A DNA stretch of 64,000 nt from Desulfovibrio ferrophilus (lineage in GTDB: Bacteria > Desulfobacterota > Desulfovibrionia > Desulfovibrionales > Desulfovibrionaceae), in the NCBI RefSeq assembly GCF_003966735.1, contig NZ_AP017378.1:3430905-3494904 (forward strand), read 5' to 3'. Below, piece by piece: positions 1 to 64,000 of the stretch. How positions within the stretch are numbered: position 1 is the stretch's first letter; every line of letters begins with the position of its first letter. The notes under the pieces were generated by a model that was not told the DNA's origin, did no database searches, and worked only from the letters and a program-made list of their open reading frames with translations. Both the position numbers and the translations under genes were made by a program.

Positions 1-217
1 GTTCGTCTGCGACGATCCCCGCATTCTTCAGCACCAGCAGGTGCTTGGATACCGTAGACACGTCCAGCCCCACCATCTCGGTCAGGTCGCACACGCACTG
101 TTCCCCGCGAGACAATTCGTCCACAATGAACAGGCGGACCGGATGCCCCAGCGCTTTCATGATCTGGGCACGTTCCGTGAATTTTGTTTTTTCGTATTTC
201 TGCATATAATTTCTCAT
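1..217 (-). CDS. ArsR-family metalloregulator, partial (C-terminus beyond left edge)
   Basis: The frame opens at 217 (or at an in-frame ATG at 205) and runs off the left edge. It shows the ArsR/SmtB winged-helix start: a helix with GHPVRLFIVDEL, then CVCDLTEMVGLDVSTVSKHL, the recognition helix with a Cys-x-Cys pair (Cys41 and Cys43 from the upstream start). In this family that pair at the start of the DNA-binding helix binds As(III), Cd or related thiophilic metals and releases DNA. The partner gene it controls may lie outside the window. The family is clear; the inducer is inferred. Confidence 0.85.
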   Translation of the reverse strand, partial: MRNYMQKYEKTKFTERAQIMKALGHPVRLFIVDELSRGEQCVCDLTEMVGLDVSTVSKHLLVLKNAGIVADE

Positions 218-236
218 TTGGTCAAATCTGCAAATG
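215..236. promoter_or_regulatory. Putative ArsR operator overlapping the regulator start
   Basis: CATTTG (215-220) and CAAATG (231-236) form an inverted repeat, and ATTTG-GT-CAAAT (216-227) is a second, tighter palindrome sharing the left arm. It covers the first codons of the minus-strand ArsR gene, which fits autorepression. ATTTG/CAAAT half-sites resemble known ArsR operators; binding here is inference. Confidence 0.4.
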
Positions 237-286
237 AATTTAGGCCTGCTTTCCAATGCTGTCAACAGGATTTGAATATAAACATG

Positions 287-318
287 AAAAAGGCCCCGAT
301 CAGATGACCGGGGCCTTT
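287..318 (-). terminator. Rho-independent terminator of the amidohydrolase operon
   Basis: A 9-bp perfect stem (AAGGCCCCG, 290-298, with CGGGGCCTT, 309-317) has a 10-nt loop and runs into a T-tract when read on the minus strand. It lies just after the M20 peptidase stop codon and before the ArsR gene. Confidence 0.85.
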
Positions 319-367
319 ACGCTTTTCGTTGCCGGATGGAGCTCCGGCGGGTGTTTTCCTGCCGGGA

Positions 368-1534
368 TCAGGTTAGCAGGTCACAGGCGATCTGGCAGTT
401 CAGAGCTACGCCCGTGGCCAGGATGTCCTCGGGGAAGACGATTTTAGGGTTGTGCAACGGGTAGCCATTCTCCACCTGTGCGCCCAGGAAGACAAAGGCA
501 CCCTTGGCCTGCTCCAGGAACAGGGACATGTCCTCTCCGCCCATGGTGGGCTCGGGTTCCATGACGTTGTCCTCGCCCACGAGCTTGATGGCGGCCTTGC
601 GTGCGATGTTTGTTGCGTCTGGATCATTGCTGACCGGAGGTACTCCCTGATGGAACTCAAAGGTGAAGTCCGCACCCATGGAGGAGCAGACTCCAGCGAT
701 GATTGTGCGCAGGCGTTCATCCCAGGTGCGCCACACGTCCTTGTCAAAGGTGCGCGTGGTGCCGTGCAGTTCCGCCCGTCCCGGGATGATGTTCATGGCG
801 GTTCCTGCATAGAACTGCCCAACTGTCACCACCGTGGGTTGAAGTGGATTCATCTGGCGGCTGGTAACGCGCTGCAGGGCCGAGACTACCTGAGTACCGA
901 CTTCCAGAGCGTCAACGCATTGATGAGGCATGGCCCCGTGGCCGCCCTTGCCCAGGATTTCCAGGTCGAACCAGCTCATGGCTGCCATGAGTTTGCCGTC
1001 CTTGATGCCCACCTGGCCCTTGGGGACCGTGGGCCAGACGTGCATGCCGAAGCAGTAATCCACTTTGGGTGAATCCATGATGCCTTCGGCAATCATCGGC
1101 TGAGCACCGCTTACGGCCTCCTCGGCAGGCTGGAACACAAAGCGGATAATGCCGCTCAATTTGTCCTTGGCCTCCGAGAGGACCTTGGCCGTGCCAAGGA
1201 GCATGGCCGTGTGGCAGTCATGTCCGCAGCAGTGGGCCACGCCTTCGTGTGTTGACGCAAAGGGCAGGCCGGATTCCTCTTGAATGGGCAGGGCGTCCAT
1301 ATCGGCTCGGAACATCACCACCGGACCGGGGCGTCCCGTATCCAGGGTGGCGACCACGCCGTGCTTGCCGATGCCGGTCTGCGGCTCAAAGCCGAGTTCC
1401 GTGAGGGTTTTGGCCACCAGAGCCGCTGTTTTTTCTTCCTCAAGGGCCAGTTCCGGGATCTTGTGCAGTTCCCGGCGGATTTCAATGGTCCAGTCTCTGG
1501 CGGCCTCAAGGCCTTCCTTCAACAGGTGTTGCAC
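368..1534 (-). CDS. M20-family amidohydrolase (hippurate/N-acyl-amino acid hydrolase type)
   Basis: This 388-residue protein has the M20D layout: a metal-binding catalytic domain with FRADMDALP and AHCCGHDCHTAML, FQPAEEAVSGAQPMI for the catalytic Glu region, a central dimerisation lid (GKGGHGAMPH), and a C-terminal MGGEDMSLFL motif. Such enzymes cleave N-acyl or N-carbamoyl amino acids, hippurate, or p-aminobenzoyl-glutamate with a two-metal centre. It is the last gene of a minus-strand unit after the symporter (10-nt gap), so the symporter probably imports its substrate. The exact substrate cannot be told from sequence. There is no signal peptide, so it acts in the cytoplasm. Confidence 0.88.
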   Translation of the reverse strand: MQHLLKEGLEAARDWTIEIRRELHKIPELALEEEKTAALVAKTLTELGFEPQTGIGKHGVVATLDTGRPGPVVMFRADMDALPIQEESGLPFASTHEGVAHCCGHDCHTAMLLGTAKVLSEAKDKLSGIIRFVFQPAEEAVSGAQPMIAEGIMDSPKVDYCFGMHVWPTVPKGQVGIKDGKLMAAMSWFDLEILGKGGHGAMPHQCVDALEVGTQVVSALQRVTSRQMNPLQPTVVTVGQFYAGTAMNIIPGRAELHGTTRTFDKDVWRTWDERLRTIIAGVCSSMGADFTFEFHQGVPPVSNDPDATNIARKAAIKLVGEDNVMEPEPTMGGEDMSLFLEQAKGAFVFLGAQVENGYPLHNPKIVFPEDILATGVALNCQIACDLLT

Positions 1535-1544
1535 AGTATCTCTC

Positions 1545-3005
1545 CTAGAGTTCCGTGAACTTGAGAACGTGTTCCTTGTCCTGCGGCTTGGTCATGTACG
1601 AGACCACGATCAGGCAGGCGAAGTTCAGGGCAAGACCCTGCAGGCCGGGGTTGATGTCCCACAGCTTGGGTACAATACCAAAGACGATGGAATAGTTGTA
1701 GCAGACTCCGACCACAAGCCCGACCAGGGCACCCATGGTTGTGGCGCGCGGCCAGAAGAAGGTCGCGAAGGCCAGGGGCAGCAGCTGAACGATGGAGCCG
1801 TAAGCACCAAGCAGCAGCGCCACCAGGGTGTGTCCGCCGAAGATGGTGACCAGATACGAAACCAGGCCAAAAGCCACGACGAAGATACGGATCCACTTGG
1901 TGGCTTCAGCGTCGCTGGCAGGACGGCCGACGATGACGGCGATGAAGTCCTGGGCGAAGATGGAACCGGCGGCGTGGGTGATGGTGTCCTGCGTGGACAT
2001 GGCAGCAGCCAGGGCGGCAGCCAGAACCAGGCCGATGGCCATCGGATGGAAGTCCATGTTCGAGAACATCCAGGGCAGGATGCGGTCAGGTGCGCCCAGG
2101 ACTTCAGGGGTCACCTGCATGATACCCGCAAAGCCGATGAGCAGGACGGGGATAAGCATGACGGCGAAGGTGGGGTAGAGCACGATGGTACGGCGCAGAG
2201 TGCGTTTGCTGTCTGCGCTGTAAGCCTTCATGAACAGGTGAGGCCACATGGTGAAGCCAAGCACGGAAACCAGCACGGCAGAAGAATAGGCTGCAAAGCT
2301 CATCTTGGTGCCGGGGCCGATCAGCAGGTGCGTGGGCTTGGCTGCGATGATCTGTGTGAACATCTCGGTGGGGCCGCCGTAGAGGCTATAGCAGAAGTAC
2401 AGACCCAGAACCCAGGCCGTGATGATCATGAACGCGCCCTGGAAGACGTTGGTCCAGGCCACGCCGCGGACGCCACCGAAGAAGACGTAGATAAGAACGA
2501 CCACATAGGCGATGAGTGCACCGGCCCAGAAGGGGATGGTTCCGTTTGAGGCAACCTCAAAGACATAGGCACTGCCCTTCATCTGTACGGAGACGTATTG
2601 GATGAAAGCCAGGGTCGAGACCAGGGCGATGATGATGGACAGGGCGCGTGACTGGAAGCGGTCGCTGAATAACTGCGCCTGGGTCACGTAACCGAATTTT
2701 CTGCCGGCTTCCTGTGCCTTGGGACCCCAGACCAGCCAGGGCACCAGGCCCAGTGCACAGTACCCGAGGATGTAAAAGGCCGGAGCGCCCTTGGCATACG
2801 CCCAACCGGGGCCGCCGAGATAGGCGAATGCGCTGAAGATGGCTCCACCCATGAGGAAGTACATGCAGATGAAGCCCAGGCTTCGGCTGGCAGTGATGTA
2901 TTCCTCTGCGGAATTGTTGCGCCCGCGACCGGCGACGGCGCCGATGAACAGGACGAAGACGAGATAGACCGCGATGACTCCGAGGATGATGACGGTGTCA
3001 CTCAT
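1545..3005 (-). CDS. Sodium:solute symporter (SSS family)
   Basis: The 486-residue protein is strongly hydrophobic, with about 13 predicted membrane segments. It starts with the SSS pattern of a first helix followed by a polar AEEYITASRSLG stretch and a glycine-rich second helix. The region LAAALAAAMSTQDTITHAAGSIFAQD matches the conserved Na+-binding helix-8 signature of the family. It lies two bases from the small membrane protein upstream and ten bases from the amidohydrolase downstream. The three probably form a peptide- or acyl-amino-acid-use operon. The substrate is not assignable (pantothenate, amino acid or acylated amino acid are possible). Confidence 0.88.
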   Translation of the reverse strand: MSDTVIILGVIAVYLVFVLFIGAVAGRGRNNSAEEYITASRSLGFICMYFLMGGAIFSAFAYLGGPGWAYAKGAPAFYILGYCALGLVPWLVWGPKAQEAGRKFGYVTQAQLFSDRFQSRALSIIIALVSTLAFIQYVSVQMKGSAYVFEVASNGTIPFWAGALIAYVVVLIYVFFGGVRGVAWTNVFQGAFMIITAWVLGLYFCYSLYGGPTEMFTQIIAAKPTHLLIGPGTKMSFAAYSSAVLVSVLGFTMWPHLFMKAYSADSKRTLRRTIVLYPTFAVMLIPVLLIGFAGIMQVTPEVLGAPDRILPWMFSNMDFHPMAIGLVLAAALAAAMSTQDTITHAAGSIFAQDFIAVIVGRPASDAEATKWIRIFVVAFGLVSYLVTIFGGHTLVALLLGAYGSIVQLLPLAFATFFWPRATTMGALVGLVVGVCYNYSIVFGIVPKLWDINPGLQGLALNFACLIVVSYMTKPQDKEHVLKFTEL

Positions 3006-3007
3006 GA

Positions 3008-3271
3008 TTAGTCATCCTCCTTTTCATTGCTGAACAGAACTTTGTCCATGACGAGCAACCCCACCAGCTCTACGACGATCAGGAACGAGACCATGAACAT
3101 GCCGAAGGGCAGTCCGATGATGATGGGCTCGGCGGCGTTGGCAAAGAGCCAGTAAAATGCCTGCAGAAAGATGATGGCGATGAAGAAAACGGCAAATGCC
3201 ATGATCGTCTTCCGCCTCGCAGGAGGTATCTTTGATGAAAATAAACGCAGTCCGTAGTTGTTCTGAAGCAT
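3008..3271 (-). CDS. Small two-helix membrane protein, symporter companion
   Basis: The 87-residue protein has two hydrophobic segments (about residues 24-43 and 50-73) and a charged end, NEKEDD. Small proteins of this shape (DUF3311/YhdT-like) often precede SSS symporters and may be an accessory subunit. The start at 3271 is favoured by a strong AGGAGGAG ribosome-binding site 4 nt upstream. An inner ATG at 3202 is less well placed. It is the first gene of the operon with the symporter. Function is inferred only from the neighbour. Confidence 0.75.
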   Translation of the reverse strand: MLQNNYGLRLFSSKIPPARRKTIMAFAVFFIAIIFLQAFYWLFANAAEPIIIGLPFGMFMVSFLIVVELVGLLVMDKVLFSNEKEDD

Positions 3272-4015
3272 GGCTCCTCCTAGGTGAGTGAAACAGGGTG
3301 TGAATATGAAGGCACAGGTGCGGCAGAGATGCCGTTAACCTTACGGGAAGGTGCTTGCCAGATCTGCTGACAGGTGACGTGGAGCTTGTGAAAAACGAAA
3401 GAGCAGGATGTTGGGCAGGGAGAGCGCTTGCCGCATTGAAGCTCGCGGTGTGGCGGTGTTGTGGGAAGGTCGCCAGTTCTTTGGAGGGAGGGGGTGTTGT
3501 CCCCTCTGCTGGCGTCCTTGAAAGAATCGTGGCCCGGGGGCTGCTCATGATTCCTTGCCTTTTTGATGTTTCATCGCTGGCGCAGTGCGGAAAAGCCGTA
3601 GCGTGCGTTTGCGATATGTCTGCTTCAGGTATTTCTCTATGCGAAAACAGAGTGTTGATGCGTTTGTGGTCCATCTGTGCCCATTGTAAGTGCTGTGGGC
3701 ACATCACGAATAGCAGGGCGAAAGGCAACATTTTGATCCTGAACTGATCTATCAGAATTATTCCATTTTTATAGTAATTTATTTCTATGAAGCATCGTTC
3801 GTTACCTCCAGTGATATGTCAATGTCAAGGCGGGGTTAGCGCGAATTGCGAGCTTGGTGCTGAAGCGTGAGGTTCAGACTCATGCTGCAATCCAAGGCGC
3901 AGGCATGATGGAAAGCCGATGAGGGGGGAGTCTTGTTGCTGAATGGTGTAACGAAGTCAGGGGTTGTCTCGGAATTGTCACTTGACGCATCTGTTTATGC
4001 GGATATGTTGTCCCT
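3272..4015. other. 744-bp intergenic region without a recognisable gene
   Basis: The region separates the divergent symporter operon (minus) and ars operon (plus). Open frames here show no ribosome-binding sites or family features. A short AT-rich patch at about 3740-3790 may hold promoter elements. I see no RNA gene, repeat or recognisable pseudogene. Confidence 0.5.
3983..4009 (+). promoter_or_regulatory. Possible ars promoter/operator abutting the start codon
   Basis: CGCAT (3986-3990) and ATGCG (3997-4001) form an inverted repeat just before the arsR ATG at 4016. TTGACG (3983-3988) and TATGTT (4004-4009) could be -35 and -10 boxes with a short 15-nt spacer, which would put transcription start at or next to the ATG. 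No ribosome-binding site is visible. Low-certainty inference. Confidence 0.3.
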
Positions 4016-4387
4016 ATGGAAACACTAGGACTTATTTTCAAGGCTTTTGCGGATGAGACCCGTCTGAGGATCATCAATCTCCTTGGCGAGGGAGAGCTGT
4101 GCGTGTGCGACCTGATGAACGTGCTGGAGATGCCTCAATCCAAGGTTTCGAGGCACTTGGCCTATCTGCGCAAGGCGGGTTGGATTCATGGTCATCGTTG
4201 CGGCAAGTGGATGCATTATGCACTCAGTCGCGAGTTGACTCCGTTTCAGGCCAAAGTGCTGGATAGTTTGACACTGCTTCTCAAGTCCCACCCCCAAGCG
4301 GTGAATGATGTCGCTGTGCTGCAAACCTATTTGGAAACAAAGGATGGCCGGCAGTGTGGACAAGCCGGCACCGACAGTGAGGAATGA
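4016..4387 (+). CDS. arsR: Arsenite-responsive repressor ArsR
   Basis: The 123-residue winged-helix protein begins FKAFADETRLRIINLLGEGELCVCDLM. Cys29 and Cys31 sit in the ELCVCDL motif, the classic As(III)/Sb(III) site at the start of the recognition helix. PQSKVSRHLAYLRKAGW is the DNA-binding and wing part. It heads an operon with an ACR3 pump (3-nt gap) and arsC, so autorepression relieved by arsenite is expected. There is no obvious ribosome-binding site, so translation may be leaderless. Confidence 0.93.
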   Translation: METLGLIFKAFADETRLRIINLLGEGELCVCDLMNVLEMPQSKVSRHLAYLRKAGWIHGHRCGKWMHYALSRELTPFQAKVLDSLTLLLKSHPQAVNDVAVLQTYLETKDGRQCGQAGTDSEE

Positions 4388-4390
4388 CTC

Positions 4391-5488
4391 ATGACTGAAT
4401 CGACGCTGAAGCGGCTTTCTTTTCTGGATCGTTTTTTGACCCTGTGGATATTTCTGGCCATGTTTGTGGGCGTCATCGGTGGATATTCGTTCCCCGGCGT
4501 GAAAGACGTCATCAATACCTTTCAGGTGGGTACCACCAATATCCCTATCGCCGTGGGCCTGATCCTGATGATGTATCCCCCTTTGGCCAAGGTGAAATAC
4601 GAGCAATTGGGCCAGGTGTTTCGCAATACCAGAGTGCTCATGCTGTCCCTTGTCCAGAACTGGGTCATCGGGCCGGTGCTCATGTTCGGTCTGGCCATTG
4701 CCTTTTTGTCCGGGCACCATGAATACATGGTCGGCCTGATTCTGATCGGCCTTGCCCGTTGCATCGCCATGGTTATTGTCTGGAACGATCTGGCCAAGGG
4801 TGACACCGAATATTGCGCCGGACTGGTGGCGTTTAACTCCATCTTTCAGGTTTTGTTTTTTTCGGTCTACGCTTGGTTCTTCATTACGGTGTTGCCCTCG
4901 GTCTTCGGGCTTGAAGGAGCCGTGGTGGATATCTCCATGGGCCAGATTGCCGAGAGTGTGTTCATCTATCTTGGCATCCCCTTTCTTGCGGGTATGTTCT
5001 CCCGCCTGATCGGCATCAAGCTCAAGGGCAGACAATGGTACGAGGAAAAATTCGTTCCGGCCATCAGTCCGCTGACCCTTGTGTTTTTGCTGTTTACCAT
5101 CCTGGTGATGTTCTCCCTGAAGGGTGAGTTCATCGTGCAGTTGCCCATGGATGTGGTACGTATCGCCATCCCGCTGTGTATCTATTTTCTGGTGATGTTC
5201 CTGGTATCTTTTTGGCTGTCCGTGAAGGCACGGGCCACTTATGAGCAGGCCACGACTCTGTCGTTTACCGCGGCCTCCAACAATTTTGAGTTGGCCATTG
5301 CCGTGGCCATTGCCGTGTTTGGTATCGATTCGGGTGTGGCTTTTGCCGCTGTTATTGGGCCCTTGGTGGAAGTTCCTGTGCTTATCGCTCTAGTCAATGT
5401 CGCCCTTAGGTTCAGGAGCAAGTATTTTCCGCATGCCTTGAACACACCCAGCGGGGTTTGCCATGTGACCTGCAAGCCGAGTTCGTGA
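4391..5488 (+). CDS. acr3: ACR3-family arsenite efflux permease
   Basis: The 365-residue protein has about ten membrane helices and the ACR3 (bile-acid/arsenite/riboflavin superfamily) signature [17 protein letters not shown], which includes the conserved thiolate Cys needed for As(III) extrusion. The conserved C-terminal [16 protein letters not shown] segment is also present. It follows arsR by three bases with a GAGGA ribosome-binding site at the junction. It pumps arsenite made by ArsC out across the inner membrane using the proton gradient. Length is normal. The C-terminal tail carries two extra cysteines (CHVTC), which is unusual but of unknown importance. Confidence 0.94.
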
Positions 5489-5575
5489 TCGGGGCGGCAG
5501 TTGGTGTGGGATTTCCTGATGAATGTATTGGGATAAAGATGAGCCAGTAGGAACGTTGATTCCTTGAGAGATGAA

Positions 5576-6007
5576 ATGATGAAAATACTGTTTTTATGTA
5601 CCGGCAACTCCTGCCGTAGCCAGATGGCCGAAGGCTGGGCCAGGGCGCTGAAGGCGGAGGCCTTTGAAGCGTATTCGGCCGGTGTGGTGAAGCATGGCCT
5701 GAATCCCCTGGCGGTCAAGGCCATGGCCGAGTCCGGGGTGGACATCGCGGGGCATGAGTCCAATACCGTGGATGAACTGCCTGTAACCGAATTCGACTAT
5801 GTGATCACCCTGTGCGGTCATGCCAACGAGAATTGTCCGTTCTTTCCGGGCAAAGTGCGGCGTGTTCATGCCGGATTCGATGATCCGCCGGCCCTGGCAA
5901 AAGGAGTGGCGAGCGACGAGGAGGCTCTGGTCCACTACCGCCGCGTACGTGATGAAATCCGGGAGTATGTTTTGGGACTGCCGGAGGCTCTTGAATCCGA
6001 AGGCTGA
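5576..6007 (+). CDS. arsC: Arsenate reductase, thioredoxin-coupled (LMW-PTP fold)
   Basis: The protein has the low-molecular-weight phosphatase P-loop C-x5-R (Cys8 to Arg14, CTGNSCRS). The two resolving cysteines, Cys80 and Cys87 in TLCGHANENCP, mark thioredoxin-dependent ArsC of the Bacillus subtilis/pI258 type rather than the glutaredoxin type. GFDDPP further on is a family motif. It reduces As(V) to As(III) for export by the neighbouring ACR3 pump. A start at 5576 or 5579 is chosen because a GAGAG site lies just upstream. The frame extends to a TTG at 5564. Confidence 0.93.
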   Translation: MMKILFLCTGNSCRSQMAEGWARALKAEAFEAYSAGVVKHGLNPLAVKAMAESGVDIAGHESNTVDELPVTEFDYVITLCGHANENCPFFPGKVRRVHAGFDDPPALAKGVASDEEALVHYRRVRDEIREYVLGLPEALESEG

Positions 6008-6061
6008 GGCTGGCCTCATGCTTGATAGAAAGTGAATGGGTAATCCTTTGAGTTGCTTATT

Positions 6062-6090
6062 GGCCCGGGTATATCAGCCCGGGCCTTTGT
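6062..6090 (+). terminator. Terminator of the ars operon
   Basis: GGCCCGGG (6062-6069) pairs with CCCGGGCC (6078-6085) over an 8-nt loop and is followed by TTTGT. It lies 55 nt after arsC. Confidence 0.75.
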
Positions 6091-6266
6091 CATTGGATGG
6101 TCAGGTGCGTGAAGCTGGAGCACAAAATTGGAGTGTGGGTGTTGTTGAGCTTCAAGTGTGTGACGTGATTACCTGCAGATTCTGTCATATTTGGTCGTTT
6201 ATGGAGAGAGCTGAAACCATTTGATGAGTCGTTGCGTCTGATAAGCGAGGGGGGGACCAGGGGGTC

Positions 6267-6306
6267 GGGGCGAATACGCATGCGTGTTCGCCCCGGTTAT
6301 TTTGTG
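6267..6306. other. Strong hairpin (GGGGCGAA...TTCGCCCC)
   Basis: An 8-bp perfect stem (6267-6274 with 6287-6294) encloses a second perfect palindrome, ACGCATGCGT (6276-6285), followed by GGTTATTTTG. It could be a second terminator or a structured leader ahead of the small secreted-protein gene. The rest of the 400-bp gap 6008-6407 holds nothing I can identify. Confidence 0.45.
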
Positions 6307-6407
6307 CACAATGGTTACTGCTGGACCTTTGCTGGTGTATCTGTGCGAGGCTTGATATCCTGTCCGAAAGAGTCGTTCCTGTTTTAATGTATAAAGAGGT
6401 GGGCAAG

Positions 6408-6734
6408 ATGAAGATGATTCTGTCCGTGATGCTGAGTGCCGTACTGTGCCTGAACTTTAGCGTAGCGGCTTACGCCGAGAACGCCACATGCAAGGATGTC
6501 TACCAAGTCTATAAGACCTGTTATGACGGTGGAGCACAGATGGACCAGCAGGGCTGTGACTATCTTGTGCAGGCCCTGGGCCCGAAACTCATGGGCGAGG
6601 AAGGGGTGACGGGGTTCTCCGCCGCCTTGTCCGTCGCCATGTGCAAGCGAGGTTGTGAGGATGGCGCGCGTAAGAAAAAGGCCATGAGCATGAGTTCCTT
6701 TCGCAAGGAGTTTTGCGGGGGCGGACTGAAATAG
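6408..6734 (+). CDS. Small secreted cysteine-containing protein, function unknown
   Basis: This 108-residue protein starts with a signal peptide (positive start, hydrophobic core, cleavage after AYA) and leaves a mature protein of about 85 residues. I count six cysteines in the mature part: CKDVY, CYDG, CDYL, CKRGC and FC. They are spaced so that disulfides are plausible. The ATG at 6408 has a GAGGTG site 7 nt upstream and is preferred to the ATG at 6387. It stands alone between a hairpin and a convergent cyclase gene. I do not recognise a family; a periplasmic disulfide-stabilised helical protein is the most one can say. Confidence 0.75.
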   Translation: MKMILSVMLSAVLCLNFSVAAYAENATCKDVYQVYKTCYDGGAQMDQQGCDYLVQALGPKLMGEEGVTGFSAALSVAMCKRGCEDGARKKKAMSMSSFRKEFCGGGLK

Positions 6735-6787
6735 ACAAGGCCAGCTGATCGTGTGGGGCTTTCGAAGCTGGGCGTAAAAAAGGCAGG

Positions 6788-8245
6788 TCAGTGCTCAACG
6801 TGGCTTGAAGCGGCAATCAGCCGGTTACGACCGGCACGTTTGGCCTTGTAGAGGGCCATGTCTGCATCAGCCACCAACTCGTGACCGGTGCTGGAGCCAC
6901 AGAGGCAGGTTGCGCAGCCGATGCTCACCGTGGCCTGAAGTCCCCGACAGGAATCTAGCTGCGTCGCCTCAAGCATGCAACGGATGCGTTCGCCAGCCGC
7001 ACAGGCGGCTTGGGCATTGGCTCCGGGCAGCAGTAAGGCGAATTCTTCTCCTCCCATCCTGGCCAGTACATCTCCGTCGCGGAGATTCGTCCGACAGATA
7101 TCTGCAAATTTTTTGAGGACCATGTCTCCTGTGGGATGTCCCCACGCGTCGTTGATGGCTTTGAAGCGATCCAGGTCCAACATCAGCAGTGATAGAGGAC
7201 GATCCTTTCGTTGCGCCTTGGACAGATGGAAATCCAGGTGGTCGTCAAAGGCTCGCCGGTTTACGGCGCCAGTCAGGGGGTCGGTTTCGGCCATGCGCCG
7301 CAGGATGATCTCCTGGCGTTTGCGATGTTGGATGTCCACGGCGATACCTGCCAGCTGTTCCGGGCGTCCCTTCATATCACTACTTACGCTGCCGATGATC
7401 TCCACCCAGTGCTGACGGGGACCGTGATGCCTCAGGCGCACATCATGGCGAAAGGTGCCTTCGCCATCTGCGACGTATTGCCGAGCGGCCTTGACGAGTC
7501 TGCGCACATCTTCGGGATGGATAAGTCGGCAGAGGCTCAGTATGTTGAGGTTGCGTTCGGCCGGTGGCTGTCCTGGAATCTTGGCCAATTTTCCGGTGAC
7601 CCAACCTCGTGCTGTTTTCAGATCGATCTGCCAGGCACTGGAATCTGTCAGGGCCTTGAGGATTTCAAACTGCTTGTCACGGGCTGAAAGCTGATCGCGC
7701 AGTATGGCGTTGGTGATCAAGGCACTTGCCGTTCGCAACAGCGCAATCTCCGGTTTGGACCAGCGGTATTCGCGCTGACAATCATCGAAACCCAATGTCC
7801 CCCACCACAAACCATCCACCATGATGGGAATGGTCAGCATGGATTGGATGTGCTGCTCATCCACCAGATGCGTGCGGAGCCAGGATGGAGGTAGCTCGTC
7901 GGGCATCATGGATTGATGTTCGCCCCGGCGTCGGCTTTCAATGAGGGCACGATATTCGGGCAGTTCGAAATCCTTTGTGAACATGCTGAAGCAGGACATG
8001 CCCATCTGGGCATATTCCGGGGAGGCGGCCCATTCGAAGACGTAATCCTGAACGATATGAGTGGGCCCGAGTTCCACGGTCTGGAAAATCCAGACGCGAC
8101 TGATCCCTGTTGATTGGCCCAGTTCGGCCAGCAGGGTGTTTACACCCTCGGGCCAACTGTCGCGTTGCGACAACCTTTCGGCACTGCGGGCGATGGCCGT
8201 GAGCAGATCAGTGGGGTCTACCGGGGTGGGGCGGATTGGCGGCAT
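6788..8245 (-). CDS. Diguanylate cyclase with GAF and PAS sensor domains
   Basis: The 485-residue protein has a GAF domain (about residues 15-185), a PAS fold (about 200-315) ending in an IQHRKRQE linker, and a GGDEF domain (about 320-480). The active-site motif is GGEEF, a functional variant, and RDGD lies five residues before it as an intact RxxD product-inhibition site. It should make c-di-GMP from two GTP in the cytoplasm under control of a small-molecule or redox signal. No membrane segment is present. It is transcribed alone. Confidence 0.93.
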   Translation of the reverse strand: MPPIRPTPVDPTDLLTAIARSAERLSQRDSWPEGVNTLLAELGQSTGISRVWIFQTVELGPTHIVQDYVFEWAASPEYAQMGMSCFSMFTKDFELPEYRALIESRRRGEHQSMMPDELPPSWLRTHLVDEQHIQSMLTIPIMVDGLWWGTLGFDDCQREYRWSKPEIALLRTASALITNAILRDQLSARDKQFEILKALTDSSAWQIDLKTARGWVTGKLAKIPGQPPAERNLNILSLCRLIHPEDVRRLVKAARQYVADGEGTFRHDVRLRHHGPRQHWVEIIGSVSSDMKGRPEQLAGIAVDIQHRKRQEIILRRMAETDPLTGAVNRRAFDDHLDFHLSKAQRKDRPLSLLMLDLDRFKAINDAWGHPTGDMVLKKFADICRTNLRDGDVLARMGGEEFALLLPGANAQAACAAGERIRCMLEATQLDSCRGLQATVSIGCATCLCGSSTGHELVADADMALYKAKRAGRNRLIAASSHVEH

Positions 8246-8489
8246 GTCATCTCTGGGACGATGTGTGTTCCAAGGGGGAACACGTCATTGTATACGGTCA
8301 TGGGATTACTGGGCCCCCATGTCTTTGCAGTCACTGTACGCCAAGGTTCGAAGAGGCAGAGGGAGCAGTCATTCAGTCGGTACTGCTCCTGTGGGAATCT
8401 TGCTGAAAGCCTTACGCGTGCCAGACAAGGAAGTCTATATTGCGCTTGCAAAATGGGGGAAATCCCCCGTGTGGACTAGGTTGTCGTGC

Positions 8490-9062
8490 CTAGCCCAATG
8501 ATCGGATAATCTCATATCGGAAGCAGCTGGTGAGATGGTCATTGACCAATCCGGTGGCCTGCATGTGAGCATAGATCGTGGTTGGCCCCACGAATTTGAA
8601 GCCTCGCCGTTTCAGGTCCTTGGACAAGGCATCCGAAGCAGGGGTGGTGGCTGGAAGCTGATCCATGGCTGACCATGTGTTCTGAATGGGGCGGCCATTT
8701 ACGAAATCCCAGATGTAAGCGTCGAAGCTCCCGAATTCGGCTTGAATTTCCTGAAAGCGAGCGGCGTTGTTGATGGCGGCTTTGATCTTGGCGCGATTGC
8801 GGATAATTCCGGCGTCGTTCATCAGGCGTTCTTCATCGGCATCGGTGAATTGGGCCACCAGGATGGGGTCAAATCCGGCAAAAGCCTGGCGGTAGCCCTC
8901 GCGGCGACGGAGTATGGTCAGCCATGACAGGCCCGCCTGGGCGCTTTCAAGAATCAGAAATTCGAAATGTTTGGTGTCGTCATGTTCGGGGATGCCCCAT
9001 TCCTCATCATGGTAGCGGGTCATTTCGTCGGGGCTCAGGGCCCAGTTGCAGCGCTGAGGCAT
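8490..9062 (-). CDS. tag: DNA-3-methyladenine glycosylase I
   Basis: The 190-residue protein has the TAG family layout and its zinc ligands: Cys and His in the N-terminal RCNW...YHDEEWG, and His and Cys in NDHLTSCFRY near the end. AGLSWLTILRRREGYRQAFAGFD is the conserved base-pocket helix region. It removes 3-methyladenine from alkylated DNA. Its ATG overlaps the upstream GNAT stop codon by one base (TGATG), so the two are probably translationally coupled. Confidence 0.95.
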   Translation of the reverse strand: MPQRCNWALSPDEMTRYHDEEWGIPEHDDTKHFEFLILESAQAGLSWLTILRRREGYRQAFAGFDPILVAQFTDADEERLMNDAGIIRNRAKIKAAINNAARFQEIQAEFGSFDAYIWDFVNGRPIQNTWSAMDQLPATTPASDALSKDLKRRGFKFVGPTTIYAHMQATGLVNDHLTSCFRYEIIRSLG

Positions 9063-9559
9063 CAGGACACTCCGGGGATGTTTTTTTCAAGATGGATCAG
9101 GGCGTGTGGTGCCCCGTTTGGGCCATTGCGCGGGGCAATGCCCGTGGGCAAAAATCCCAATCTGGAATAGAGTAGCAGACCGCCAACATTCATGCTGAAG
9201 CATGACACCTTGAGCCGCCGGGCCGCATAGTTGTCCCGGGCCTTGACCTCCATGGTCTGCATCATGTGGCTGGCCAGACCTCGTCTGCGCATGGCAGGTG
9301 CAACCACAACATTGCCTGCCTCACAAAAATTTCCATGCTCCCAGGCCAGAATGTTGGCGTATCCGGCGATTGTTTCGTCACACAGGAACACCGTTGGCTC
9401 ACGGCGCTGTGCGGCGGCTTCGCCCAATTGACCAGGGGTGACCGGCCAGTTGGCTTTGGGGAACATGAAGAACAGCTCTTCTGCCGTGCGTGGGAAGCTG
9501 CAGAGTGCTGGCAGGTCGGATGTCTCAAGGGGACGGTGTGTGAATGTGAAGTCAGGCAT
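9062..9559 (-). CDS. GNAT-family N-acetyltransferase
   Basis: The 165-residue protein carries the GNAT acetyl-CoA motif as NVVVAPAMRRRGLASHMM, followed by a C-terminal SMNVGGLLLYSRLGF segment typical of motif B. The substrate is unknown (amino acid, protein N-terminus or antibiotic-like amines are possible). It sits between a MocR regulator (25-nt gap) and tag (1-nt overlap), so the three are probably co-transcribed. Confidence 0.88.
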   Translation of the reverse strand: MPDFTFTHRPLETSDLPALCSFPRTAEELFFMFPKANWPVTPGQLGEAAAQRREPTVFLCDETIAGYANILAWEHGNFCEAGNVVVAPAMRRRGLASHMMQTMEVKARDNYAARRLKVSCFSMNVGGLLLYSRLGFLPTGIAPRNGPNGAPHALIHLEKNIPGVS

Positions 9560-9584
9560 GATTCGGACTCTCTTCTTGTTTGCT

Positions 9585-11036
9585 CTAGACGCTGGGCAAT
9601 GAGTTGGACTGGGCCATGGATTTTGCCAATTGTCCCAATTCGATGATTCCCCTTTCTTTGATGTCGTCCCATACCCCGCCCAGTGACAGGCGGATGAAGC
9701 TTTTGAATTTGTCCTGTGTGGAGAAGATACTGCCAGGCGCCACCCCGATTCCGCGGGATTTGGCCTCGTAGAAATAGTCCACGCAATTGACCCCGCCAGG
9801 CAGTTCCACCCACAGAACGCTTCCTCCCTTGGGGCGTGTGGCTCGCGTGCCTTCGGGGAAATGTTCGCCCACGTGGTGCAGCATCACATCGCGTTGTTTG
9901 TGGATGGCGACACGCAGGCGCTTTAAGTGCTTGTCGTACAGCCCCTGACGTAGAAATTCGGCCAGTGCCATCTGGGTCGGACTGGCCGAACAGACGTTGG
10001 TCGTTGCCTTGATCTCCAGGGCTTTGGCCCGGAATTGGCCGGGGACCATCCAACCCACGCGATACCCCGGAGCAATGGTTTTGGAAAAGGAGGAACACAG
10101 AATCACTGTGCCGGTGGTGTCATAGGCCTTGAAGGTTCGAGGCCGGGCATCACCAAAGTGCAGGTCGCCATAGACATCGTCTTCCACCAGAGGCACGCCG
10201 CGCTCGGCAAGGAGTGTCACGATTTCGGCCTTGGCAGACTCAGAGGTCAGGCTGCCATCGGGGTTGTTGAAATTGGGGCAGAGCACCGAAGCCGTAATGT
10301 CGTATTTGTCCAGGGCATCACGGATATCACCGGGGTCGATGCCGTATTCTGGGTGCGAGGGGATTTCAATGGCTCGCAGACCCAGGGTCTCCACCAGTTG
10401 CAGGAAGCAGAAGTAAGTGGGGGACATGATCAGCACCGTGTCACCAGGGCGTGTAATGGTACGTAGTGAAATGTACAGGGCTTCCATGGCGCCAGCGGTG
10501 ATGATGACATCTTCGGGGGCGAAGCGTGTGCCGTGATCCAATCCGTGTAGTGAAATCTGTTTGCGCAGTTCCAGGTTGCCGGGGATGGTCTCGTACTCCA
10601 GGGCTTTGTGAGGTTGTTCGCGCAAAACCGAGGCCATGATGCGCGCCAACTGTCTGCCGGGAAGCAGTTCGCGGGAAGACGGACAGATAATACCCAGAGG
10701 GGTCAGGTCAGGGCGCCCAACAGATTCGAGAACCGCGTTGATCAACTTGGTGCGGCTGATGGGACGGGCTGCCTGCATTCCGTCACCGGAGGATGGCGTG
10801 GGCAACCGCCGGGGGGCGCGCACATAGAACCCTGAGCGAGGGCGGGATTCGACCACGCCTTTACGTTCCAATTCCACATACGCCTGGTTGATGGTCGAGA
10901 TGCTCGCATTGAGTCCCGTTGAGAGTTTTCGGAGAGAGGGCAGCTTGTCTCCGGGGGTGAGTGCCCCGGTATCGATGAGGCCCATTACATGATCTTCCAC
11001 AGCCTGATAGCGGAATTGGTTGGCGTTGGTCTGCAT
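9585..11036 (-). CDS. MocR-type regulator (GntR HTH fused to aminotransferase-like domain)
   Basis: The 483-residue protein has an N-terminal GntR winged helix (about residues 5-75, with GDKLPSLRKLSTGLNASISTI) and a class I/II aminotransferase fold (about 110-470). The PLP lysine lies in SSFSKTIAPGYRVGW, and the Asp and Tyr region is CPNFNNPDGS. MocR proteins use bound PLP or an amino-acid adduct as effector. It is divergent from azlCD across 126 bp that contain repeated ATCTGT boxes, so it probably controls those export genes and itself. Confidence 0.92.
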   Translation of the reverse strand: MQTNANQFRYQAVEDHVMGLIDTGALTPGDKLPSLRKLSTGLNASISTINQAYVELERKGVVESRPRSGFYVRAPRRLPTPSSGDGMQAARPISRTKLINAVLESVGRPDLTPLGIICPSSRELLPGRQLARIMASVLREQPHKALEYETIPGNLELRKQISLHGLDHGTRFAPEDVIITAGAMEALYISLRTITRPGDTVLIMSPTYFCFLQLVETLGLRAIEIPSHPEYGIDPGDIRDALDKYDITASVLCPNFNNPDGSLTSESAKAEIVTLLAERGVPLVEDDVYGDLHFGDARPRTFKAYDTTGTVILCSSFSKTIAPGYRVGWMVPGQFRAKALEIKATTNVCSASPTQMALAEFLRQGLYDKHLKRLRVAIHKQRDVMLHHVGEHFPEGTRATRPKGGSVLWVELPGGVNCVDYFYEAKSRGIGVAPGSIFSTQDKFKSFIRLSLGGVWDDIKERGIIELGQLAKSMAQSNSLPSV

Positions 11037-11073
11037 GGAGAGTGCCCAAACTGTTATGGTTGGTTTTTAATCG

Positions 11074-11098
11074 ATCTGTATCTGTACTGGTAACAGAT
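11074..11098. promoter_or_regulatory. Candidate MocR operator between mocR and azlCD
   Basis: ATCTGT occurs at 11074-11079 and 11080-11085 as a direct repeat and again inverted as ACAGAT at 11093-11098 (ATCTGT-N7-ACAGAT). MocR regulators commonly bind a combination of direct and inverted half-sites. The position in the divergent promoter region supports the call; binding is inferred. Confidence 0.45.
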
Positions 11099-11162
11099 TG
11101 TGTGGTCAATTCAAACCATAGATTGAGACCCCGAACTTCATCGGGGGGCAAGGAGACAGGGT

Positions 11163-11882
11163 ATGGTTACACGAGCCAGAGCAGTGCTCAAAATTCCTGC
11201 GATTCCAGTGGCTTTGAGCGGGGCAGTCAAACAGGCTTTGCCCATAGTTCTGGGCTATGTGCCCGTAGGCTTTGCTTTCGGAGTTTTGGCCCTGAAAAAC
11301 GGGATATCGCCGGTCAATGCAGTGTTGATGTCAGTGATTGTGTTTGCGGGCTCAGCGCAGCTCATTGCTGTAGGGTTGATTGGTGCAGGGGCTGCACCGT
11401 TATCGGTCATTGCCACTACATTTGTTGTCAACCTGCGTCATGTGTTGATGGCTGCATCCCTGGCTCCATTCCTGAGTTCCTGGCGCAAGCGCAGTTTGGC
11501 CTGGTTCGGCATGCAGCTGACGGATGAGACCTTTGCCGTGCACAGCGTGCGCTTCCACCGGGATGAAAGGGACAGGGCTGAGACCTTTGGCATCAATGCC
11601 ATTGCGCAGCTGGGCTGGGTTGGTGGATCGTGGCTGGGAGTGGCGGCAAGTACGGTCATCTCGGACGTGCGACCTCTGGGACTTGATTACGCATTACCTG
11701 CCATGTTCATTGCGCTGGTTGTGGCGCAGGTCAAGGACACCACGCATGTCCTGGTGGGGCTGGTGGCCGCAGTGTTGTCTCTGACCTTTCTTGAAGTCGG
11801 CGTTGGGCAGTGGAACGTCATCCTGGCAACGGTGGCCGGGGCAAGCCTCGGAACGGGAGTGGCGACATGGACCAGACGCTGA
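11163..11882 (+). CDS. azlC: AzlC-family branched-chain amino acid exporter, large subunit
   Basis: The 239-residue membrane protein shows the AzlC pattern: QALPIVLGYVPVGFAFGVLA at the start, FAGSAQLIAVGLI, and NLRHVLMAASLAPFL. AzlC with AzlD exports branched-chain and related amino acids or their toxic analogues. The 3' end overlaps azlD by 16 nt. Expression is likely set by the divergent MocR protein. Confidence 0.92.
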   Translation: MVTRARAVLKIPAIPVALSGAVKQALPIVLGYVPVGFAFGVLALKNGISPVNAVLMSVIVFAGSAQLIAVGLIGAGAAPLSVIATTFVVNLRHVLMAASLAPFLSSWRKRSLAWFGMQLTDETFAVHSVRFHRDERDRAETFGINAIAQLGWVGGSWLGVAASTVISDVRPLGLDYALPAMFIALVVAQVKDTTHVLVGLVAAVLSLTFLEVGVGQWNVILATVAGASLGTGVATWTRR

Positions 11883-12196
11883 TTTTTGCAACCATTGTCG
11901 GTATGGCCCTGGTGACCTATATCCCCCGCGCGGTGCCACTTCTCGCTCTGGCGTCACGAAATCTGCCGCCAGTGGTGGTGCGCTGGCTTGGATATGTGCC
12001 GACTGCAGTGCTTTCGGCCATGCTTGCACCTTGCCTGCTGCTTGAGGACGGCGCAGTGAATCTTGGAGTGGACAATCTGTTCCTCTTGGCGGCGATTCCC
12101 ACTTTTCTGACCGCCATATTCACCCGGAGCTTTTTTGGATCCGTAGCCATGGGCATGGGTTTGGTCGCCTTGGGGCGCTATCTGCCCATTATGTAA
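11867..12196 (+). CDS. azlD: AzlD-family branched-chain amino acid exporter, small subunit
   Basis: The 109-residue protein begins MDQTLIFATIVGMALVTYIP, with YIPRAVPLL as the AzlD motif, and has three to four membrane helices. The ATG at 11867 lies inside the azlC end, as is usual for this pair. It works as the small partner of AzlC. Confidence 0.9.
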   Translation: MDQTLIFATIVGMALVTYIPRAVPLLALASRNLPPVVVRWLGYVPTAVLSAMLAPCLLLEDGAVNLGVDNLFLLAAIPTFLTAIFTRSFFGSVAMGMGLVALGRYLPIM

Positions 12197-12225
12197 TTAT
12201 TTGAAAATTTCCACCCACACCATCC

Positions 12226-12268
12226 GCGCCGCGCGGAGCCGGCGGTCGGCTCTGCGCGGCGCCTCTTT
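12226..12268 (+). terminator. Terminator after azlCD
   Basis: A long GC-rich stem (GCGCCGCGCGGAGCC, 12226-12240, with GGCTCTGCGCGGCGC, 12248-12262, one mismatch) is followed by CTCTTTTG. Confidence 0.85.
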
Positions 12269-12340
12269 TGAATTGCTTCCGTTGAAGACGAATTGAAGCA
12301 CCCCCCCTGCCGATTATTGGGAAGATAGGCCTGTCAGTTG

Positions 12341-12360
12341 CAGTTTAGCCAGCTAGACTG
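12341..12360. promoter_or_regulatory. Imperfect palindrome upstream of the chemoreceptor gene
   Basis: CAGTTTAGC (12341-12349) and GCTAGACTG (12352-12360) form 9-nt arms with one mismatch. It lies in the 408-bp gap between azlD and the chemoreceptor gene, where otherwise I see only the terminator and a possible promoter. Could be an operator; unproven. Confidence 0.3.
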
Positions 12361-12475
12361 GTTATATTGTTTGTCTATTGATCCTTGGCTTTTTCTGATT
12401 CCTGCATTAAATGGCTTTCTTATATTCCGAGTAAATGAGTCGTGATGATTGGCAAATCACAATGTATATTGGCAG

Positions 12476-12505
12476 TTGACCAAATTTTTTAGATATTGAT
12501 AAGAT
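12476..12505 (+). promoter_or_regulatory. Possible promoter of the chemoreceptor gene
   Basis: TTGACC (12476-12481) and TAAGAT (12500-12505) are separated by 18 nt in AT-rich DNA, about 100 nt before the start codon. Weak match to the sigma-70 consensus. Confidence 0.3.
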
Positions 12506-12604
12506 GCTTGTCTATGTCCTCACCTGACGTACGCGGAAAGCTGTCGGCAGGAGTGAGTGCTATTTGTTTCTTTTCTCCGGGGTGTCTTACAAAGGGGTGT
12601 CGCA

Positions 12605-14647
12605 ATGAGTTGGAAGGACCTGGGGTTGAAAACCAAGTTCAGTGTAGGATTCGGATTTGTCCTGATTCTGCTCACAGTCGTGGGGTTGTGGTCCATCCTG
12701 GGGGTTGGCCGGATAGTGGATAATGCCGGAGAAGTGATTGAAGGCAACAAGCTCAAGGGCAATTTTACCCAGCGGGTAGTGGACCATTTGAAATGGGCGG
12801 AAAAGGTTGGGGCCTATCTTACGGACAAGGACGTGACCGAACTCAAGGTCCAGCTTGATCCCCATAAGTGTGCCTTCGGTCAGTGGTACTATGGCGAGGG
12901 ACGCAAAGAGGCCGAACAGCTTGTGCCTGCCATCAGAAACAACATGGAAGCCATTGAGGCTCCGCACAAGCATCTGCACGAATCCGCAGCTTTGATCAAA
13001 GACAAGTATGTGGACGTAGACCCGGACGTGGGCGGCTTTCTGCGCGAGAAAAAGACCGACCATGTGGTCTGGATGAACCATGTGATCAAGGTCTTTACCG
13101 ATCCAGCCATCAAAAAGGCCGAAGTGCAGACCGACTTTCACAAGTGCGGGTTGGGGAAATGGCTCTATTCCGAGGATTTGGCTGAGCGGATGCGGGCCAA
13201 TCCAGAGTTGAAGGCCATGGTCGATCCGATCTACGAACCGCATAAGGAACTCCACTCCTCCGTCATCGAAATCAATAAATTGCTGGCCCAAGGGCGTCGA
13301 GCCGAGGCCAACCGCTTTTTCCAGACCACGACGACCGGTTTTGCCGACCACACTCTGGGCAAGATTGATGAGATGATTACCTGGCATGATAACCGTATGG
13401 GAATGCGCCAGGAAGCTCTGGATATTTATGCCACACAGACCAAGGCCCACCTCGGCAAGGTTCAGGATATTCTGAATGAGACTTCGAAAGTCGTCACCGA
13501 CAACATCATGACCGACGAGCAGATGCTGGACGCGGCCTCCAATACGCGGACCGTGGTGATCATTTTGACTGCCGTGGCGATTCCTCTGGGACTGTTCTTT
13601 GCCTTTATCATTGCCCGGGGCATTCTTGGGCCCATCCTGAAGGGCGTGGAGCTGTCGACTGCTTTTAGCGAAGGTGACCTGAGTGCCGATGTCGATGTGC
13701 ACCAAAAGGATGAGGTCGGTAAACTTGCCGATTCCATGCGCGAAATGGGCGACAAGCTGCGGCAGATCGTGGGAGAGGTTCAGGGCGCGACGGATAATGT
13801 GGCCTCTGGTTCCGAAGAGCTGTCAGCGTCCTCGGAAACCCTGTCTCAGGGGGCGACCGAACAGGCCGCCAGCGTGGAAGAGGTGTCTTCCTCCATGGAA
13901 CAGATGGCGGCCAATATCCGCCAGAATGCCGAAAATGCCCGTACTACCGAGGACATTGCGGTCAAGGCTGCCGAGGATACTGAAGAAGGCGGCAAGGCCG
14001 TGAACCAGACCGTGGGAGCCATGAAGCAGATCGCCGAAAAGATCTCCATCATTGAGGAGATTGCACGGCAGACGAATCTGTTGGCTTTGAACGCAGCCAT
14101 TGAGGCCGCACGGGCCGGCGAACACGGCAAGGGTTTTGCCGTTGTTGCCGCCGAAGTGCGCAAGCTGGCCGAGCGCAGTGGTACGGCTGCTTCGGAGATC
14201 AGCGAGCTGTCTGCCTCCAGCGTCGAAGTCGCAGAAAAGGCTGGGCAGATGCTGGAGCGCATCGTGCCCGACATTCGTCGCACGGCCGATCTGGTGCAGG
14301 AAATTGCCGCAGCAAGCAATGAGCAGAACGCCGGTGCGGAGCAGATCAACAAGGCCATTCAGCAATTGGATCAGGTAATCCAGCAGAATGCCTCGGCTGC
14401 TGAGGAAATGGCCTCGACTTCAGAGGAGTTGTCCAGCCAGGCAGAGCAGCTTAAAATCAGCATGAGCTTCTTCAGGGTGGATGGGGCAAGGAATCGATTC
14501 ACCCCCGTCAGACCGTCAATGACTGTGAATCCGACTCCTCCCAGAAAGCTGGAGGCCAAGCCCCAGCCCGTTAAGAATGGAGGCGGAATCTCCCTGTCTC
14601 TGGATGCCGGAGAGGATGAGGATGACGACGTGTTCGAGCGTTTCTAG
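12605..14647 (+). CDS. Methyl-accepting chemotaxis protein with two CZB-like domains in its sensor
   Basis: The 680-residue receptor has a first membrane helix (about residues 13-35), an extracytoplasmic sensor, a second helix (about 318-343), HAMP, and a full MA domain with the [20 protein letters not shown] hairpin tip. The sensor holds two copies of a CZB-like zinc site with the same spacing: His61, Cys89, His121, His125 and His153, Cys181, His213, His217 (HKCxxGxW in each). The tail is acidic and ends VFERF, which may act as a CheR/CheB tether. The start at 12605 follows an AGGGGTG site; the frame extends to 12557 without support. Zinc or redox sensing is the family inference. Confidence 0.93.
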
Positions 14648-14675
14648 ACTGCTCTTTTGATCATCCAGGAATGAT

Positions 14676-14710
14676 AACGGGCGTGGCCATCTGACCACGC
14701 CCGTTTTTTA
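14676..14710. terminator. Bidirectional terminator between chemoreceptor and HD-GYP genes
   Basis: AACGGGCGTGG (14676-14686) pairs with CCACGCCCGTT (14695-14705) and runs into TTTTTT on the plus strand. It ends at the stop codon of the convergent gene and can serve both. Confidence 0.88.
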
Positions 14711-15925
14711 TTGTGCCTGTTGCAGGTAGTCACCCGGATTGACCCCAAAGGGCTCGTGATCCAGGCATTCCGTGATTTCCAAAGGTGTGTTTCCGTTTTG
14801 TTCACTCAAGTCCAACTGCCGTTTGGAGATGGGCTTCATGTCAGGGCCAAAGGCGATCAGTACGCTGGGCCTGAGTGGCGCATCGGGGTTGGAGCCGGTG
14901 ACAATGCCGCATTCCTTGCTGGACAGACGCACCATGCTGCCCACGGGATAGATCCCCAGGAACTTGATGAAGCTCTCGGCCTTGCCGGGGTAAAAGTCCT
15001 TGCCGCGCATGCCATACAGAATGGTCAGGGCCTTGCTGGGCATCATGGGCGGCTTGTAGACACGGCGGCTGGTCAGGGCATCGTAGACGTCGGCCACGGC
15101 GATGATGCGCGCGAAGGGGTGGATGTCATCCCCCGCAATCCGGCGTGGATATCCGTTGCCGTTGAATTTCTCGTGATGCTCGGCGATGCCGCGCAGGATT
15201 CGTTTGGGAATCCCCTTTTTCTCGCGAAGTAGACGGTAGCTGCGCTGCGGGTGCTTTTGCATGACCGTGAATTCCTGGTCGGTCAGTTTGCCTGGCTTGT
15301 TCAGAATGTCGGGGGGAATCAGCGACTTGCCTACGTCATGGAACAGGGCAGCGGCACCCAAATCGCGCAGATCCTGAGGAGACAGTCCCAAGTAGTTGCC
15401 AAAGGCCGTGGAAAGCACAGAGACGTTGATGCAATGGGTAAACGTGTACTCATCGAAACTCTTCAGCTTGGTGAGGCTGATCAGGGCGTCGTGGTTTCGA
15501 GTCACGCTGTTCAGCATTTCCTCCACAAGGCCTTCGGCGGCATCGTAGTCGACCTTGCCGTCCTTGGCCGCGCTGGTCATGAAGTCTTTGGCAAAGGCCA
15601 GGGACTCGTCATACACCGCCTTGGCTCTGTGGATTTCCACAGCCATGGGTACAGCGGGTTTGTAGCGTCCGTGCTCGTCGCCGATGACTCCGTCCCGGAC
15701 CTGTTCTTCGGGTCTTTTATTCGTGGAGATGTTCCAGGTGTAGCTGCCACGGTCCGTATCGATGAATGCGTCGAGGTAGCCTTCATCCAAAAGGTGCGTG
15801 GTTTGGTCCTTGGAGGTGATTTCTCCCTCTTCGGCGTACAGATAGGGATGCTCAGCCCAATCCAATCCGGTGTCGACAACGTACATGCCAATCCGTATCG
15901 CAGCGGCGGGGATTTTCTTAATCAT
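14708..15925 (-). CDS. HD-GYP domain cyclic-di-GMP phosphodiesterase
   Basis: The 405-residue protein has an N-terminal DUF3391-like domain (about residues 3-130) and an HD-GYP domain. The metal and catalytic motifs are LFHDVGKSLIP (HD), HHEKFNGNGYP (HHExxxGxGYP) and VADVYDALTSRRVYK. It hydrolyses c-di-GMP and so opposes the GGDEF protein encoded nearby. The ATG follows an AAGGAAC site. No membrane segments are present. It is transcribed alone, convergent with the chemoreceptor gene. Confidence 0.94.
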   Translation of the reverse strand: MIKKIPAAAIRIGMYVVDTGLDWAEHPYLYAEEGEITSKDQTTHLLDEGYLDAFIDTDRGSYTWNISTNKRPEEQVRDGVIGDEHGRYKPAVPMAVEIHRAKAVYDESLAFAKDFMTSAAKDGKVDYDAAEGLVEEMLNSVTRNHDALISLTKLKSFDEYTFTHCINVSVLSTAFGNYLGLSPQDLRDLGAAALFHDVGKSLIPPDILNKPGKLTDQEFTVMQKHPQRSYRLLREKKGIPKRILRGIAEHHEKFNGNGYPRRIAGDDIHPFARIIAVADVYDALTSRRVYKPPMMPSKALTILYGMRGKDFYPGKAESFIKFLGIYPVGSMVRLSSKECGIVTGSNPDAPLRPSVLIAFGPDMKPISKRQLDLSEQNGNTPLEITECLDHEPFGVNPGDYLQQAQ

Positions 15926-16101
15926 TAATCAGTTCCTTGCGAGCAGCGGTGCGTGCGCGGGCAGGTTGATAAATAATAGTAGTGGCTCACATGCATCTCA
16001 GTGGGGCAGCGGTAGCGAAGACCAATCGTGTGTACTGCATTCAAAGTGAATCAGATTTGGAAGGACGACGCAAGCCTCGCGTGATCCCCTATGGTCAGAT
16101 A

Positions 16102-17016
16102 CTATTTGCGCCCGACAATGCGCAGTTGAATGCTGATGGCATCGTGCACCAGGTGCATGCCGAGATGTTTGAAGAATTTTCCCGATCCATACAGCAGGCC
16201 CCATCGGGTGCGGTCGAGGTCGAAGTGGGCTTCTGCTGCCATGCCGTCTTCAATGGTAGAGAGTGTTGCCGGAAAGGCCAGGGTTTCGATGCGGCCCCGT
16301 AGCAGCAATTCCCCGCGCAGATGGCAGTTGATTGCACCGGGAGTCGTGCCGGGCAGTGCTTCGGATTGTTCGATGGTGAAGCGGGTCTCGGGGTGACGAC
16401 CTGCAAACAGGAAATCATCTGAGAGCAGATGCTTGAGCAACATTTCTGCCAGGGAGGAGTCTTCAAGGTCCGTATTGGTCAGCGAGGAGATATCAATGGC
16501 GAAATCTCCTCCCACGCGCCCTTTGTCCAGACGCATGATGCCTTCATTGAGGCGCAGGGTTCCGGTGTGTTTGCCATTGGCGTTGCGTCCGGTCCATTCG
16601 ATGATGCTCTCCGCGAGGTCCACTTTGTACGTGCCATCCGCAGGCAGCGGGTGATGATCCTGAGGCTCTGTGCCATATCCTTCCACTGGGCTGTTTGCCG
16701 TTTTCCAAGCCTGAAAACCGCCATGCAGGGCATAGACGCGGCGGAATCCCTGGCGCAGCAATTTCTTGGCTCCTGAGTCAGCGTCACGGGTTTCTTCGGC
16801 TTCGCCATAGACAACCACCACGTCTTCAGGGCTGATTCCGATTGTCTGAACCTGTTCGAGGAAGGTCACTTCATAGACGCAGGCGTTTTTGGCTCCGGGC
16901 AGGTGCCTTTGCTCAAATACCCCGGCAGGAAGCACATCCAGCAGGTGGAAGTTGCGGCCTTCGTCCATCCAGGCGCTGAGTTCCTGTGGGGAAATGCGGG
17001 TGTAATTGGTATCCAT
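16102..17016 (-). CDS. Rhodanese-like (Cys-less) domain fused to a YceI lipid-binding domain
   Basis: The 304-residue protein has a rhodanese fold (about residues 6-110, HLLDVLPAGVFEQRHLPGA) and a YceI lipocalin-like domain (about 125-304, GTYKVDLAESIIEWTGRN...GGDFAIDISSL). The rhodanese active loop reads VVVYGEAEETRDA, so Gly71 replaces the sulfur-accepting Cys and the domain cannot act as a normal sulfurtransferase. YceI proteins bind polyisoprenoid or amide lipids and are mostly periplasmic, but no signal peptide is seen here. The ATG at 17016 follows GGAGG; upstream codons to 17160 lack support. It may be controlled by the palindrome at 17109-17124. Confidence 0.88.
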   Translation of the reverse strand: MDTNYTRISPQELSAWMDEGRNFHLLDVLPAGVFEQRHLPGAKNACVYEVTFLEQVQTIGISPEDVVVVYGEAEETRDADSGAKKLLRQGFRRVYALHGGFQAWKTANSPVEGYGTEPQDHHPLPADGTYKVDLAESIIEWTGRNANGKHTGTLRLNEGIMRLDKGRVGGDFAIDISSLTNTDLEDSSLAEMLLKHLLSDDFLFAGRHPETRFTIEQSEALPGTTPGAINCHLRGELLLRGRIETLAFPATLSTIEDGMAAEAHFDLDRTRWGLLYGSGKFFKHLGMHLVHDAISIQLRIVGRK

Positions 17017-17056
17017 CGATATGGTTCCTCCATGAAATTTTGTTGTGCAATTTATT

Positions 17057-17124
17057 AGTATAGTTCCTGAGTGGGGTATTGACCAGAGGTCTAGCGCCCG
17101 AAGTGCGACGTGACCGATGTCACG
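17057..17124 (-). promoter_or_regulatory. CRP/FNR-type site and -10 box upstream of the rhodanese-YceI gene
   Basis: CGTGAC-CGAT-GTCACG (17109-17124) is a perfect palindrome with the GTGA-N6-TCAC geometry of the CRP/FNR family. On the minus strand TATACT (17057-17062) is a good -10 box with no clear -35, putting the palindrome centre about 66 nt upstream of the likely start, close to a class I activator position. Desulfovibrio-type bacteria have several CRP/FNR paralogues (for example HcpR), so the exact regulator is open. Confidence 0.5.
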
Positions 17125-17252
17125 ACAAGAGAAACCTGAGAGCAGAATCCGGGGCGGCATGGATGCTGTGGCTGTAGGGGGATGCGCACGCAGTCGTCTG
17201 CCAGCAGGGAGGAGTCATGTTCGCTGGGAGCGTGGATCTTGGCGTAGGACAT
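17091..17252 (-). CDS. Possible 53-residue protein upstream of the rhodanese-YceI gene
   Basis: An ATG at 17252 is preceded by AAGGAGG at a 5-nt spacing, a near-ideal ribosome-binding site, and reads 53 codons. The product begins MSYAKIHAPSEHDSSLLADD and has three His and three Cys but no recognisable domain. It ends 75 nt before the rhodanese-YceI start and its 3' end overlaps the CRP-like palindrome. It may be a real small protein or a leader peptide. The quality of the start site is the only strong argument. Confidence 0.45.
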   Translation of the reverse strand: MSYAKIHAPSEHDSSLLADDCVRIPLQPQHPCRPGFCSQVSLVVTSVTSHFGR

Positions 17253-17374
17253 TGGTCCTCCTTGCGTTGAGCAACATGCAGGGTACACGCGCTTGGTAGT
17301 GATTCCAAGTGCCGCGCAGGGAATCTGGACATTGGCAGGCCAAGCGGCCATGCTCTCGGGCCTTGGAGGGAAAG

Positions 17375-18229
17375 ATGAAAGCAACTGTTCTGGTGGATAA
17401 TAATACGATTATCGACAGGTATTTCTTGGGTGAACCCGGCTTGTCCGTACTGGTCGAAGTGGACGGGTTGCGGGTGTTGCTCGATTGCGGATATTCCGGG
17501 GTGTTCATCGAGAATGCCCGGCGCATGAATATTGACCTGTTGCATCTTGATTGGCTGGTACTGTCCCATGGGCACCTGGACCATACCTGGGGGTTGGTGG
17601 ACCTGATCCGTCTGTATACCGAGGCTGGCATCAACGGCATCGATCTTTCTCGCCCTCGGTTGCTGGCGCACCCGGAAGCTCTGGTGACGCGTCTTGCTAA
17701 CAAGATTCCCGAGATTGGTTCACTCATCGGGCAGGATAAGTTGGCGCGGCATTTTGATATGGCCCCGTCACGTGAGCCACAGTGGCTTTCGGAGCGACTG
17801 GTCTGGTTGGGTGAAATTCCGAGGAAATTCGATTTTGAGTATGTTGGGCCAACGGAGCGGCTGCTGGTCAGCGCTGAAGGCGAAACCGTCCCCGACGAGC
17901 TGGTTGATGATGGCGCTTTGGCCTGTGTCACGGACCAGGGGCTGGTGGTCATCAGCGGTTGTTCGCATTCGGGGGTCTGTAATATTGTGGAGCATGCCCG
18001 TGAGGTCACCGGGCAGGAACGCGTGGTGGATGTATTGGGCGGGTTCCATCTGTTGAATGCGCCTGAGGCACGGCTTCAGGCTACCGCGGATTATCTGGGT
18101 GCTTTGAATCTGGAGAGTCTGCACGCCTGCCATTGTACTGATTTGGCAGCCCGGATTTGCTTGGCTCGGACCTGCCCCGTGCGCGAAACCGGATCAGGAT
18201 TGGTGTTGGAATACCCTACGAACCAGTAG
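17375..18229 (+). CDS. Metallo-beta-lactamase-fold hydrolase (COG1237 type)
   Basis: The 284-residue protein begins MKATVLVDNNTIIDRYFLGE and carries the metal site SHGHLDHTWG, a second His/Asp set including SGCSHSGVCNI, and HACHCTD near the end. It belongs to the MBL group that includes dihydropterin-ribofuranosyl-aminobenzene-phosphate synthase-like proteins of methanogens, but in bacteria the substrate is unknown. The ATG at 17375 follows GGAGGG. It is divergent from the 53-codon ORF and followed by the His-rich gene 120 nt later. Confidence 0.85.
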   Translation: MKATVLVDNNTIIDRYFLGEPGLSVLVEVDGLRVLLDCGYSGVFIENARRMNIDLLHLDWLVLSHGHLDHTWGLVDLIRLYTEAGINGIDLSRPRLLAHPEALVTRLANKIPEIGSLIGQDKLARHFDMAPSREPQWLSERLVWLGEIPRKFDFEYVGPTERLLVSAEGETVPDELVDDGALACVTDQGLVVISGCSHSGVCNIVEHAREVTGQERVVDVLGGFHLLNAPEARLQATADYLGALNLESLHACHCTDLAARICLARTCPVRETGSGLVLEYPTNQ

Positions 18230-18255
18230 CCGAGTATACGATTTTTTGAAGCGTG

Positions 18256-18276
18256 ACACCTTTGTTTGGATGGTGT
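18256..18276. promoter_or_regulatory. Weak inverted repeat upstream of the His-rich gene
   Basis: ACACC (18256-18260) and GGTGT (18272-18276) are separated by 11 nt, about 75 nt before the His-rich start codon. It could be a metal-regulator site but matches no consensus I can name with confidence. Confidence 0.2.
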
Positions 18277-18349
18277 ATCGTGCCTCTAAATTTCTGGAAG
18301 GCTGCGGCTTTCCTCTGCCCGGAACCGAGGAAGGATAAGGAGAATCTGT

Positions 18350-18658
18350 ATGTGCAAAGGTTGCGGTTGCGGCCCTCAAAAGCCCAGCAAGTTTAAGCAA
18401 TTGATGGATAAGAACGAGCATTCGCACAGCCATGATCACGACCATGACCATAGCCATGAGCACGGTCATTCTCATGATCATGACCACGATCATCATCACC
18501 ACCACGACCATGATCATTCTCATGACCATGTCCACGCCCATAGCCATGATCACGACCACGACCATGACCATAGCCATGAGCACGGTCATTCTCATGATCA
18601 TGACCACGATCACCATCATCACCACGACCATGATCATTCTCACGACCACAAGCACTAG
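18350..18658 (+). CDS. Histidine-rich metal-binding protein with HypB-like CxxCGCG start
   Basis: Of 102 residues, 44 are His. The N-terminus MCKGCGCG matches the high-affinity nickel motif CxxCGC(G) found at the start of E. coli HypB, but no GTPase domain follows. After a 15-residue lysine-rich linker the chain alternates His with Asp, Ser, Glu or Gly to the end, with two HHHHH runs. The tail is built from a 40-residue unit repeated twice. There is no signal peptide, so it is a cytoplasmic metal (probably Ni, perhaps Zn or Co) store or chaperone. The ATG follows AAGGAG. Function is inferred. Confidence 0.85.
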   Translation: MCKGCGCGPQKPSKFKQLMDKNEHSHSHDHDHDHSHEHGHSHDHDHDHHHHHDHDHSHDHVHAHSHDHDHDHDHSHEHGHSHDHDHDHHHHHDHDHSHDHKH

Positions 18659-18660
18659 CG
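18421..18660 (+). repeat. 120-bp tandem duplication inside the His-rich gene
   Basis: Two units, 18421-18540 and 18541-18660, align with an exact 120-bp offset. The stretch 18441-18528 differs from 18561-18648 at only a few, mainly silent, positions. Because 120 is a multiple of three the duplication keeps frame and doubles the His tail. High identity suggests a recent event or ongoing copy-number change. Confidence 0.85.
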
Positions 18661-18716
18661 ATTGATTGTTGCTGCGCGAGGCCTTTGGGCTCTCAGCACT
18701 AGATAAGAAGAAATAA

Positions 18717-18750
18717 AGGCCCCACTCCATTACTGGAGCGGGGCCTCGTC
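18717..18750. terminator. Terminator between His-rich and autotransporter genes (copy 1)
   Basis: AGGCCCCACTCC pairs with GGAGCGGGGCCT over a six-base loop (ATTACT), preceded by AATAA on one side. Convergent genes on both sides can use it. A near copy is at 22025-22060. Confidence 0.75.
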
Positions 18751-18831
18751 GCGTAGGGGGAGGCGCTTGTGCCTGACCCTTGGGCGAGACGGAACCGCCA
18801 GCCATCGATGTGCCGGCGGTTTCGAGGGGGG

Positions 18832-21291
18832 CTAGAATTCCAGGCGCAGGTTGGCGGTCAGACCGTGGGACTCGCTGTGGTCGCTGAACTCTCCGGCATA
18901 GGCCAGGGTGAAGGTCGCGTCGCCCTCACGCAGGGACAGACCCAGGTCCAGCCCTAGACGGTCGTCGTCATTCTCCTGAGTGGCCTCGGCGGCGGAGGTG
19001 CCCAGGGTCTGGCGCACAGTCATGTCGTTGCCGCCCAGGTCATGCGACCAGGACAGGCGGGCGTAGGGGCTGAGTGTGGTTTCTCCGACTTCGAAGTTGC
19101 CGCGCAGCCTGAGGCCTACAATGCTTTCCACAAAAAGCTTGTCGAAGTCGTCGTACTCCGCTGCGTTGGTGGCATCGGTTTCCGAGAAGCCGCCACGGTA
19201 GAGCCAAGTCGTGTTCAGGCCCAGTTCGGGGGAAAGCTCCCAGGTTTCGTTCACGGTCCAGGCATAGGAAGCCAGCAGCTGGTTGCTGAGCATCTGGCTG
19301 TCGTAGTCGCCCTTGGCCATCTCGCCCAGACCCGCGTTGCGCTTGGACTCGTGCTCGATGTGCGTGACGCTCAGGGTGTCGGTCAGGCGCCAATTGTCAA
19401 ATCGGTAGCCACCGTAAGCGCCCAGGGTGTACATCTGCTGGTCCTCGGAGTCGTTCTCGGCAAAGGCCAGCCCCTCGAAGTTGATGTCTGTCACGGCGTA
19501 GCCCGCGAAGACTCCAAGCATCAGGTCATCGCTCACAAAGGTGTCGGCGCCGATCTCCAGTCCGGCCATGTTGGCGCTGTAGCCCGGACCCGAGTTGAAA
19601 GCGTCGCGTTTGCTGACATTGAACATGGGTTGGACATAGATGCCGTAGCGGTCGCCATTGGAACGCCTGGACACCAGATCGATCAGCGGCTCGGACGAGG
19701 CCACCATGAATTCGCCCATCTCCTGGTTTTCGCTCAAGAGTCCGATGGTGCGGTTGCTGGGCACGCCAAGGAAGGTCTGCGCGCCTCCCATGGCCGAGGA
19801 GAGCCCCATGGAGGAGTTGTCGTACTGAGGTGCGTAGCACACGCCGGTCAACATGATCTGATCCCTCGCTCCATCAACCACTGTGGTGTTGAAGCTGAAG
19901 TTGGGGTTGCCGCTGCTCACAGAATCGAATCCGCCCGTGATGGTGGCTGCGTCGATGATGGTTTGGGTGCTGCCCAGAGCGCTGCAGGGTACATCCAATG
20001 CCAGGGTGCCGGCAACAGTGGCGGGGCCCGCCGCTGTGATGTAGGGGCCGCCGCTGTTGTTCAGGGTCAGGGCCAGGGTGGTGCCCGCGGCCTGGGTATA
20101 ACTGCCCGTAGTGGAAACGGTCACGCCTTTGGCAAGGGTCAGGGTGCCGCCGTCCAGGTTTAAGTCTGTGGGCGCTGCGATCGCTCCCGCCAGGGTCCAG
20201 GTCCCGGTACCGGTTTTGTGGATTTGCCACCAGGGGCCGGTGATGTCGAAGTCGGTGGTGCCGCTGCCGTCCAGGTACAGGCGAGCGCCACCGGCAGCGG
20301 CAAACACGTCTCCAGCCAGGATGCGCGAACCGGTCTGCAAGTGGACAGAACAGCCGCCGTCGGCAGACACGGCATGGGAACCGGTGCCATAGGCCGCCAG
20401 GGTGCCGCTGTTGGTGACGGTGCTACCGCCTGTTGCCTGAAGGGCATTCGATCCCATTCCAGTTGTGCTGATGCTGCCGCTGTTGAAGGCGGTGCTGGCG
20501 CCGGCTACAGAGAGGCCGCTCGCTGCCATTCCAGCTGTGCTGATGTTGCCAGTGTTGGTGGCGGTGCATCCGCCGCTTATATTGATGCCGCTCGACATCA
20601 TCCCATATGTGCTGATCGTGCCGCTGTTGGTGACGTTGCTGGATGTACTTGCAGAGAGGCCGTGCGATCCCGTTCCATGTGTGCTGATACTGCCGTTGTT
20701 GGTCGCCGTGCAGTTGCTCACTGAATACATGCCGTGTGCAGAGCCTCCACTTGTGATGATGATTCCGCTATTTGTTGCAGTGCTTGCATCTGTAGCATAA
20801 ATGCCATGTGCCATTGAGTTGTTAGTTGATATGCTTCCGCTACTATATGCTGTGGAGTGCCCATCAGCTCTGATTCCGCATGAATTTGAAACGATCGTGG
20901 TGATGCTGCCACTATTTGTCGCTGTACTGTAGTCCAGCAAGTGTATGCCGTTTGAATTTGCGCCCTGTGTGCGGACGGTGCCATTGTTGGTCGCTGAGCT
21001 GTGGCCGACTGCTACGAGGCCGTGCGCCGACACCATGGCAGGTGAAGTTGTGCTGACTGTTCCGCTGGCAGCGTTGATGATGTTCTGTGTCGTGATTGCC
21101 TGCATGCCATCTGCGTTTGTTGTCGTCACGGTACTGTAGTTGACCCAGTTTCCGGTGAGGGTGCTGGTCACCGGGGTGGTGTTGTCTGCGGCAAAGGCGG
21201 GATTCGTACCAAAGGTCATGGACAGGAATGCGATGAAAACGGCTCGTGCCCCAAGCCGCGCGATTCGCTTAATATGAAAAATGTGGTTCAT
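18832..21291 (-). CDS. Autotransporter (type Va) with repeat passenger
   Basis: The 819-residue protein has a signal peptide (cleavage near NPAFA/AD), a passenger with nine tandem 24-residue repeats (about residues 99-314, pattern TATNSGxIxTxGxxxxGIxxxxGS), a PxTDLNLDGGTLTLAKG-type beta-helix tail, and a C-terminal beta-barrel from about residue 555 (RYGIYVQPMFNVSKRDAF) to the terminal LRLEF. The terminal Phe is the Bam signal. The repeats should form a beta-helix exposed at the cell surface, likely an adhesin. The start at 21291 follows GGGGGGAG; an upstream extension to 21342 lacks support. Confidence 0.9.
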   Translation of the reverse strand: MNHIFHIKRIARLGARAVFIAFLSMTFGTNPAFAADNTTPVTSTLTGNWVNYSTVTTTNADGMQAITTQNIINAASGTVSTTSPAMVSAHGLVAVGHSSATNNGTVRTQGANSNGIHLLDYSTATNSGSITTIVSNSCGIRADGHSTAYSSGSISTNNSMAHGIYATDASTATNSGIIITSGGSAHGMYSVSNCTATNNGSISTHGTGSHGLSASTSSNVTNSGTISTYGMMSSGINISGGCTATNTGNISTAGMAASGLSVAGASTAFNSGSISTTGMGSNALQATGGSTVTNSGTLAAYGTGSHAVSADGGCSVHLQTGSRILAGDVFAAAGGARLYLDGSGTTDFDITGPWWQIHKTGTGTWTLAGAIAAPTDLNLDGGTLTLAKGVTVSTTGSYTQAAGTTLALTLNNSGGPYITAAGPATVAGTLALDVPCSALGSTQTIIDAATITGGFDSVSSGNPNFSFNTTVVDGARDQIMLTGVCYAPQYDNSSMGLSSAMGGAQTFLGVPSNRTIGLLSENQEMGEFMVASSEPLIDLVSRRSNGDRYGIYVQPMFNVSKRDAFNSGPGYSANMAGLEIGADTFVSDDLMLGVFAGYAVTDINFEGLAFAENDSEDQQMYTLGAYGGYRFDNWRLTDTLSVTHIEHESKRNAGLGEMAKGDYDSQMLSNQLLASYAWTVNETWELSPELGLNTTWLYRGGFSETDATNAAEYDDFDKLFVESIVGLRLRGNFEVGETTLSPYARLSWSHDLGGNDMTVRQTLGTSAAEATQENDDDRLGLDLGLSLREGDATFTLAYAGEFSDHSESHGLTANLRLEF
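20350..20997 (-). repeat. Nine 72-bp (24-residue) repeats in the autotransporter passenger
   Basis: Nine consecutive units of exactly 24 residues, each with the core (T/S)ATN(S/N)G(S/T)I, encode residues 99-314. A degenerate tenth unit precedes them. DNA-level similarity is moderate, so they are older than the His-rich duplication but could still recombine. Confidence 0.85.
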
Positions 21292-21360
21292 GAGTCTCCC
21301 CCCAGGGATATTGATTGTGAGACGTGCGTCAACACACGCCAATAGTTCAGGCGTTGCGAA

Positions 21361-21378
21361 TGAGATGAAATTATCTCA
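21361..21378. promoter_or_regulatory. Inverted repeat upstream of the autotransporter gene
   Basis: TGAGAT (21361-21366) and ATCTCA (21373-21378) with a 6-nt spacer lie 70 nt before the autotransporter ATG (minus strand), a plausible operator position. Confidence 0.35.
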
Positions 21379-21480
21379 CGCATCTTGATTACGTTATGAA
21401 AACAAGACTATTGCAGGCTGAGTCATGAAGAAACTGTCGGTTTATTCATGAAGCATGGCGCAGCAATGTGGGCCTGATTT

Positions 21481-21618
21481 TCAAACGTGCAAGGGAATAT
21501 GGCCGTCGCGTTCAGCGTCCGGTGGTGGACTGCCGTAGGAAGGCATGGGTGTGATGAGAATGGACAATGCCAGAGCAACAGGCAGGAGAGCCTGTTGGCG
21601 GTGTGGAATACAGTGCAT
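21481..21618 (-). pseudogene. Signal-peptide stub, probable 5' remnant of another secreted protein
   Basis: An ATG at 21618, preceded by a GGGGGG run as for the autotransporter gene, opens a 45-codon frame. It reads as a signal peptide (MHCIPHRQQALLPVALALS..., cleavage near PSYG) followed by about 16 residues and a stop. It may be the 5' end of a deleted autotransporter copy or, less likely, a genuine small secreted peptide. Confidence 0.45.
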
Positions 21619-21639
21619 AACATCCCCCCCGGGTGTTAA

Positions 21640-21835
21640 TGACAACAGATTCTTATGAAGAAAAAGAACAATCATGCGTAATAAACATACGCGTTGCGAT
21701 AATCGTCAGAAATTTTAATTAATGCAAGTAAAAATATGAATAAAAGTTAATATTTCTAAAATTTTATAATGAAAAAAACTGCTCGATAATGTTTGTAATG
21801 CGAGTTTGCCCCTATTCAGCGTGGCTTAACTGTTT
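21640..21835. other. AT-rich intergenic stretch
   Basis: About 200 bp much richer in A+T than the surroundings, with several short A and T runs. No gene is visible. It may hold promoters for the signal-peptide stub or mark the junction of a deletion. The rest of the gap to 22630 holds a terminator copy and an autotransporter remnant, listed separately. Confidence 0.5.
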
Positions 21836-22024
21836 ATGTTGCGTGCGCAGTTATATGATGCTGTTTTTCTACTCCAAACAACAGCGTGTGAGTTCTCAAG
21901 GATGGCTGGTTTGCAGCAGAGATTCGAGCTGATCGAGGCGCGAACGGTGGGGCATGATACAGGCCAGAATTGCGCCATTGGTGACGTTGGCTCAAAGGGT
22001 GTTGATCCGCCATTTAAGACCTAT

Positions 22025-22060
22025 TGTATAAAGGCCCCGCTCCAGTACTGGAGCGGGGCC
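22025..22060. terminator. Terminator copy 2, nearly identical to that at 18717
   Basis: AAAGGCCCCGCTCCAGTACT pairs with the following GGAGCGGGGCCTT. The sequence and flanks (ending CTTGTCGCAC, compared with CTCGTCGCGT) match the first copy, and like it this one lies just downstream of an autotransporter barrel end, here a decayed one. Confidence 0.75.
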
Positions 22061-22149
22061 TTGTCGCACTGGGGTGGGCATAATGCCAACACCCTGGTGC
22101 GAGTCGAAACGACCATTCCTTTGTAGGGGGGATCGTTTCGGGGGGGGCA

Positions 22150-22425
22150 ATGAGAACTCCAAGCGTAGGTTGGCGGTCGAAACATGGGGCAAGCCATGCT
22201 CATTGAATTCGCCAACATAGCTCAAGATCAGAGTGTTGCCATTCTCGCGCAGAGATGGGCCGAGGTCAAGACCCTGAGGATTATCACCGTTCTTTTGGGT
22301 AATCCAGCAGCGGTGGTGGACAGGTATGGATGCAAGGTGAATTTGGCGTTGCTCTAGTCGTGCGTCCAGGCAAGGCGCTTGTAAGGACTCAAGCGGTTGG
22401 AGCCGGAGTCATACAATACTCTCCC
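22150..22425 (-). pseudogene. Decayed 3' end of a second autotransporter beta-barrel
   Basis: Minus-strand translation gives, in pieces, GESIV-LRL, RLSPYKRLAWTHD-stop, KFTLHPYLSTTAAG, then TQKNGDNPQGLDLGPSLREN and LSYVGEFNEHGLPHVSTANL-RLEF. These line up in order with the last 90 or so residues of the intact autotransporter (VESIVGLRLRG, LSPYARLSWSHD, LGLDLGLSLREG, LAYAGEFSDHSESHGLTANL). At least two frame changes and an in-frame TAG break it, and the stop after LEF is lost. No coding start is present. This is the relic of a tandem copy. Confidence 0.8.
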
Positions 22426-22630
22426 CGAGAGTTGTGATGAATTCTTAACTGAGGGCAAGGCTTTTGTTCTATTTAAGGAATGGAAGGCTTATGAAGAAAC
22501 TATAATAACGGATGTTTTCTGTGACTCCAGTGGATAGTGGCAGTGCTTTTGTTTTGGAAGGTTAAGAAATAGAAGGAATGCTTTTTGCTTGAGCTTGCAC
22601 CGGTGGAATACTTTTCCGAGGAGGAACATC

Positions 22631-23242
22631 ATGCAGGTTGGTGATGTGGCGAATGCTGGTTTGAATGAGGTCTTTGCGGGAATGGGCCCAAAGACCACTG
22701 CACAGGATATTGTTTTTGATCCAAGCGAAAGCAAGGGAATGGTCTCCGATGAGGGTGTCGACTCAGATGGTGCATCCAGTCAGCAGGTCGTGGATCCTGT
22801 AGCAGAAGAGGAAGCCAGGAAAAAAGCCCAGGAAAAGGCTGAACACGAAGCCAGAATGACGGTGATTCGGGATTATATTGAGACCTACGGCGCGCCTGAG
22901 GAAAAGGAACAGGACCGGGTTGCAGATACCTTTTTGAAACGGTTGCAGGAGCAGGAAGACGATAAGCGCAAGCAAGGTCTGCCCGGAAATGCCCTGCAAA
23001 CATGGGCCAATATTATTCAGGACCCTGAAGACGAGGGCAAGGTGCACGTCTATGCCGTCAAGACGGATGGCGAGGGCAAGGCCAAGATCACGCGCCACAT
23101 GGAATTCGATTCAGGAGACGGAGAGGATCGCTCGCAACTCACGGCAGAGCGTGCTCGGGCCAGGAAGGCCTATGAGGAAAGGATGGCCGACGGCAAGGCC
23201 GGAGACCGTCATGAGGATCGCAAGGATGAAAAAATAGCCTGA
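22631..23242 (+). CDS. Highly charged cytoplasmic protein of unknown function
   Basis: The 203-residue protein starts at an ATG after GAGGAGGAAC. It is rich in Glu, Lys, Asp and Arg and poor in hydrophobic residues. A helical, likely coiled-coil segment (about residues 60-130, EEEARKKAQEKAEHEARM...) leads to a short folded-looking part with KVHVYAVKTDGEGKAKITRHMEF. There is no signal peptide or membrane helix. I do not recognise a family. It is monocistronic, with its own strong terminator. Confidence 0.75.
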   Translation: MQVGDVANAGLNEVFAGMGPKTTAQDIVFDPSESKGMVSDEGVDSDGASSQQVVDPVAEEEARKKAQEKAEHEARMTVIRDYIETYGAPEEKEQDRVADTFLKRLQEQEDDKRKQGLPGNALQTWANIIQDPEDEGKVHVYAVKTDGEGKAKITRHMEFDSGDGEDRSQLTAERARARKAYEERMADGKAGDRHEDRKDEKIA

Positions 23243-23293
23243 TGTGGTGACTGATGCCATGACTCAGGCAGGCTGATGATGTTTTGAAGCAGC

Positions 23294-23326
23294 AAACGGG
23301 CGGTGATCAACGATCACCGCCCGTTT
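23294..23326. terminator. Bidirectional terminator between the charged protein and mqnE
   Basis: A perfect 15-bp stem (AAACGGGCGGTGATC, 23294-23308, with its complement 23312-23326) and a 3-nt loop lie between two convergent genes. Confidence 0.9.
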
Positions 23327-23397
23327 GCGTTGCTGATAAGGAATGATCTCAGGGAGACAGTAGCCTCCTGACTCCTCGTGGATTGATAGGTCTTTGG

Positions 23398-24453
23398 CTA
23401 GATCTCGTTAAAGAACGTGTCGCGTTCCACTGGAGTGAATCCGGACTGTTTGATGGTCTCGCGCAATTTGGTGACGGTCATGCCCTTGGGGCTGGATGCG
23501 CCAGCAGCGTGGCCGACTTTTTCTTCCACCAGGGTACCGTCGAAATCATCAGCTCCGGCATGCAGGGCCAGTTGGGCAGGTTTAACTCCAGAGAATGCCC
23601 AATAGGCCTTCAGATGGGGCACGTTGTCCAGGAACAGGCGCGAGAGGGCAATCATCTTCAGATAGTCCACGCCATCGGTGCCTTGAGCTTCCAGCGGGTT
23701 GTTGCCGGGCTGGTACTGAAGCGGGATGAAACAGATGAAGCCATTGGTACGGTCCTGCAGGTCGCGCAGTGCCGCCATGTGCTCCAGCCTGTCGCGCCAG
23801 GTCTCGATGTGGCCGAAGAGCAGGGTGCAGTTGGTCTTGATGCCCATGGTGTGCGCCAGTTCGTGAATCTCGAGCCAGACACTGCCGGGGACCTTCTCGG
23901 GGCAGAGTTTCTCGCGCAGTGCAGGGGAAAAGACTTCGGCGCCGCCGCCAGGCAAAGCGCCCAAACCGGCGTCGCGCATGTCCTGAAGCACCTGCTGGTA
24001 GCTGATGCCCTTGAGTTCTGCCAGATAGGCAACTTCCACGGCAGTGAAGGCCTTGACCGTGGCTTCGGGCCGTTCGGCTTTCACGCCAGCGATGAGTTCC
24101 AGATAATATTCATAGGGCAGCGCCGGGTTCAGGCCTCCCACGATGTGGACTTCGCGGATGGGTTCGTGGGCTCGTTCACGGATCTTGGCCTGGGCCTGTT
24201 CCACCGTGAAGGTGAACCCGGTTTCATCGCCTACGCGTTTGGAGAACGCGCAGAATCGGCAGGCGTTGGCACAGATGTCGGTATAGTTCATGTGCTGGTT
24301 GTAGACATAGTAAGCCGTGTTGCCGTAGCGCGCCTTGCGGGCCAGACCGCCAAGCTCGCCTAACGTGTGAACATCACACTTTTCGGCAAGCTCCAGAGCT
24401 TCTTCGAGGCTGATTCGGCCGCCTTCTTTGAGAGTGTCGATGGTATTCTGCAT
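23398..24453 (-). CDS. mqnE: Aminodeoxyfutalosine synthase (radical SAM)
   Basis: The 351-residue protein has the radical SAM cluster motif CANACRFCAF and the MqnE-typical HIVGGLNPALPYEYYLELI and TAVEVAYLAEL segments. It joins 3-[(1-carboxyvinyl)oxy]benzoate to SAM-derived adenosyl radical to give aminodeoxyfutalosine, an early step of the futalosine route to menaquinone. The variant NPxLPYEYY and overall length favour MqnE over MqnC. It follows sppA, from which it is separated by a terminator. Confidence 0.92.
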   Translation of the reverse strand: MQNTIDTLKEGGRISLEEALELAEKCDVHTLGELGGLARKARYGNTAYYVYNQHMNYTDICANACRFCAFSKRVGDETGFTFTVEQAQAKIRERAHEPIREVHIVGGLNPALPYEYYLELIAGVKAERPEATVKAFTAVEVAYLAELKGISYQQVLQDMRDAGLGALPGGGAEVFSPALREKLCPEKVPGSVWLEIHELAHTMGIKTNCTLLFGHIETWRDRLEHMAALRDLQDRTNGFICFIPLQYQPGNNPLEAQGTDGVDYLKMIALSRLFLDNVPHLKAYWAFSGVKPAQLALHAGADDFDGTLVEEKVGHAAGASSPKGMTVTKLRETIKQSGFTPVERDTFFNEI

Positions 24454-24523
24454 GGGTCGTCCCTTTGTTTTGTGGTGGACAGGACCATACGGCGAGGGGG
24501 GCCCTGAGTAAAGTCTTGACCAT

Positions 24524-24551
24524 GAAAAACGCCGCCCGGAGGGGCGGCGCT
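24524..24551 (-). terminator. Terminator after sppA
   Basis: On the minus strand GCGCCGCCC-CTCC-GGGCGGCGT is followed by TTTTTC, just after the sppA stop codon. Confidence 0.85.
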
Positions 24552-24579
24552 GAACTTTTACGTCCGGGGAGAGCCGTGG

Positions 24580-25494
24580 TCAGCGAATGACAACTCCACT
24601 TTCAGGCAGGTCGGTGTGCACATCCAGTCGGATGGCTCCGAGGATCTGCCTGAGCCAGGGCTCGTCCTTTTCAGGACCTTCCACCACGGGCATCCGTTTG
24701 GTTGGGTCCAGACCACAAAGGATTTTCAGTTCCTCCACGGCTTCCTCGAAGCCGCCGAGTTTGTCGACCAATCCAGCCTTGAGAGCCTGATTTCCAGTCA
24801 ACGCCCGACCGTCGGCAATGGGACGCAGAGTGTTGATATCGATCTTACGGGCCTTGGCCACGTCGGCTACAAATTGCTCGTGGATGTCGGCGATGAGCCC
24901 CATAAGATACTTACGGTCCTCAGGGGTCATGGCCCGAAATGGCGATCCGGCGTCTTTGAGCTTTCCGCTGGTAAGCGCCTGTCGCTGGATACCCAGCTTC
25001 TCGAAGAGGCCTTCGAGGTTGGACATCTCCATGATCACACCGATGGAACCGGTGATGGTGGACGGGTTGGCCATGATGAGATGCGCCGGGGCGCTGACGT
25101 AGTAACCACCCGAAGCCGCCAGTGAACTCATGGAGACCACCACTGGCTTGGCGGCAGTCAGCCGGACCACTGCATTATAGATTTCCTGGGATGGAGCCAC
25201 GGCGCCACCCGGGCAATTGACGCGTAGAACCACGCCCTTGACCGATTTGTCGTCGCGCAGTTCGCGAATCCAGGTGTTGATCTCTTCGGAGTCGGTAAGC
25301 ATTCCTTCGATACGCACGATGCCAATCTTGTCACCGTCAAAGTCCAGCGAGGACGTCTCCCCGCCGAAGAAAAAGCGAAAGGCAGCTATGACCCCCGCCA
25401 GGAGGATCATAGCTGCCAATATAAGCGTAATTCCGAACAGGAACGGGTGCTTCTGAGAGAAGCTGCTATTCCTCTTCGTCGGACTGCTGTGCAT
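24580..25494 (-). CDS. sppA: Signal peptide peptidase SppA (short form)
   Basis: The 304-residue protein has one N-terminal membrane helix (about residues 18-42) and a single S49 peptidase domain. Ser128 in SSLAASGGYY and Lys180 in SGKLKDAGSP are 52 residues apart, the spacing of the Ser-Lys dyad in the Bacillus-type SppA. It degrades leftover signal peptides in the membrane. The start lies inside the end of rpsA (29-nt overlap), so the two are co-transcribed and perhaps translationally coupled. Confidence 0.93.
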   Translation of the reverse strand: MHSSPTKRNSSFSQKHPFLFGITLILAAMILLAGVIAAFRFFFGGETSSLDFDGDKIGIVRIEGMLTDSEEINTWIRELRDDKSVKGVVLRVNCPGGAVAPSQEIYNAVVRLTAAKPVVVSMSSLAASGGYYVSAPAHLIMANPSTITGSIGVIMEMSNLEGLFEKLGIQRQALTSGKLKDAGSPFRAMTPEDRKYLMGLIADIHEQFVADVAKARKIDINTLRPIADGRALTGNQALKAGLVDKLGGFEEAVEELKILCGLDPTKRMPVVEGPEKDEPWLRQILGAIRLDVHTDLPESGVVIR

Positions 25495-27214
25495 CCAAAT
25501 TCGCCTTCAGCAGATCGCCGAGGTTGGTTCCGGCGGCTTCACTGGAGGAGCCGTGGAATTCCTTGGAGGACGAACGACCGGAGCCGTGGTCCGCTTCCTG
25601 CTTGAGCTGCTTGATGGACAGACCCAGACGGCGCTCGTCGGCGCTGACGTGGATGACCTTGGCCTGGATGTCGACGCCTTCCGTGAACATCTCCGCAGGG
25701 CTCTTGATCTTCTTGCGGGAGATTTCGGAAACGTGAACCAGACCCTCGATGCCTTCCTCGACCTCAACGAACAGACCAAAATCAGTGATGTTGGTCACGG
25801 TGCCGTTGATCAGGGTGCCGACAGGGTAGCGGGCAGGAACCTGCAACCACGGATCTTCGGAGAGCTGCTTGATGCCCAAGGTGAACTTCTCAGCTTCCTT
25901 GTCCACAGTGAGGACAGTGGCCTGCACGGTGTCGCCCTGCTTGAAGACTTCGTTGGGATGGCGGACTTTCTTGGTCCAGGAGATATCGGAAACGTGGATG
26001 AGGCCGTCAATGCCGTCCTCAATGCCGATGAACATACCGAACTCGGTGATGTTCTTGATGGTGCCCTCGAGGATGGTGCCCTCGGGGTACTTCTCGGCCA
26101 CGAGATCCCACGGGTTCGGGCTGACTTGCTTCATGCCCAGGGAGATGCGCTTCTTGTCGGGATCGACACCCAGGATGACCACTTCGACTTCGTCGCCGGC
26201 GTGGACCATCTGAGAGGGGTGGCGAAGCTTGCGGGTCCAGGACATCTCGGAGATGTGCACCAGGCCCTCGACGCCTTCCTCGAGTTCCACGAACGCGCCG
26301 TAGTCCACAAGGTTGGTGATCTTGCCGTTGAAGCGGGAGCCCTCGGGGTATTTTTCCCCGATGCTTTCCCAGGGATCGGACTTGAGCTGCTTCAGGCCAA
26401 GGGAAACCTTCTGGTTGTCCTTGTCGAAGTTCAACACCTTCAGCTCGAGCTCGTCGCCCAGCTGAACCATTTCCTTGGGATGCTTGATGCGCTTCCAGGA
26501 CATGTCGGTGATGTGCAGCAGGCCGTCCAGACCGCCGAGGTCCACGAACACACCGTATTCGGTGATGTTCTTGACCTTACCGGTGATGGTCTGGTTCTCC
26601 TCGAGTGTGCTGAGCAGCTCGGCACGCTTGCCCTCGCGCTCTTCTTCGAGCAGCACGCGGCGGGAGACGATAACGTTGGAACGGCGGCGGTTGATCTTCA
26701 GGATGCGATACTCGAATTCCTGGTCCACCAGCGCGTCCATATCGGGAACGGGGCGCAGGTCCACGTGAGAGCCGGGCAGGAACGCTTCCACGCCGCCCAG
26801 ATCCACGGTGTAACCGCCTTTGATGCGGCGGATGATGCGGCCCTTGATGGTGTTGTTCTCTTCCTGAACTTTCTCGATCTCGTCGAAAAGCTTCATCCGC
26901 TTCGCGCGCTCGCGGGACAGGATGATAGTGCCTTCGGACTCGTTCTTACGGACGACGTAGACGTCGACCTTGTCGCCCTCGGCCACGTCCAGACCGCCTT
27001 CGGCGTCCTTGAACTCCGAAACGGGGATCTGACCTTCGGACTTGAAATTGACATCAACAAGGACGTGGTCCTCGCCGATTCGGACGACTTCGCCTTCTAC
27101 GATGCTGCCCTCACCCAGTTCGCCGCAATCGGCAATGGGAAGGTACTGCTCGAGAGCATCCTCGAAGCACATGTCATCCATCATGGGATTTTCTTGTTCC
27201 ATAGTTTCTACCAT
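25466..27214 (-). CDS. rpsA: 30S ribosomal protein S1
   Basis: The 582-residue protein has six S1 RNA-binding repeats. The last four are nearly regular (VTNITDFGLFVEVEEGIEGLVHVSE and kin) and the first two are diverged. It recruits mRNA to the 30S subunit. The ATG follows a clean GGAGG site. The C-terminal tail after the sixth repeat is Ser/Gly- and Glu-rich. It shares a transcript with sppA downstream; rimO upstream is on the same strand with a 249-bp gap, which probably contains the rpsA promoter. Confidence 0.97.
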   Translation of the reverse strand: MVETMEQENPMMDDMCFEDALEQYLPIADCGELGEGSIVEGEVVRIGEDHVLVDVNFKSEGQIPVSEFKDAEGGLDVAEGDKVDVYVVRKNESEGTIILSRERAKRMKLFDEIEKVQEENNTIKGRIIRRIKGGYTVDLGGVEAFLPGSHVDLRPVPDMDALVDQEFEYRILKINRRRSNVIVSRRVLLEEEREGKRAELLSTLEENQTITGKVKNITEYGVFVDLGGLDGLLHITDMSWKRIKHPKEMVQLGDELELKVLNFDKDNQKVSLGLKQLKSDPWESIGEKYPEGSRFNGKITNLVDYGAFVELEEGVEGLVHISEMSWTRKLRHPSQMVHAGDEVEVVILGVDPDKKRISLGMKQVSPNPWDLVAEKYPEGTILEGTIKNITEFGMFIGIEDGIDGLIHVSDISWTKKVRHPNEVFKQGDTVQATVLTVDKEAEKFTLGIKQLSEDPWLQVPARYPVGTLINGTVTNITDFGLFVEVEEGIEGLVHVSEISRKKIKSPAEMFTEGVDIQAKVIHVSADERRLGLSIKQLKQEADHGSGRSSSKEFHGSSSEAAGTNLGDLLKANLDAQQSDEEE

Positions 27215-27463
27215 TGATTAACCTCCAACAACGATAATTCGCGCTCACTACCAGACGAGGGCCTGCCTTGCAACCCTTAAAAACAAGAGCGCAAGCGGTT
27301 TTTCAGGTCTCATCATCCAGGCTGCGGACAGCCTGCGGGTAATCACCTATGCAAAAGAGGGGATACCGTGGATAAGGCGCGGTGGGACGCCCGTGCGCCC
27401 GCCTCAACAATAAGCAGCATTATGTGCTTGGCAAGGGTTGTTGCATGGATTTTTCGAGAATGA

Positions 27464-28765
27464 TCAGGTCAGGGCCACCAGATCATATGTCTTGGCTTCG
27501 TCGATCAAGGCATTGACCATGGCCCCTGGCTCCACGCCGGGGCCCGAGATGTAGGTGACGCCGTCGGCTTCCGGTGCCTGGAACCAGCAACGGCCCACGT
27601 GCAGTCCTGGCCATTCCTCATGCGGGGCATCCACCAGGACCTCTTGGGTGCTGCCCTCGAATTCCATGAGCATTTCCTCGCTGATGATGGACTGGATGCG
27701 CATCAGTTCTTCGCGGCGCTCGTTGATGACCTGTTGTTCGACCTTTCCGGGGAGCTTGAACGACTCCGTGCCCTCCTCGTCGCAATACCCGAAAACTCCG
27801 AGATGTGTGAACCGTGCCTGCCGTACGAAATCCTTGAGGGCAGTGAAATGCTCGTCGGTCTCGCCGGGGTAGCCCACGATGAGACTGGTGCGCAGGATTG
27901 CTTCCGGAAAGCGGTCGCGGATGCGATCAATGACAATACGCGGGTCACGGGCAAAGGGTCGGCCCATGGCCGAGAGGATGTCCTGGTGGGTGTGTTGCAA
28001 TGGTACATCGAAATAGGGCAGCAGCGGGCGGCCCATATCCTTGATAAAGTCAAGGAGTGCAGGAGTCAGGCCTGCGGGATAGAGATACATGGGTCGGAGC
28101 CATTTGAGGCCCTCCAGGGTGGACAGGCGCTCCAGCAGCCGTGGCAAGGCATCCTTTTCACCCAGGTCCCGGCCATAGGCGGTCAGGTCCTGAGCCACCA
28201 GCACCAATTCTGAAACTCCGGTGTTCAGCATGCGTTGGGCTTCGTCCACGACCTGGTCCATGGGGCGGCTGGACAATGGTCCCCGGATGGAGGGGATGGT
28301 GCAGAAGGCACAGGCGTGGTCGCAGCCTTCGGCCACCTTGAGATAAGCGTATGATGGGCCGGTGGAGAGAACGCGTTCACCCGGGGCCGGATTGTGCACT
28401 GGGCGTCCCAGGGCCTCGGATACTCGAGCAGGCCAGGATTCCACCTCACGTGTGGTCAACCAGACATCAACCTCGGGCAGTTCCTTGGCCAGGTCTTCCT
28501 GGTAGCGACTGACCAGACAGCCGGTGACAGCCAGGACCGGTCGGGGCTCCAGGCCTTCGATGGCTTGGGCGGCGTCCAGAACGGCCTGCACGGATTCTTC
28601 CACTGCCGGTCCAATGAAGCCGCAGGTGTTGATCAGCACCACTTCGGCTTCTTCCGGGGTTTCACAGGGAGTCAATCCTGGGCCAAAGCAGGAGAGCATG
28701 CGTTCGGTATCAACCCTGTTTTTTGGGCAGCCCAAACTGATGGAGTAGACGTGAGTGATTTCCAT
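27464..28765 (-). CDS. rimO: Ribosomal protein S12 methylthiotransferase
   Basis: The 433-residue protein shows the three MTTase parts: an N-terminal cluster-binding domain (SLGCPKNRVDTERM, NTCGFIGPAVEES), a radical SAM domain with CDHACAFCTIP, and a C-terminal TRAM domain. The CPKNxVDxE motif separates RimO from MiaB. It adds a methylthio group to an aspartate of ribosomal protein S12. Its location near rpsA keeps two ribosome-linked genes together. Confidence 0.95.
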   Translation of the reverse strand: MEITHVYSISLGCPKNRVDTERMLSCFGPGLTPCETPEEAEVVLINTCGFIGPAVEESVQAVLDAAQAIEGLEPRPVLAVTGCLVSRYQEDLAKELPEVDVWLTTREVESWPARVSEALGRPVHNPAPGERVLSTGPSYAYLKVAEGCDHACAFCTIPSIRGPLSSRPMDQVVDEAQRMLNTGVSELVLVAQDLTAYGRDLGEKDALPRLLERLSTLEGLKWLRPMYLYPAGLTPALLDFIKDMGRPLLPYFDVPLQHTHQDILSAMGRPFARDPRIVIDRIRDRFPEAILRTSLIVGYPGETDEHFTALKDFVRQARFTHLGVFGYCDEEGTESFKLPGKVEQQVINERREELMRIQSIISEEMLMEFEGSTQEVLVDAPHEEWPGLHVGRCWFQAPEADGVTYISGPGVEPGAMVNALIDEAKTYDLVALT

Positions 28766-28919
28766 GGATGTACCCTACAGGATTTGTTGGTGGTCGGCGA
28801 GTTGCCAATGGCGAGGCAGGGTCTAGCCGACTTGAAGGGGAGTGGCAAGCTATGTATAGGGTATAGGAACTACTCATCGTTCGAGGCAAGTCAGCCGAGA
28901 GCGTAGCACGGGAGTTTGC

Positions 28920-30413
28920 ATGCAGGATATCGCCAAGGCTGGACCCGAGTGCCTTGTCGCCATTGGCGGAAGTGGTCCGGAGCTCATGCAACTGCTCGAG
29001 ATGTTCGACTGTCAGGATATTCGGGAAGGGTTTCCCTGGATGCGTTTGGTCGGAGTGGTTGATGGCACGACTCGTCCGGAGGTCAGCGGCGCCTTGGCGT
29101 TGTCCCGTGTGCGGCTGTTTTCTACGGTGGGTGAGCTTTTGTCCGCGCACCCCGAAGTAGATATCGTGTTTGATCTGCACGCCACCCCGGAGCGTTCGCG
29201 CGCTTTGCGCGGGGGGCTGCCCGAGGGCGTTTCGGTAGTGGATGCGCGAGCGGCCATGGTCTTCTGGGAAATGATCATGTCCGGGAAGATTTGCGCGCCC
29301 TGCCAATCCAATCTTCATCAGGCCCGGGCTTTTCTGACCACCGTACTGGACGGCATGGAGGAGGACATCCTGCTTCTGGACCTGGAAGGTCGTATCGTGG
29401 ACTGCAACCGTAACGTGACCACGCGTCTGGGACAGCCGAAGTCGGCTTTTCAGGGGCGGTACTGCCACGAGGTGGAGGGTGGGAGCTTCTGCCGTCGTTC
29501 GCGCCGGGAGTGTCCTTTCAGGGAAACCGTGATGACGGGCAAGAAGGCCGAGGCCGTACACACCAAGCTGGATGATGACGGGCGGCTCTTGTATTTCAGG
29601 GTCTATACCTATCCTCTCTTTAATGAACTGAGCGAGTTGATCAACGTTGTGGAGATTCGGCGCGACATCACGTCACGTACGTATACCGAGCAACGTCTGC
29701 AACAGGCTCAGAAAATGGCCGCCATTGGTGAGTTGTCAACATATATTGCTCATGAAATTCGTAATCCGCTGTTTGCCATCGGTGGCTTTGCCCGATCCCT
29801 TCTGCGAGCTGAAAATCTGGATGAGGAGGCCCAGGGCAAGGTGAAGATCATCCTTGAAGAGGCCAGTCGTCTGGACGGCATTCTCAAGTCCATCCTGAAT
29901 TATGCTCGTCCATCGGACACCAAGGCCGGAGAGGTGGATGTGAATTCCGTGGTGGGCGAGACCGTGCAGTTGATGTCCATTGGTTGTGATCAGGAGGGGA
30001 TTCGAATCAAAACCAATCTTGATTCGAAAGTGGCCAGAGCCAAGGGCGTTCCTGAATTGCTCAAACAGTGCCTGATCAACATGGTCAAGAATTCCATGGA
30101 AGCCATGGAATCCGGCAAGGGGTGCATCACTCTGTTCACGGGCATGGAAGATGAGTATGTCATTGTGCGTGTCGAGGACACGGGCCGGGGGATGGCGGAC
30201 GACGTCAAACTCAAGGTCTTTAATCCCTTCTTCAGTACCAAGGACAAGGGCTCGGGCCTGGGGCTGGCCATGACCAAGAAGATTGTGGAGGATGTGGGAG
30301 GGCGCATCAGCCTGTCCAGCCATGAGGGCGTGGGCACGGTGGTCACTCTGTTCCTGCCTCCGGTCCTTGCGGTCGATGGTGATACTCTGGACGCCGAGGA
30401 CATCCCCGCGTAG
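28920..30413 (+). CDS. Sensor histidine kinase with Rossmann-like N-terminal domain and PAS
   Basis: The 497-residue protein begins with an alpha/beta segment (about residues 8-120) that looks like a dinucleotide-binding fold: VAIGGSGPEL, then RLVGVVDGT, then DIVFDLHATPERSRAL. A short CAPC motif, a PAS domain (about 140-255) and a HisKA/HATPase kinase core follow (IAHEIRNPLFAIGG with the phospho-acceptor His, then N, G1 and G2 boxes: NMVKNSMEAM, DTGRGM, GSGLGLAM). There are no membrane helices. No response regulator gene is adjacent. A ligand or redox sensor is suggested by the front domain, but this is inference. Confidence 0.9.
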   Translation: MQDIAKAGPECLVAIGGSGPELMQLLEMFDCQDIREGFPWMRLVGVVDGTTRPEVSGALALSRVRLFSTVGELLSAHPEVDIVFDLHATPERSRALRGGLPEGVSVVDARAAMVFWEMIMSGKICAPCQSNLHQARAFLTTVLDGMEEDILLLDLEGRIVDCNRNVTTRLGQPKSAFQGRYCHEVEGGSFCRRSRRECPFRETVMTGKKAEAVHTKLDDDGRLLYFRVYTYPLFNELSELINVVEIRRDITSRTYTEQRLQQAQKMAAIGELSTYIAHEIRNPLFAIGGFARSLLRAENLDEEAQGKVKIILEEASRLDGILKSILNYARPSDTKAGEVDVNSVVGETVQLMSIGCDQEGIRIKTNLDSKVARAKGVPELLKQCLINMVKNSMEAMESGKGCITLFTGMEDEYVIVRVEDTGRGMADDVKLKVFNPFFSTKDKGSGLGLAMTKKIVEDVGGRISLSSHEGVGTVVTLFLPPVLAVDGDTLDAEDIPA

Positions 30414-30475
30414 AACAGCCACCTGTTCGTTTCATTTTTCGTTCCCCCATATCTATTAAAATACTGGAGGCGCAC

Positions 30476-31087
30476 GTGGGCGCTGTTGTTTTGGCCACGC
30501 GGAACAAGGGAAAGATTGCAGAGTTGTCTGCCATGCTCGAAGGGTTTCACCTCGAAGTCCGTGGTTTGGACGATTATCCTGAAATCGGAGAGATCGAGGA
30601 AACCGGGACCACCTTCGAAGCCAATGCGCTGATCAAGGCCAAGGCCGTGGCCGAGGCTACGGGGCTGATTGCTGTGGCTGATGATTCGGGTCTGGAAGTG
30701 GACGCTTTGGACGGAGCACCCGGTGTGTATTCTGCCCGCTACAGCGGCGTGGGAGCCACTGACCTCAAGAATAGCGAAAAACTTCTGGCCGCGCTGCATG
30801 ACGTGGATGACGACGAACGTACTGCACGTTTCCGTTGCGTGATGCTGGCCTATGCCCCGAGTGGAGAACAGCTGGTGACCTCCGGTGCCTGGGAAGGGCA
30901 TATTGCCCGTGAGTTCAAAGGTGACCAGGGCTTTGGCTACGATCCCGTGTTTGTGGATAGCGAGAGCGGGCGTCATTCTGCCGAACTTTCCCGTGAGGAA
31001 AAGAACCAGCGGAGTCACCGGGGTAAGGCCCTGCGTAAACTGCTGGCCGACTGGCCCGAATTTTGGGCGCGAGCAGGGGTTGAATAA
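30476..31087 (+). CDS. rdgB: XTP/dITP diphosphatase (RdgB/HAM1)
   Basis: The 203-residue protein starts at GTG after CTGGAGGCGCAC and reads MGAVVLATRNKGKIAELSAML. It includes the Ham1 signatures TGTTFEANALIKA, ADDSGLEVDAL, GVYSARYSG and GYDPVF. It hydrolyses ITP, dITP and XTP to keep deaminated purines out of nucleic acids. It lies between the kinase gene and glmS. Confidence 0.95.
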   Translation: MGAVVLATRNKGKIAELSAMLEGFHLEVRGLDDYPEIGEIEETGTTFEANALIKAKAVAEATGLIAVADDSGLEVDALDGAPGVYSARYSGVGATDLKNSEKLLAALHDVDDDERTARFRCVMLAYAPSGEQLVTSGAWEGHIAREFKGDQGFGYDPVFVDSESGRHSAELSREEKNQRSHRGKALRKLLADWPEFWARAGVE

Positions 31088-31201
31088 GCACGGGGCTCTG
31101 GGGTATTCAGCCCTGAGCATTTGATTATGTACAGGGGCTGGGCCAAGGGCTCGTCACTGTCTTCATATCGAGTTGAACCATAGCCTGATCGAGGGTGAAT
31201 T

Positions 31202-33028
31202 ATGTGCGGCATTATCGGCTACGCGGGGCACAGGCCCGCTGTCCCCATTTTGCTTGAAGGCCTGAAGCGCTTGGAATACCGCGGTTACGACTCCGCCGGT
31301 GTGGCCTTTATTCAAAACAAGGAACTGGAACTGCTGCGCGCAGAAGGCAAGCTCGTCGGACTGGAGACCAAGGTCAATGGTCGCGACGTGACTATGGCCA
31401 CCAGTGGCGTCGGGCACACACGCTGGGCGACCCACGGAGTCCCCGTGGAGCGTAACGCTCATCCGCACAAGGACAATTCCGGCCGTCTGGCCATGATCCA
31501 CAACGGCATCATCGAGAATTTCCAGGAGCAGAAGGACTGGCTCATAGAGCGGGGCTACACCTTTGCTTCGGAGACCGACACCGAAGTCCTGGTCAACCTG
31601 ATCTCAGAAGGTCTGAAAGAGACCGGAGAAGGTGTGCTCCAGGCCCTGTCATGGGCTCTGGCGCGGGTTGAAGGTGCCTACGCCGTGGCGCTTGTCTCTT
31701 TGGATGAGCCTGGAGTGATCTACGCCGCCCGCCAGTCCAGCCCCCTGGTCTTTGGTGCCGGCACTGGCGAGAATTTCGTGGCCTCGGATATCCCAGCCTT
31801 TCTCAATTACACCCGCGACGTGGTCTTTCTGGAGGACGGCGAGTTGGTACGCATGGATGCCAACTCCTGGCAGGTGCTGGACGCCCTGACCCTTGAACCC
31901 ATCGAGAAGCAGACCAATCGCATTGATTGGGATGTGCAGTCCGCACAAAAGGGTGGACACAAGCACTTCATGATCAAGGAAATCTTTGAGCAGCCCAAAG
32001 TCATCGCCGATTGTCTGGCGGGCCGGGTGGACCTGAAGACGGGCACTGTCCGTCTGCCTGAACTGGAAGGCCTGACTTCGCCCAAGCGGCTGCACATCGT
32101 CGCCTGCGGAACCTCTTTTCACGCCGGATTATGGGGCATGAATCTGCTGGAATCCTGGGCACGCATTCCCGTGCGTGTGGAGATTGCCTCGGAGTTTCGC
32201 TATCGCGACCTGCTGCTGGACGAGGACGATGTGATTCTGGCGATCAGCCAATCCGGTGAGACGGCCGACACCTTGGCCGGCATCCGTCGCGCCAAGCAGA
32301 TGGGCGCATCCGTCATCGGTCTGTGCAATGTCGTGGGCTCAAGCGTGGCGCGCGAGTCCGACCATGTGATCTACACTCAGGCGGGACCGGAGATCAGCGT
32401 GGCTTCGACCAAGGCCATGTGTAGCCAGTTGACGGCTCTGTACCTGCTGGCTTTGCACTGGGGTGCGCAGAAGGGAACCTTGTCCGCCGAAGTGACCCAG
32501 CAGGGGATTGCTGCGGTGCATGAGTTGCCCGGATTGCTGGATGCCGAACTGCCTGCCATGCGTGAGCGTTCCAAGGAACTGGCCCGCAAGTACTCGGGAG
32601 TCTCCAGCTTCATGTATCTGGGGCGCGGGCTGAATTTTCCGCTGGCCTTGGAAGGCGCGCTCAAGCTCAAGGAAATTTCCTACATTCACGCCGAGGGTTA
32701 TGCCTCGGGTGAGATGAAGCACGGCCCTATCGCGCTCATCGAGCGTGATTTCCCGACCTTTGCCCTGGCCATGCGCGACGATCTGCTGCCCAAGGTCAAG
32801 TCCAATCTGGAGGAAGTGCAGGCTCGCGATGGTCGCATCATCGCCCTGACCAACCCGGGGCTGGATATGGGGGTGGATGATGCCTGGGTGATTCCCGAGG
32901 TCTGGGGTCCGCTCTCTGCGTTTCTGGCTCTGCCATGCCTGCAGTTGTTCGCCTACGAAGTAGCGGACTATCTGGGCAAGGATGTGGACCAGCCCCGTAA
33001 CTTGGCCAAAAGCGTGACCGTGGAATAA
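31202..33028 (+). CDS. glmS: Glutamine-fructose-6-phosphate aminotransferase
   Basis: The 608-residue protein has a class II glutaminase domain beginning with catalytic Cys2 (MCGIIGYAGHRP, then HTRWATHGVP) and two SIS isomerase domains (VACGTSFHAGLW, ISQSGETADTLAGIR). The C-terminal motif ends NLAKSVTVE, as expected for an active enzyme. It makes glucosamine-6-phosphate for peptidoglycan and LPS. The 114-bp upstream gap shows no visible glmS ribozyme fold. A metal-transport pair follows after 5 nt. Confidence 0.97.
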   Translation: MCGIIGYAGHRPAVPILLEGLKRLEYRGYDSAGVAFIQNKELELLRAEGKLVGLETKVNGRDVTMATSGVGHTRWATHGVPVERNAHPHKDNSGRLAMIHNGIIENFQEQKDWLIERGYTFASETDTEVLVNLISEGLKETGEGVLQALSWALARVEGAYAVALVSLDEPGVIYAARQSSPLVFGAGTGENFVASDIPAFLNYTRDVVFLEDGELVRMDANSWQVLDALTLEPIEKQTNRIDWDVQSAQKGGHKHFMIKEIFEQPKVIADCLAGRVDLKTGTVRLPELEGLTSPKRLHIVACGTSFHAGLWGMNLLESWARIPVRVEIASEFRYRDLLLDEDDVILAISQSGETADTLAGIRRAKQMGASVIGLCNVVGSSVARESDHVIYTQAGPEISVASTKAMCSQLTALYLLALHWGAQKGTLSAEVTQQGIAAVHELPGLLDAELPAMRERSKELARKYSGVSSFMYLGRGLNFPLALEGALKLKEISYIHAEGYASGEMKHGPIALIERDFPTFALAMRDDLLPKVKSNLEEVQARDGRIIALTNPGLDMGVDDAWVIPEVWGPLSAFLALPCLQLFAYEVADYLGKDVDQPRNLAKSVTVE

Positions 33029-33033
33029 TTGCT

Positions 33034-33666
33034 ATGAGTATATTCGAAGGCCCTGCTCGGAATTCCGGGTGGGGCCTGTTTATTTTTCTGTGGGCTCTCG
33101 CGGTGGTGCTGTGGTCCCCGCTCCCTGCTCAGGCTCACCCTCATGTCTTCGTGGATAACTCCGTGACCTTCGTCTTTGAGGGTTCGGATTTGGCGGGGGT
33201 ACGGGTGCATTGGGTCTTTGACGATATGTTCGGGACCATGATTCGTGAGGATCATGATCAGGATCGGGATGGAGCGTTTTCCGAGGCTGAGATCAAAACC
33301 GTGAAGATCGGAGCGTTCGATAACCTCAAGAACTTTGACTATTTCACCTTTCTTGAAGTGGACGGTGAGCAGTTCCGGGTGCAGCAGATTCAGGATTTTC
33401 GTGCGGGTTTTTTTGACGGCAAATTGTTCTACGATTTTTTTGTGCCTTGCCGGGTCTCCGGTGTCGAGGGGCAGCATACAGTGCTGCTGTCAGTGCATGA
33501 CCCTGAATATTATGCCGATGTCTACACCCCTGAGGATGCCGTCCTGGAGTTGGAGAACACCGCCGGGGTCAAGGCTCAGGCCTCTGTGGTGATCAATTCT
33601 GAGCGCACGTATTCCTCATTCCAGGTCTGGACATCGGAAATCACCCTGACTTTTGGTGCCCGATGA
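33034..33666 (+). CDS. Periplasmic DUF1007 protein, partner of NicO transporter
   Basis: The 210-residue protein has a signal peptide ending at AQA, so the mature N-terminus reads HPHVFVDN with a possible metal-binding His-x-His. An EF-hand-like acidic loop (HDQDRDGAFSEAE) follows. DUF1007 proteins are regularly encoded next to NicO-family Ni/Co/Zn permeases and probably capture or deliver the metal. The gene starts 5 nt after glmS and its stop overlaps the next start (ATGA). Confidence 0.85.
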   Translation: MSIFEGPARNSGWGLFIFLWALAVVLWSPLPAQAHPHVFVDNSVTFVFEGSDLAGVRVHWVFDDMFGTMIREDHDQDRDGAFSEAEIKTVKIGAFDNLKNFDYFTFLEVDGEQFRVQQIQDFRAGFFDGKLFYDFFVPCRVSGVEGQHTVLLSVHDPEYYADVYTPEDAVLELENTAGVKAQASVVINSERTYSSFQVWTSEITLTFGAR

Positions 33667-34559
33667 AAGGTCTGCTGACTGTCCTGTTTACGGTCTGGAT
33701 GCTGGTTGCGGGCGTGGAAGCCGAAGCTGCAACCAACCCCTTTGCCGCAGGGGCGAGCCCCCGTCAGGAACGGGTGGCCACTGCTCCTGACGGGGGCTCG
33801 GCCCTGAGCGGTACACTGGGGCGCATTGCCCGCTGGCAGCGCGAGATGCGTGGTGAATTGTCGGCACGGGTCAGGTCTCTGAACGAACAGCCATCCCCTT
33901 GGGGGCTGATGGTTTTTCTGGGATTGTCCTTTGCCTATGGGGCAGTCCATGCCGCTGGACCGGGGCACGGTAAATCCGTGGCAACATCGTACGTCCTGGC
34001 GCGAGGTCTGTCTGCGCGCCGAGGCGCAGCCTTGGGCGCTCTCATGGGGGCGGCGCATGCGGCCTCTGCAGTGGGTGTGGTCCTCGTTCTGCACGCTATC
34101 GCTCGGCGGGCAATGATGAACCGTTTCGAGATGACGGCTCTCTGGGTGGAGAGAGGCAGCTATGCCCTTGTGATGTGCATCGGCCTATGGTTGCTTGTGG
34201 ACGTGCTGAAGTCTCGCAGAGCCCAGGATGAAACAGATGGCGGACAGGGCAGGAGTCTGCTGGGGGTGGGGCTGTCCACCGGGCTGGTTCCCTGTCCGGG
34301 TGCGGCCATTATGCTGTTGTTTGCCCTGGCGTTGGATGCCTTGTGGCTTGGACTTGGCGCGGTAATGGCTATGGCCTGCGGCATGGGGGTAACTATTGCC
34401 CTTGCAGCTGCTCTGGCGGCCTGTTGCAGAGGAACGCTTTTGTCTTGTGCCGCCGGTCGTTCAGGCAGGGCTGAGATGGCGCAAAAGATACTGGCCCTGA
34501 TTGGCGGTGCCATTGTACTGGGGCTTGGGGCATCGCTTTTGGGTGGTACTTTCGCTTGA
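33663..34559 (+). CDS. NicO-family nickel/cobalt (or zinc) transporter
   Basis: The 298-residue protein has an N-terminal signal-like helix, a periplasmic stretch and six membrane segments. It carries AYGAVHAAGPGHGKSV and GLSTGLVPCPGAAIML, the paired metal-translocation motifs of the RcnA/NicO family. It overlaps the DUF1007 gene by four bases and forms an operon with it. Direction (uptake or export) and metal cannot be told from sequence. The His-rich protein elsewhere in the window makes nickel a reasonable guess. Confidence 0.88.
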   Translation: MKGLLTVLFTVWMLVAGVEAEAATNPFAAGASPRQERVATAPDGGSALSGTLGRIARWQREMRGELSARVRSLNEQPSPWGLMVFLGLSFAYGAVHAAGPGHGKSVATSYVLARGLSARRGAALGALMGAAHAASAVGVVLVLHAIARRAMMNRFEMTALWVERGSYALVMCIGLWLLVDVLKSRRAQDETDGGQGRSLLGVGLSTGLVPCPGAAIMLLFALALDALWLGLGAVMAMACGMGVTIALAAALAACCRGTLLSCAAGRSGRAEMAQKILALIGGAIVLGLGASLLGGTFA

Positions 34560-34768
34560 TTGATTGTGTACGATCCATTGAGGTCAGAGGCGCGCGTACC
34601 GACTCCTGTCTGCATTGCCTGGGTGGTGGCTGTGATGATGTCATCGTCTGATGACTGCCAGCTTCCTTGCCTGAGGTGTTTTTGCGCCACGGGGTTGCGG
34701 TTTGCCTGCAATCGCGGCTATATGTCCACGAAGCGCACCGGAACCAGGCCCGTAATGGGCACTACTGC

Positions 34769-37132
34769 ATGACACAGACGCCAATCTTGCCGAATCAACG
34801 CCGCCCCGTTTACACCGGGGCTATGCCCTCTCGCTTCGTAGTCCTTCTGGCTGCGTTGGTCCTGTTTTTTACCCTAAGCGGCCAAGCCCATGCCACGGAT
34901 CAGCAGCCCCAGTTCAATGCGGCCTTGAAAAGTTTCAAGCAGGTGTTGTCCTCGGAGAAAAGCGCCTCGCGTCGCGATCTGTGGACCGACGTTCATGCCC
35001 GGTTCGAGCGGGTGTTCAAGATCAGTCCCACCTCGGGCTATGCGCCCAAGTGTCTCTATTATATGGGCCGTTGCTACGAGGAATTGGCCCGGCGATCAGG
35101 GCTGCGTAGCGATGCCCATCGTGCCGTGGATTATTTCCAGCGGGCGACCAATCGTTTTCCTCCGGGCGATTCCTGGATAGATGATTGTCTGTTCCGAAAG
35201 GCCGAGATTGCTTTTGTTCGTCTGGGCGATGCCAGATCGGCAGCCGAAGACCTGCGTATTATCCGTCGCCTTTACTCCAAAGGCGATCATGCCTCCAAGG
35301 CCGCAAAGCTGTTAGCTCGTATTGAGGGCAGAAGCACGGCATCTGCCCCCGTGGTCAAGAAGTCTGCACCCAAGCCCTCGCCCAAACAGGTCGCGGTGCC
35401 CAAGGCCGAGATCAAGAGTGCCTACGATAAGGCTCAAAAGGCCTTCAAGGTGGTGCGATCCAAGAAGAAACCCTCTCGTGACGAATTCTTGCGTGTGGCT
35501 CGGCGGTTTGCTGCTGTCTCCGAGGCTGCGGGGAGCGGGGTTTATGCTGCCCGAAGTGCCTATTTCGAGGGCTTTACCTGGGATGAGTTGGGGCGTATCT
35601 CGCGCCGCGATGACGATTTTATGAAGGCCGTTGAAGGATACGAGCGCGCCGTAGATCTGTTCCGCGAAACGGATTCCTGGCGCGATGATGCCCTGTTCCG
35701 CAAGGGGTACGTGGAATTCACACATTTGAATGACGAGGATCAGGCCTATGCGGATCTGTTACTGGTCGTGCGTGATTATCCCGATGGTGACCGAGCGGTA
35801 GAGGCCAAAGAACTGTTACGAGCCATGGACGAGGCCCGGGCCAATGAGTTGCCCGATGCCGCAGCGGTTTCCACTCCGCAAGCCGCGAGCAAGGCTCGGC
35901 CAGTGGCTCCGGAAGTCAGACCCTCCACGGCGGGGACATCGACCTTCAATGGCAAGACCGGTGATGCCACGCTCTTGGGCGTACGTTATTCCAGTGGTGA
36001 GGACTTCACCCGCATCGTGCTGGACTTGGATAATGCAGTCGAATTCAAGGAGCGCTCCCTGCCTGCGGATGAGGCCAGCGGCAAGTTGTCCCGAATGTTC
36101 GTGGATTTGAAAAAGACCCGTGTGGCCAAGAATGTCAAGGCTCGGCAGGAGGTCCCCGGAGGATTTCTGAAGACCGTCCGTGCGGCTCAAAATACCCCTG
36201 ATACGGCCCGGGTCGTTCTCGATTTCAAGGAAAAGCAGGAGTATCATATCCTGACCCTTGAAAATCCTTATCGCATTGTCATTGACGTCTTTGCCCGCAA
36301 GTCTGTGGCCAAAGAGATTCCCAAGACGTTTGGCAAGCCGGATCAGGCACCCCGCAAGCCGGGCAAGAAGGAGCGCGATACCGCCAAGGACGTTCTGGCT
36401 CAGTTGGGCATGACCATTGGGACGGTCATGATCGATGCCGGACACGGTGGGCGTGACCCGGGGGCCGTGCAGTATATCCGCTATAAGGACAACAAGGGCA
36501 AACTTCGCAAGAAGCTGAGGACCAAGGAAAAGGATGTGACCCTGCGTCTGGCGAGAATCCTTGGGGCAGAGCTCAAGAAGAAGGGCTATAAGGTTCTCTA
36601 TACCCGCGCCGAGGACCGCAAGGTGGCCCTGGAAGATCGGGTTCTGGCGGCCAATATCAAAAAGGCCGATCTGTTTATTTCTTTGCACTGCAACGCCAAC
36701 GCCAAAAGCTCCGTCCGTGGCTTTGAGACGTATTATCTTGGTAAGGCCAAGAACGATATCGTGCTCAGGCTGGCGGCCAAGGAAAACAACGTCGATCCCA
36801 TGAAGATCAGTGACACCCAGAAGATTGTTCTGGATCTGGTCCATAGTTTCAAGATCGAGGAATCCCGGGTGCTGGCCAGCCACGTACAGAAACATTCCGT
36901 GCGGGCGTTACGATCCAAGTACAAAGGGATCAATGACCATGGGGCGCGTTCGGCGCCGTTCTTTGTGCTCATCGGAGCGAAAATGCCTGCGGTGCTGGTG
37001 GAGGTCGGCTATATCTCCAACTCCACCGAGGCCAAGCTGCTGCGCTCGGACGAGTATCTGCATGAAGTCTCCAGAGGGGTTATTTCCGGGGTCGAGGCCT
37101 ATCGCAAGGAACTGCAGACCGCCGGTCTCTAG
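34769..37132 (+). CDS. amiC: N-acetylmuramoyl-L-alanine amidase with TPR-like and AMIN domains
   Basis: The protein has a signal peptide (core FVVLLAALVLFFTLSG, cleavage AHA/TD), two copies of a tetratricopeptide-like region (about CLYYMGRCYEELARRSG and AYFEGFTWDELGRIS), an AMIN domain (GVRYSSGEDFTRIVLDLDN) and a C-terminal Amidase_3 domain with IDAGHGGRDPGAV, a central Glu, and ISLHCNAN. It cleaves peptide stems from septal peptidoglycan in the periplasm. The start could be 34769 or 34823; neither has a good ribosome-binding site. The AMIN domain normally localises such enzymes to the septum. Confidence 0.9.
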   Translation: MTQTPILPNQRRPVYTGAMPSRFVVLLAALVLFFTLSGQAHATDQQPQFNAALKSFKQVLSSEKSASRRDLWTDVHARFERVFKISPTSGYAPKCLYYMGRCYEELARRSGLRSDAHRAVDYFQRATNRFPPGDSWIDDCLFRKAEIAFVRLGDARSAAEDLRIIRRLYSKGDHASKAAKLLARIEGRSTASAPVVKKSAPKPSPKQVAVPKAEIKSAYDKAQKAFKVVRSKKKPSRDEFLRVARRFAAVSEAAGSGVYAARSAYFEGFTWDELGRISRRDDDFMKAVEGYERAVDLFRETDSWRDDALFRKGYVEFTHLNDEDQAYADLLLVVRDYPDGDRAVEAKELLRAMDEARANELPDAAAVSTPQAASKARPVAPEVRPSTAGTSTFNGKTGDATLLGVRYSSGEDFTRIVLDLDNAVEFKERSLPADEASGKLSRMFVDLKKTRVAKNVKARQEVPGGFLKTVRAAQNTPDTARVVLDFKEKQEYHILTLENPYRIVIDVFARKSVAKEIPKTFGKPDQAPRKPGKKERDTAKDVLAQLGMTIGTVMIDAGHGGRDPGAVQYIRYKDNKGKLRKKLRTKEKDVTLRLARILGAELKKKGYKVLYTRAEDRKVALEDRVLAANIKKADLFISLHCNANAKSSVRGFETYYLGKAKNDIVLRLAAKENNVDPMKISDTQKIVLDLVHSFKIEESRVLASHVQKHSVRALRSKYKGINDHGARSAPFFVLIGAKMPAVLVEVGYISNSTEAKLLRSDEYLHEVSRGVISGVEAYRKELQTAGL

Positions 37133-37263
37133 AAGACTTTGCTTTGCACAGTTCGTGTAATTCTGGCATACAATAGACTAAAGCACACCCGTGCCGATGA
37201 GAATCCGCTCGGGTGTTTATTTCACTATCCGCCGCGTGTATTTCGTGGAGAGGAGAGATTCCC

Positions 37264-38079
37264 GTGAACGATCAAGTCGCCGCCGCTCGCATCCTCGTCA
37301 TCGAAGACAGCCATGTTCAGGCCAAGATCATTTCGCGCCATATCGAGGGACTGTCGAACTTCGAGACCGTGAGTGCCCATTCGTTGGAAGAGGCTGAACA
37401 GGTATTGATCTCTCAGCGGGAGTATTTGTTCGCAGCTGTGGTCGATTTGAATCTGCCCGATGCCCCGGATGGTGAGGCCGTGGATCTGGTGCAGGCCCAC
37501 GGGTTGCCAGCAGTGGTGCTGACCGCGACCTTCCATGATGAAGTGCGCGATTCCCTGCTCAAGAAGAACGTGGCCGACTATGTGCTCAAGAGCAGCATGA
37601 TTGTTCTTGATGACGTCGTGGACGCTCTGTCTCGACTGTACAAGAATCAGACGCTGAAGGCTCTGGTCGTGGACGATTCCAAGACGGCTCGATCTCTGGT
37701 TCGTGGTTTGTTGGAGATTCAGAACTTTCGGGTTGTTGAAGCCGAAGACGGCAAGCAGGCCCTGGATATCCTTGAATCAGAGCAGGATATCGTCATCGTG
37801 GTGACCGACTATGAGATGCCCGTGATGGATGGGTTCGAATTCTGTGCTGAAGTTCGCAAAACCCGCAAGAAGGACTCTTTGGCCATCGTCGGAGTGTCCG
37901 GGGCTGGCGAGTCGTCCATGACGGCGAAATTCTTGAAGCACGGTGCCAATGATTTTCTGACCAAGCCCTTCGAAGCCGAGGCCTTTTCCTGGCGCATCAA
38001 TCAGACCGTGGAGATGCTTGAAATAGCCAGAGAATTGTCTCAATGTCTTGGCTCGCTTTCTACCCCCGGTGACGAATAA
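37264..38079 (+). CDS. Response-regulator-like protein with two receiver domains
   Basis: The 271-residue protein starts at GTG after GAGGAGAG. It has a first receiver (about residues 8-125, ILVIEDSHVQAK, VVDLNLPDAPDG, VLKSS) and a second (about 135-255, ALVVDDSKTARS, TDYEMPVMDGFEF, FLTKPF). Acidic pair, phospho-acceptor Asp and Lys are present in both. No output domain follows. In this lineage the same REC-REC pair often precedes a GGDEF domain, here absent. It could be a phosphorelay shuttle or bind a partner protein. Confidence 0.88.
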   Translation: MNDQVAAARILVIEDSHVQAKIISRHIEGLSNFETVSAHSLEEAEQVLISQREYLFAAVVDLNLPDAPDGEAVDLVQAHGLPAVVLTATFHDEVRDSLLKKNVADYVLKSSMIVLDDVVDALSRLYKNQTLKALVVDDSKTARSLVRGLLEIQNFRVVEAEDGKQALDILESEQDIVIVVTDYEMPVMDGFEFCAEVRKTRKKDSLAIVGVSGAGESSMTAKFLKHGANDFLTKPFEAEAFSWRINQTVEMLEIARELSQCLGSLSTPGDE

Positions 38080-38244
38080 TACGTCTCGAATCTGACCCTT
38101 GCGGGTAGCCGCAGGTGCTGTCTTTGAGCCCGTGGTTTCCGGGAGCTGGGAAATTCATCCTTTACCTCCAGCCTATTTCCGTTTAACAAGTTTGCCCTTC
38201 CTGCGCTGGTGTTTTGCAAAATTATACAGCGAGTTTCTACGGTA

Positions 38245-39279
38245 ATGTCAAAAAAGAGCTTTGCGAGCGATAATAATTCCGGTGTCCATCCACAAGTGAT
38301 GGAGGCATTGGCTGAGGCCAACGCCGGACATTGCGTGGCCTATGGTTCTGATCCTTATACCGAGGCTGCCCGCGAAGCCTTCAAGGATGTCTTCGGACCT
38401 CAGACTGAACCTTTCTTTGTCTTCAATGGAACCGGAGCCAATGTGTCTTCCCTTGCGGCTTTGACACGTTCCTGGAATGCGGCGATCTGTTCCGACTGCG
38501 CTCATATCAATGTGGATGAATGCGGTGCACCCGAGCGGGGCGCTGGCATCAAGCTGCTGGCTGAACGGTCCGTGGACGGCAAGATCGATCCCCGCGCCAT
38601 TGAGCGGCATCTGCATTGCCTGGGTTCCGAGCACCACTCACAGCCCGTGGCTGTATCGTTGACCCAGGCCACGGAGCTTGGCACCGTTTATACCGCCAAG
38701 GAAATCAAGGACGTGGCCGATCGGGCACACGAAGCAGGCATGGCTGTGCATATGGATGGCGCACGGCTGGCCAATGCCGCCGAGTTTCTGGGGCTGGGCC
38801 TGAAGGAACTGACCACGGATTGCGGAGTGGATGTGCTGTCCTTTGGCGGCACCAAGAACGGGCTGATGTTTGGCGAGGCCGTGGTGTTTCTGAATCCCGA
38901 GCACGCCGAGACCTTCAAATACATTCGCAAGCAATCCATGCAGTTGCATAGCAAGATGCGTTATATTGCGGCGCAGTACGTTGCTCTGCTTTCGGGCGAC
39001 CTGTGGTTGGAAAATGCACGTAATGCAAACGCCATGGCTCGCTTGCTGGCAAAGAAGATATCGTCCATTCCCGGGGTTGATGTCACTCGCCCTGTGGAGA
39101 CCAATGGCGTCTTCGCCACCCTTGCTCCAGAGCTCATTGAGCCGCTACGCGAACAATTCTTTTTTTATACTTGGGACGAGGAATTGCCTGAAGTCCGGTG
39201 GATGTGCTCCTTTGATACCACCGAAGAAGACGTTTTGGGCTTTGTACGGACTCTTGCCGAGGTTGTCGCCGGGCAGTGA
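38245..39279 (+). CDS. ltaE: Low-specificity L-threonine aldolase
   Basis: The 344-residue PLP protein begins KSFASDNNSGVHPQVMEAL and has the family segments YGSDPYTEAAREAF and FNGTGANVSSLAALT. The PLP lysine lies in LSFGGTKNGLMFGEAV. It splits threonine or allo-threonine to glycine and acetaldehyde. The ATG at 38245 is preferred over 38209, but no strong ribosome-binding site is visible. Confidence 0.9.
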   Translation: MSKKSFASDNNSGVHPQVMEALAEANAGHCVAYGSDPYTEAAREAFKDVFGPQTEPFFVFNGTGANVSSLAALTRSWNAAICSDCAHINVDECGAPERGAGIKLLAERSVDGKIDPRAIERHLHCLGSEHHSQPVAVSLTQATELGTVYTAKEIKDVADRAHEAGMAVHMDGARLANAAEFLGLGLKELTTDCGVDVLSFGGTKNGLMFGEAVVFLNPEHAETFKYIRKQSMQLHSKMRYIAAQYVALLSGDLWLENARNANAMARLLAKKISSIPGVDVTRPVETNGVFATLAPELIEPLREQFFFYTWDEELPEVRWMCSFDTTEEDVLGFVRTLAEVVAGQ

Positions 39280-39376
39280 TATGCCAGTGCGTAACCTTGC
39301 CCCTGGCCCGTGGGTCTGCTACGAAATGCAAGCCCCAGATGGGGAAACAATAATCGATGATGAGTAGGAGGCGGCT

Positions 39377-40105
39377 TTGATTCAGTTTCGCCGCGTGAAC
39401 AAGTGGTATAGCGACCTGCACGTGTTGCAGGATATCAATCTGGACATCGCCGAAGGCGAGGTCGTGGTCGTGTGCGGGCCGTCAGGGTCCGGTAAAAGTA
39501 CGTTGATCCGCTGCATTAACCGTCTGGAGCCCATCCAGAAGGGCAAAATTATTGTTGACGGACACGACATCAACGACCCCAAAACCAATCTCACCCTGCT
39601 CAGGGCCGAGGTTGGTTTTGTTTTTCAGCAGTTCAATCTGTATCCGCACATGACCGTGTTGGAAAACATCACCCTTTCTCCGGTGTTGGTGCGGGGCATG
39701 GATAAGCGCGAGGCAGAGGACCTGGGCATGGAACTGTTGGTCAAGGTCGACATCCCTGACCAGGCCAGCAAGTATCCCTGCCAGCTCTCAGGTGGTCAGC
39801 AGCAGCGTGTGGCCATTGCCCGCGGTCTGGCCATGCAGCCCAAGATCATGCTTTTTGACGAGCCGACGTCCGCTCTGGACCCCGAGATGATCAACGAGGT
39901 TCTGGACGTAATGAAGACCCTTGCCCGTGAGGGCATGACCATGGTCTGCGTGACGCACGAAATGGGATTTGCCCGTGAAGTGGCTGATCGGATCATCTTT
40001 ATGGATGGTGGACTGATGATTGAGGAGAATACTCCCCATGAATTCTTCCAAAATCCCAAGAGTGAGCGGACCAAGGATTTCCTCAGCAAGATTCTGACCC
40101 ACTAG
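39377..40105 (+). CDS. Polar amino acid ABC transporter ATP-binding protein
   Basis: The 242-residue protein is a GlnQ/HisP-type ATPase with Walker [11 protein letters not shown]-loop [15 protein letters not shown], signature LSGGQQQR and Walker [13 protein letters not shown]. It starts with TTG, supported by AGGAGG five bases before. It energises uptake through the fused permease encoded downstream. Gene order is ATPase, binding protein, fused permease, asparaginase-like. Confidence 0.95.
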
Positions 40106-40174
40106 CCCGGGTGGGCGGGTCAGATTTATTTGGATGTGTGTATCAAAATACCTAACTCATCTGTGGAGGATGGC

Positions 40175-41002
40175 ATGAAACTTTGGAAGATCGTTGCGAT
40201 GGCCCTGATGGCCTCCCTCGTGATGGCCTCCGTGGCCATGGCTGGTCCGGCTTATGACAACATCATGAAGACCAAGGTGCTGCGCGCCGGTATCATGACG
40301 GATTCGATCCCCGGTGCGTTCTACAACGAGAAGAACGAGTGGGTCGGCATGGACGTGGACATCGCCGAAGAGATCGCCAAGCGCATGGGTTGCACCCTGG
40401 AGCGCGTGGCTGTGAACAACAAGACTCGCATCGCTTTCGTGCAGCAGGGCCGTATCGACCTTTCCGTTGCAAACATGACCCACAAGCGTGAGCGCGACAA
40501 GTCCATCGACTTCTCCATCACTTACTTCTTTGATGGCCAGAAGCTGCTCGCCAAGAAGGGCAAGTACGCCAAGGCTTCCGACTTCGTGGGCAAGAAGATC
40601 GCCACCATGCAGGGCACCACTTCCGAGATCAACATCAAGAATCTCCTGAAGAGCCTGGGCGACAAGGACTACGAGAAGAACGTCATCTCCTTCCAGAAGG
40701 AATCCGAGTGCTACCAGGCTCTGAAGATGGGCCGTGTTGCTGCTTGGAGCACTGACTCCACCATCCTGCTTGGCTACGCCGCCAAGGACGCTGGCAAGTT
40801 TGAGCTGGTCGGTGACTTCATTTCCGATGAGCCTTACGGCATGGGTCTGCCCGAGGACGATTCCAAGCTTCGCGACGCCGTGAACTTTGCCCTTCAGGAC
40901 ATGTGGAAAGATGGCACCTACATGACCATCTACAACAAGTGGTATGGTCCTGATACCCCGTACTACTTCCCCATGACCGAGCAGATCGAGATGTGGCCCT
41001 AA
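40175..41002 (+). CDS. Periplasmic polar amino acid-binding protein
   Basis: The 275-residue protein has a signal peptide (VAMALMASLVMASVAMA/GPAY) and the family-3 solute-binding fold: AGIMTDSIPGAFYNEKNEWVG, then DVDIAEEIAKRMG, then RIDLSVANMTHKRERDKSIDFS. It probably binds glutamate, aspartate or their amides. The ATG at 40175 follows GGAGG. A stable hairpin after the stop codon probably raises its level above that of the permease. Confidence 0.93.
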   Translation: MKLWKIVAMALMASLVMASVAMAGPAYDNIMKTKVLRAGIMTDSIPGAFYNEKNEWVGMDVDIAEEIAKRMGCTLERVAVNNKTRIAFVQQGRIDLSVANMTHKRERDKSIDFSITYFFDGQKLLAKKGKYAKASDFVGKKIATMQGTTSEINIKNLLKSLGDKDYEKNVISFQKESECYQALKMGRVAAWSTDSTILLGYAAKDAGKFELVGDFISDEPYGMGLPEDDSKLRDAVNFALQDMWKDGTYMTIYNKWYGPDTPYYFPMTEQIEMWP

Positions 41003-41034
41003 GCTGCATTTAAATCCTGATAGATAACTCTAAC

Positions 41035-41068
41035 GCATGAGCCCGGGCCTTCCGGGCTCATGCTTCTC
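41035..41068 (+). terminator. Hairpin after the binding-protein gene (attenuator/partial terminator)
   Basis: GCATGAGCCCGG (41035-41046) pairs perfectly with CCGGGCTCATGC (41052-41063), followed by TTCTCCC. It lies inside the operon and probably protects the upstream message and limits read-through. Confidence 0.75.
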
Positions 41069-41079
41069 CCTAAGGCGCT

Positions 41080-42951
41080 ATGATCAGATTCTGGATGGAA
41101 AAGAAGTGGGTGCAGCTGTCCTTGCTGGCGACCCTGGTGATGCTGGCCGTCTATTATTGGGGCTGGGTGTTCGATTTTGGGTACAAGTTTGACTGGAGCG
41201 TGCTGTTCACAGTCAACGAGACCTACGGCGAGCACTATGGTCTGCTCATGCTCAAAGGCGTGTGCTGGACTATTGTCCTGTCTTTGATCAGTGCTGTCCT
41301 GGCTTTGAGCCTGGGCGTCGCAGTGGGCTTGGGGCGCGTCTCCCAGTTCAAGCCTGTCTACTGGCTGTCCACTTCCTACGTTGAATTTTTCCGGAATACG
41401 CCGCTCTTGGTCCAGTTGCTGTTCTGGTATTTTGCCTTCCCCCAGGCTTTGCCCGAGGGTGCCCGCGAGTGGGTCTTCGAATTGGGCTTTGGCTTCCAGG
41501 ACATGCTGCCCGGTTGGATGGGCTGGTTGCTGCCACCCTGGCTGGCCGACATGAATTTCGGATACGAATTCCTGACCGCAGTGATGGCTTTGTCCACCTA
41601 TACGGCCTCCTTCATGGCCGAGGTCATCCGTGCCGGCTTGCAGTCCATCCCCAAGGGATTGCTCGAAGCGGCCTATTCCAGTGGCCTGACCTATTCACAG
41701 GTCTTGAGCAGAATTATCCTGCCCATTTCCTTCCGTGCCATTATTCCGCCGCTGGGCAGCGAGTTCCTGAACAACATGAAGAACTCGTCCCTGGCCATGT
41801 TCGTGGGGATCAGTGAATTGGCCTGGTGCTCGCAGCAGGTGGAGTCCATGACCTTCCGCGGGTTCGAAGCCGCCACTGCCGCTTCTGTCCTGTATCTCAC
41901 TCTGTCGCTGGGCATTTCAGCGGTGCTCAATGCCGTGAACATCCGTTTGCGGATTGGTGGTTCCGGCCGCAGCTTTGGCGAGCGCCTGGTCAACGGCATT
42001 GTTGGCCCGGTGAGCCTGACCTGTCGAGTGGCAACGCGTCCGGTGCGTCGCGCTGCGCATCGTGCAGCCTCCCGACGCCGTCGGCATCGTTCCGTGAGCT
42101 ATTCCCCCGCACGTGCGGCTCTGAACAAGTCCGTGAGTAATGCCTGGTCATTCACCATCTTGAGCCTCAAGGCGATGTTCGTGGGGGCCATCGCCTATGT
42201 TCTGTACCGGGCGGTGATGGGTGTTGCCGGATTCAATTGGGATGTGATTTTCGACAATTTCAAGCTGATGCTCTACTGGCGCTTCCCCTCGGATGATCCG
42301 AGTGATGTGCTTGCCGGTGTGGGCGGGCTGTCCATGGCCATCCTGATGGCCGTGATCGCCATTACCTGCAGCTTCCCCCTGGGGCTTTTTGCAGGACTGG
42401 GCCGTACGTCCAATAATCTGCTGTGGAAGATTCCCAGCGTGGTCTACATTGAGGTTATTCGCGGTAACCCACTGATCATGGTCATCTTCTGGGTCTACTT
42501 TTTTATCCCGGTATTGACCGGCACCTTCCTGCACGTGTTCTGGAGTGCGACCATCGCCCTGACCGTGTTCACAGGTGCGTACCTTGGCGAGATCATCCGT
42601 GCGGGCATTGAGAACCTGCCCCCTGGTCAGGCCGAGGCCGCGTTCTCCACGGGATTGTCCTATTTCCAAACCATGCGCCGGGTGATCCTGCCGCAGGCTC
42701 TGAAGCAGATGATTCCCCCCATCGTGGGACAGTTCATTGCCATCTTCAAGGATACTTCGCTGGCCTATGTGCTGGGCGTTATGGAGTTGACCAACGTGAC
42801 CATGGTTCTCAACAACCGAATCATGATCTATCCCATTGAACTCTATACGGCAGCGGCGTTCCTGTATTTCGTCTGCTGCTACGCCATGAGCCAATACGCC
42901 AACAGACTGGAGCAGCGATTGTCTCCGGAAAAAGCCCGTTTGGCGATGTAG
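41080..42951 (+). CDS. Fused two-domain amino acid ABC permease
   Basis: The 623-residue protein contains two complete HisM/GltJK-type permease domains. Domain 1 (about residues 1-290) has EVIRAGLQSIPKGLLEAAYS as its ATPase-contacting EAA motif. Domain 2 (about 355-623) has EIIRAGIENLPPGQAEAAFS. They are joined by a cytoplasmic linker of about 65 residues with a strongly basic centre (RPVRRAAHRAASRRRRHRS). In most relatives the two are separate proteins. With the ATPase and binding protein it should import polar amino acids. Confidence 0.92.
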   Translation: MIRFWMEKKWVQLSLLATLVMLAVYYWGWVFDFGYKFDWSVLFTVNETYGEHYGLLMLKGVCWTIVLSLISAVLALSLGVAVGLGRVSQFKPVYWLSTSYVEFFRNTPLLVQLLFWYFAFPQALPEGAREWVFELGFGFQDMLPGWMGWLLPPWLADMNFGYEFLTAVMALSTYTASFMAEVIRAGLQSIPKGLLEAAYSSGLTYSQVLSRIILPISFRAIIPPLGSEFLNNMKNSSLAMFVGISELAWCSQQVESMTFRGFEAATAASVLYLTLSLGISAVLNAVNIRLRIGGSGRSFGERLVNGIVGPVSLTCRVATRPVRRAAHRAASRRRRHRSVSYSPARAALNKSVSNAWSFTILSLKAMFVGAIAYVLYRAVMGVAGFNWDVIFDNFKLMLYWRFPSDDPSDVLAGVGGLSMAILMAVIAITCSFPLGLFAGLGRTSNNLLWKIPSVVYIEVIRGNPLIMVIFWVYFFIPVLTGTFLHVFWSATIALTVFTGAYLGEIIRAGIENLPPGQAEAAFSTGLSYFQTMRRVILPQALKQMIPPIVGQFIAIFKDTSLAYVLGVMELTNVTMVLNNRIMIYPIELYTAAAFLYFVCCYAMSQYANRLEQRLSPEKARLAM

Positions 42952-42960
42952 GAGACGAGC

Positions 42961-43452
42961 ATGGCAGACATTCGCATTCTCGTGACCGGCGGCACGCTGG
43001 ACAAGGAATATAATCAGCTGGACGGTGAGCTGGTTTTTACCAAGACTCATCTGACCGACATTCTGACTCAGGCCAAGTGCACCGTTGATGTGGCCATCGA
43101 GACCGTGATGCTCAAGGACAGCCTGCATATGGTCGATGCTGATCGCGAGTTGATCCTGGAGCGGGTTTTGGCTGCACCTGAAGACAAGGTTGTGGTCACC
43201 CATGGTACGGATACCATGCCCGAGACAGCCCGGCTGATCGGGCCGCGAGCCAATGGCAAAACCGTTGTGTTGGTGGGGGCCATGGTCCCGTATTCCTTTG
43301 TGAACTCCGATGCCCTGTTCAATCTGGGATGCGCCTTCAGTGCGGCTCAGTTGCTTGCCCCCGGGGCTTACATCACCATGAATGGCAAGGTCTTTGCCAG
43401 TGATAACGTCCGTAAGAATCGTCAGAAGGGTGAATTCGAAACCCTCGATTGA
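42961..43452 (+). CDS. Asparaginase N-terminal-domain protein
   Basis: The 163-residue protein has the asparaginase/glutaminase N-terminal motifs ILVTGGTLDKEYN (first catalytic Thr) and VVVTHGTDTMPETA (second Thr-Asp pair), then VGAMVPY and NGKVFASDNVRKN. Full-length asparaginases are about 330 residues with a second domain that completes the dimer interface; here the gene ends cleanly after the first. The stop is followed by a terminator, so it is not a frameshifted fragment. It may hydrolyse asparagine or glutamine imported by the adjacent transporter, or may act as a binding protein. Confidence 0.88.
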   Translation: MADIRILVTGGTLDKEYNQLDGELVFTKTHLTDILTQAKCTVDVAIETVMLKDSLHMVDADRELILERVLAAPEDKVVVTHGTDTMPETARLIGPRANGKTVVLVGAMVPYSFVNSDALFNLGCAFSAAQLLAPGAYITMNGKVFASDNVRKNRQKGEFETLD

Positions 43453-43478
43453 TCCTTTTTCTCATAAGCGATTTCAGG

Positions 43479-43514
43479 CGCCTCTTCCATTTTGGAGGGG
43501 GCGTCTTTTTTTGT
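43479..43514 (+). terminator. Terminator of the amino acid transport operon
   Basis: A GGCGCCTCTTCC arm pairs (with G-T pairs) with GGAGGGGGCGTC and runs into seven T. Confidence 0.85.
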
Positions 43515-43665
43515 GGCAGAAACAGGCGGTGATGGCTGGAGGGGCATCTGGCGAAGACTTCCGGGGCTGCCTTTGTGTCACGTTGTGTGACAGCAGAAAG
43601 TCGTAAATGTCATTTTTCTATTGATTAAGTTCAATTAAAATAGGCTTTTGTAGAGTATGAATAAT

Positions 43666-43720
43666 TGTCACCCATTCTCATTGCACCTGTCACCAATTCG
43701 TAACAGTCCGCTCCTATACC
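43666..43720 (+). promoter_or_regulatory. Pho box and promoter of pstS
   Basis: TGTCAC-N5-CGTAACA (43688-43705), with a further TGTCACC 22 bp upstream (43666), forms units phased at 11 bp as in PhoB sites. TATACC (43715-43720) is a fitting -10 box with no separate -35. The same element precedes pit and phoB. The remainder of the 328-bp gap 43453-43780 holds only the preceding terminator and AT-rich DNA. Confidence 0.7.
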
Positions 43721-43780
43721 TCTCACACGCCGCATGAGGCGACCAACTACGAATTTGTCTGAACATCTTTGGAGGATGAA

Positions 43781-44593
43781 ATGAGAATCAAAAGTATTAT
43801 TCTGGCCGCCCTTATGGTCATGGCTTTTTCCATGACCGCTTCGGCGACCAGCATGACCGTCAAGGGCTCCACCACCGTTCTGCCCATCATGCAGAAAGCC
43901 GTTGAGGCCTACATGAAGGCCAACCCCGGCATTTCCATTTCCGTATCTGGAGGCGGCTCTGGCAACGGCATCAAGGCCATCATCGACGGTTCCACCGACA
44001 TCGCCATGGCTTCTCGCTTCATGAAGGACAAGGAAGTCAAGCTGGCCATGGAAAAGGGTGTGTACCCCGTTCCCTTTGCCGTGGGCATCGACGCTCTGGT
44101 CCCTGTCGTTCATCCCTCCAACACCGTGGCCGGTCTGACCCGCGCCCAGTTGAAGGACATCTACCAGGGTAAGATCACCAACTGGAAGGACCTTGGCGGC
44201 ATCGACAAGAAAATCGTCGTTATCTCCCGTGATACCTCCTCCGGTACCTATGAGACCTGGGAAGGCAAGATCATGAAGAAGGAGCGTGTGTTTGCCGGTG
44301 CCCTGCTGCAGGCTTCCAACGGTGCCGTGGTGCAGGCTGTGTCCAAGAACAAGTATGCCATAGGCTACATCGGCTACGGTTACCTGGACAAGAGCACCAA
44401 GGCTCTGACTGTTGACGGTATCGAGGGCAATCCCGAGACTGCATCCTCCGGCAAATACCCTGTCTCCCGCTTCCTGTATGTTTTCACCAAGGGCTGGCCC
44501 AAAGGCGAGACCGCTAAGTTCATCATGTATCTGCTGCACCCCAAGTACGGTCAGGCTCACGCCAAGGCTGCCGGTTACGTACCGCTGTACTAG
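43781..44593 (+). CDS. pstS: Phosphate-binding protein PstS
   Basis: The 270-residue protein has a signal peptide (cleavage after SASA) and the phosphate-binding fold with GSTTVLPIMQKAV, VSGGGSGNGIKAIIDGSTDIAMASR, and RDTSSGTYETW, which hold the phosphate-contacting Ser, Thr, Asp and Arg. It captures phosphate in the periplasm for PstCAB. The start at 43781 follows TTTGGAGGATGAA. It heads a Pho-controlled operon. Confidence 0.95.
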   Translation: MRIKSIILAALMVMAFSMTASATSMTVKGSTTVLPIMQKAVEAYMKANPGISISVSGGGSGNGIKAIIDGSTDIAMASRFMKDKEVKLAMEKGVYPVPFAVGIDALVPVVHPSNTVAGLTRAQLKDIYQGKITNWKDLGGIDKKIVVISRDTSSGTYETWEGKIMKKERVFAGALLQASNGAVVQAVSKNKYAIGYIGYGYLDKSTKALTVDGIEGNPETASSGKYPVSRFLYVFTKGWPKGETAKFIMYLLHPKYGQAHAKAAGYVPLY

Positions 44594-44603
44594 AACACAT
44601 CAG

Positions 44604-44664
44604 CCCGCCGGTTTTGGGCGGGTGAGCGCAAAAATCCCGCTGTCCGCTTGTCGGACAGCGGGTT
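44604..44664 (+). terminator. Two hairpins between pstS and pstC (attenuator)
   Basis: CCCGCC/GGCGGG (44604-44622) is followed by a perfect 11-bp stem CCCGCTGTCCG/CGGACAGCGGG (44636-44662). They lie inside the operon and probably hold pstS above the permease genes. Confidence 0.75.
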
Positions 44665-44709
44665 GACGTGTCTCTGCTAGCCCTGAACATCTTCGGAGTA
44701 AGAAAAGAT

Positions 44710-45597
44710 ATGGATCGTAAGCATAAAGAAAAGATGATCAAGATGACCTTTTTGGTCACCGCATCATCCTCCATTCTCATCCTCTTCTTGATCATGATCT
44801 TTCTGTTCATGGAAGGGTTGCCGATCTTCAAGGAGTATCCGGTCTTCAAGTTTCTGTTCGGTAACGAATGGTACCCGACCGCAGATCCGCCGGACTTCGG
44901 TATCTTTCCGCTCCTTATCGGCTCTGTTCTGGTGACGGCAGCCTCGTCTGCCATCGCCATCCCTCTGGGTGTGATGACCGCCATCTATTTAGCTGAGATA
45001 GCTACTCCCCGCGTGCGGGGGATAGTCAAACCCGTTGTTGAGTTACTGGCTGCTTTGCCATCGGTTGTCATTGGTTTTTTCGGCATGGTGCTTGTCGCTC
45101 CATACCTTCAGGAAGTGCTGGACGTCGCCACGGGGCTGAACCTGTTCAATGCGGCTCTGATGCTGGCTTTCATGTCTGTTCCGACGATTTGCTCCATCTC
45201 AGAGGATGCCATTTTCAGTGTCCCGGCTGAGCTCAAGGAGGCCTCTTTGGCTTTGGGCGCGACCCACTGGGAAACAATTTTCAAGGTTGTGTTGCCAGCA
45301 AGCCTTTCCGGCATTTCCACGGCCATTATCCTGGGCATGTCGCGGGCCATTGGCGAGACCATGGTCGTGCTGATGGTTGCGGGGGGCGCGGCAATGGTTC
45401 CGGGCAGCCTGTTTGATCCGGTGCGGCCCATGCCTGCTTCCATTGCAGCAGAAATGGCGGAAGCACCGTTTAGGGGGGACCATTACTATGCGCTGTTCGC
45501 CACCGGCATTGTCCTGTTCATGTTCACGATGTTGTTCAACATCCTGGCCGATTACGTCGCCGAAAAGCATAAGCAGGTCGGCGCGGCAACGCTGTAG
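44710..45597 (+). CDS. pstC: Phosphate ABC transporter permease PstC
   Basis: The 295-residue protein has six membrane helices and the PstC pattern: LPIFKEYPVFKFLFGNEWYP in the first periplasmic loop and EASLALGATHWETIFKVVLPA as the EAA motif. The ATG at 44710 is chosen because of an upstream CGGAGT site; an upstream GTG frame extends to 44668. It pairs with PstA to move phosphate across the inner membrane. Confidence 0.93.
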   Translation: MDRKHKEKMIKMTFLVTASSSILILFLIMIFLFMEGLPIFKEYPVFKFLFGNEWYPTADPPDFGIFPLLIGSVLVTAASSAIAIPLGVMTAIYLAEIATPRVRGIVKPVVELLAALPSVVIGFFGMVLVAPYLQEVLDVATGLNLFNAALMLAFMSVPTICSISEDAIFSVPAELKEASLALGATHWETIFKVVLPASLSGISTAIILGMSRAIGETMVVLMVAGGAAMVPGSLFDPVRPMPASIAAEMAEAPFRGDHYYALFATGIVLFMFTMLFNILADYVAEKHKQVGAATL

Positions 45598-45653
45598 CCG
45601 GCGTGGCTTGGAATCAGAAGAGAGTGAGTATGCATAACGTTGGAGAGACAACA

Positions 45654-46556
45654 ATGGATCGCAGTATCCCCGCCGCCAGAGTCACGTCACCGTCTGGATC
45701 CATCGGCCTTGGACATCGCGCACTGGTGGAAAAGATCATGTTTGGCATGTTCAAGGCTGCGTCCGGCATCAATGGGCTGGCTTTGCTTACCATCTGTGGA
45801 TTCCTGTTCTATTACGGTCTGCCCGCGATTTCATGGGAGTTCCTGACCGAGGCTCCCAGAAATTCCATGACCGAGGGTGGCATCTGGCCCTGTATTGTAG
45901 GCACATTCCTGCTGGCATTCGGCTCCATGCTTGTGGCCTTTCCTCTTGGGGTTGCCAGTGCCATCTACTTGAACGAGTACGCCACCAACCCCAAGGTGGG
46001 CCGCATCATCCGCCTGGGAATCAATAATCTGGCCGGTGTGCCATCTGTGGTCTTTGGCCTGTTTGGACTGGCGTTTTTCGTGACTTTTCTGCAGATGGGC
46101 GTGTCCATCATGGCTGGCGTGCTGACCCTTGGCGCTTTGACCCTGCCGGTGATCATCGGCACGGCAGAGGAAGCTCTGCGCAGTGTTCCCAATACCTATC
46201 GCGAAGCCTCTCTGGGGCTTGGCGCCACAAAATGGCAGACCATTTCCAAAGTTGTGCTACCAGCTGCCTTGCCGGGCATGCTGACCGGTGCCATTCTGGG
46301 TTTGTCTCGGGCTGCGGGGGAGACTGCCGCGATCATGTTCACGGCAGCGGTCTTCTATACCCCCAAGATGCCCAACTCCGTGTTCAGCGATGTCATGGCC
46401 TTGCCTTATCATGTCTATGTACTGGCTACGGCAGGGACGGAGATCGAGAAAACGAGACATCTGCAGTATGGAACGTCTCTTGTCCTGGTGGCGCTGGTCC
46501 TGGGGATGAACCTCGTTGCCATCTGGCTCCGGGCGAGATTACAGAAGAAACTCTAG
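45654..46556 (+). CDS. pstA: Phosphate ABC transporter permease PstA
   Basis: The 300-residue protein has six membrane helices with the PstA EAA motif REASLGLGATKWQTISKVVLPAA and YLNEYATNPKVGRII. The ATG at 45654 follows GGAGAG at a good distance; upstream starts at 45630 and 45603 are possible. No pstB follows; the ATPase is encoded on the other strand at 52281-53039. Confidence 0.93.
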   Translation: MDRSIPAARVTSPSGSIGLGHRALVEKIMFGMFKAASGINGLALLTICGFLFYYGLPAISWEFLTEAPRNSMTEGGIWPCIVGTFLLAFGSMLVAFPLGVASAIYLNEYATNPKVGRIIRLGINNLAGVPSVVFGLFGLAFFVTFLQMGVSIMAGVLTLGALTLPVIIGTAEEALRSVPNTYREASLGLGATKWQTISKVVLPAALPGMLTGAILGLSRAAGETAAIMFTAAVFYTPKMPNSVFSDVMALPYHVYVLATAGTEIEKTRHLQYGTSLVLVALVLGMNLVAIWLRARLQKKL

Positions 46557-46852
46557 CCTGATCGATGAATTATGCGACGCAGATCGCCGCCATGGGCTTC
46601 CCGTGGTGGCGATTCTTCATGGAGAGATGTGGCAGATTGATAATTACAAAAAGATGTTGAACTGGCTGAGATGTCCATTGGGTGACAGTTCTATAGACTT
46701 TCTAGAAAAAATGTGGGTGTCCGTTTACATGGTCTGTGGAATCGCCTATGGTTTTCACAAGGCCCGGGCCCATCATCCCCCAGGTACGCTCCAGGCTGGA
46801 GCATGGCAGAGCAAATGTTCTTTACAACCACCAGCCAAGGAAAAACCAATCG

Positions 46853-48055
46853 ATGACCCAAGTACAAAAGAATTATGTCGTCGATACCAATGTCCTCATA
46901 GAGAATCCCAACAGCATCCTGAGCCTCAAAAACGGGAATGATAATAACATTTACATTCCCTATCACGTCCTGATTGAACTCAATACGCTTAAGACAAACC
47001 CTCGCCTTCGGCACATCGTGGCCAAGGTTATCGATGTGCTCCTGGAACACAAGGACAGCATCAATTTTATCCGCAACGACTCCAGCATTTCTCCGTTTTC
47101 AGAAGAGCTTGTCGACAACTTCATCCTGAAAGAGATCCTGTCCAGTTCGGAGATCGAAAATCCGATTCTGGTCACCAATGACCGCATCCTGCAGTTGCAG
47201 GCGGGGCTTTCGCATATCAATAGCGAGGAATTCAAGGACTCAAAGCCTTTTGAATCCGAGTCCCAACTGTATACGGGGTTTAACGACAACGGCGACCAGC
47301 CGCTGCCGAACAGCTTCACTTGGGTGGATGGCAAGCCCATGTTTCATGGGCCGGATGGTGAAAATCGGGTGATCGGCTATACGCATTCCCCCTGGAATAT
47401 CAAACCTCGGTCCATGTATCAGAATTTGGCTCTGGAGCTGATGAATAACCCCGGGGTCGATGTTGTTTCCGTGCAAAGTGACGCGGGGTATGGCAAGACC
47501 TATCTGGCCTTGGCTTCGGCGCTCTATCAGGTCCTTGAGAAGCGCAATTTCGAGAAGATTTTCATGCTCAAGCCGACCATCGAGCTTGGAGCCAAGCTTG
47601 GATACCTGCCAGGTGACATCGATGAGAAGATGGAACCCTATGTGCGGTATATTCTGGATCTGGTGCTGAAGCTTCATGCCCAGAGGCCCGCAAACAAGGT
47701 TTTTGTGGACCCCGAGGCACATATCCCCAAGTACAACCCCAAGAAGTTCGAGATTCTGCCTTTGGCCTATGTTCGTGGTATGAATATCGAGAATGCATTT
47801 GTGATCATTGATGAATGCCAGAACTTGTCACGTGCGGAAGTCAGAAGCCTGCTGACCCGCATGGGGGAAGGGGTCAAATGCATTTGCCTGGGCGATACCA
47901 GCCAGGTGGATAATCCTTATCTGAGTGAAGCCAACAATGGCTTGAACTGGATTGTTCGTAAATTCAAGGGGCAGTCCAACTACGCTCATATGGTTTTGAA
48001 GGGAGAGCGTTCTCGGGGCCCGATTACTGATCTGGTGCTCAAGACCAAGCTCTAA
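46853..48055 (+). CDS. PhoH-like ATPase with N-terminal PIN domain
   Basis: The 400-residue protein has a PIN nuclease-like domain (about residues 5-135, VVDTNVLIENPNSILSL and later NPILVTNDRILQLQA) and a PhoH P-loop ATPase (Walker A SDAGYGKTYLAL, Walker B VIIDECQN, sensor GDTSQVDNP). PIN-PhoH proteins act as RNA helicase-nucleases in some bacteria. It follows pstA after 296 bp in the same direction, in a region with no recognisable gene, so it may share the Pho promoter. A start at 46853 is preferred to 46736. Confidence 0.9.
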   Translation: MTQVQKNYVVDTNVLIENPNSILSLKNGNDNNIYIPYHVLIELNTLKTNPRLRHIVAKVIDVLLEHKDSINFIRNDSSISPFSEELVDNFILKEILSSSEIENPILVTNDRILQLQAGLSHINSEEFKDSKPFESESQLYTGFNDNGDQPLPNSFTWVDGKPMFHGPDGENRVIGYTHSPWNIKPRSMYQNLALELMNNPGVDVVSVQSDAGYGKTYLALASALYQVLEKRNFEKIFMLKPTIELGAKLGYLPGDIDEKMEPYVRYILDLVLKLHAQRPANKVFVDPEAHIPKYNPKKFEILPLAYVRGMNIENAFVIIDECQNLSRAEVRSLLTRMGEGVKCICLGDTSQVDNPYLSEANNGLNWIVRKFKGQSNYAHMVLKGERSRGPITDLVLKTKL

Positions 48056-48081
48056 TCTGTTCAGAGTTTATTTGTTGTTAT

Positions 48082-48114
48082 TTTGTGGCGTCGGTCGTTG
48101 ACCGGCGCCACAAA
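48082..48114 (+). terminator. Hairpin after the PhoH-like gene
   Basis: TTTGTGGCGTCGGTC (48082-48096) pairs with GACCGGCGCCACAAA (48100-48114) over a 3-nt loop, with one mismatch. T-rich sequence precedes rather than follows, so as a plus-strand terminator it is weak. Confidence 0.6.
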
Positions 48115-48223
48115 TGTTACAAATAATTTCAAAAAAAATTGCGTATGCAATGCCCCGATATCATTTGCTAATTAAAAGAAGTTTCTTTCCGAATGGCTTT
48201 TATGTAGGGTCCGCCAAGGCTGT

Positions 48224-48253
48224 TGTCACAGGTTCGTAACAGAACTGTAATAC
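48224..48253 (+). promoter_or_regulatory. Pho box and promoter of pit
   Basis: TGTCAC-N5-CGTAACA (48224-48241) repeats the pstS element, including the shared core TTCGTAACAG, and is followed six bases later by TAATAC (48248-48253) as a -10 box. This places the transporter in the Pho regulon by inference. Confidence 0.68.
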
Positions 48254-48329
48254 TCCCCGCTGGGCAAGCGCCCCGCGCTGGCTTCAATTCGATTGTGACA
48301 CAGTCCTCTGCACCGGAAGGAAATATCGA

Positions 48330-49565
48330 ATGGATTTATACGACTTGTTTTTCTTGCTGTCCCTAGGGGCAGGGTTCCTGATGGCGTTCAACCTCGGGGC
48401 CAATGATGTGGCAAACTCCATGGCTTCGGCTGTTGGAGCGCGCGCCATCACCGTCAAGCAGGCGGTGTTCATCGCTGGCATCCTGAACTTTGTCGGAGCG
48501 GTTTTTCTGGGGTCCCACGTCACGGCCACGGTCAGCAAGGGGATCATCAACCCGGCCATGATATCCGATCCCAAGTTGATTATGCTTGGAATGTTCGGAG
48601 CGCTGTTGGCCGCGGGGATATGGGTCCTCATCGCCACGCTGACGGCTTTGCCGGTCTCGAGTACACACTCCATTGTCGGAGCCATCCTTGGCTTTGGGTT
48701 GGTTGCGGGTGGTCCGGATGTGGTCAACTGGCTCAAGTTGGGCGGGGTGGTACTGTCATGGTTCATCTCCCCGTTCCTTGCTGCAGGTATCGCGTATTTC
48801 ATCTTCACCCAGATTCGCAGGGATATCTTCCTCAAGCCGAATTTTTTGGAAAATGCGCGTAAGTATGGCCCGCGTTGGATGGCCCTGACCATGACCCTGG
48901 TCGGTTTTTCCTTCATGTATAAGACCCCTGTCGGAAAGCAGCTGGCCTTGGTCTGGTACGAGTCGCTGGCGTTGATTAGCTTACTGTCTCTTGGCGTTTG
49001 GCTGGTTTCATCCCGAATGGCCCTGCGCATGTCGCTGACGGTCGAGGATGGTGCCGAAGGCGTGGAGGCAATCTTCCGCAAGATGCAGATCTTTACCTCC
49101 TGCTATGTGGCGTTGTCCCAGGGTGCCAACGATGTGGCCAACGCCATCGGGCCCATTGCCGCCATCTATGTGCTGGCCAAGCAAGGGACCTTCCTGACAC
49201 AGGCCGAGGTCCCCATCTGGTTGCTGGCTTTGGGCGGGGCAGGGATTGCCCTCGGTATCGCTGTGCTTGGGCATAAGGTGATGCGGACAGTGGGTGAAAG
49301 CATCACCACTTTGACCAATACGCGTGGCTTTGCTGTCGATTTTGCTGCAGCGACGACAGTGCTTGTGGCTTCAAAGCTTGGCCTGCCCGTTTCAACCACT
49401 CACGCGGCAGTGGGTGGCGTGACCGGTGTGGGATTGGCAAGAGGTTTCAAAGCCGTTAACTTTGGAGTGTTGGGCAAGATCGTCGTCTATTGGCTGCTGA
49501 CGGTGCCTATTGCTGCGTTCACATCCATTGTCATTTTTCAGATACTCAAATGGTCGGTCTATTAA
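48330..49565 (+). CDS. pit: PiT-family inorganic phosphate transporter
   Basis: The 411-residue protein has about ten to twelve membrane helices in two homologous halves, each with the PiT signature: GANDVANSMASAVGARAIT near the start and QGANDVANAIGPIAAIY in the second half. SSTHSIVGAILGFG and STTHAAVGGVTGVG are the paired helical hairpins. It imports phosphate with H+ or Na+ at low affinity. The stop is 30 nt before the DUF47 gene. A preceding Pho box suggests phosphate-starvation control, unlike the classic constitutive E. coli pit. Confidence 0.95.
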   Translation: MDLYDLFFLLSLGAGFLMAFNLGANDVANSMASAVGARAITVKQAVFIAGILNFVGAVFLGSHVTATVSKGIINPAMISDPKLIMLGMFGALLAAGIWVLIATLTALPVSSTHSIVGAILGFGLVAGGPDVVNWLKLGGVVLSWFISPFLAAGIAYFIFTQIRRDIFLKPNFLENARKYGPRWMALTMTLVGFSFMYKTPVGKQLALVWYESLALISLLSLGVWLVSSRMALRMSLTVEDGAEGVEAIFRKMQIFTSCYVALSQGANDVANAIGPIAAIYVLAKQGTFLTQAEVPIWLLALGGAGIALGIAVLGHKVMRTVGESITTLTNTRGFAVDFAAATTVLVASKLGLPVSTTHAAVGGVTGVGLARGFKAVNFGVLGKIVVYWLLTVPIAAFTSIVIFQILKWSVY

Positions 49566-49595
49566 AAGGTAACGGCCTAAGACAAGGAGAACACC

Positions 49596-50264
49596 ATGAG
49601 ATTGCCATTTTTCGGGCTGCTGTCCGATCGCTCTCCTCTTGATGGTCTGATTGAGCATTACACCAAGATCAATGAATGCGTGGATGTCATCAAGGAGTCC
49701 ATGGAATGCTATGTGGCTGGTGGCGCCTGCCGTGAGTTCGTTGAGCTTGCCAAGCAGGTGGATGAGATCGAGAATCAGGCGGACCTGATCAAGCGACGCA
49801 TCAGGAATCACTTGCCGCGTGGGCTGTTCATGTCCGTGGATAAGGGGTTGTTCCTGCAGTACACCAAGGCGCAGGACAATATCCTTGATGATGCTCAGGA
49901 AGCCATGCAATGGCTGGCCATGCGTCCCGTGGAGATCCCGGCTCAGTTCCAGAAGACCGTCATCGCCATGATTGAAGAAGTGGATATGGCCTGCGAACAT
50001 CTCGGCCCCGCACTGACGGCGACCCTCGGGTTGATCAACCACGAGCATTTGGACCGTCAGGGTACCAAGGACAAGTTCTGGGCCATTCGGCGCAGACGTC
50101 AGAGCATCTTCAAGATGAAGAATAAGCTCTGCAGCGAGATCTACAATTCCGATATGGATTTCAAGGATATCTACCAGCTGATCCACTACGTGGAGAAACT
50201 GGAGGGCATGGGGCACAATACCGAGAATTGTGCAGACATCCTCCGAAACATGATCGCCCGCTAG
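49596..50264 (+). CDS. DUF47 PhoU-like protein, Pit partner
   Basis: The 222-residue protein is all-helical and matches the TIGR00153/DUF47 (PhoU-like) group: LEHYTKINECVDVIKESMECY-type helices and EIENQADLIKRRIRNHLPRGLFM. Such proteins are usually encoded next to pit genes and probably modulate the transporter. An AAGGAGA site precedes the ATG. It is cotranscribed with pit. Confidence 0.9.
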   Translation: MRLPFFGLLSDRSPLDGLIEHYTKINECVDVIKESMECYVAGGACREFVELAKQVDEIENQADLIKRRIRNHLPRGLFMSVDKGLFLQYTKAQDNILDDAQEAMQWLAMRPVEIPAQFQKTVIAMIEEVDMACEHLGPALTATLGLINHEHLDRQGTKDKFWAIRRRRQSIFKMKNKLCSEIYNSDMDFKDIYQLIHYVEKLEGMGHNTENCADILRNMIAR

Positions 50265-50377
50265 CCCATTCCAAAGAGGCTGTTCGCTTCGTTGTCGTTA
50301 AAAGGACAACCCAAGGTGAATGGCCCGCCGGGCGAGGCAATCAGCGTAACGGCTGAGCCAAGAAGATCACGGAGACC

Positions 50378-50409
50378 AAAGAGCCGCCTCTTTCAGGGCG
50401 GCTCTTTTT
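50378..50409. terminator. Bidirectional terminator after the pit operon
   Basis: AAAGAGCCGCC (50378-50388) pairs with GGCGGCTCTTT (50397-50407) and runs into T5 on the plus strand. It touches the stop codon of the convergent gene. Confidence 0.88.
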
Positions 50410-50860
50410 ATTTGTCGAGCAACTGCTCCAGTAGTTCGCCTGCGGTCAGCACAAAACTGGGGCAAATCGTTTTGAACAGGTTTCTTGAGCGGGCTTCGTT
50501 GTAGCCTTCGGGGGTGCTCAGATCGCAGCCCAGGAGCTGTTTGCAATGCGAGGAGCCATGGCGCTCTTCAAATTCTTGCAGAAATGTTCTGACAGCGTTT
50601 TTAACCTGCGAACGGGCTGCGGCATTGGTGGGGTCGTCAGGAGCCAGGGCCATTCCAATGGCCATGATGGCCCCGGTCGCTGCGCCACAGGTCCGGCCCA
50701 TGCCGCCCATGCCTCCGCCAAATCCACAGGCCGCACGGCGCAGGGGTTCCTCCGGAAGTCCAAAGTGGGTGGCGAAGATCGAGGCCACGGACTCGGAACA
50801 GGAATAACCATCCAGAAAGCGTTGTTCAGCATTGGAAGCAGGTGAAGTCGAGGCTGTCAT
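50408..50860 (-). CDS. C_GCAxxG_C_C family redox-type protein
   Basis: The 150-residue protein shows the family pattern: GYSCSESVA, then CGFGGGMGGMGRTCGAATGAIMAIG, then CKQLLGCDL and a final ICP. The conserved cysteines suggest metal or redox chemistry, but the family has no firm function. The ATG at 50860 follows GGAG. It lies 26 nt downstream of the TetR gene on the same strand and is probably repressed by it. Confidence 0.88.
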   Translation of the reverse strand: MTASTSPASNAEQRFLDGYSCSESVASIFATHFGLPEEPLRRAACGFGGGMGGMGRTCGAATGAIMAIGMALAPDDPTNAAARSQVKNAVRTFLQEFEERHGSSHCKQLLGCDLSTPEGYNEARSRNLFKTICPSFVLTAGELLEQLLDK

Positions 50861-50886
50861 GTCGTTCTCCATGAAGAGGTCGTGGG

Positions 50887-51498
50887 CTATCCGAAAATGC
50901 GCAGCAGCATGTCATCCAGAACCGTGTGGACGCGCTCCCATCCTTCCTGGCTGGAGATATCGATGCCGCCAAGACTGCCTCGGCGTAGGGAGGCGATAGC
51001 CAGGTAGTTCACAGCTCCAGCCAGCAGAGTCACAACCACGGAAGGGTCGGTGCGATGAGTTGCCCCGTCCCCCAGGTGTTCCATGAGTTCGGCGCCAGTG
51101 CGTTCGCGCCTGGCGTTGAGGATATCAGTCAGTTCGTTGCGCTCTACCAGTTCCCAGGCCAGAATCTCGATGGTCTGCGGTCGATCCAGAATGGCCCTGG
51201 TGAAGTTGCGGAAATAGAGTGAAAGTTGACGCGCCGGGGGGCAGGGAGAGGGCAGGTCTTCGTCACCCGTGAGAAGCTCATCGACGGATGGCCAGAATTC
51301 GGAACTGACAGCGTAAGCACTGACCAACTCAGCCAGGCCACCGAAGTAACGATAGATGAGCACCTTGTCGACGCTTGCCTCACGGGCAATGCGGTTGACG
51401 CCCAGAGCCCGGAAACCTTCCTTGGCCAGAACGGCACCTACGGCAGAAATCAATTTTTGTTCTGTCTGATTCCTGTCGCGTTTGGTTTTAGCAGCCAT
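50887..51498 (-). CDS. TetR-family transcriptional regulator
   Basis: The 203-residue protein has an N-terminal TetR helix-turn-helix (EQKLISAVGAVLAKEGFRAL, then REASVDKVLIYRYFGGLAEL) and a variable ligand-binding C-terminus. The ATG at 51498 follows GAGGAGG at good spacing; the longer frame to 51597 lacks support. A perfect palindrome (51521-51540) lies 22 nt before the start. It is cotranscribed with the C_GCAxxG_C_C gene. The ligand is unknown. Confidence 0.9.
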   Translation of the reverse strand: MAAKTKRDRNQTEQKLISAVGAVLAKEGFRALGVNRIAREASVDKVLIYRYFGGLAELVSAYAVSSEFWPSVDELLTGDEDLPSPCPPARQLSLYFRNFTRAILDRPQTIEILAWELVERNELTDILNARRERTGAELMEHLGDGATHRTDPSVVVTLLAGAVNYLAIASLRRGSLGGIDISSQEGWERVHTVLDDMLLRIFG

Positions 51499-51520
51499 GG
51501 CATCCTCCTCGTATGTCTTT

Positions 51521-51540
51521 ATGTCACTTGCTAGTGACAT
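51521..51540. promoter_or_regulatory. TetR operator: perfect 20-bp palindrome
   Basis: ATGTCACT (51521-51528) and AGTGACAT (51533-51540) are exact complements around TGCT. It lies just upstream of the TetR start codon, where autorepression would act. Confidence 0.65.
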
Positions 51541-51552
51541 GTCAAGAGTTCG

Positions 51553-51586
51553 CAAAAAAGGCGAGCAGCCTCTGCCGCCCGCCTTC
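51553..51586 (-). terminator. Terminator after phoU
   Basis: On the minus strand AAGGCG-G-GCGGC-AGAG-GCTGC-T-CGCCTT is followed by TTTT, 22 nt after the phoU stop. It ends the phoB-phoR-pstB-phoU unit. Confidence 0.8.
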
Positions 51587-51607
51587 ATGCTGGTCATCTG
51601 GATGTTA

Positions 51608-52270
51608 CTAGAAACGTTCGCAGTTGTGCTTTACGGTGATGCCCTCGGAGATGAAGATCGTGGTCTCGGCGATGTTGGTCGCAAGATCGCCAATACGCTC
51701 CAGGCTGCGAGCTGCCAGAATGGTGTTGACCGCACGGCGCACACCAGTGACTTCGGTCACCATATCATCCATGGTTTTCTTCAGAATACGCACATTGAGA
51801 TCATCAGCCTTGTAGTCCATGCGGCAGACATCGGCAGCCTTTTCGGCGTTTTCTTCCTTGAAGGCCTCTACCGAGGTGCGCAACATGTCCTGAGCCGTGT
51901 CCACAAGTTCCTGCAGCATGGGATTGTGCGGGACCTCGGGCAACTTGGAGAGGTAGATGGTTTTCTCCGAGATGTTGACAGCCTCGTCGCCGATACGCTC
52001 CAGATCGATGACAGCGCGTCGGCAACCGGTAATGAACCGCAGGTCGCGGGCGACGGGCTGCTCACGAGCCAGCAGCAGTAGGCTGAACTCATCGATTTCG
52101 AGTTCGATATCATTGATTTCAGTATCTTTTTCAATGACCTGATCAGCAAGATCAATATTTTTGTTGATCAGTGCGGTGCAGGCATCGCTCACGGCACGTT
52201 CTGCGTAAGCGGCCATGTGTAGGATTTTCATATTCAATTCTTCGATGTTTTTGTGGAACTGGGTTTCCAT
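51608..52270 (-). CDS. phoU: Phosphate signalling protein PhoU
   Basis: The 220-residue protein is a duplicated three-helix PhoU fold, with LLLLAREQPVARDLRFITGC and RIGDEAVNISEK in one half and RSLERIGDLATNIAETTIF in the other (the metal-binding E/DxxxD motifs). It links Pst transporter state to PhoR. It lies 10 nt after pstB. Confidence 0.95.
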   Translation of the reverse strand: METQFHKNIEELNMKILHMAAYAERAVSDACTALINKNIDLADQVIEKDTEINDIELEIDEFSLLLLAREQPVARDLRFITGCRRAVIDLERIGDEAVNISEKTIYLSKLPEVPHNPMLQELVDTAQDMLRTSVEAFKEENAEKAADVCRMDYKADDLNVRILKKTMDDMVTEVTGVRRAVNTILAARSLERIGDLATNIAETTIFISEGITVKHNCERF

Positions 52271-52280
52271 AACGTCTCTC

Positions 52281-53039
52281 CTAACCGAAGCGGCCGGTGA
52301 TGTAGTCTTCGGTCTGCTTGTTCTTGGGGCGTGTGAATAGGGTCTCGGTGGAATCCACCTCGATCAACTGGCCCATGTAGAAAAATGCGGTGACGTCGGA
52401 TACGCGTGCGGCTTGTTGCATGTTGTGGGTGACAATGATGATGGTCAGCGCATCCTTCAGGTCGTGGATGAGCTCTTCTATTTTTTGCGTGGCAATGGGG
52501 TCCAGTGCGCTGGCTGGTTCATCCATGAGCAGGACCTGAGGCTGGACGGCCAGTGCGCGGGCGATGCATAGACGCTGCTGTTGGCCGCCTGACAGACCGA
52601 GAGCGGATTCGTGCAGGCGATCCTTGACCTCGTCCCACAGGGCTCCCTGCTGCAGGCTTTGTTCCACGCGTTCGGCAACCTTGTTTTTGTCCTTCCAACC
52701 GTTGACCCGAAGTCCATAGGCCACATTCTCGAAGATGGTCTTGGGAAACGGGTTGGGTTTTTGGAAGACCATGCCCACATGGCGTCGCAAATCCACGACA
52801 TCAAGCTTGGGGGAGTAGATGTCCTGGTTGTCGAGGGTGACTTTGCCTTCCACCCGGGTGCCGGCAATCAGGTCGTTCATGCGGTTCAGGCAGCGCAGAA
52901 ATGTGCTTTTCCCACAGCCGGAGGGGCCAATCAGGGCCGTAACCTTGAACTCCTCGAAGCTGAGGTTGATGTCTTTGAGTGCCTTGAAGTCCCCGTAGTA
53001 GAAATCGAGGTTTTCAGCGGCCATTTTCAGGGTGCTCAT
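52281..53039 (-). CDS. pstB: Phosphate ABC transporter ATPase PstB
   Basis: The 252-residue protein has Walker [11 protein letters not shown]-loop [18 protein letters not shown] (the PstB signature), LSGGQQQRL and Walker [12 protein letters not shown]. The ATG at 53039 is preferred because an AAGG site lies 5 nt upstream; the frame extends to 53060. It powers PstCA, which is encoded 6 kb away on the other strand, so the transporter needs both operons. Confidence 0.95.
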
Positions 53040-53081
53040 GAGTACCTTGCCTTCCGTCATTATGCGGGCTGTGAGCCCGGA

Positions 53082-54899
53082 TTAGGATTCGATCTGGCCG
53101 TTTTCGGCCGGTAGAGAAAAATAGAACGTCGATCCAGTATCGGCATCTTTGCGGTTCTCAACCCAGATGCGTCCACCCAGACGTTCGACAATGTGTTTGC
53201 AGATGGCCAGCCCAAGACCGGATGAACCGATGTGGCCGGATTTGGCGCGATGCTTTTCAACGCGGTAGAAGCGTTCGAAGATGCGTACCGTGTCTTCCTT
53301 GGGGATGCCGGGGCCGAGATCACTAACGCCGAAGATGGCTTCGGTGCTGTCGATTCGGTAGTCCACGCTGATGCTCGACTCTTCAGGGCTGTACTTGACG
53401 GCATTTTCAACAAGATTGCGGAAGACCTGGACCAGCCGATCAAAATCGGCCCGGACCGGAACGCCCTCTTCGGGGAGGGTGGTGGAGAGGGTAATGCGCT
53501 TGGTACCCGCCAGATGATCGCAAGTTCGGAAGGCTTCGTTCAGGGCGTCTGCTGCGTTGACCCGAGCCGGGGAGAATTGCTGTTTGCCGCTTTCAAGTCG
53601 CGACAGGGAGAGCAGATCCTCGACCATTTGCGCCATGTGATCGGCGTTTTTGAGGATGACCTCAAGGAATTTGATGGATGTCTGGGGATCGGTCTTCTTG
53701 TTGGTCAGGATGGTTTCCGAATATCCTTTGATGGTGGTCAGGGGGGTGCGCAACTCGTGCGAGACATTGGCGACAAAGTCACGCCGTACGCGCTCCAGAC
53801 GTTTGAGCTCGCTGATGTCATGGAAAACGATGATGGCTCCGCTTCCGCTTTCCAGCGTGTCGAGGCGAACGATATTTACGTCATAGATGCGGTTGCGATC
53901 GGGCTCGATCTGCAGTGACCAGGGGCCACGCTCCATGTCGGAATTATTGGCCAAGGCACGATCGCAGGCGTCCTGCAACTCCGGTGAAAGCACAATTTCC
54001 AGGGGACGTCGGCCCGTGTATTGGGTCGCATCAGGGAAGATGCGGGTCAGGGCTCGGTTGACTTTGGCAATGCGACCTGATGCGTCAAGCACCATTAAAC
54101 CCTCGCGCATGCCATCCAGAATGCCTTCGACCTCGTTGGCCTGCCTTGAAATGGTGGCAATCTGGGATTCGATGGATGCAGCCATGGTGTTGATGGACTG
54201 GGCCAGGGGTTCGAATTCCGTGCCTGGGTAAAATCGTAGGCGCTTGTTGTAGTCGCCCTCGCCAATGCCCTTGGCGACGATGCTCATCTCGGCGACTGAG
54301 CGCCCGATGGATCGGGTCAGCACCATGGATAGGATGAAGGACAACCCCAGGGCGAGACCGAAGACCAACAGAATGTTGTTTTGCAAACGCTCAAGGCGGG
54401 TGGAGATGCTGGCATAGGGCACAGACAGGCGCAGAAAACCCTCCTTGATACCAGCGAGACCTTCGATGCGTGTGGCGGCGTAGATCAGATTTTTGTCGAG
54501 AGTGGCGCTGTAGCGCTGGCTGATGCCGTAGTGTTCTTGCTCGGCCTGGGTGATTTCCGGGCGGTTGGCGTGGTTGTCGAGGTCCACGACTTGTGCATAG
54601 GAAACATGTGAATCGGCAATGACGCGGCCGCCCTTGGTCAGGTAAGTGATGCGGGCATCAAGGCGACTGCCGAGATCAGTCAGCCAGGTGTGCAGGGCCT
54701 GCTCGGTCGGAAAGGAACCGCGCTCCTCGATCAGCAGCGAGGCCAGCCTCAGTTCGCGGATGGCACCGGCCTGGGCGTCGTCAAGTATTTCGTCCTTGAA
54801 GAGCTGGCGGGCGTAAAACGTTGGCAACAGCAAGGCCAGGATGATGACGATGGCAAAGGCCAGGAGCAGACGCGTCCTGAAGGTCATTGAAGCGGGCAT
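53082..54899 (-). CDS. phoR: Phosphate regulon sensor kinase PhoR
   Basis: The 605-residue kinase has two membrane helices (about residues 9-28 and 170-193) bounding a periplasmic region of about 140 residues, then HAMP, PAS, HisKA (NVSHELRTPLTTIKGYSET with the phospho-His) and HATPase (NLVENAVKYSPE, SDLGPGIP, GSSGLGLA). Classic E. coli PhoR lacks a large periplasmic domain; this longer form is common outside enterics. It phosphorylates PhoB at low phosphate. The start is next to phoB (2-nt gap). Confidence 0.92.
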   Translation of the reverse strand: MPASMTFRTRLLLAFAIVIILALLLPTFYARQLFKDEILDDAQAGAIRELRLASLLIEERGSFPTEQALHTWLTDLGSRLDARITYLTKGGRVIADSHVSYAQVVDLDNHANRPEITQAEQEHYGISQRYSATLDKNLIYAATRIEGLAGIKEGFLRLSVPYASISTRLERLQNNILLVFGLALGLSFILSMVLTRSIGRSVAEMSIVAKGIGEGDYNKRLRFYPGTEFEPLAQSINTMAASIESQIATISRQANEVEGILDGMREGLMVLDASGRIAKVNRALTRIFPDATQYTGRRPLEIVLSPELQDACDRALANNSDMERGPWSLQIEPDRNRIYDVNIVRLDTLESGSGAIIVFHDISELKRLERVRRDFVANVSHELRTPLTTIKGYSETILTNKKTDPQTSIKFLEVILKNADHMAQMVEDLLSLSRLESGKQQFSPARVNAADALNEAFRTCDHLAGTKRITLSTTLPEEGVPVRADFDRLVQVFRNLVENAVKYSPEESSISVDYRIDSTEAIFGVSDLGPGIPKEDTVRIFERFYRVEKHRAKSGHIGSSGLGLAICKHIVERLGGRIWVENRKDADTGSTFYFSLPAENGQIES

Positions 54900-54901
54900 T
54901 G

Positions 54902-55585
54902 TTATTCCTTGAAGCGGTAGCCAACGCCGCGCACGGTTTCGATGAGGTTTGCATGATCAGTCAGCTTCTGGCGCAGGCGGCGGACATGAGTGTCCACAGT
55001 GCGGGCATAGCCTTCAAATTCGTAGCCCCAAACCGTGGTCAGCAACTGGTCGCGGGTTCGAACCCGGGGGCTTGTCTTGAGCAGCTCGGCCAGCAGTTTG
55101 AATTCAGTGGCGGTGAGAATGATTTCCTCGTTGTCCGCAAAGACCTTGTGTGCCTCCATATCAACAGTCAGGCCGTCCCGCTGCAGCGTGGTTCGGACCT
55201 GAACCGGGCCGGATGAACGCCTGAGGACTGCGCGGACGCGCAGCAGCAATTCGCGGAAGCTGAATGGCTTGACCACGTAGTCGTCAGCCCCCAACTCCAA
55301 GCCAACGATGCGGTCTACTTCCTCACTCCGGGCCGTGAGCATGATGACCGGAATCTGGGCGGTTTCGGTGTTTATTTTCAATTCCTTGCAGATTTCGAAT
55401 CCATCCATGCCGGGCAGCATGAGATCAAGCATTACGAGGCTGGGGCGAAGGCGTTTGGCCATGGCCAGGCCTTCACGCCCGTCCATGGAAGTGCTGACTT
55501 CAAATCCGGCGGATTCGAAGTTGAATTGCAAGAGCTGCAGGATGTCTTCGTCGTCTTCGACGATCAGAATCGTTTCATTGGTCAT
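54902..55585 (-). CDS. phoB: Phosphate regulon response regulator PhoB
   Basis: The 227-residue protein has a receiver (ILIVEDDEDILQLLQFN, Asp in LVMLDLMLPGMDG, Lys in DYVVKPFS) and an OmpR-type winged helix (LTATEFKLLAELLKTSPRVRTR, VDTHVRRLRQKL). It binds Pho boxes. The Pho box at 55646-55686 suggests autoactivation. Confidence 0.95.
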   Translation of the reverse strand: MTNETILIVEDDEDILQLLQFNFESAGFEVSTSMDGREGLAMAKRLRPSLVMLDLMLPGMDGFEICKELKINTETAQIPVIMLTARSEEVDRIVGLELGADDYVVKPFSFRELLLRVRAVLRRSSGPVQVRTTLQRDGLTVDMEAHKVFADNEEIILTATEFKLLAELLKTSPRVRTRDQLLTTVWGYEFEGYARTVDTHVRRLRQKLTDHANLIETVRGVGYRFKE

Positions 55586-55645
55586 GGCTTCTCCAGCGCA
55601 AGGTCTTGTGCCTTGCGGATTTAGCGCACTCTATACACACCTGGA

Positions 55646-55686
55646 CTGTGACAGGAATATGGTTGCATTGTTACAACTCTGTGACA
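55646..55686 (-). promoter_or_regulatory. Pho box upstream of phoB
   Basis: On the minus strand TGTCAC-AGAGT-TGTAACA (from 55686) is the pstS-type element. A second TGTCAC begins 33 bp (three 11-bp units) later at 55653. CATATT, seven bases after GTAACA, may be the -10 box. Confidence 0.65.
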
Positions 55687-55711
55687 TTTCTTGAAGTCAA
55701 AGACAACTTAG

Positions 55712-55733
55712 CGGAGTTATTAACGATACTCCG
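55712..55733. other. Inverted repeat between recN and phoB
   Basis: CGGAGT (55712-55717) pairs with ACTCCG (55728-55733) over ten bases. It lies after the recN stop and may be a weak terminator for that operon; no T-run follows. Confidence 0.35.
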
Positions 55734-55794
55734 GTCATGGAATTGTAAAGATTGGGTGCTTGTCGTGAAAAGCTGAAAAGAGGGGAAAGGATAA

Positions 55795-57390
55795 TCAGGA
55801 CTGGAGCAGTTCTCGGGCCAGGGCTTCGCCTTGTTGGCCACCTCCGCCCATGCGGGAAAGTTCCGAGAATATTTCGGGCTCGCTCAGGCGCTTGCAACTG
55901 ACGGACGTCATGCCGTTGCCTACGGCTTTGCTGATATTGAAATGGCAGGCGGCCTTGGCAGCTAGTTGTGGCCAGTGAGTAATCAGGATGACCTGTTGTT
56001 GAGCCGCAAGAGTCTGAATCCTGTTGCCGACAGCGTTCAGGGTGAGACCGCCGATACCGGCGTCGACTTCGTCGAAGATCAGGGTAGGCAGGGATTCGCG
56101 GGTCATGAGGCCCACCAGGGCCAGCAGGAAGCGTGAAAGCTCACCGCCCGAGGCGATTTGGTCCAAAGGTTGGGGGGCCTGACCGGGGTTGGGTATCCAG
56201 AGCAAACGGGCTCGATCCTCGGACAGCCCTGGATAGACTTCGTGAGGCGTGAAGGCAATTTGGACTTGAACTGCCTTGTCGAAACCCAAACCTGCCAGAT
56301 CTCGCGCCAGATTAGCGCACAGGATTTTCGCAGCGCTCTGTCTGGCATCGTTCAGGACATTCAGGGCCAGTTCGAGCCTGGATGCGAGTTCGACCTCGCG
56401 GCGTTCCAGTTGCTTGGCGTCCAAGGCGCAGGAATCCAGAAAGGAGAGGTTCTCATCAATCTCTTTGCGCAAGTTCACGATCTCATCCAGAGAGCGGTTC
56501 AGTTTGCGCTTGAGTTGGGCCAGTGCATACAGGCGTGATTCCACCTGTTCCTGGTCATAGCCGGTGTCAGGACGCTCACAACTGCGCAGTCGGGCGTCCA
56601 TGTCCATGATCCGTTGGCGAAAATCTTCACAGGCATCGGCTTCATCCGCCCATCGCTCGTCCTGGGCCGCTAAGGTCTGAATGGCGCGAAGCAGGGTGGA
56701 GGCCTGGTCCAGCATTCCCTCGCCCTGACCGTGCAGGGCGTCCAGTGCTTCCTCGACGGCCTTGGCGCTCCGGGCGAAGTCCTTGTAGTTTTTTTTCTGG
56801 GCCAGCAGATCGTCTTCCTCACCGGGCTGGGGATCGACTTTTTCAATCTCGGCAGATTGAAACTCGAGCATTTCACGCCGCTCGCTCAGGCTCCGTACGC
56901 GGTCATCCAGTTCCTGTTTTTCAAGCAACAGGTCACGCATGGCAGCCAGGAGCTGGTCCTTTTGGGAGATGACGCTCTGGTCTGGAAGAAAACGGTCGAT
57001 GAGTTTGGCTTGATAGGCCGGAGAAAGCAGGCGTTGTTGTCCGTGCTGGCTGGTGTGCCAGACCAGTCGCTCGCGCAACTCTCGGACCACGTTTTGGGAA
57101 CTCAGCGAGTCATTGATAAATAGGCGGCTGCGGCCTGTTTCACCGGAAAGCTCGCGGCGAATCATCAACTCCTCTCCGTCCTGTACGAAAATTGCTTCCA
57201 CCTGCGCCTTGGCGGCGGACTCGCGCACCATATCGACCTTGAGCTTGTCGCCCAACAGGAAGTTCACGGCGCGCAGGATAAAGCTCTTGCCCGCTCCGGT
57301 TTCGCCGGTGAGGACGTTGATGCCCTCGGCGAATTCCAGTTCCAGGTCTTCGATGAGCGCGAGGTTTTGTATTCTAAGGAATTCTAACAT
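55795..57390 (-). CDS. recN: DNA repair protein RecN
   Basis: The 531-residue SMC-like ATPase begins MLEFLRIQNLALIEDLELEF, with Walker A TGETGAGKSFIL and, near the end, the signature and Walker B regions SGGELSRFLLAL and TLIFDEVDAGIGG. The centre is coiled coil. It works in double-strand-break repair. The start at 57390 gives the standard N-terminus; the frame extends to 57435. Confidence 0.95.
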   Translation of the reverse strand: MLEFLRIQNLALIEDLELEFAEGINVLTGETGAGKSFILRAVNFLLGDKLKVDMVRESAAKAQVEAIFVQDGEELMIRRELSGETGRSRLFINDSLSSQNVVRELRERLVWHTSQHGQQRLLSPAYQAKLIDRFLPDQSVISQKDQLLAAMRDLLLEKQELDDRVRSLSERREMLEFQSAEIEKVDPQPGEEDDLLAQKKNYKDFARSAKAVEEALDALHGQGEGMLDQASTLLRAIQTLAAQDERWADEADACEDFRQRIMDMDARLRSCERPDTGYDQEQVESRLYALAQLKRKLNRSLDEIVNLRKEIDENLSFLDSCALDAKQLERREVELASRLELALNVLNDARQSAAKILCANLARDLAGLGFDKAVQVQIAFTPHEVYPGLSEDRARLLWIPNPGQAPQPLDQIASGGELSRFLLALVGLMTRESLPTLIFDEVDAGIGGLTLNAVGNRIQTLAAQQQVILITHWPQLAAKAACHFNISKAVGNGMTSVSCKRLSEPEIFSELSRMGGGGQQGEALARELLQS

Positions 57391-57527
57391 GGTTGACTCG
57401 AGCCGGACTGTAGCCGAGGCCTTCGGCAAGGGCAAGAGAGACTCGGCAGATGACTGAAGTGCGTTGGGAAGAAGATGCGGCCCGGGACGATCAAGGAATC
57501 ATTCGATTTGCTTTTATTTTGGGCAAG

Positions 57528-58154
57528 TTATGTGCGTTCGGACCAGGCAAGAGAGAGGCCGAGCCCCACCAGCACCCCTCCGGCAATCTTGTTGATGCGT
57601 CCGCCCACGGCCAGGCGGGCATGCAGCCAGTCGGAGAGTGAACCTGCTGTCAGCCCCACAAGAGAAAAGCAGATCATGGTCAGTGCAATGAAGGTGGTCC
57701 CCAGCACCGCCATCTGCATCGAAGGGTGCAGCCCACCCTCACGGACGAATTGCGGGAAAAAGGCCAGGAAGAAGATCGCCACTTTGGGGTTGAGCATATT
57801 GGCCAATATGGATTGGCGAAAGACTGCAACAGTTTGCTTGGCGGAGTCTGTGCCCCCGCCCAGCGGCCCGGCCTTGGACATGAACAGACGCAGGCCCAGA
57901 TAAGCCAGATAGGCGGCTCCGGCGAATTTGACGGCGCTGAAGGCCCAGGCTGATGAGGCAATGAGAGCAGAGACGCCGGCGATGGCTGCAGCGGTGTGCA
58001 CCACATTCCCCAGGCTGAATCCGGCAGCCGCAGCAAGTGCTGCGCCTCGCCCCTGAGCCGCTCCCCGGGTCATGACGTAGATGATATCCGGTCCCGGAGT
58101 GAAGATCAGCACCAGGGACGCCGCGCAGAACAGAAGCATTTGATCAAGTGCCAT
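57528..58154 (-). CDS. LysE/RhtB-family amino acid exporter
   Basis: The 208-residue protein has six membrane helices and the LysE motif FTPGPDIIYVMTRGAAQGRGAAL. It exports amino acids such as threonine, homoserine lactone or lysine; the substrate is not assignable. It lies 12 nt after the TrmO-aldolase fusion and probably shares its transcript. Confidence 0.92.
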   Translation of the reverse strand: MALDQMLLFCAASLVLIFTPGPDIIYVMTRGAAQGRGAALAAAAGFSLGNVVHTAAAIAGVSALIASSAWAFSAVKFAGAAYLAYLGLRLFMSKAGPLGGGTDSAKQTVAVFRQSILANMLNPKVAIFFLAFFPQFVREGGLHPSMQMAVLGTTFIALTMICFSLVGLTAGSLSDWLHARLAVGGRINKIAGGVLVGLGLSLAWSERT

Positions 58155-58166
58155 GAATCATCCTTG

Positions 58167-59156
58167 TTATTTGCTGTTCAGCAGCAGCCGGATCTTGGCC
58201 AGGGAGTCCAGTTCTTCGGAAAGGGCCAGGCAGTCACTCAGGTTGTCGCCATGCACCACCAGGCCGTGGTTGGCCATGAAGATGGAGCGGTAGTCCTTGG
58301 CCGCCTGTCCTACGGCAATGCCCAGGTCCGGGGTGCCGGGTTCCATGGCGGGAACTTCGGTCAGCCCTTTTTGGTACATCCCGGCTTCGAATAGTGGCAG
58401 GTCCACCAGAGCCGTTCCCAGGCGCATGAAATGGGCCAGCAGGTGGGGTGGATGGGTGTGCGCCACGGCCTTGGTCTCCGGGACGTTGCGGTAGATTTCC
58501 AGATGAACGGGGGCCTCGGACGAGGCCTTGCCCGGCCCGGTGGTGTGCCCGGTCTCAATATCCATGACCGTGAGGGTGCCGGGTTTGAGTCGGCCTTTGG
58601 CTGCGCCGGAGCGCGTGATGACCATGGAGTCAGCGATGCGCACGGACACATTACCGTTGAAGCCGGAGAACAAACCACTGTTCCAGGCCGCTGTGCAGGC
58701 CTCGCGGATTTCGTTGCCCACGGCCCTTGGGATGCCTGCGCCCCAGTTTTCGACTCCGGGGGTTTCTCCTGCAATGGGTTTGATGTCCACGATGGGGGTA
58801 CCGTCCAGCACCTCCAGCCGATCTACGGTCAGTTCCAGGCCTTCGACCTTCAGCAGGCGGCAGTGGTGTAAGCCGATGGGGTTGGGACGATCGGGGGAGC
58901 GGGTGCTGAATATACCGCGCACGGGAACGTTTCTGTCCCCTCGGGGATGGCATTCAAGCACATCGCGCTGGGCCTTATGCAGCCAGCTGAAGAGCAGGAT
59001 GTCGTATCCGGCTTTCAGGTTGTTCACTCCTGTTGCATAGGCTGGGTCCACGCTGATCACAGCCTGGGGTGCGTTTTCGGAATATTGTTTGGGGCAGTCC
59101 TGAATGCGTTTCAGGGGCGAACGGACAGTGCCGATGATGCGTAGGGTCGTGTCCAT
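58167..59156 (-). CDS. Fusion of TrmO-like (TsaA) domain and class II aldolase domain
   Basis: The 329-residue protein has an N-terminal TsaA/TrmO domain (about residues 1-137; signature GIFSTRSPDRPNPIGL, 81-96) and a class II aldolase/adducin domain (about 145-329). The aldolase half keeps SGFNGNVSVR, Glu214 in SSEAPVHLE, the zinc histidines of HTHPP (233, 235) and His297 in ANHG. TrmO N6-methylates t6A37 of tRNA using SAM. Class II aldolases cleave sugar phosphates or act on methylthioribulose phosphate. One chain carrying both is unusual. No frameshift is visible and the linker is short. Confidence 0.9.
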   Translation of the reverse strand: MDTTLRIIGTVRSPLKRIQDCPKQYSENAPQAVISVDPAYATGVNNLKAGYDILLFSWLHKAQRDVLECHPRGDRNVPVRGIFSTRSPDRPNPIGLHHCRLLKVEGLELTVDRLEVLDGTPIVDIKPIAGETPGVENWGAGIPRAVGNEIREACTAAWNSGLFSGFNGNVSVRIADSMVITRSGAAKGRLKPGTLTVMDIETGHTTGPGKASSEAPVHLEIYRNVPETKAVAHTHPPHLLAHFMRLGTALVDLPLFEAGMYQKGLTEVPAMEPGTPDLGIAVGQAAKDYRSIFMANHGLVVHGDNLSDCLALSEELDSLAKIRLLLNSK

Positions 59157-59164
59157 GGCGAATC

Positions 59165-60148
59165 CTATGTGTTGGCAAAGTGGTCGAATCCGGCGCTCGG
59201 GACAGGATTGCCGTTCAGGGTAATGCCGGGGGTGCCGGTAACAGTTCCGATACGGGTCGCATCTGGAATGGCTCCGAGGATGACATCGGCTTCCGCTGGG
59301 GCGACGCAGGCCAGCAGGGCATAGTCTTCACCACCAAGGTAGGCGAATTGCACGGGGTTCAGTCCCTGCTTTTTGGTCCAGGCCAGCGTCTCCGGGTGCA
59401 GCGTGTCCTTGGGGATATCAAGCTGCGCCCCTAGAGCTGGGCCGAGGAACCGGGGCAGGTCCTGGGCAAGTCCATCGGAGAGGTCCATACACCCGCGTAC
59501 CGCCCGGCGCGCGGCCAACTCCAGTCCTTCTGTGACTCTGGGGTGGGGTCTCAAATGCGCAGCAACGGCTTGCGGATATTGTTCTATTGCCTGGGGGCCC
59601 TTCTGTTCCAGAGCCATGAGTCCGGTCCGGACCAGGCCGAACCTGCCCACTGTCAGCAGCACATCATCGGGCCAGCAACGGCGTCGTTGCAGAACGCGGC
59701 CTTGCGGGCCGGGTTCGCCCCAGATGGTGATGTTCAAGCCCAGCATGGGCGCTTGGGAAAGGTCGCCACCGGTCAGCGGAAGATCGTGCAGAGCCGCCAG
59801 AGCCGCCATCCCCTGAAACAACTCGTTCCAGAAATCGCCAGAGAGGCCTTGTGCGGCAGGAGGCACCATCAACCCGAGACTGAAACCCAGGGGCTTGCAG
59901 CCCATGGCAGCGATGTCACTGATATTGACGGCCAGGGCCTTCCAGCCGATGTCGGCCGGGGAGAAGTACGAGGTGCGGAAGTGAATGTCCTGCAGAAAAA
60001 GGTCCCCCGAGAGGACCATGTCAGGTGGACAGACCAGTTGAACGCAATCGTCCCCGCGCGCAACAGGCATGTGCTGGTGGGCGTTGGGGAAGTGGCGATC
60101 AATGAGAGTCAGGAATTCCTGTTCCGAGGCAGGCGCTGCTTGGGGCAT
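59165..60148 (-). CDS. thiL: Thiamine-monophosphate kinase
   Basis: The 327-residue protein follows the ThiL/PurM fold: GDDCVQLVCPPDMVLSGDLFLQ, then NISDIAAMGCKPLGFSLGL (metal and ATP site), then DLSDGLAQDL. It phosphorylates TMP to the active cofactor TPP. The ATG at 60148 follows GGAGAG. It lies 8 nt upstream of the TrmO-aldolase gene in the same transcript. Confidence 0.92.
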   Translation of the reverse strand: MPQAAPASEQEFLTLIDRHFPNAHQHMPVARGDDCVQLVCPPDMVLSGDLFLQDIHFRTSYFSPADIGWKALAVNISDIAAMGCKPLGFSLGLMVPPAAQGLSGDFWNELFQGMAALAALHDLPLTGGDLSQAPMLGLNITIWGEPGPQGRVLQRRRCWPDDVLLTVGRFGLVRTGLMALEQKGPQAIEQYPQAVAAHLRPHPRVTEGLELAARRAVRGCMDLSDGLAQDLPRFLGPALGAQLDIPKDTLHPETLAWTKKQGLNPVQFAYLGGEDYALLACVAPAEADVILGAIPDATRIGTVTGTPGITLNGNPVPSAGFDHFANT

Positions 60149-60261
60149 TGGTCTCTCCATCTGGGGTCAGGCATATCTCCGTCTGCCGGAGGGTAATCCA
60201 AAACCCGCTGGAAAGGAACCGGTCGGTAGTGCTCCTGGCCGGACTGAGCGCGCATATCCTG

Positions 60262-60465
60262 CTAGAGATTGCCGCACATGCGTCGGTAGGTGTCGCATTC
60301 GTTCTTGTTGACGAACGGGCAGGGTATCTTATTGAACCATTGCCTGCGCGGACACCAATACCATCGCTTGAAGGGTTCGTTGCATCCGGACGGAGTGATG
60401 CGCTTGCGTTTGGCTTCTCCGAACTGCACATCCTTGCCGTCCATGGTCACTTTCCAAATTGCCAT
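60262..60465 (-). CDS. Small cysteine- and tryptophan-rich protein, function unknown
   Basis: The 67-residue protein has an excellent start (AGGAGG, 6 nt before ATG). It begins MAIWKVTMDGKDVQFGEAKR and has five cysteines at about 28, 38, 49, 57 and 64, with RWYWCPRRQWF and PCPFVNKNECDTY around them. No signal peptide is visible, so a small metal-binding or zinc-ribbon-like protein is possible. It precedes thiL on the same strand by 113 bp. I do not recognise the family. Confidence 0.7.
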   Translation of the reverse strand: MAIWKVTMDGKDVQFGEAKRKRITPSGCNEPFKRWYWCPRRQWFNKIPCPFVNKNECDTYRRMCGNL

Positions 60466-60798
60466 GGTGGACCTCCTGTCGATGCGCCCGGAACAGATGG
60501 TAGTCCTGATTCAATCAATACAAGGACCATGCCGGATTGCGCATTGTCCCAGAGGGCCTTCGAGCCGTGCATCGGGAAGGCCATGTGAATGCCGCGGGCA
60601 GGTGCGCCAAGCATTCGGATCCGTAAGGGTTTGTGTGTATAAAAATCAAATAAAGAGGAGGGATATCAGTAAATGCCTTAGAGGTGTGCGGCCTTTTGCA
60701 TTGCAAGGCCCATTGTGCTGTGCAATACTTTCGCATTGCGGAAGATCATTCTGCCGGGACAGAAATGGGGATTTTTTTACCCAATCGAGGATAACTCA
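60466..60798. other. 333-bp gap without a recognisable gene
   Basis: It contains a strong ribosome-binding site (AGAGGAGGG, 60654-60662) followed by ATG-CCT-TAG at 60673-60681, and an inverted repeat GGCC...GGCC near 60690-60710. It probably holds divergent promoters for the small Cys-rich gene and the TPR gene. No further gene seen. Confidence 0.45.
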
Positions 60799-62139
60799 TT
60801 GAGCAATGTAGCCAAACAACGCCTGTACGAAAAAACCATTGTCGATTTTGTGGCAAGCGAGGATGGTGCTTTCTTTGCTGTCAGCCATGACCAGAATTTT
60901 CTGAAGTTGTTCCGGCAGACTCTGAATAAGGAATTGATTATCGGGACAGACCGGATTCGGACTCTTTCCGAGGAAAACAAGCTGCTTTCAGAGCTGAAAA
61001 GCCCCTTCTACAAGGATAAAAAGCCCCTGCTGGTCATCGAACGAGTGCTTCATAACCGTAGCATGTTGTCTTTCATAAAGAATATGAAGACGTTGCATGA
61101 GGATATGCATATCATCGTTCTGACTTCCGAGGTGGAACGTCAGGTTTTGATCCTGCTGCATGAGATCGGAGTCAGTAATTTTATTACCAAGCCCATCTCG
61201 GTCAATACCCTGATCGAGAAGTTGGCCTTCACCATCAAGCCCCAGGGCAAGATCGGCCAGTACATTGAACGGGCCAAGAAGCATCTGTCCAAGGGCATGT
61301 GGGATGAAGCCATTGCTCTTTCCGACAAGATTCTGGATTTGAAGCCCGGCAGCGCCGCTGCGCTGATGGTCAAAGGCGATGCCCTGAAGGCACAGGGCCA
61401 GGCAGAGACCGCAGAGGCTTCGTATCTGGAAGCCCACAAGGGAGCTTCTCTGTATCTGGAACCCCTGAAGAAACTGGCCGAACTCTACAAGGATGAAGGC
61501 GACGCCGATAAACAACTCACGTATTTGAAAAAGCTGGATCGTCTGTCTCCGCTGAATGTGGAACGCAAGATTAGCATTGGCGAGATTCATCTGGAGTTTG
61601 GCGATCAGGAAAAAGCGGGTGAGTATTTCGATCAGGCTGTGGTCAATGCCCGTAAGGAAGCTCAGGTCATGATCGAAGAGGTCAAGCGCTCCATTGCCGA
61701 AAAATGCCTGGATCGAGCTCCGGCCACGGCTGAAAAATTCTTCCGTTCCATCATTGATGACAAGCGTGGTACTTTGAAGAAGTCTGATATCGAGACCTTC
61801 AACCGCCTTGGCATGGCCCTGCGCAGGCAGGGACGTTGGGAAGACGCGGTGGGCGAGTATGAGCAGGCCCTGAAGATTAGCCCCGACGATGAGAATCTGC
61901 ATTTCAACAGGGCGGTGGCCCTGACCGAAGGCGGCAAGCATCGCCAGGCCGAGCAGGCACTGACCAGGGTGCTGGACCTGAACCCCGACTTTGGAAATCA
62001 GAGTCCTGTGCTGACCTTCAATATCGGAATCATGTATTCCAACGCCCGCAAGCCCGAGGAAGCCAAACGCTTCATGGAGCGGACCCTGAAACTGGACCCC
62101 AAGCACAAGAGTGCCAGGTCCATGCTCAAGGATTTGTAA
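60799..62139 (+). CDS. TPR protein with degenerate receiver domain
   Basis: The 446-residue protein probably starts at TTG 60799 after CGAGGATAACTCA. Residues about 20-145 fold like a response-regulator receiver: HDQNFLKLFRQ, PLLVIERVL, IIVLTSE, NFITKPIS. Thr109 and Lys131 are kept, but Glu81 stands where the phospho-acceptor Asp belongs. The rest (about 150-446) is a run of six to eight tetratricopeptide repeats such as EDAVGEYEQALKISPDDENL. It is likely a scaffold for protein contacts, with a fixed or pseudo-active receiver. Confidence 0.85.
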   Translation: MSNVAKQRLYEKTIVDFVASEDGAFFAVSHDQNFLKLFRQTLNKELIIGTDRIRTLSEENKLLSELKSPFYKDKKPLLVIERVLHNRSMLSFIKNMKTLHEDMHIIVLTSEVERQVLILLHEIGVSNFITKPISVNTLIEKLAFTIKPQGKIGQYIERAKKHLSKGMWDEAIALSDKILDLKPGSAAALMVKGDALKAQGQAETAEASYLEAHKGASLYLEPLKKLAELYKDEGDADKQLTYLKKLDRLSPLNVERKISIGEIHLEFGDQEKAGEYFDQAVVNARKEAQVMIEEVKRSIAEKCLDRAPATAEKFFRSIIDDKRGTLKKSDIETFNRLGMALRRQGRWEDAVGEYEQALKISPDDENLHFNRAVALTEGGKHRQAEQALTRVLDLNPDFGNQSPVLTFNIGIMYSNARKPEEAKRFMERTLKLDPKHKSARSMLKDL

Positions 62140-62190
62140 TGGCAGATTTGGCAGCCGAGACATAACCGTCACCGGGCTGTTCTGGACTTG

Positions 62191-62235
62191 AAACCCGCGT
62201 CGAGGTAATTCTATTACCTTGGTGCGGGTTTTTTC
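62191..62235 (+). terminator. Terminator between the TPR gene and glgB
   Basis: AAACCCGC...AGGTAAT pairs in two blocks with ATTACCT...GCGGGTTT and runs into TTTTTT. Confidence 0.85.
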
Positions 62236-62254
62236 CGTGCATAGGAGACTGGGA

Positions 62255-64000
62255 ATGCAACAAGCTGAACAGATCGTCCATGGTGTCAGCCTGCTCACGG
62301 ATCATGATATCTACCTTTTCAAGGAAGGGCGGCACTATAGGCTGTACAACAAGCTCGGGGCGCACCTTCTGGTCCACGAGGGCGTCGCGGGAACATTATT
62401 TGCCCTTTGGGCGCCCAACGCCCAAGCCGTCAGTGTGTGCGGGGATTTCAATGGCTGGGCAAAAAACGCTCATCCGCTTTATGCGCGTCACGACGGCTCC
62501 GGCATCTGGGAAGGATTTGTCCCTGGAGTACTTCAGGGCGCCCAGTACAAATACCACATCGACTCCCGTCGCAATAGCTACAGCGTGGATAAGGCCGATC
62601 CCTTTGCCTTCCTGAATGAAGGCGCTCCACGCACGGCTTCCGTGGTCTGGGATCTGGCCTACGAATGGGGCGATTCCCAGTGGATGGAGCAGCGGAGCGG
62701 GCGCAATGCCCGGGAGGCTCCATGGTCTGTCTATGAGATGCACCTGGGGTCCTGGCGCCGTGACCATGACGATGATTTTCGCTCTTTGCACTATAGTCAG
62801 CTGGCCGAGCAGCTCCCCGCCTATGTGCGTGATCTGGGGTTCACGCATGTGGAGCTGATGCCTGTGATGGAGCATCCCTTTTTCGGGTCCTGGGGATATC
62901 AGACGACAGGCTACTTCGCGCCAACCAGCCGCCTGGGACCGCCGCAGGACTTCATGCGCCTGGTGGAGAACCTGCATCGCGAGGGCGTGGGGGTTATTCT
63001 GGATTGGGTTCCGTCGCATTTTCCCACGGATGAACACGGCCTGTCCTATTTCGATGGCACGCATCTGTTCGAGCATGAGGACCCGCGCAAGGGCTATCAT
63101 CCGGACTGGAATTCGTCGATTTTCAACCACGCCCGTTATGAGGTCCGTTCGTTCCTGATTTCCAGCGCTCTGTTCTGGCTGGATCGGTATCATGCTGACG
63201 GACTGCGCGTGGATGCCGTGGCCTCCATGCTCTACCTGGATTATTCACGCGAAGAGGGCGAGTGGGAGCCCAACGAATATGGTGGGCGTGAGAACATCGG
63301 AGCCATCGAGTTTCTGCGTGGGCTCAACGAGGGCGTCTACGCCGAATTTCCCGATGTGCAGACCGTGGCTGAGGAGTCAACGGCCTGGCCCATGGTTAGC
63401 CGGCCTGTTTATCTGGGCGGGCTGGGTTTTGGCATGAAATGGAATATGGGCTGGATGAATGACACCCTGAGTTATTTTTCCAAGGACCCGATATTCCGTA
63501 AGTTTCACCAGAACAAATTGACGTTTAGTATCTGGTACGCCTTTACCGAGAATTTCATGCTGCCCCTGTCCCACGACGAAGTTGTGCACGGCAAGGGCTC
63601 GCTCTATGGGCGCATGCCGGGGGACCCATGGCGTAAATGTGCGGGACTCAAGGCCCTGTATGGTTACATGTTCGCCCATCCAGGCAAGAACCTGCTGTTC
63701 ATGGGGGCGGAGATGGGGCAGGTGCCTGAATGGAATCATGATGCTGAGGTCGAGTGGCACCTGCTGGACGTGCCTTTGCACAAGGGCGTCTTTGACTTCA
63801 TTGCAGCCTTGAATCGTACCTATCGTGAACATCCGGCTCTGTACGCCGATGATTTTTCACCCGAAGGTTTCGAATGGGTGGACTTCCGCGATGTCGACGC
63901 CGGAATCCTGGCTTTTTTGCGCAAGGCGCACGGGGAGCCCCCGGTGCTGGCCGTGTGCAACTTCACCCCGGTCCCACGGGAGAATTACCTCGTGGGTGTT
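62255..64000 (+). CDS. glgB: 1,4-alpha-glucan branching enzyme, partial (cut by right edge)
   Basis: The frame opens at an ATG at 62255 after ATAGGAGACTGGG and stays open for 582 codons to the window end. It has the N-terminal CBM48-like domain ([20 protein letters not shown]), a GH13 catalytic domain with [52 protein letters not shown] (nucleophile Asp) and VAEEST (acid Glu), and [13 protein letters not shown]. It makes alpha-1,6 branches in glycogen. The C-terminal beta domain begins but is incomplete. Confidence 0.95.

Follow-up and report, generated by a model that had tools for sequence, protein, structure and literature searches.

We analyzed a 64,000-nucleotide stretch of the Desulfovibrio ferrophilus genome (contig NZ_AP017378.1, positions 3,430,905 to 3,494,904; hereafter the window), which carries on its minus strand one intact open reading frame of 329 amino acids, running from an ATG at 59156 to a stop at 58167 with zero internal stops, whose product joins a TrmO-type SAM-binding barrel to a class II aldolase (Table 1). 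Pfam places TrmO_N at residues 21-128 (84.2 bits vs. a cut-off of 26.8) and Aldolase_II at residues 149-323 (128 bits vs. 22.2), and the NCBIfam model for TrmO, TIGR00104, scores 111.4 bits against a cut-off of 93.25, bearing out a preliminary description of this DNA that had read both domains in a single chain. Each half is also the only match of its kind in its own genome, both for TrmO_N and for Aldolase_II. An AlphaFold2 model built on a 30-member family alignment has a mean pLDDT of 89.5 and a pTM of 0.65, with its minimum at residues 131-133 between the domains, where the linker also differs in length among the 30 aligned fused proteins. Foldseek matches the N-terminal half of the model to the YaeB-like structures 3okx and 2nv4 (AF_0241 with SAM), and the C-terminal half to L-fuculose-1-phosphate aldolases.

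Table 1. The trmO-ald fusion, its parts and its nearest neighbours, in window coordinates
Feature	Position	Strand	Evidence and remarks
trmO-ald fusion gene	58167..59156	-	ORF and translation, Pfam, NCBIfam; 329 aa
TrmO_N-type SAM-binding beta-barrel half, residues 1-130	58767..59156	-	Pfam TrmO_N, TIGR00104; closest solved structures 2nv4, 3okx
Linker, residues 131-142	58731..58766	-	Alignment of relatives, AlphaFold2 model; 131-133 pLDDT <50
Class II aldolase half, residues 143-329	58170..58730	-	Pfam Aldolase_II; residues aligned with E. coli FucA; fold resembles FucA and DrdA
thiL, thiamine-phosphate kinase	59165..60160	-	TIGR01379 188.9 bits, cut-off 184.15; ends 8 bases before the fusion gene
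LysE-type exporter gene, next downstream	57528..58154	-	Pfam LysE
recN-like gene, further downstream	55795..57435	-	TIGR00634 339 bits, below cut-off 407.85

The upstream thiL is the only TIGR01379 match over cut-off in its own genome, and the downstream LysE-type gene is not at the locus in a same-genus relative (L034). Promoter scanning returned 2 sites vs. 1.6 in shuffled sequence, about chance level, and 8 terminator-like sites vs. 5.8. Elsewhere in the window, PhoU, an ABC ATPase, a PAS/HAMP histidine kinase and an OmpR-type regulator lie in a row at 51608-55585 (minus strand), in what looks like an ordinary phosphate-response block, and a TPR protein whose N-terminal domain weakly resembles a receiver is encoded divergently from thiL at 60715-62139 (plus strand), as it also is in the same-genus relative.

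Distribution and history of the fusion

A search of genome contigs matched one locus, that of the same-genus relative, in which both halves share one frame at 82% identity to the window protein. Together with the 66 order genomes, out of 150, that have the two halves joined in a single frame (among the matches listed), this rules out a sequencing error at the junction, which the preliminary description had named as one way its reading could fail. Those 66 genomes comprise 61 with a single full-length row and 5, all from genus g244, in which two pieces lie inside one open frame; among the same listed matches, 38 of the 150 carry the short TrmO alone, 25 the aldolase alone (with G410 entered on a partial match) and 21 neither half at comparable strength. 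The last group consists of 16 genomes that gave no match and 5 whose matches are weak or partial (G045, G367, G370, G395 and G445), including a 43% complete genome (G370) whose partial piece spans the junction. In six of the 61 single rows the matched range contains a single stop; we take these as terminal stops, since one such row (L036, from G054) is a plain 324-aa ORF.

In a closer set of 59 relatives, 53 gave a match and 30 carry both halves in one frame, one of these (G017) being counted from residue 26 on and another (G021) consisting of two pieces in one frame. For these relatives the start codon was taken as the one nearest to that of the window protein, and the L060 row starts at a non-Met residue. 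Two frames considered as extra fusions, of 712 aa in L035 and 265 aa in L072, proved to be upstream extensions of the frame and were rejected. The fused state is present in all six sampled families of the order, which excludes the other way in which the preliminary description might have failed—that relatives always keep the two as separate genes—though many relatives have one half only.

Outside the order, a scan of 297 genomes of the phylum gave zero fused rows besides that of the own genome among the matches listed, which extend far below the score of a fusion, with at most 7 candidates scored per genome. The domain pair had been called uncommon; this holds outside the order as sampled, among those listed matches, and fails inside it. 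Among plasmids, 1 of 723 matching records covers at least 80% of the query, with a 28.7% match over residues 49-328 that we did not count as a fusion, and a search of the open-access literature found no paper on a TrmO-class II aldolase pair among the papers listed. The phylum scan did reveal the two as adjacent genes in the reverse order, aldolase before trmO, in three of the five genomes of family f44 (G164, G131 and G245), with TrmO only (G096) or the aldolase only (G193) at the same site. At the f44 loci L120, L121 and L122, a CDP-alcohol phosphatidyltransferase-type gene (assigned by scans in L120 and L123), the class II aldolase and the short TrmO stand in a row, and in L123 UbiX, UbiA-like and PNP-superfamily genes come before. 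Many relatives additionally encode a second, more distant short TrmO paralogue (L079-L087, 32-44% identity) with differing neighbours, which is missing from the own genome.

We next consider how the fused and separate forms are related. In a tree of 49 aldolase domains, the order's 30 fused and 9 standalone domains come together (SH-aLRT 98); 8 of the 9 standalone aldolases fall within one fused subgroup (support 93 and, beneath it, 96), and the ninth pairs with one fused row (81). The standalone aldolases have most likely lost the TrmO half, to judge from this tree, and their position among fused ones therefore points to an old fusion whose halves were lost later. The TrmO tree likewise unites 30 fused and 13 standalone rows with 4 others (95), with poor resolution inside the group (9 of 58 inner branches starred); a second, 123-aa match in L073 was left out of the trees. 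On a combined ThiL and UvrD tree, restricted to the 33 loci with ThiL or UvrD (12 of which are less than half filled), losing the TrmO half needs 3 changes, 2 of them forced by supported branches, and losing the aldolase half needs 4, 1 of them forced. Four of the 59 relatives (G026, G003, G011 and G019) have the aldolase with no TrmO match, and the TrmO half is therefore dispensable there. We suggest that two neighbouring genes fused close to the order's root, probably in a single event, and that either half can be lost.

Residues and folds of the two halves

The preliminary description had stated that both halves keep their signature residues. The SAM-site residues of TrmO (Gln25, Arg92, Asp125 and Lys136 in E. 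coli; Gln22, Arg82, Asp111 and Lys122 in AF_0241) correspond to Q24, R86, E115 and K126 in the window protein, and across the 30 fused proteins the Arg is kept in 29, the Lys in 30 and the Gln in 21, with Glu replacing Asp in all; the Arg and Lys equivalents, two residues critical in E. coli TrmO, are thus retained. With TrmO proper (YaeB/TsaA, COG1720, a class VIII SAM methyltransferase that makes m6t6A37), the fusion shares these two residues and the N-terminal beta-barrel, but lacks the C-terminal domain that bears DPRxxY in the E. coli enzyme: none of the 30 fused or 21 standalone TrmO sequences examined contains the motif. According to Kimura et al. 2014 (PMC4132733), mutation of DPRxxY abolishes m6t6A formation by E. 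coli TrmO, archaeal TrmO forms lack the motif, m6t6A went undetected in every archaeal tRNA analysed, and TrmO paralogues of two bacteria group in the archaeal branch. The TrmO half of the fusion resembles these archaeal or short forms, differing from AF_0241 in the Asp111 to Glu change and in the 9 of 30 proteins that do not keep Gln22. A tRNA m6t6A activity, put forward earlier, is therefore unsupported as stated, the domain that PMC4132733 describes as needed in E. coli being missing. The TIGR00104 equivalog, at 143 positions, spans only the shared N-terminal barrel, so that passing it is no proof of m6t6A activity, and "tRNA methyltransferase" is an unproven name for this half as judged from sequence. 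YaeB structures are homodimers with the SAM site shared between subunits (PMC4132733), and class II aldolases are usually tetramers (PMC6079011); by analogy, a tetramer containing two TrmO dimers is possible for the whole fusion.

In the aldolase half, N169, S212, E214, H233, H235 and H297 are each present in 30/30 fused proteins and map to N29, S71, E73, H92, H94 and H155 of E. coli FucA, giving a metal triad of H233/H235/H297 and a catalytic E214. The fusion shares these residues and the fold with FucA and departs from it elsewhere (taking the FucA tyrosine positions from the titles of mutant structures): the Tyr113 position, residue 255, is L/I/V/F in 30/30 fused proteins, the window chain stops before the Tyr209 region, and a nearby Glu257 is invariant in 30/30. 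Curated substrate models all remain below cut-off, with OtnC highest (NF043034, 94.4 bits vs. 250), followed by archaeal FucA-like models (73-78 bits), FucA itself (63.4 vs. 400.25 bits for fucA, 72 vs. 264 for PRK08087) and MtnB (TIGR03328, 63.1 vs. 137.05). Fold comparison with VIA-align, which took in residues 134-329 only, gives Z scores among the folds listed of 23.9 for DrdA (6btg, 26% identity), up to 25.4 for FucA proteins and 23.6 for YgbL, a tie within about 1.5 Z, and identity to the solved relatives listed is 16 to 28%, too low to single out a substrate. The best PDB sequence match, 6vop, was rejected as a salvage aldolase, as it is YgbL.

Two characterized systems offer further parallels. 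DrdA/Ald2, an aldolase for 5-deoxyribulose 1-phosphate and 5-methylthioribulose 1-phosphate, has in common with the fusion its fold, its metal triad, its acid/base Glu and the presence of MtnA in the genome; the fusion differs in being 26% identical, joined to TrmO and unclustered with mtnA, and in an upstream route that would run through deaminase and PNP (compared with PMC6079011 and PMC10986504). Arabidopsis DEP1 (PMC6079011) combines a class II aldolase-fold domain with a HAD phosphatase and has 5-deoxyribulose-1-phosphate aldolase activity, so that it too joins such a domain to another one and is tied to SAM by-product salvage, but with a phosphatase of the same path as partner where the fusion has a methyltransferase-type domain.

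Salvage genes, candidate function and rival readings

The own genome encodes MtnA (409 bits vs. a cut-off of 279), a PunA-type purine nucleoside phosphorylase (PNP; 353 bits vs. 218) and a futalosine hydrolase over cut-off, along with two tandem PRK09045-like amidohydrolases (454 and 480 bits, short of the 540-bit cut-off) that are closest to MTA/5'-deoxyadenosine deaminase-type models, i.e., MtaD/DadD-like; MTA phosphorylase (MTAP) was not found there at E 1e-20. Deaminase and PNP genes were sought in this genome only, and MtnA and MTAP across the order. MtnA occurs in 87 of the 91 genomes with a fusion-family aldolase (among the matches listed), a co-occurrence that says little because MtnA is near-universal in the order (141/150). 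The four fused genomes without MtnA (G369, G379, G392 and G396) are all less than 90% complete, and of the 9 MtnA-less genomes, the four that are at least 98% complete (G006, G414, G422 and G435) have no class II aldolase, save a 39.5-bit match in G414. MtnA with no class II aldolase is found in G430, G455 and G446 (98-100% complete), in G045 (94%) and in less complete genomes.

MTAP exhibits a complementary pattern. Strong matches, of 260 bits or more, occur (among the matches listed) in 2/66 fused, 2/25 aldolase-only, 38/38 TrmO-only and 6/21 neither-half genomes, so that 4 of the 91 genomes with a fusion-family aldolase have both. Descent accounts for some of this clustering: the genera with TrmO only are perhaps one or a few lineages, and 38/38 represents far fewer independent events. 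All 38 TrmO-only genomes (among the matches listed) carry another class II aldolase, at 46 to 191 bits. The simplest reading is of two alternative salvage sets, one of deaminase, PNP, MtnA and fusion aldolase, the other of MTAP, MtnA and another aldolase. In G416, a small genome of the family with no fusion-family match, mtnA, a short other class II aldolase and MTAP stand in a row (G416:C12:162927-165388), like a compact DHAP-shunt set.

Our preferred reading, to which we give a probability of slightly under one half (about 0.48), is that the fusion joins a salvage aldolase for 5-methylthio- or 5-deoxyribulose 1-phosphate to a short, archaeal-type TrmO domain. The metal-dependent C-terminal half would most likely act on 5-methylthioribulose 1-phosphate, 5-deoxyribulose 1-phosphate or both, which derive by way of MtnA from the by-products MTA and 5'-deoxyadenosine, and split them to give dihydroxyacetone phosphate and (methylthio)acetaldehyde, as the last step of a DHAP-shunt-type salvage whose earlier steps in this genome would be deamination by the two MtaD/DadD-like enzymes, phosphorolysis by PNP and isomerisation by MtnA. 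The N-terminal half, a short archaeal-type class VIII TrmO, would bind SAM and probably methylate an RNA, perhaps t6A37 in tRNA-Thr. The preliminary description had proposed a link to a SAM by-product, and its tie between aldolase and salvage is the best-supported reading, because the fusion provides the sole class II aldolase beside MtnA, PNP and MtaD/DadD-like deaminases and is distributed in a manner complementary to MTAP. We reject the idea that the halves are consecutive steps: methylation by TrmO would yield SAH, whereas different reactions of SAM give rise to MTA and 5'-deoxyadenosine. Against the salvage aldolase we count the substrate models below cut-off, the genomes with MtnA but no class II aldolase, the deaminase scores, the four genomes with both aldolase and MTAP, and the distance of mtnA, which in the own genome lies more than 2 Mb from the fusion and which in none of the 62 fused genomes that have MtnA comes closer than 100 kb on a shared contig (among the matches listed); no DrdA/Ald2-type cluster, with kinase or phosphorylase and isomerase, was thus found around the fusion.

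Among the 30 fused loci, 11 have thiL on the same strand, at most 2.6 kb upstream (the window, L034, L035, L037, L041, L044, L046, L047, L052, L060, where ThiL is in two pieces, and L061); it was not seen nearby in the other 19, of which at least 2 are truncated by a contig end. Of 13 TrmO-only loci, 12 have thiL adjacent, near or fused, the exception being L076; these neighbour orders derive from a rough ORF selection with part of the neighbours annotated. Pfam also confirms a ThiL-TrmO chain of 473 aa (G028, L069:7236-8654, minus strand) and a ThiL-aldolase chain of 572 aa (G019, L071:5847-7562, plus strand). A tendency of genes behind thiL to fuse with their neighbours would produce such chains, and they favour an account whose chances we put somewhat short of even, in which trmO and ald were operon neighbours behind thiL, lost the intervening stop codon and encode enzymes that act independently, the short TrmO on RNA and the aldolase in any sugar-phosphate path—the salvage substrate included, with which this account is compatible. 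The separability of the halves (38/150 genomes with TrmO only and 25/150 with aldolase only, among the matches listed) and the weak, variable linker fit it as well. It sits less easily with a fused state kept in all six sampled families, also where thiL was not seen nearby, and with the adjacency of aldolase and trmO in reverse order in the distant family f44. The same attachment of ThiL, joined to each half in one relative each, could instead mean that both halves act with it on a thiamine precursor or damaged intermediate. This we find highly improbable: TIGR01379 is matched in 59/59 relatives irrespective of the halves (over cut-off in 46, with none over cut-off in 13), no thiL was seen near most fused loci (19/30), and we know of no thiamine intermediate that is a substrate for a class II aldolase. 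With 46 relatives over cut-off, we also rejected the idea that ThiL is a paralogue of other function and take the neighbour as ordinary thiL; extra, weaker ThiL-type matches look, by their scores, like HypE/SelD-type kin. With the trmO-ald fusion itself, every possible pair among ThiL, TrmO and aldolase is found as a single chain.

The substrate and the partner domain each admit a further reading. That the aldolase half is an L-fuculose-1-phosphate aldolase, an OtnC-type decarboxylase, an MtnB-type dehydratase or something else again, rather than an aldolase for 5-deoxypentulose 1-phosphates, is unlikely but deserves weight: OtnC and archaeal FucA-like models score top and FucA folds tie with DrdA, against which stand the failure of every model to reach its curated cut-off and the absence of the FucA tyrosines at the Tyr113 position and in the Tyr209 region. 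More speculatively, and improbably in our view, the TrmO-type domain might serve the salvage aldolase as a partner that reads or uses SAM, instead of being a tRNA methyltransferase; at similarly long odds, it would sense the SAM pool or act on a SAM-derived small molecule, and so set the rate at which by-product sugars are cleared. Such a partner would explain both the recurrent meetings of short TrmO with class II aldolases and the missing tRNA-recognition domain of E. coli, and one chain would then couple SAM supply to the disposal of SAM debris.

We know of no aldolase acting after MtnA in this order, and the fusion aldolase offers a concrete, testable candidate for that step in the 91 genomes carrying it (among the matches listed). 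It also emerges that class II aldolases are recurrent partners of short TrmO domains, whose name of tRNA methyltransferase comes from a model of the barrel only, a partnership that makes the methylation target of archaeal-type TrmO directly testable.

The known shunt yields DHAP and (methylthio)acetaldehyde (PMC10986504 and PMC6079011). An aldehyde ferredoxin oxidoreductase (AOR) gene lies directly 3' of the fused gene in G014, and a neighbouring AOR would be a fitting sink for the aldehyde. AOR-like genes at L051:4-1726 (minus strand; called by Pfam), L072:8149-9969 and L075:8134-9816 (both plus strand; called by similarity) also adjoin a fused or standalone TrmO gene. Finally, two relatives (G010 and G015) exhibit a run of thiL, a radical-SAM gene, trmO, an AOR-like gene and a gene for an Aldolase_II-domain protein (402 aa in G010; 45.9 bits in G015), in which the radical-SAM gene has a BATS domain (scanned in G010) and is biotin-synthase-like.
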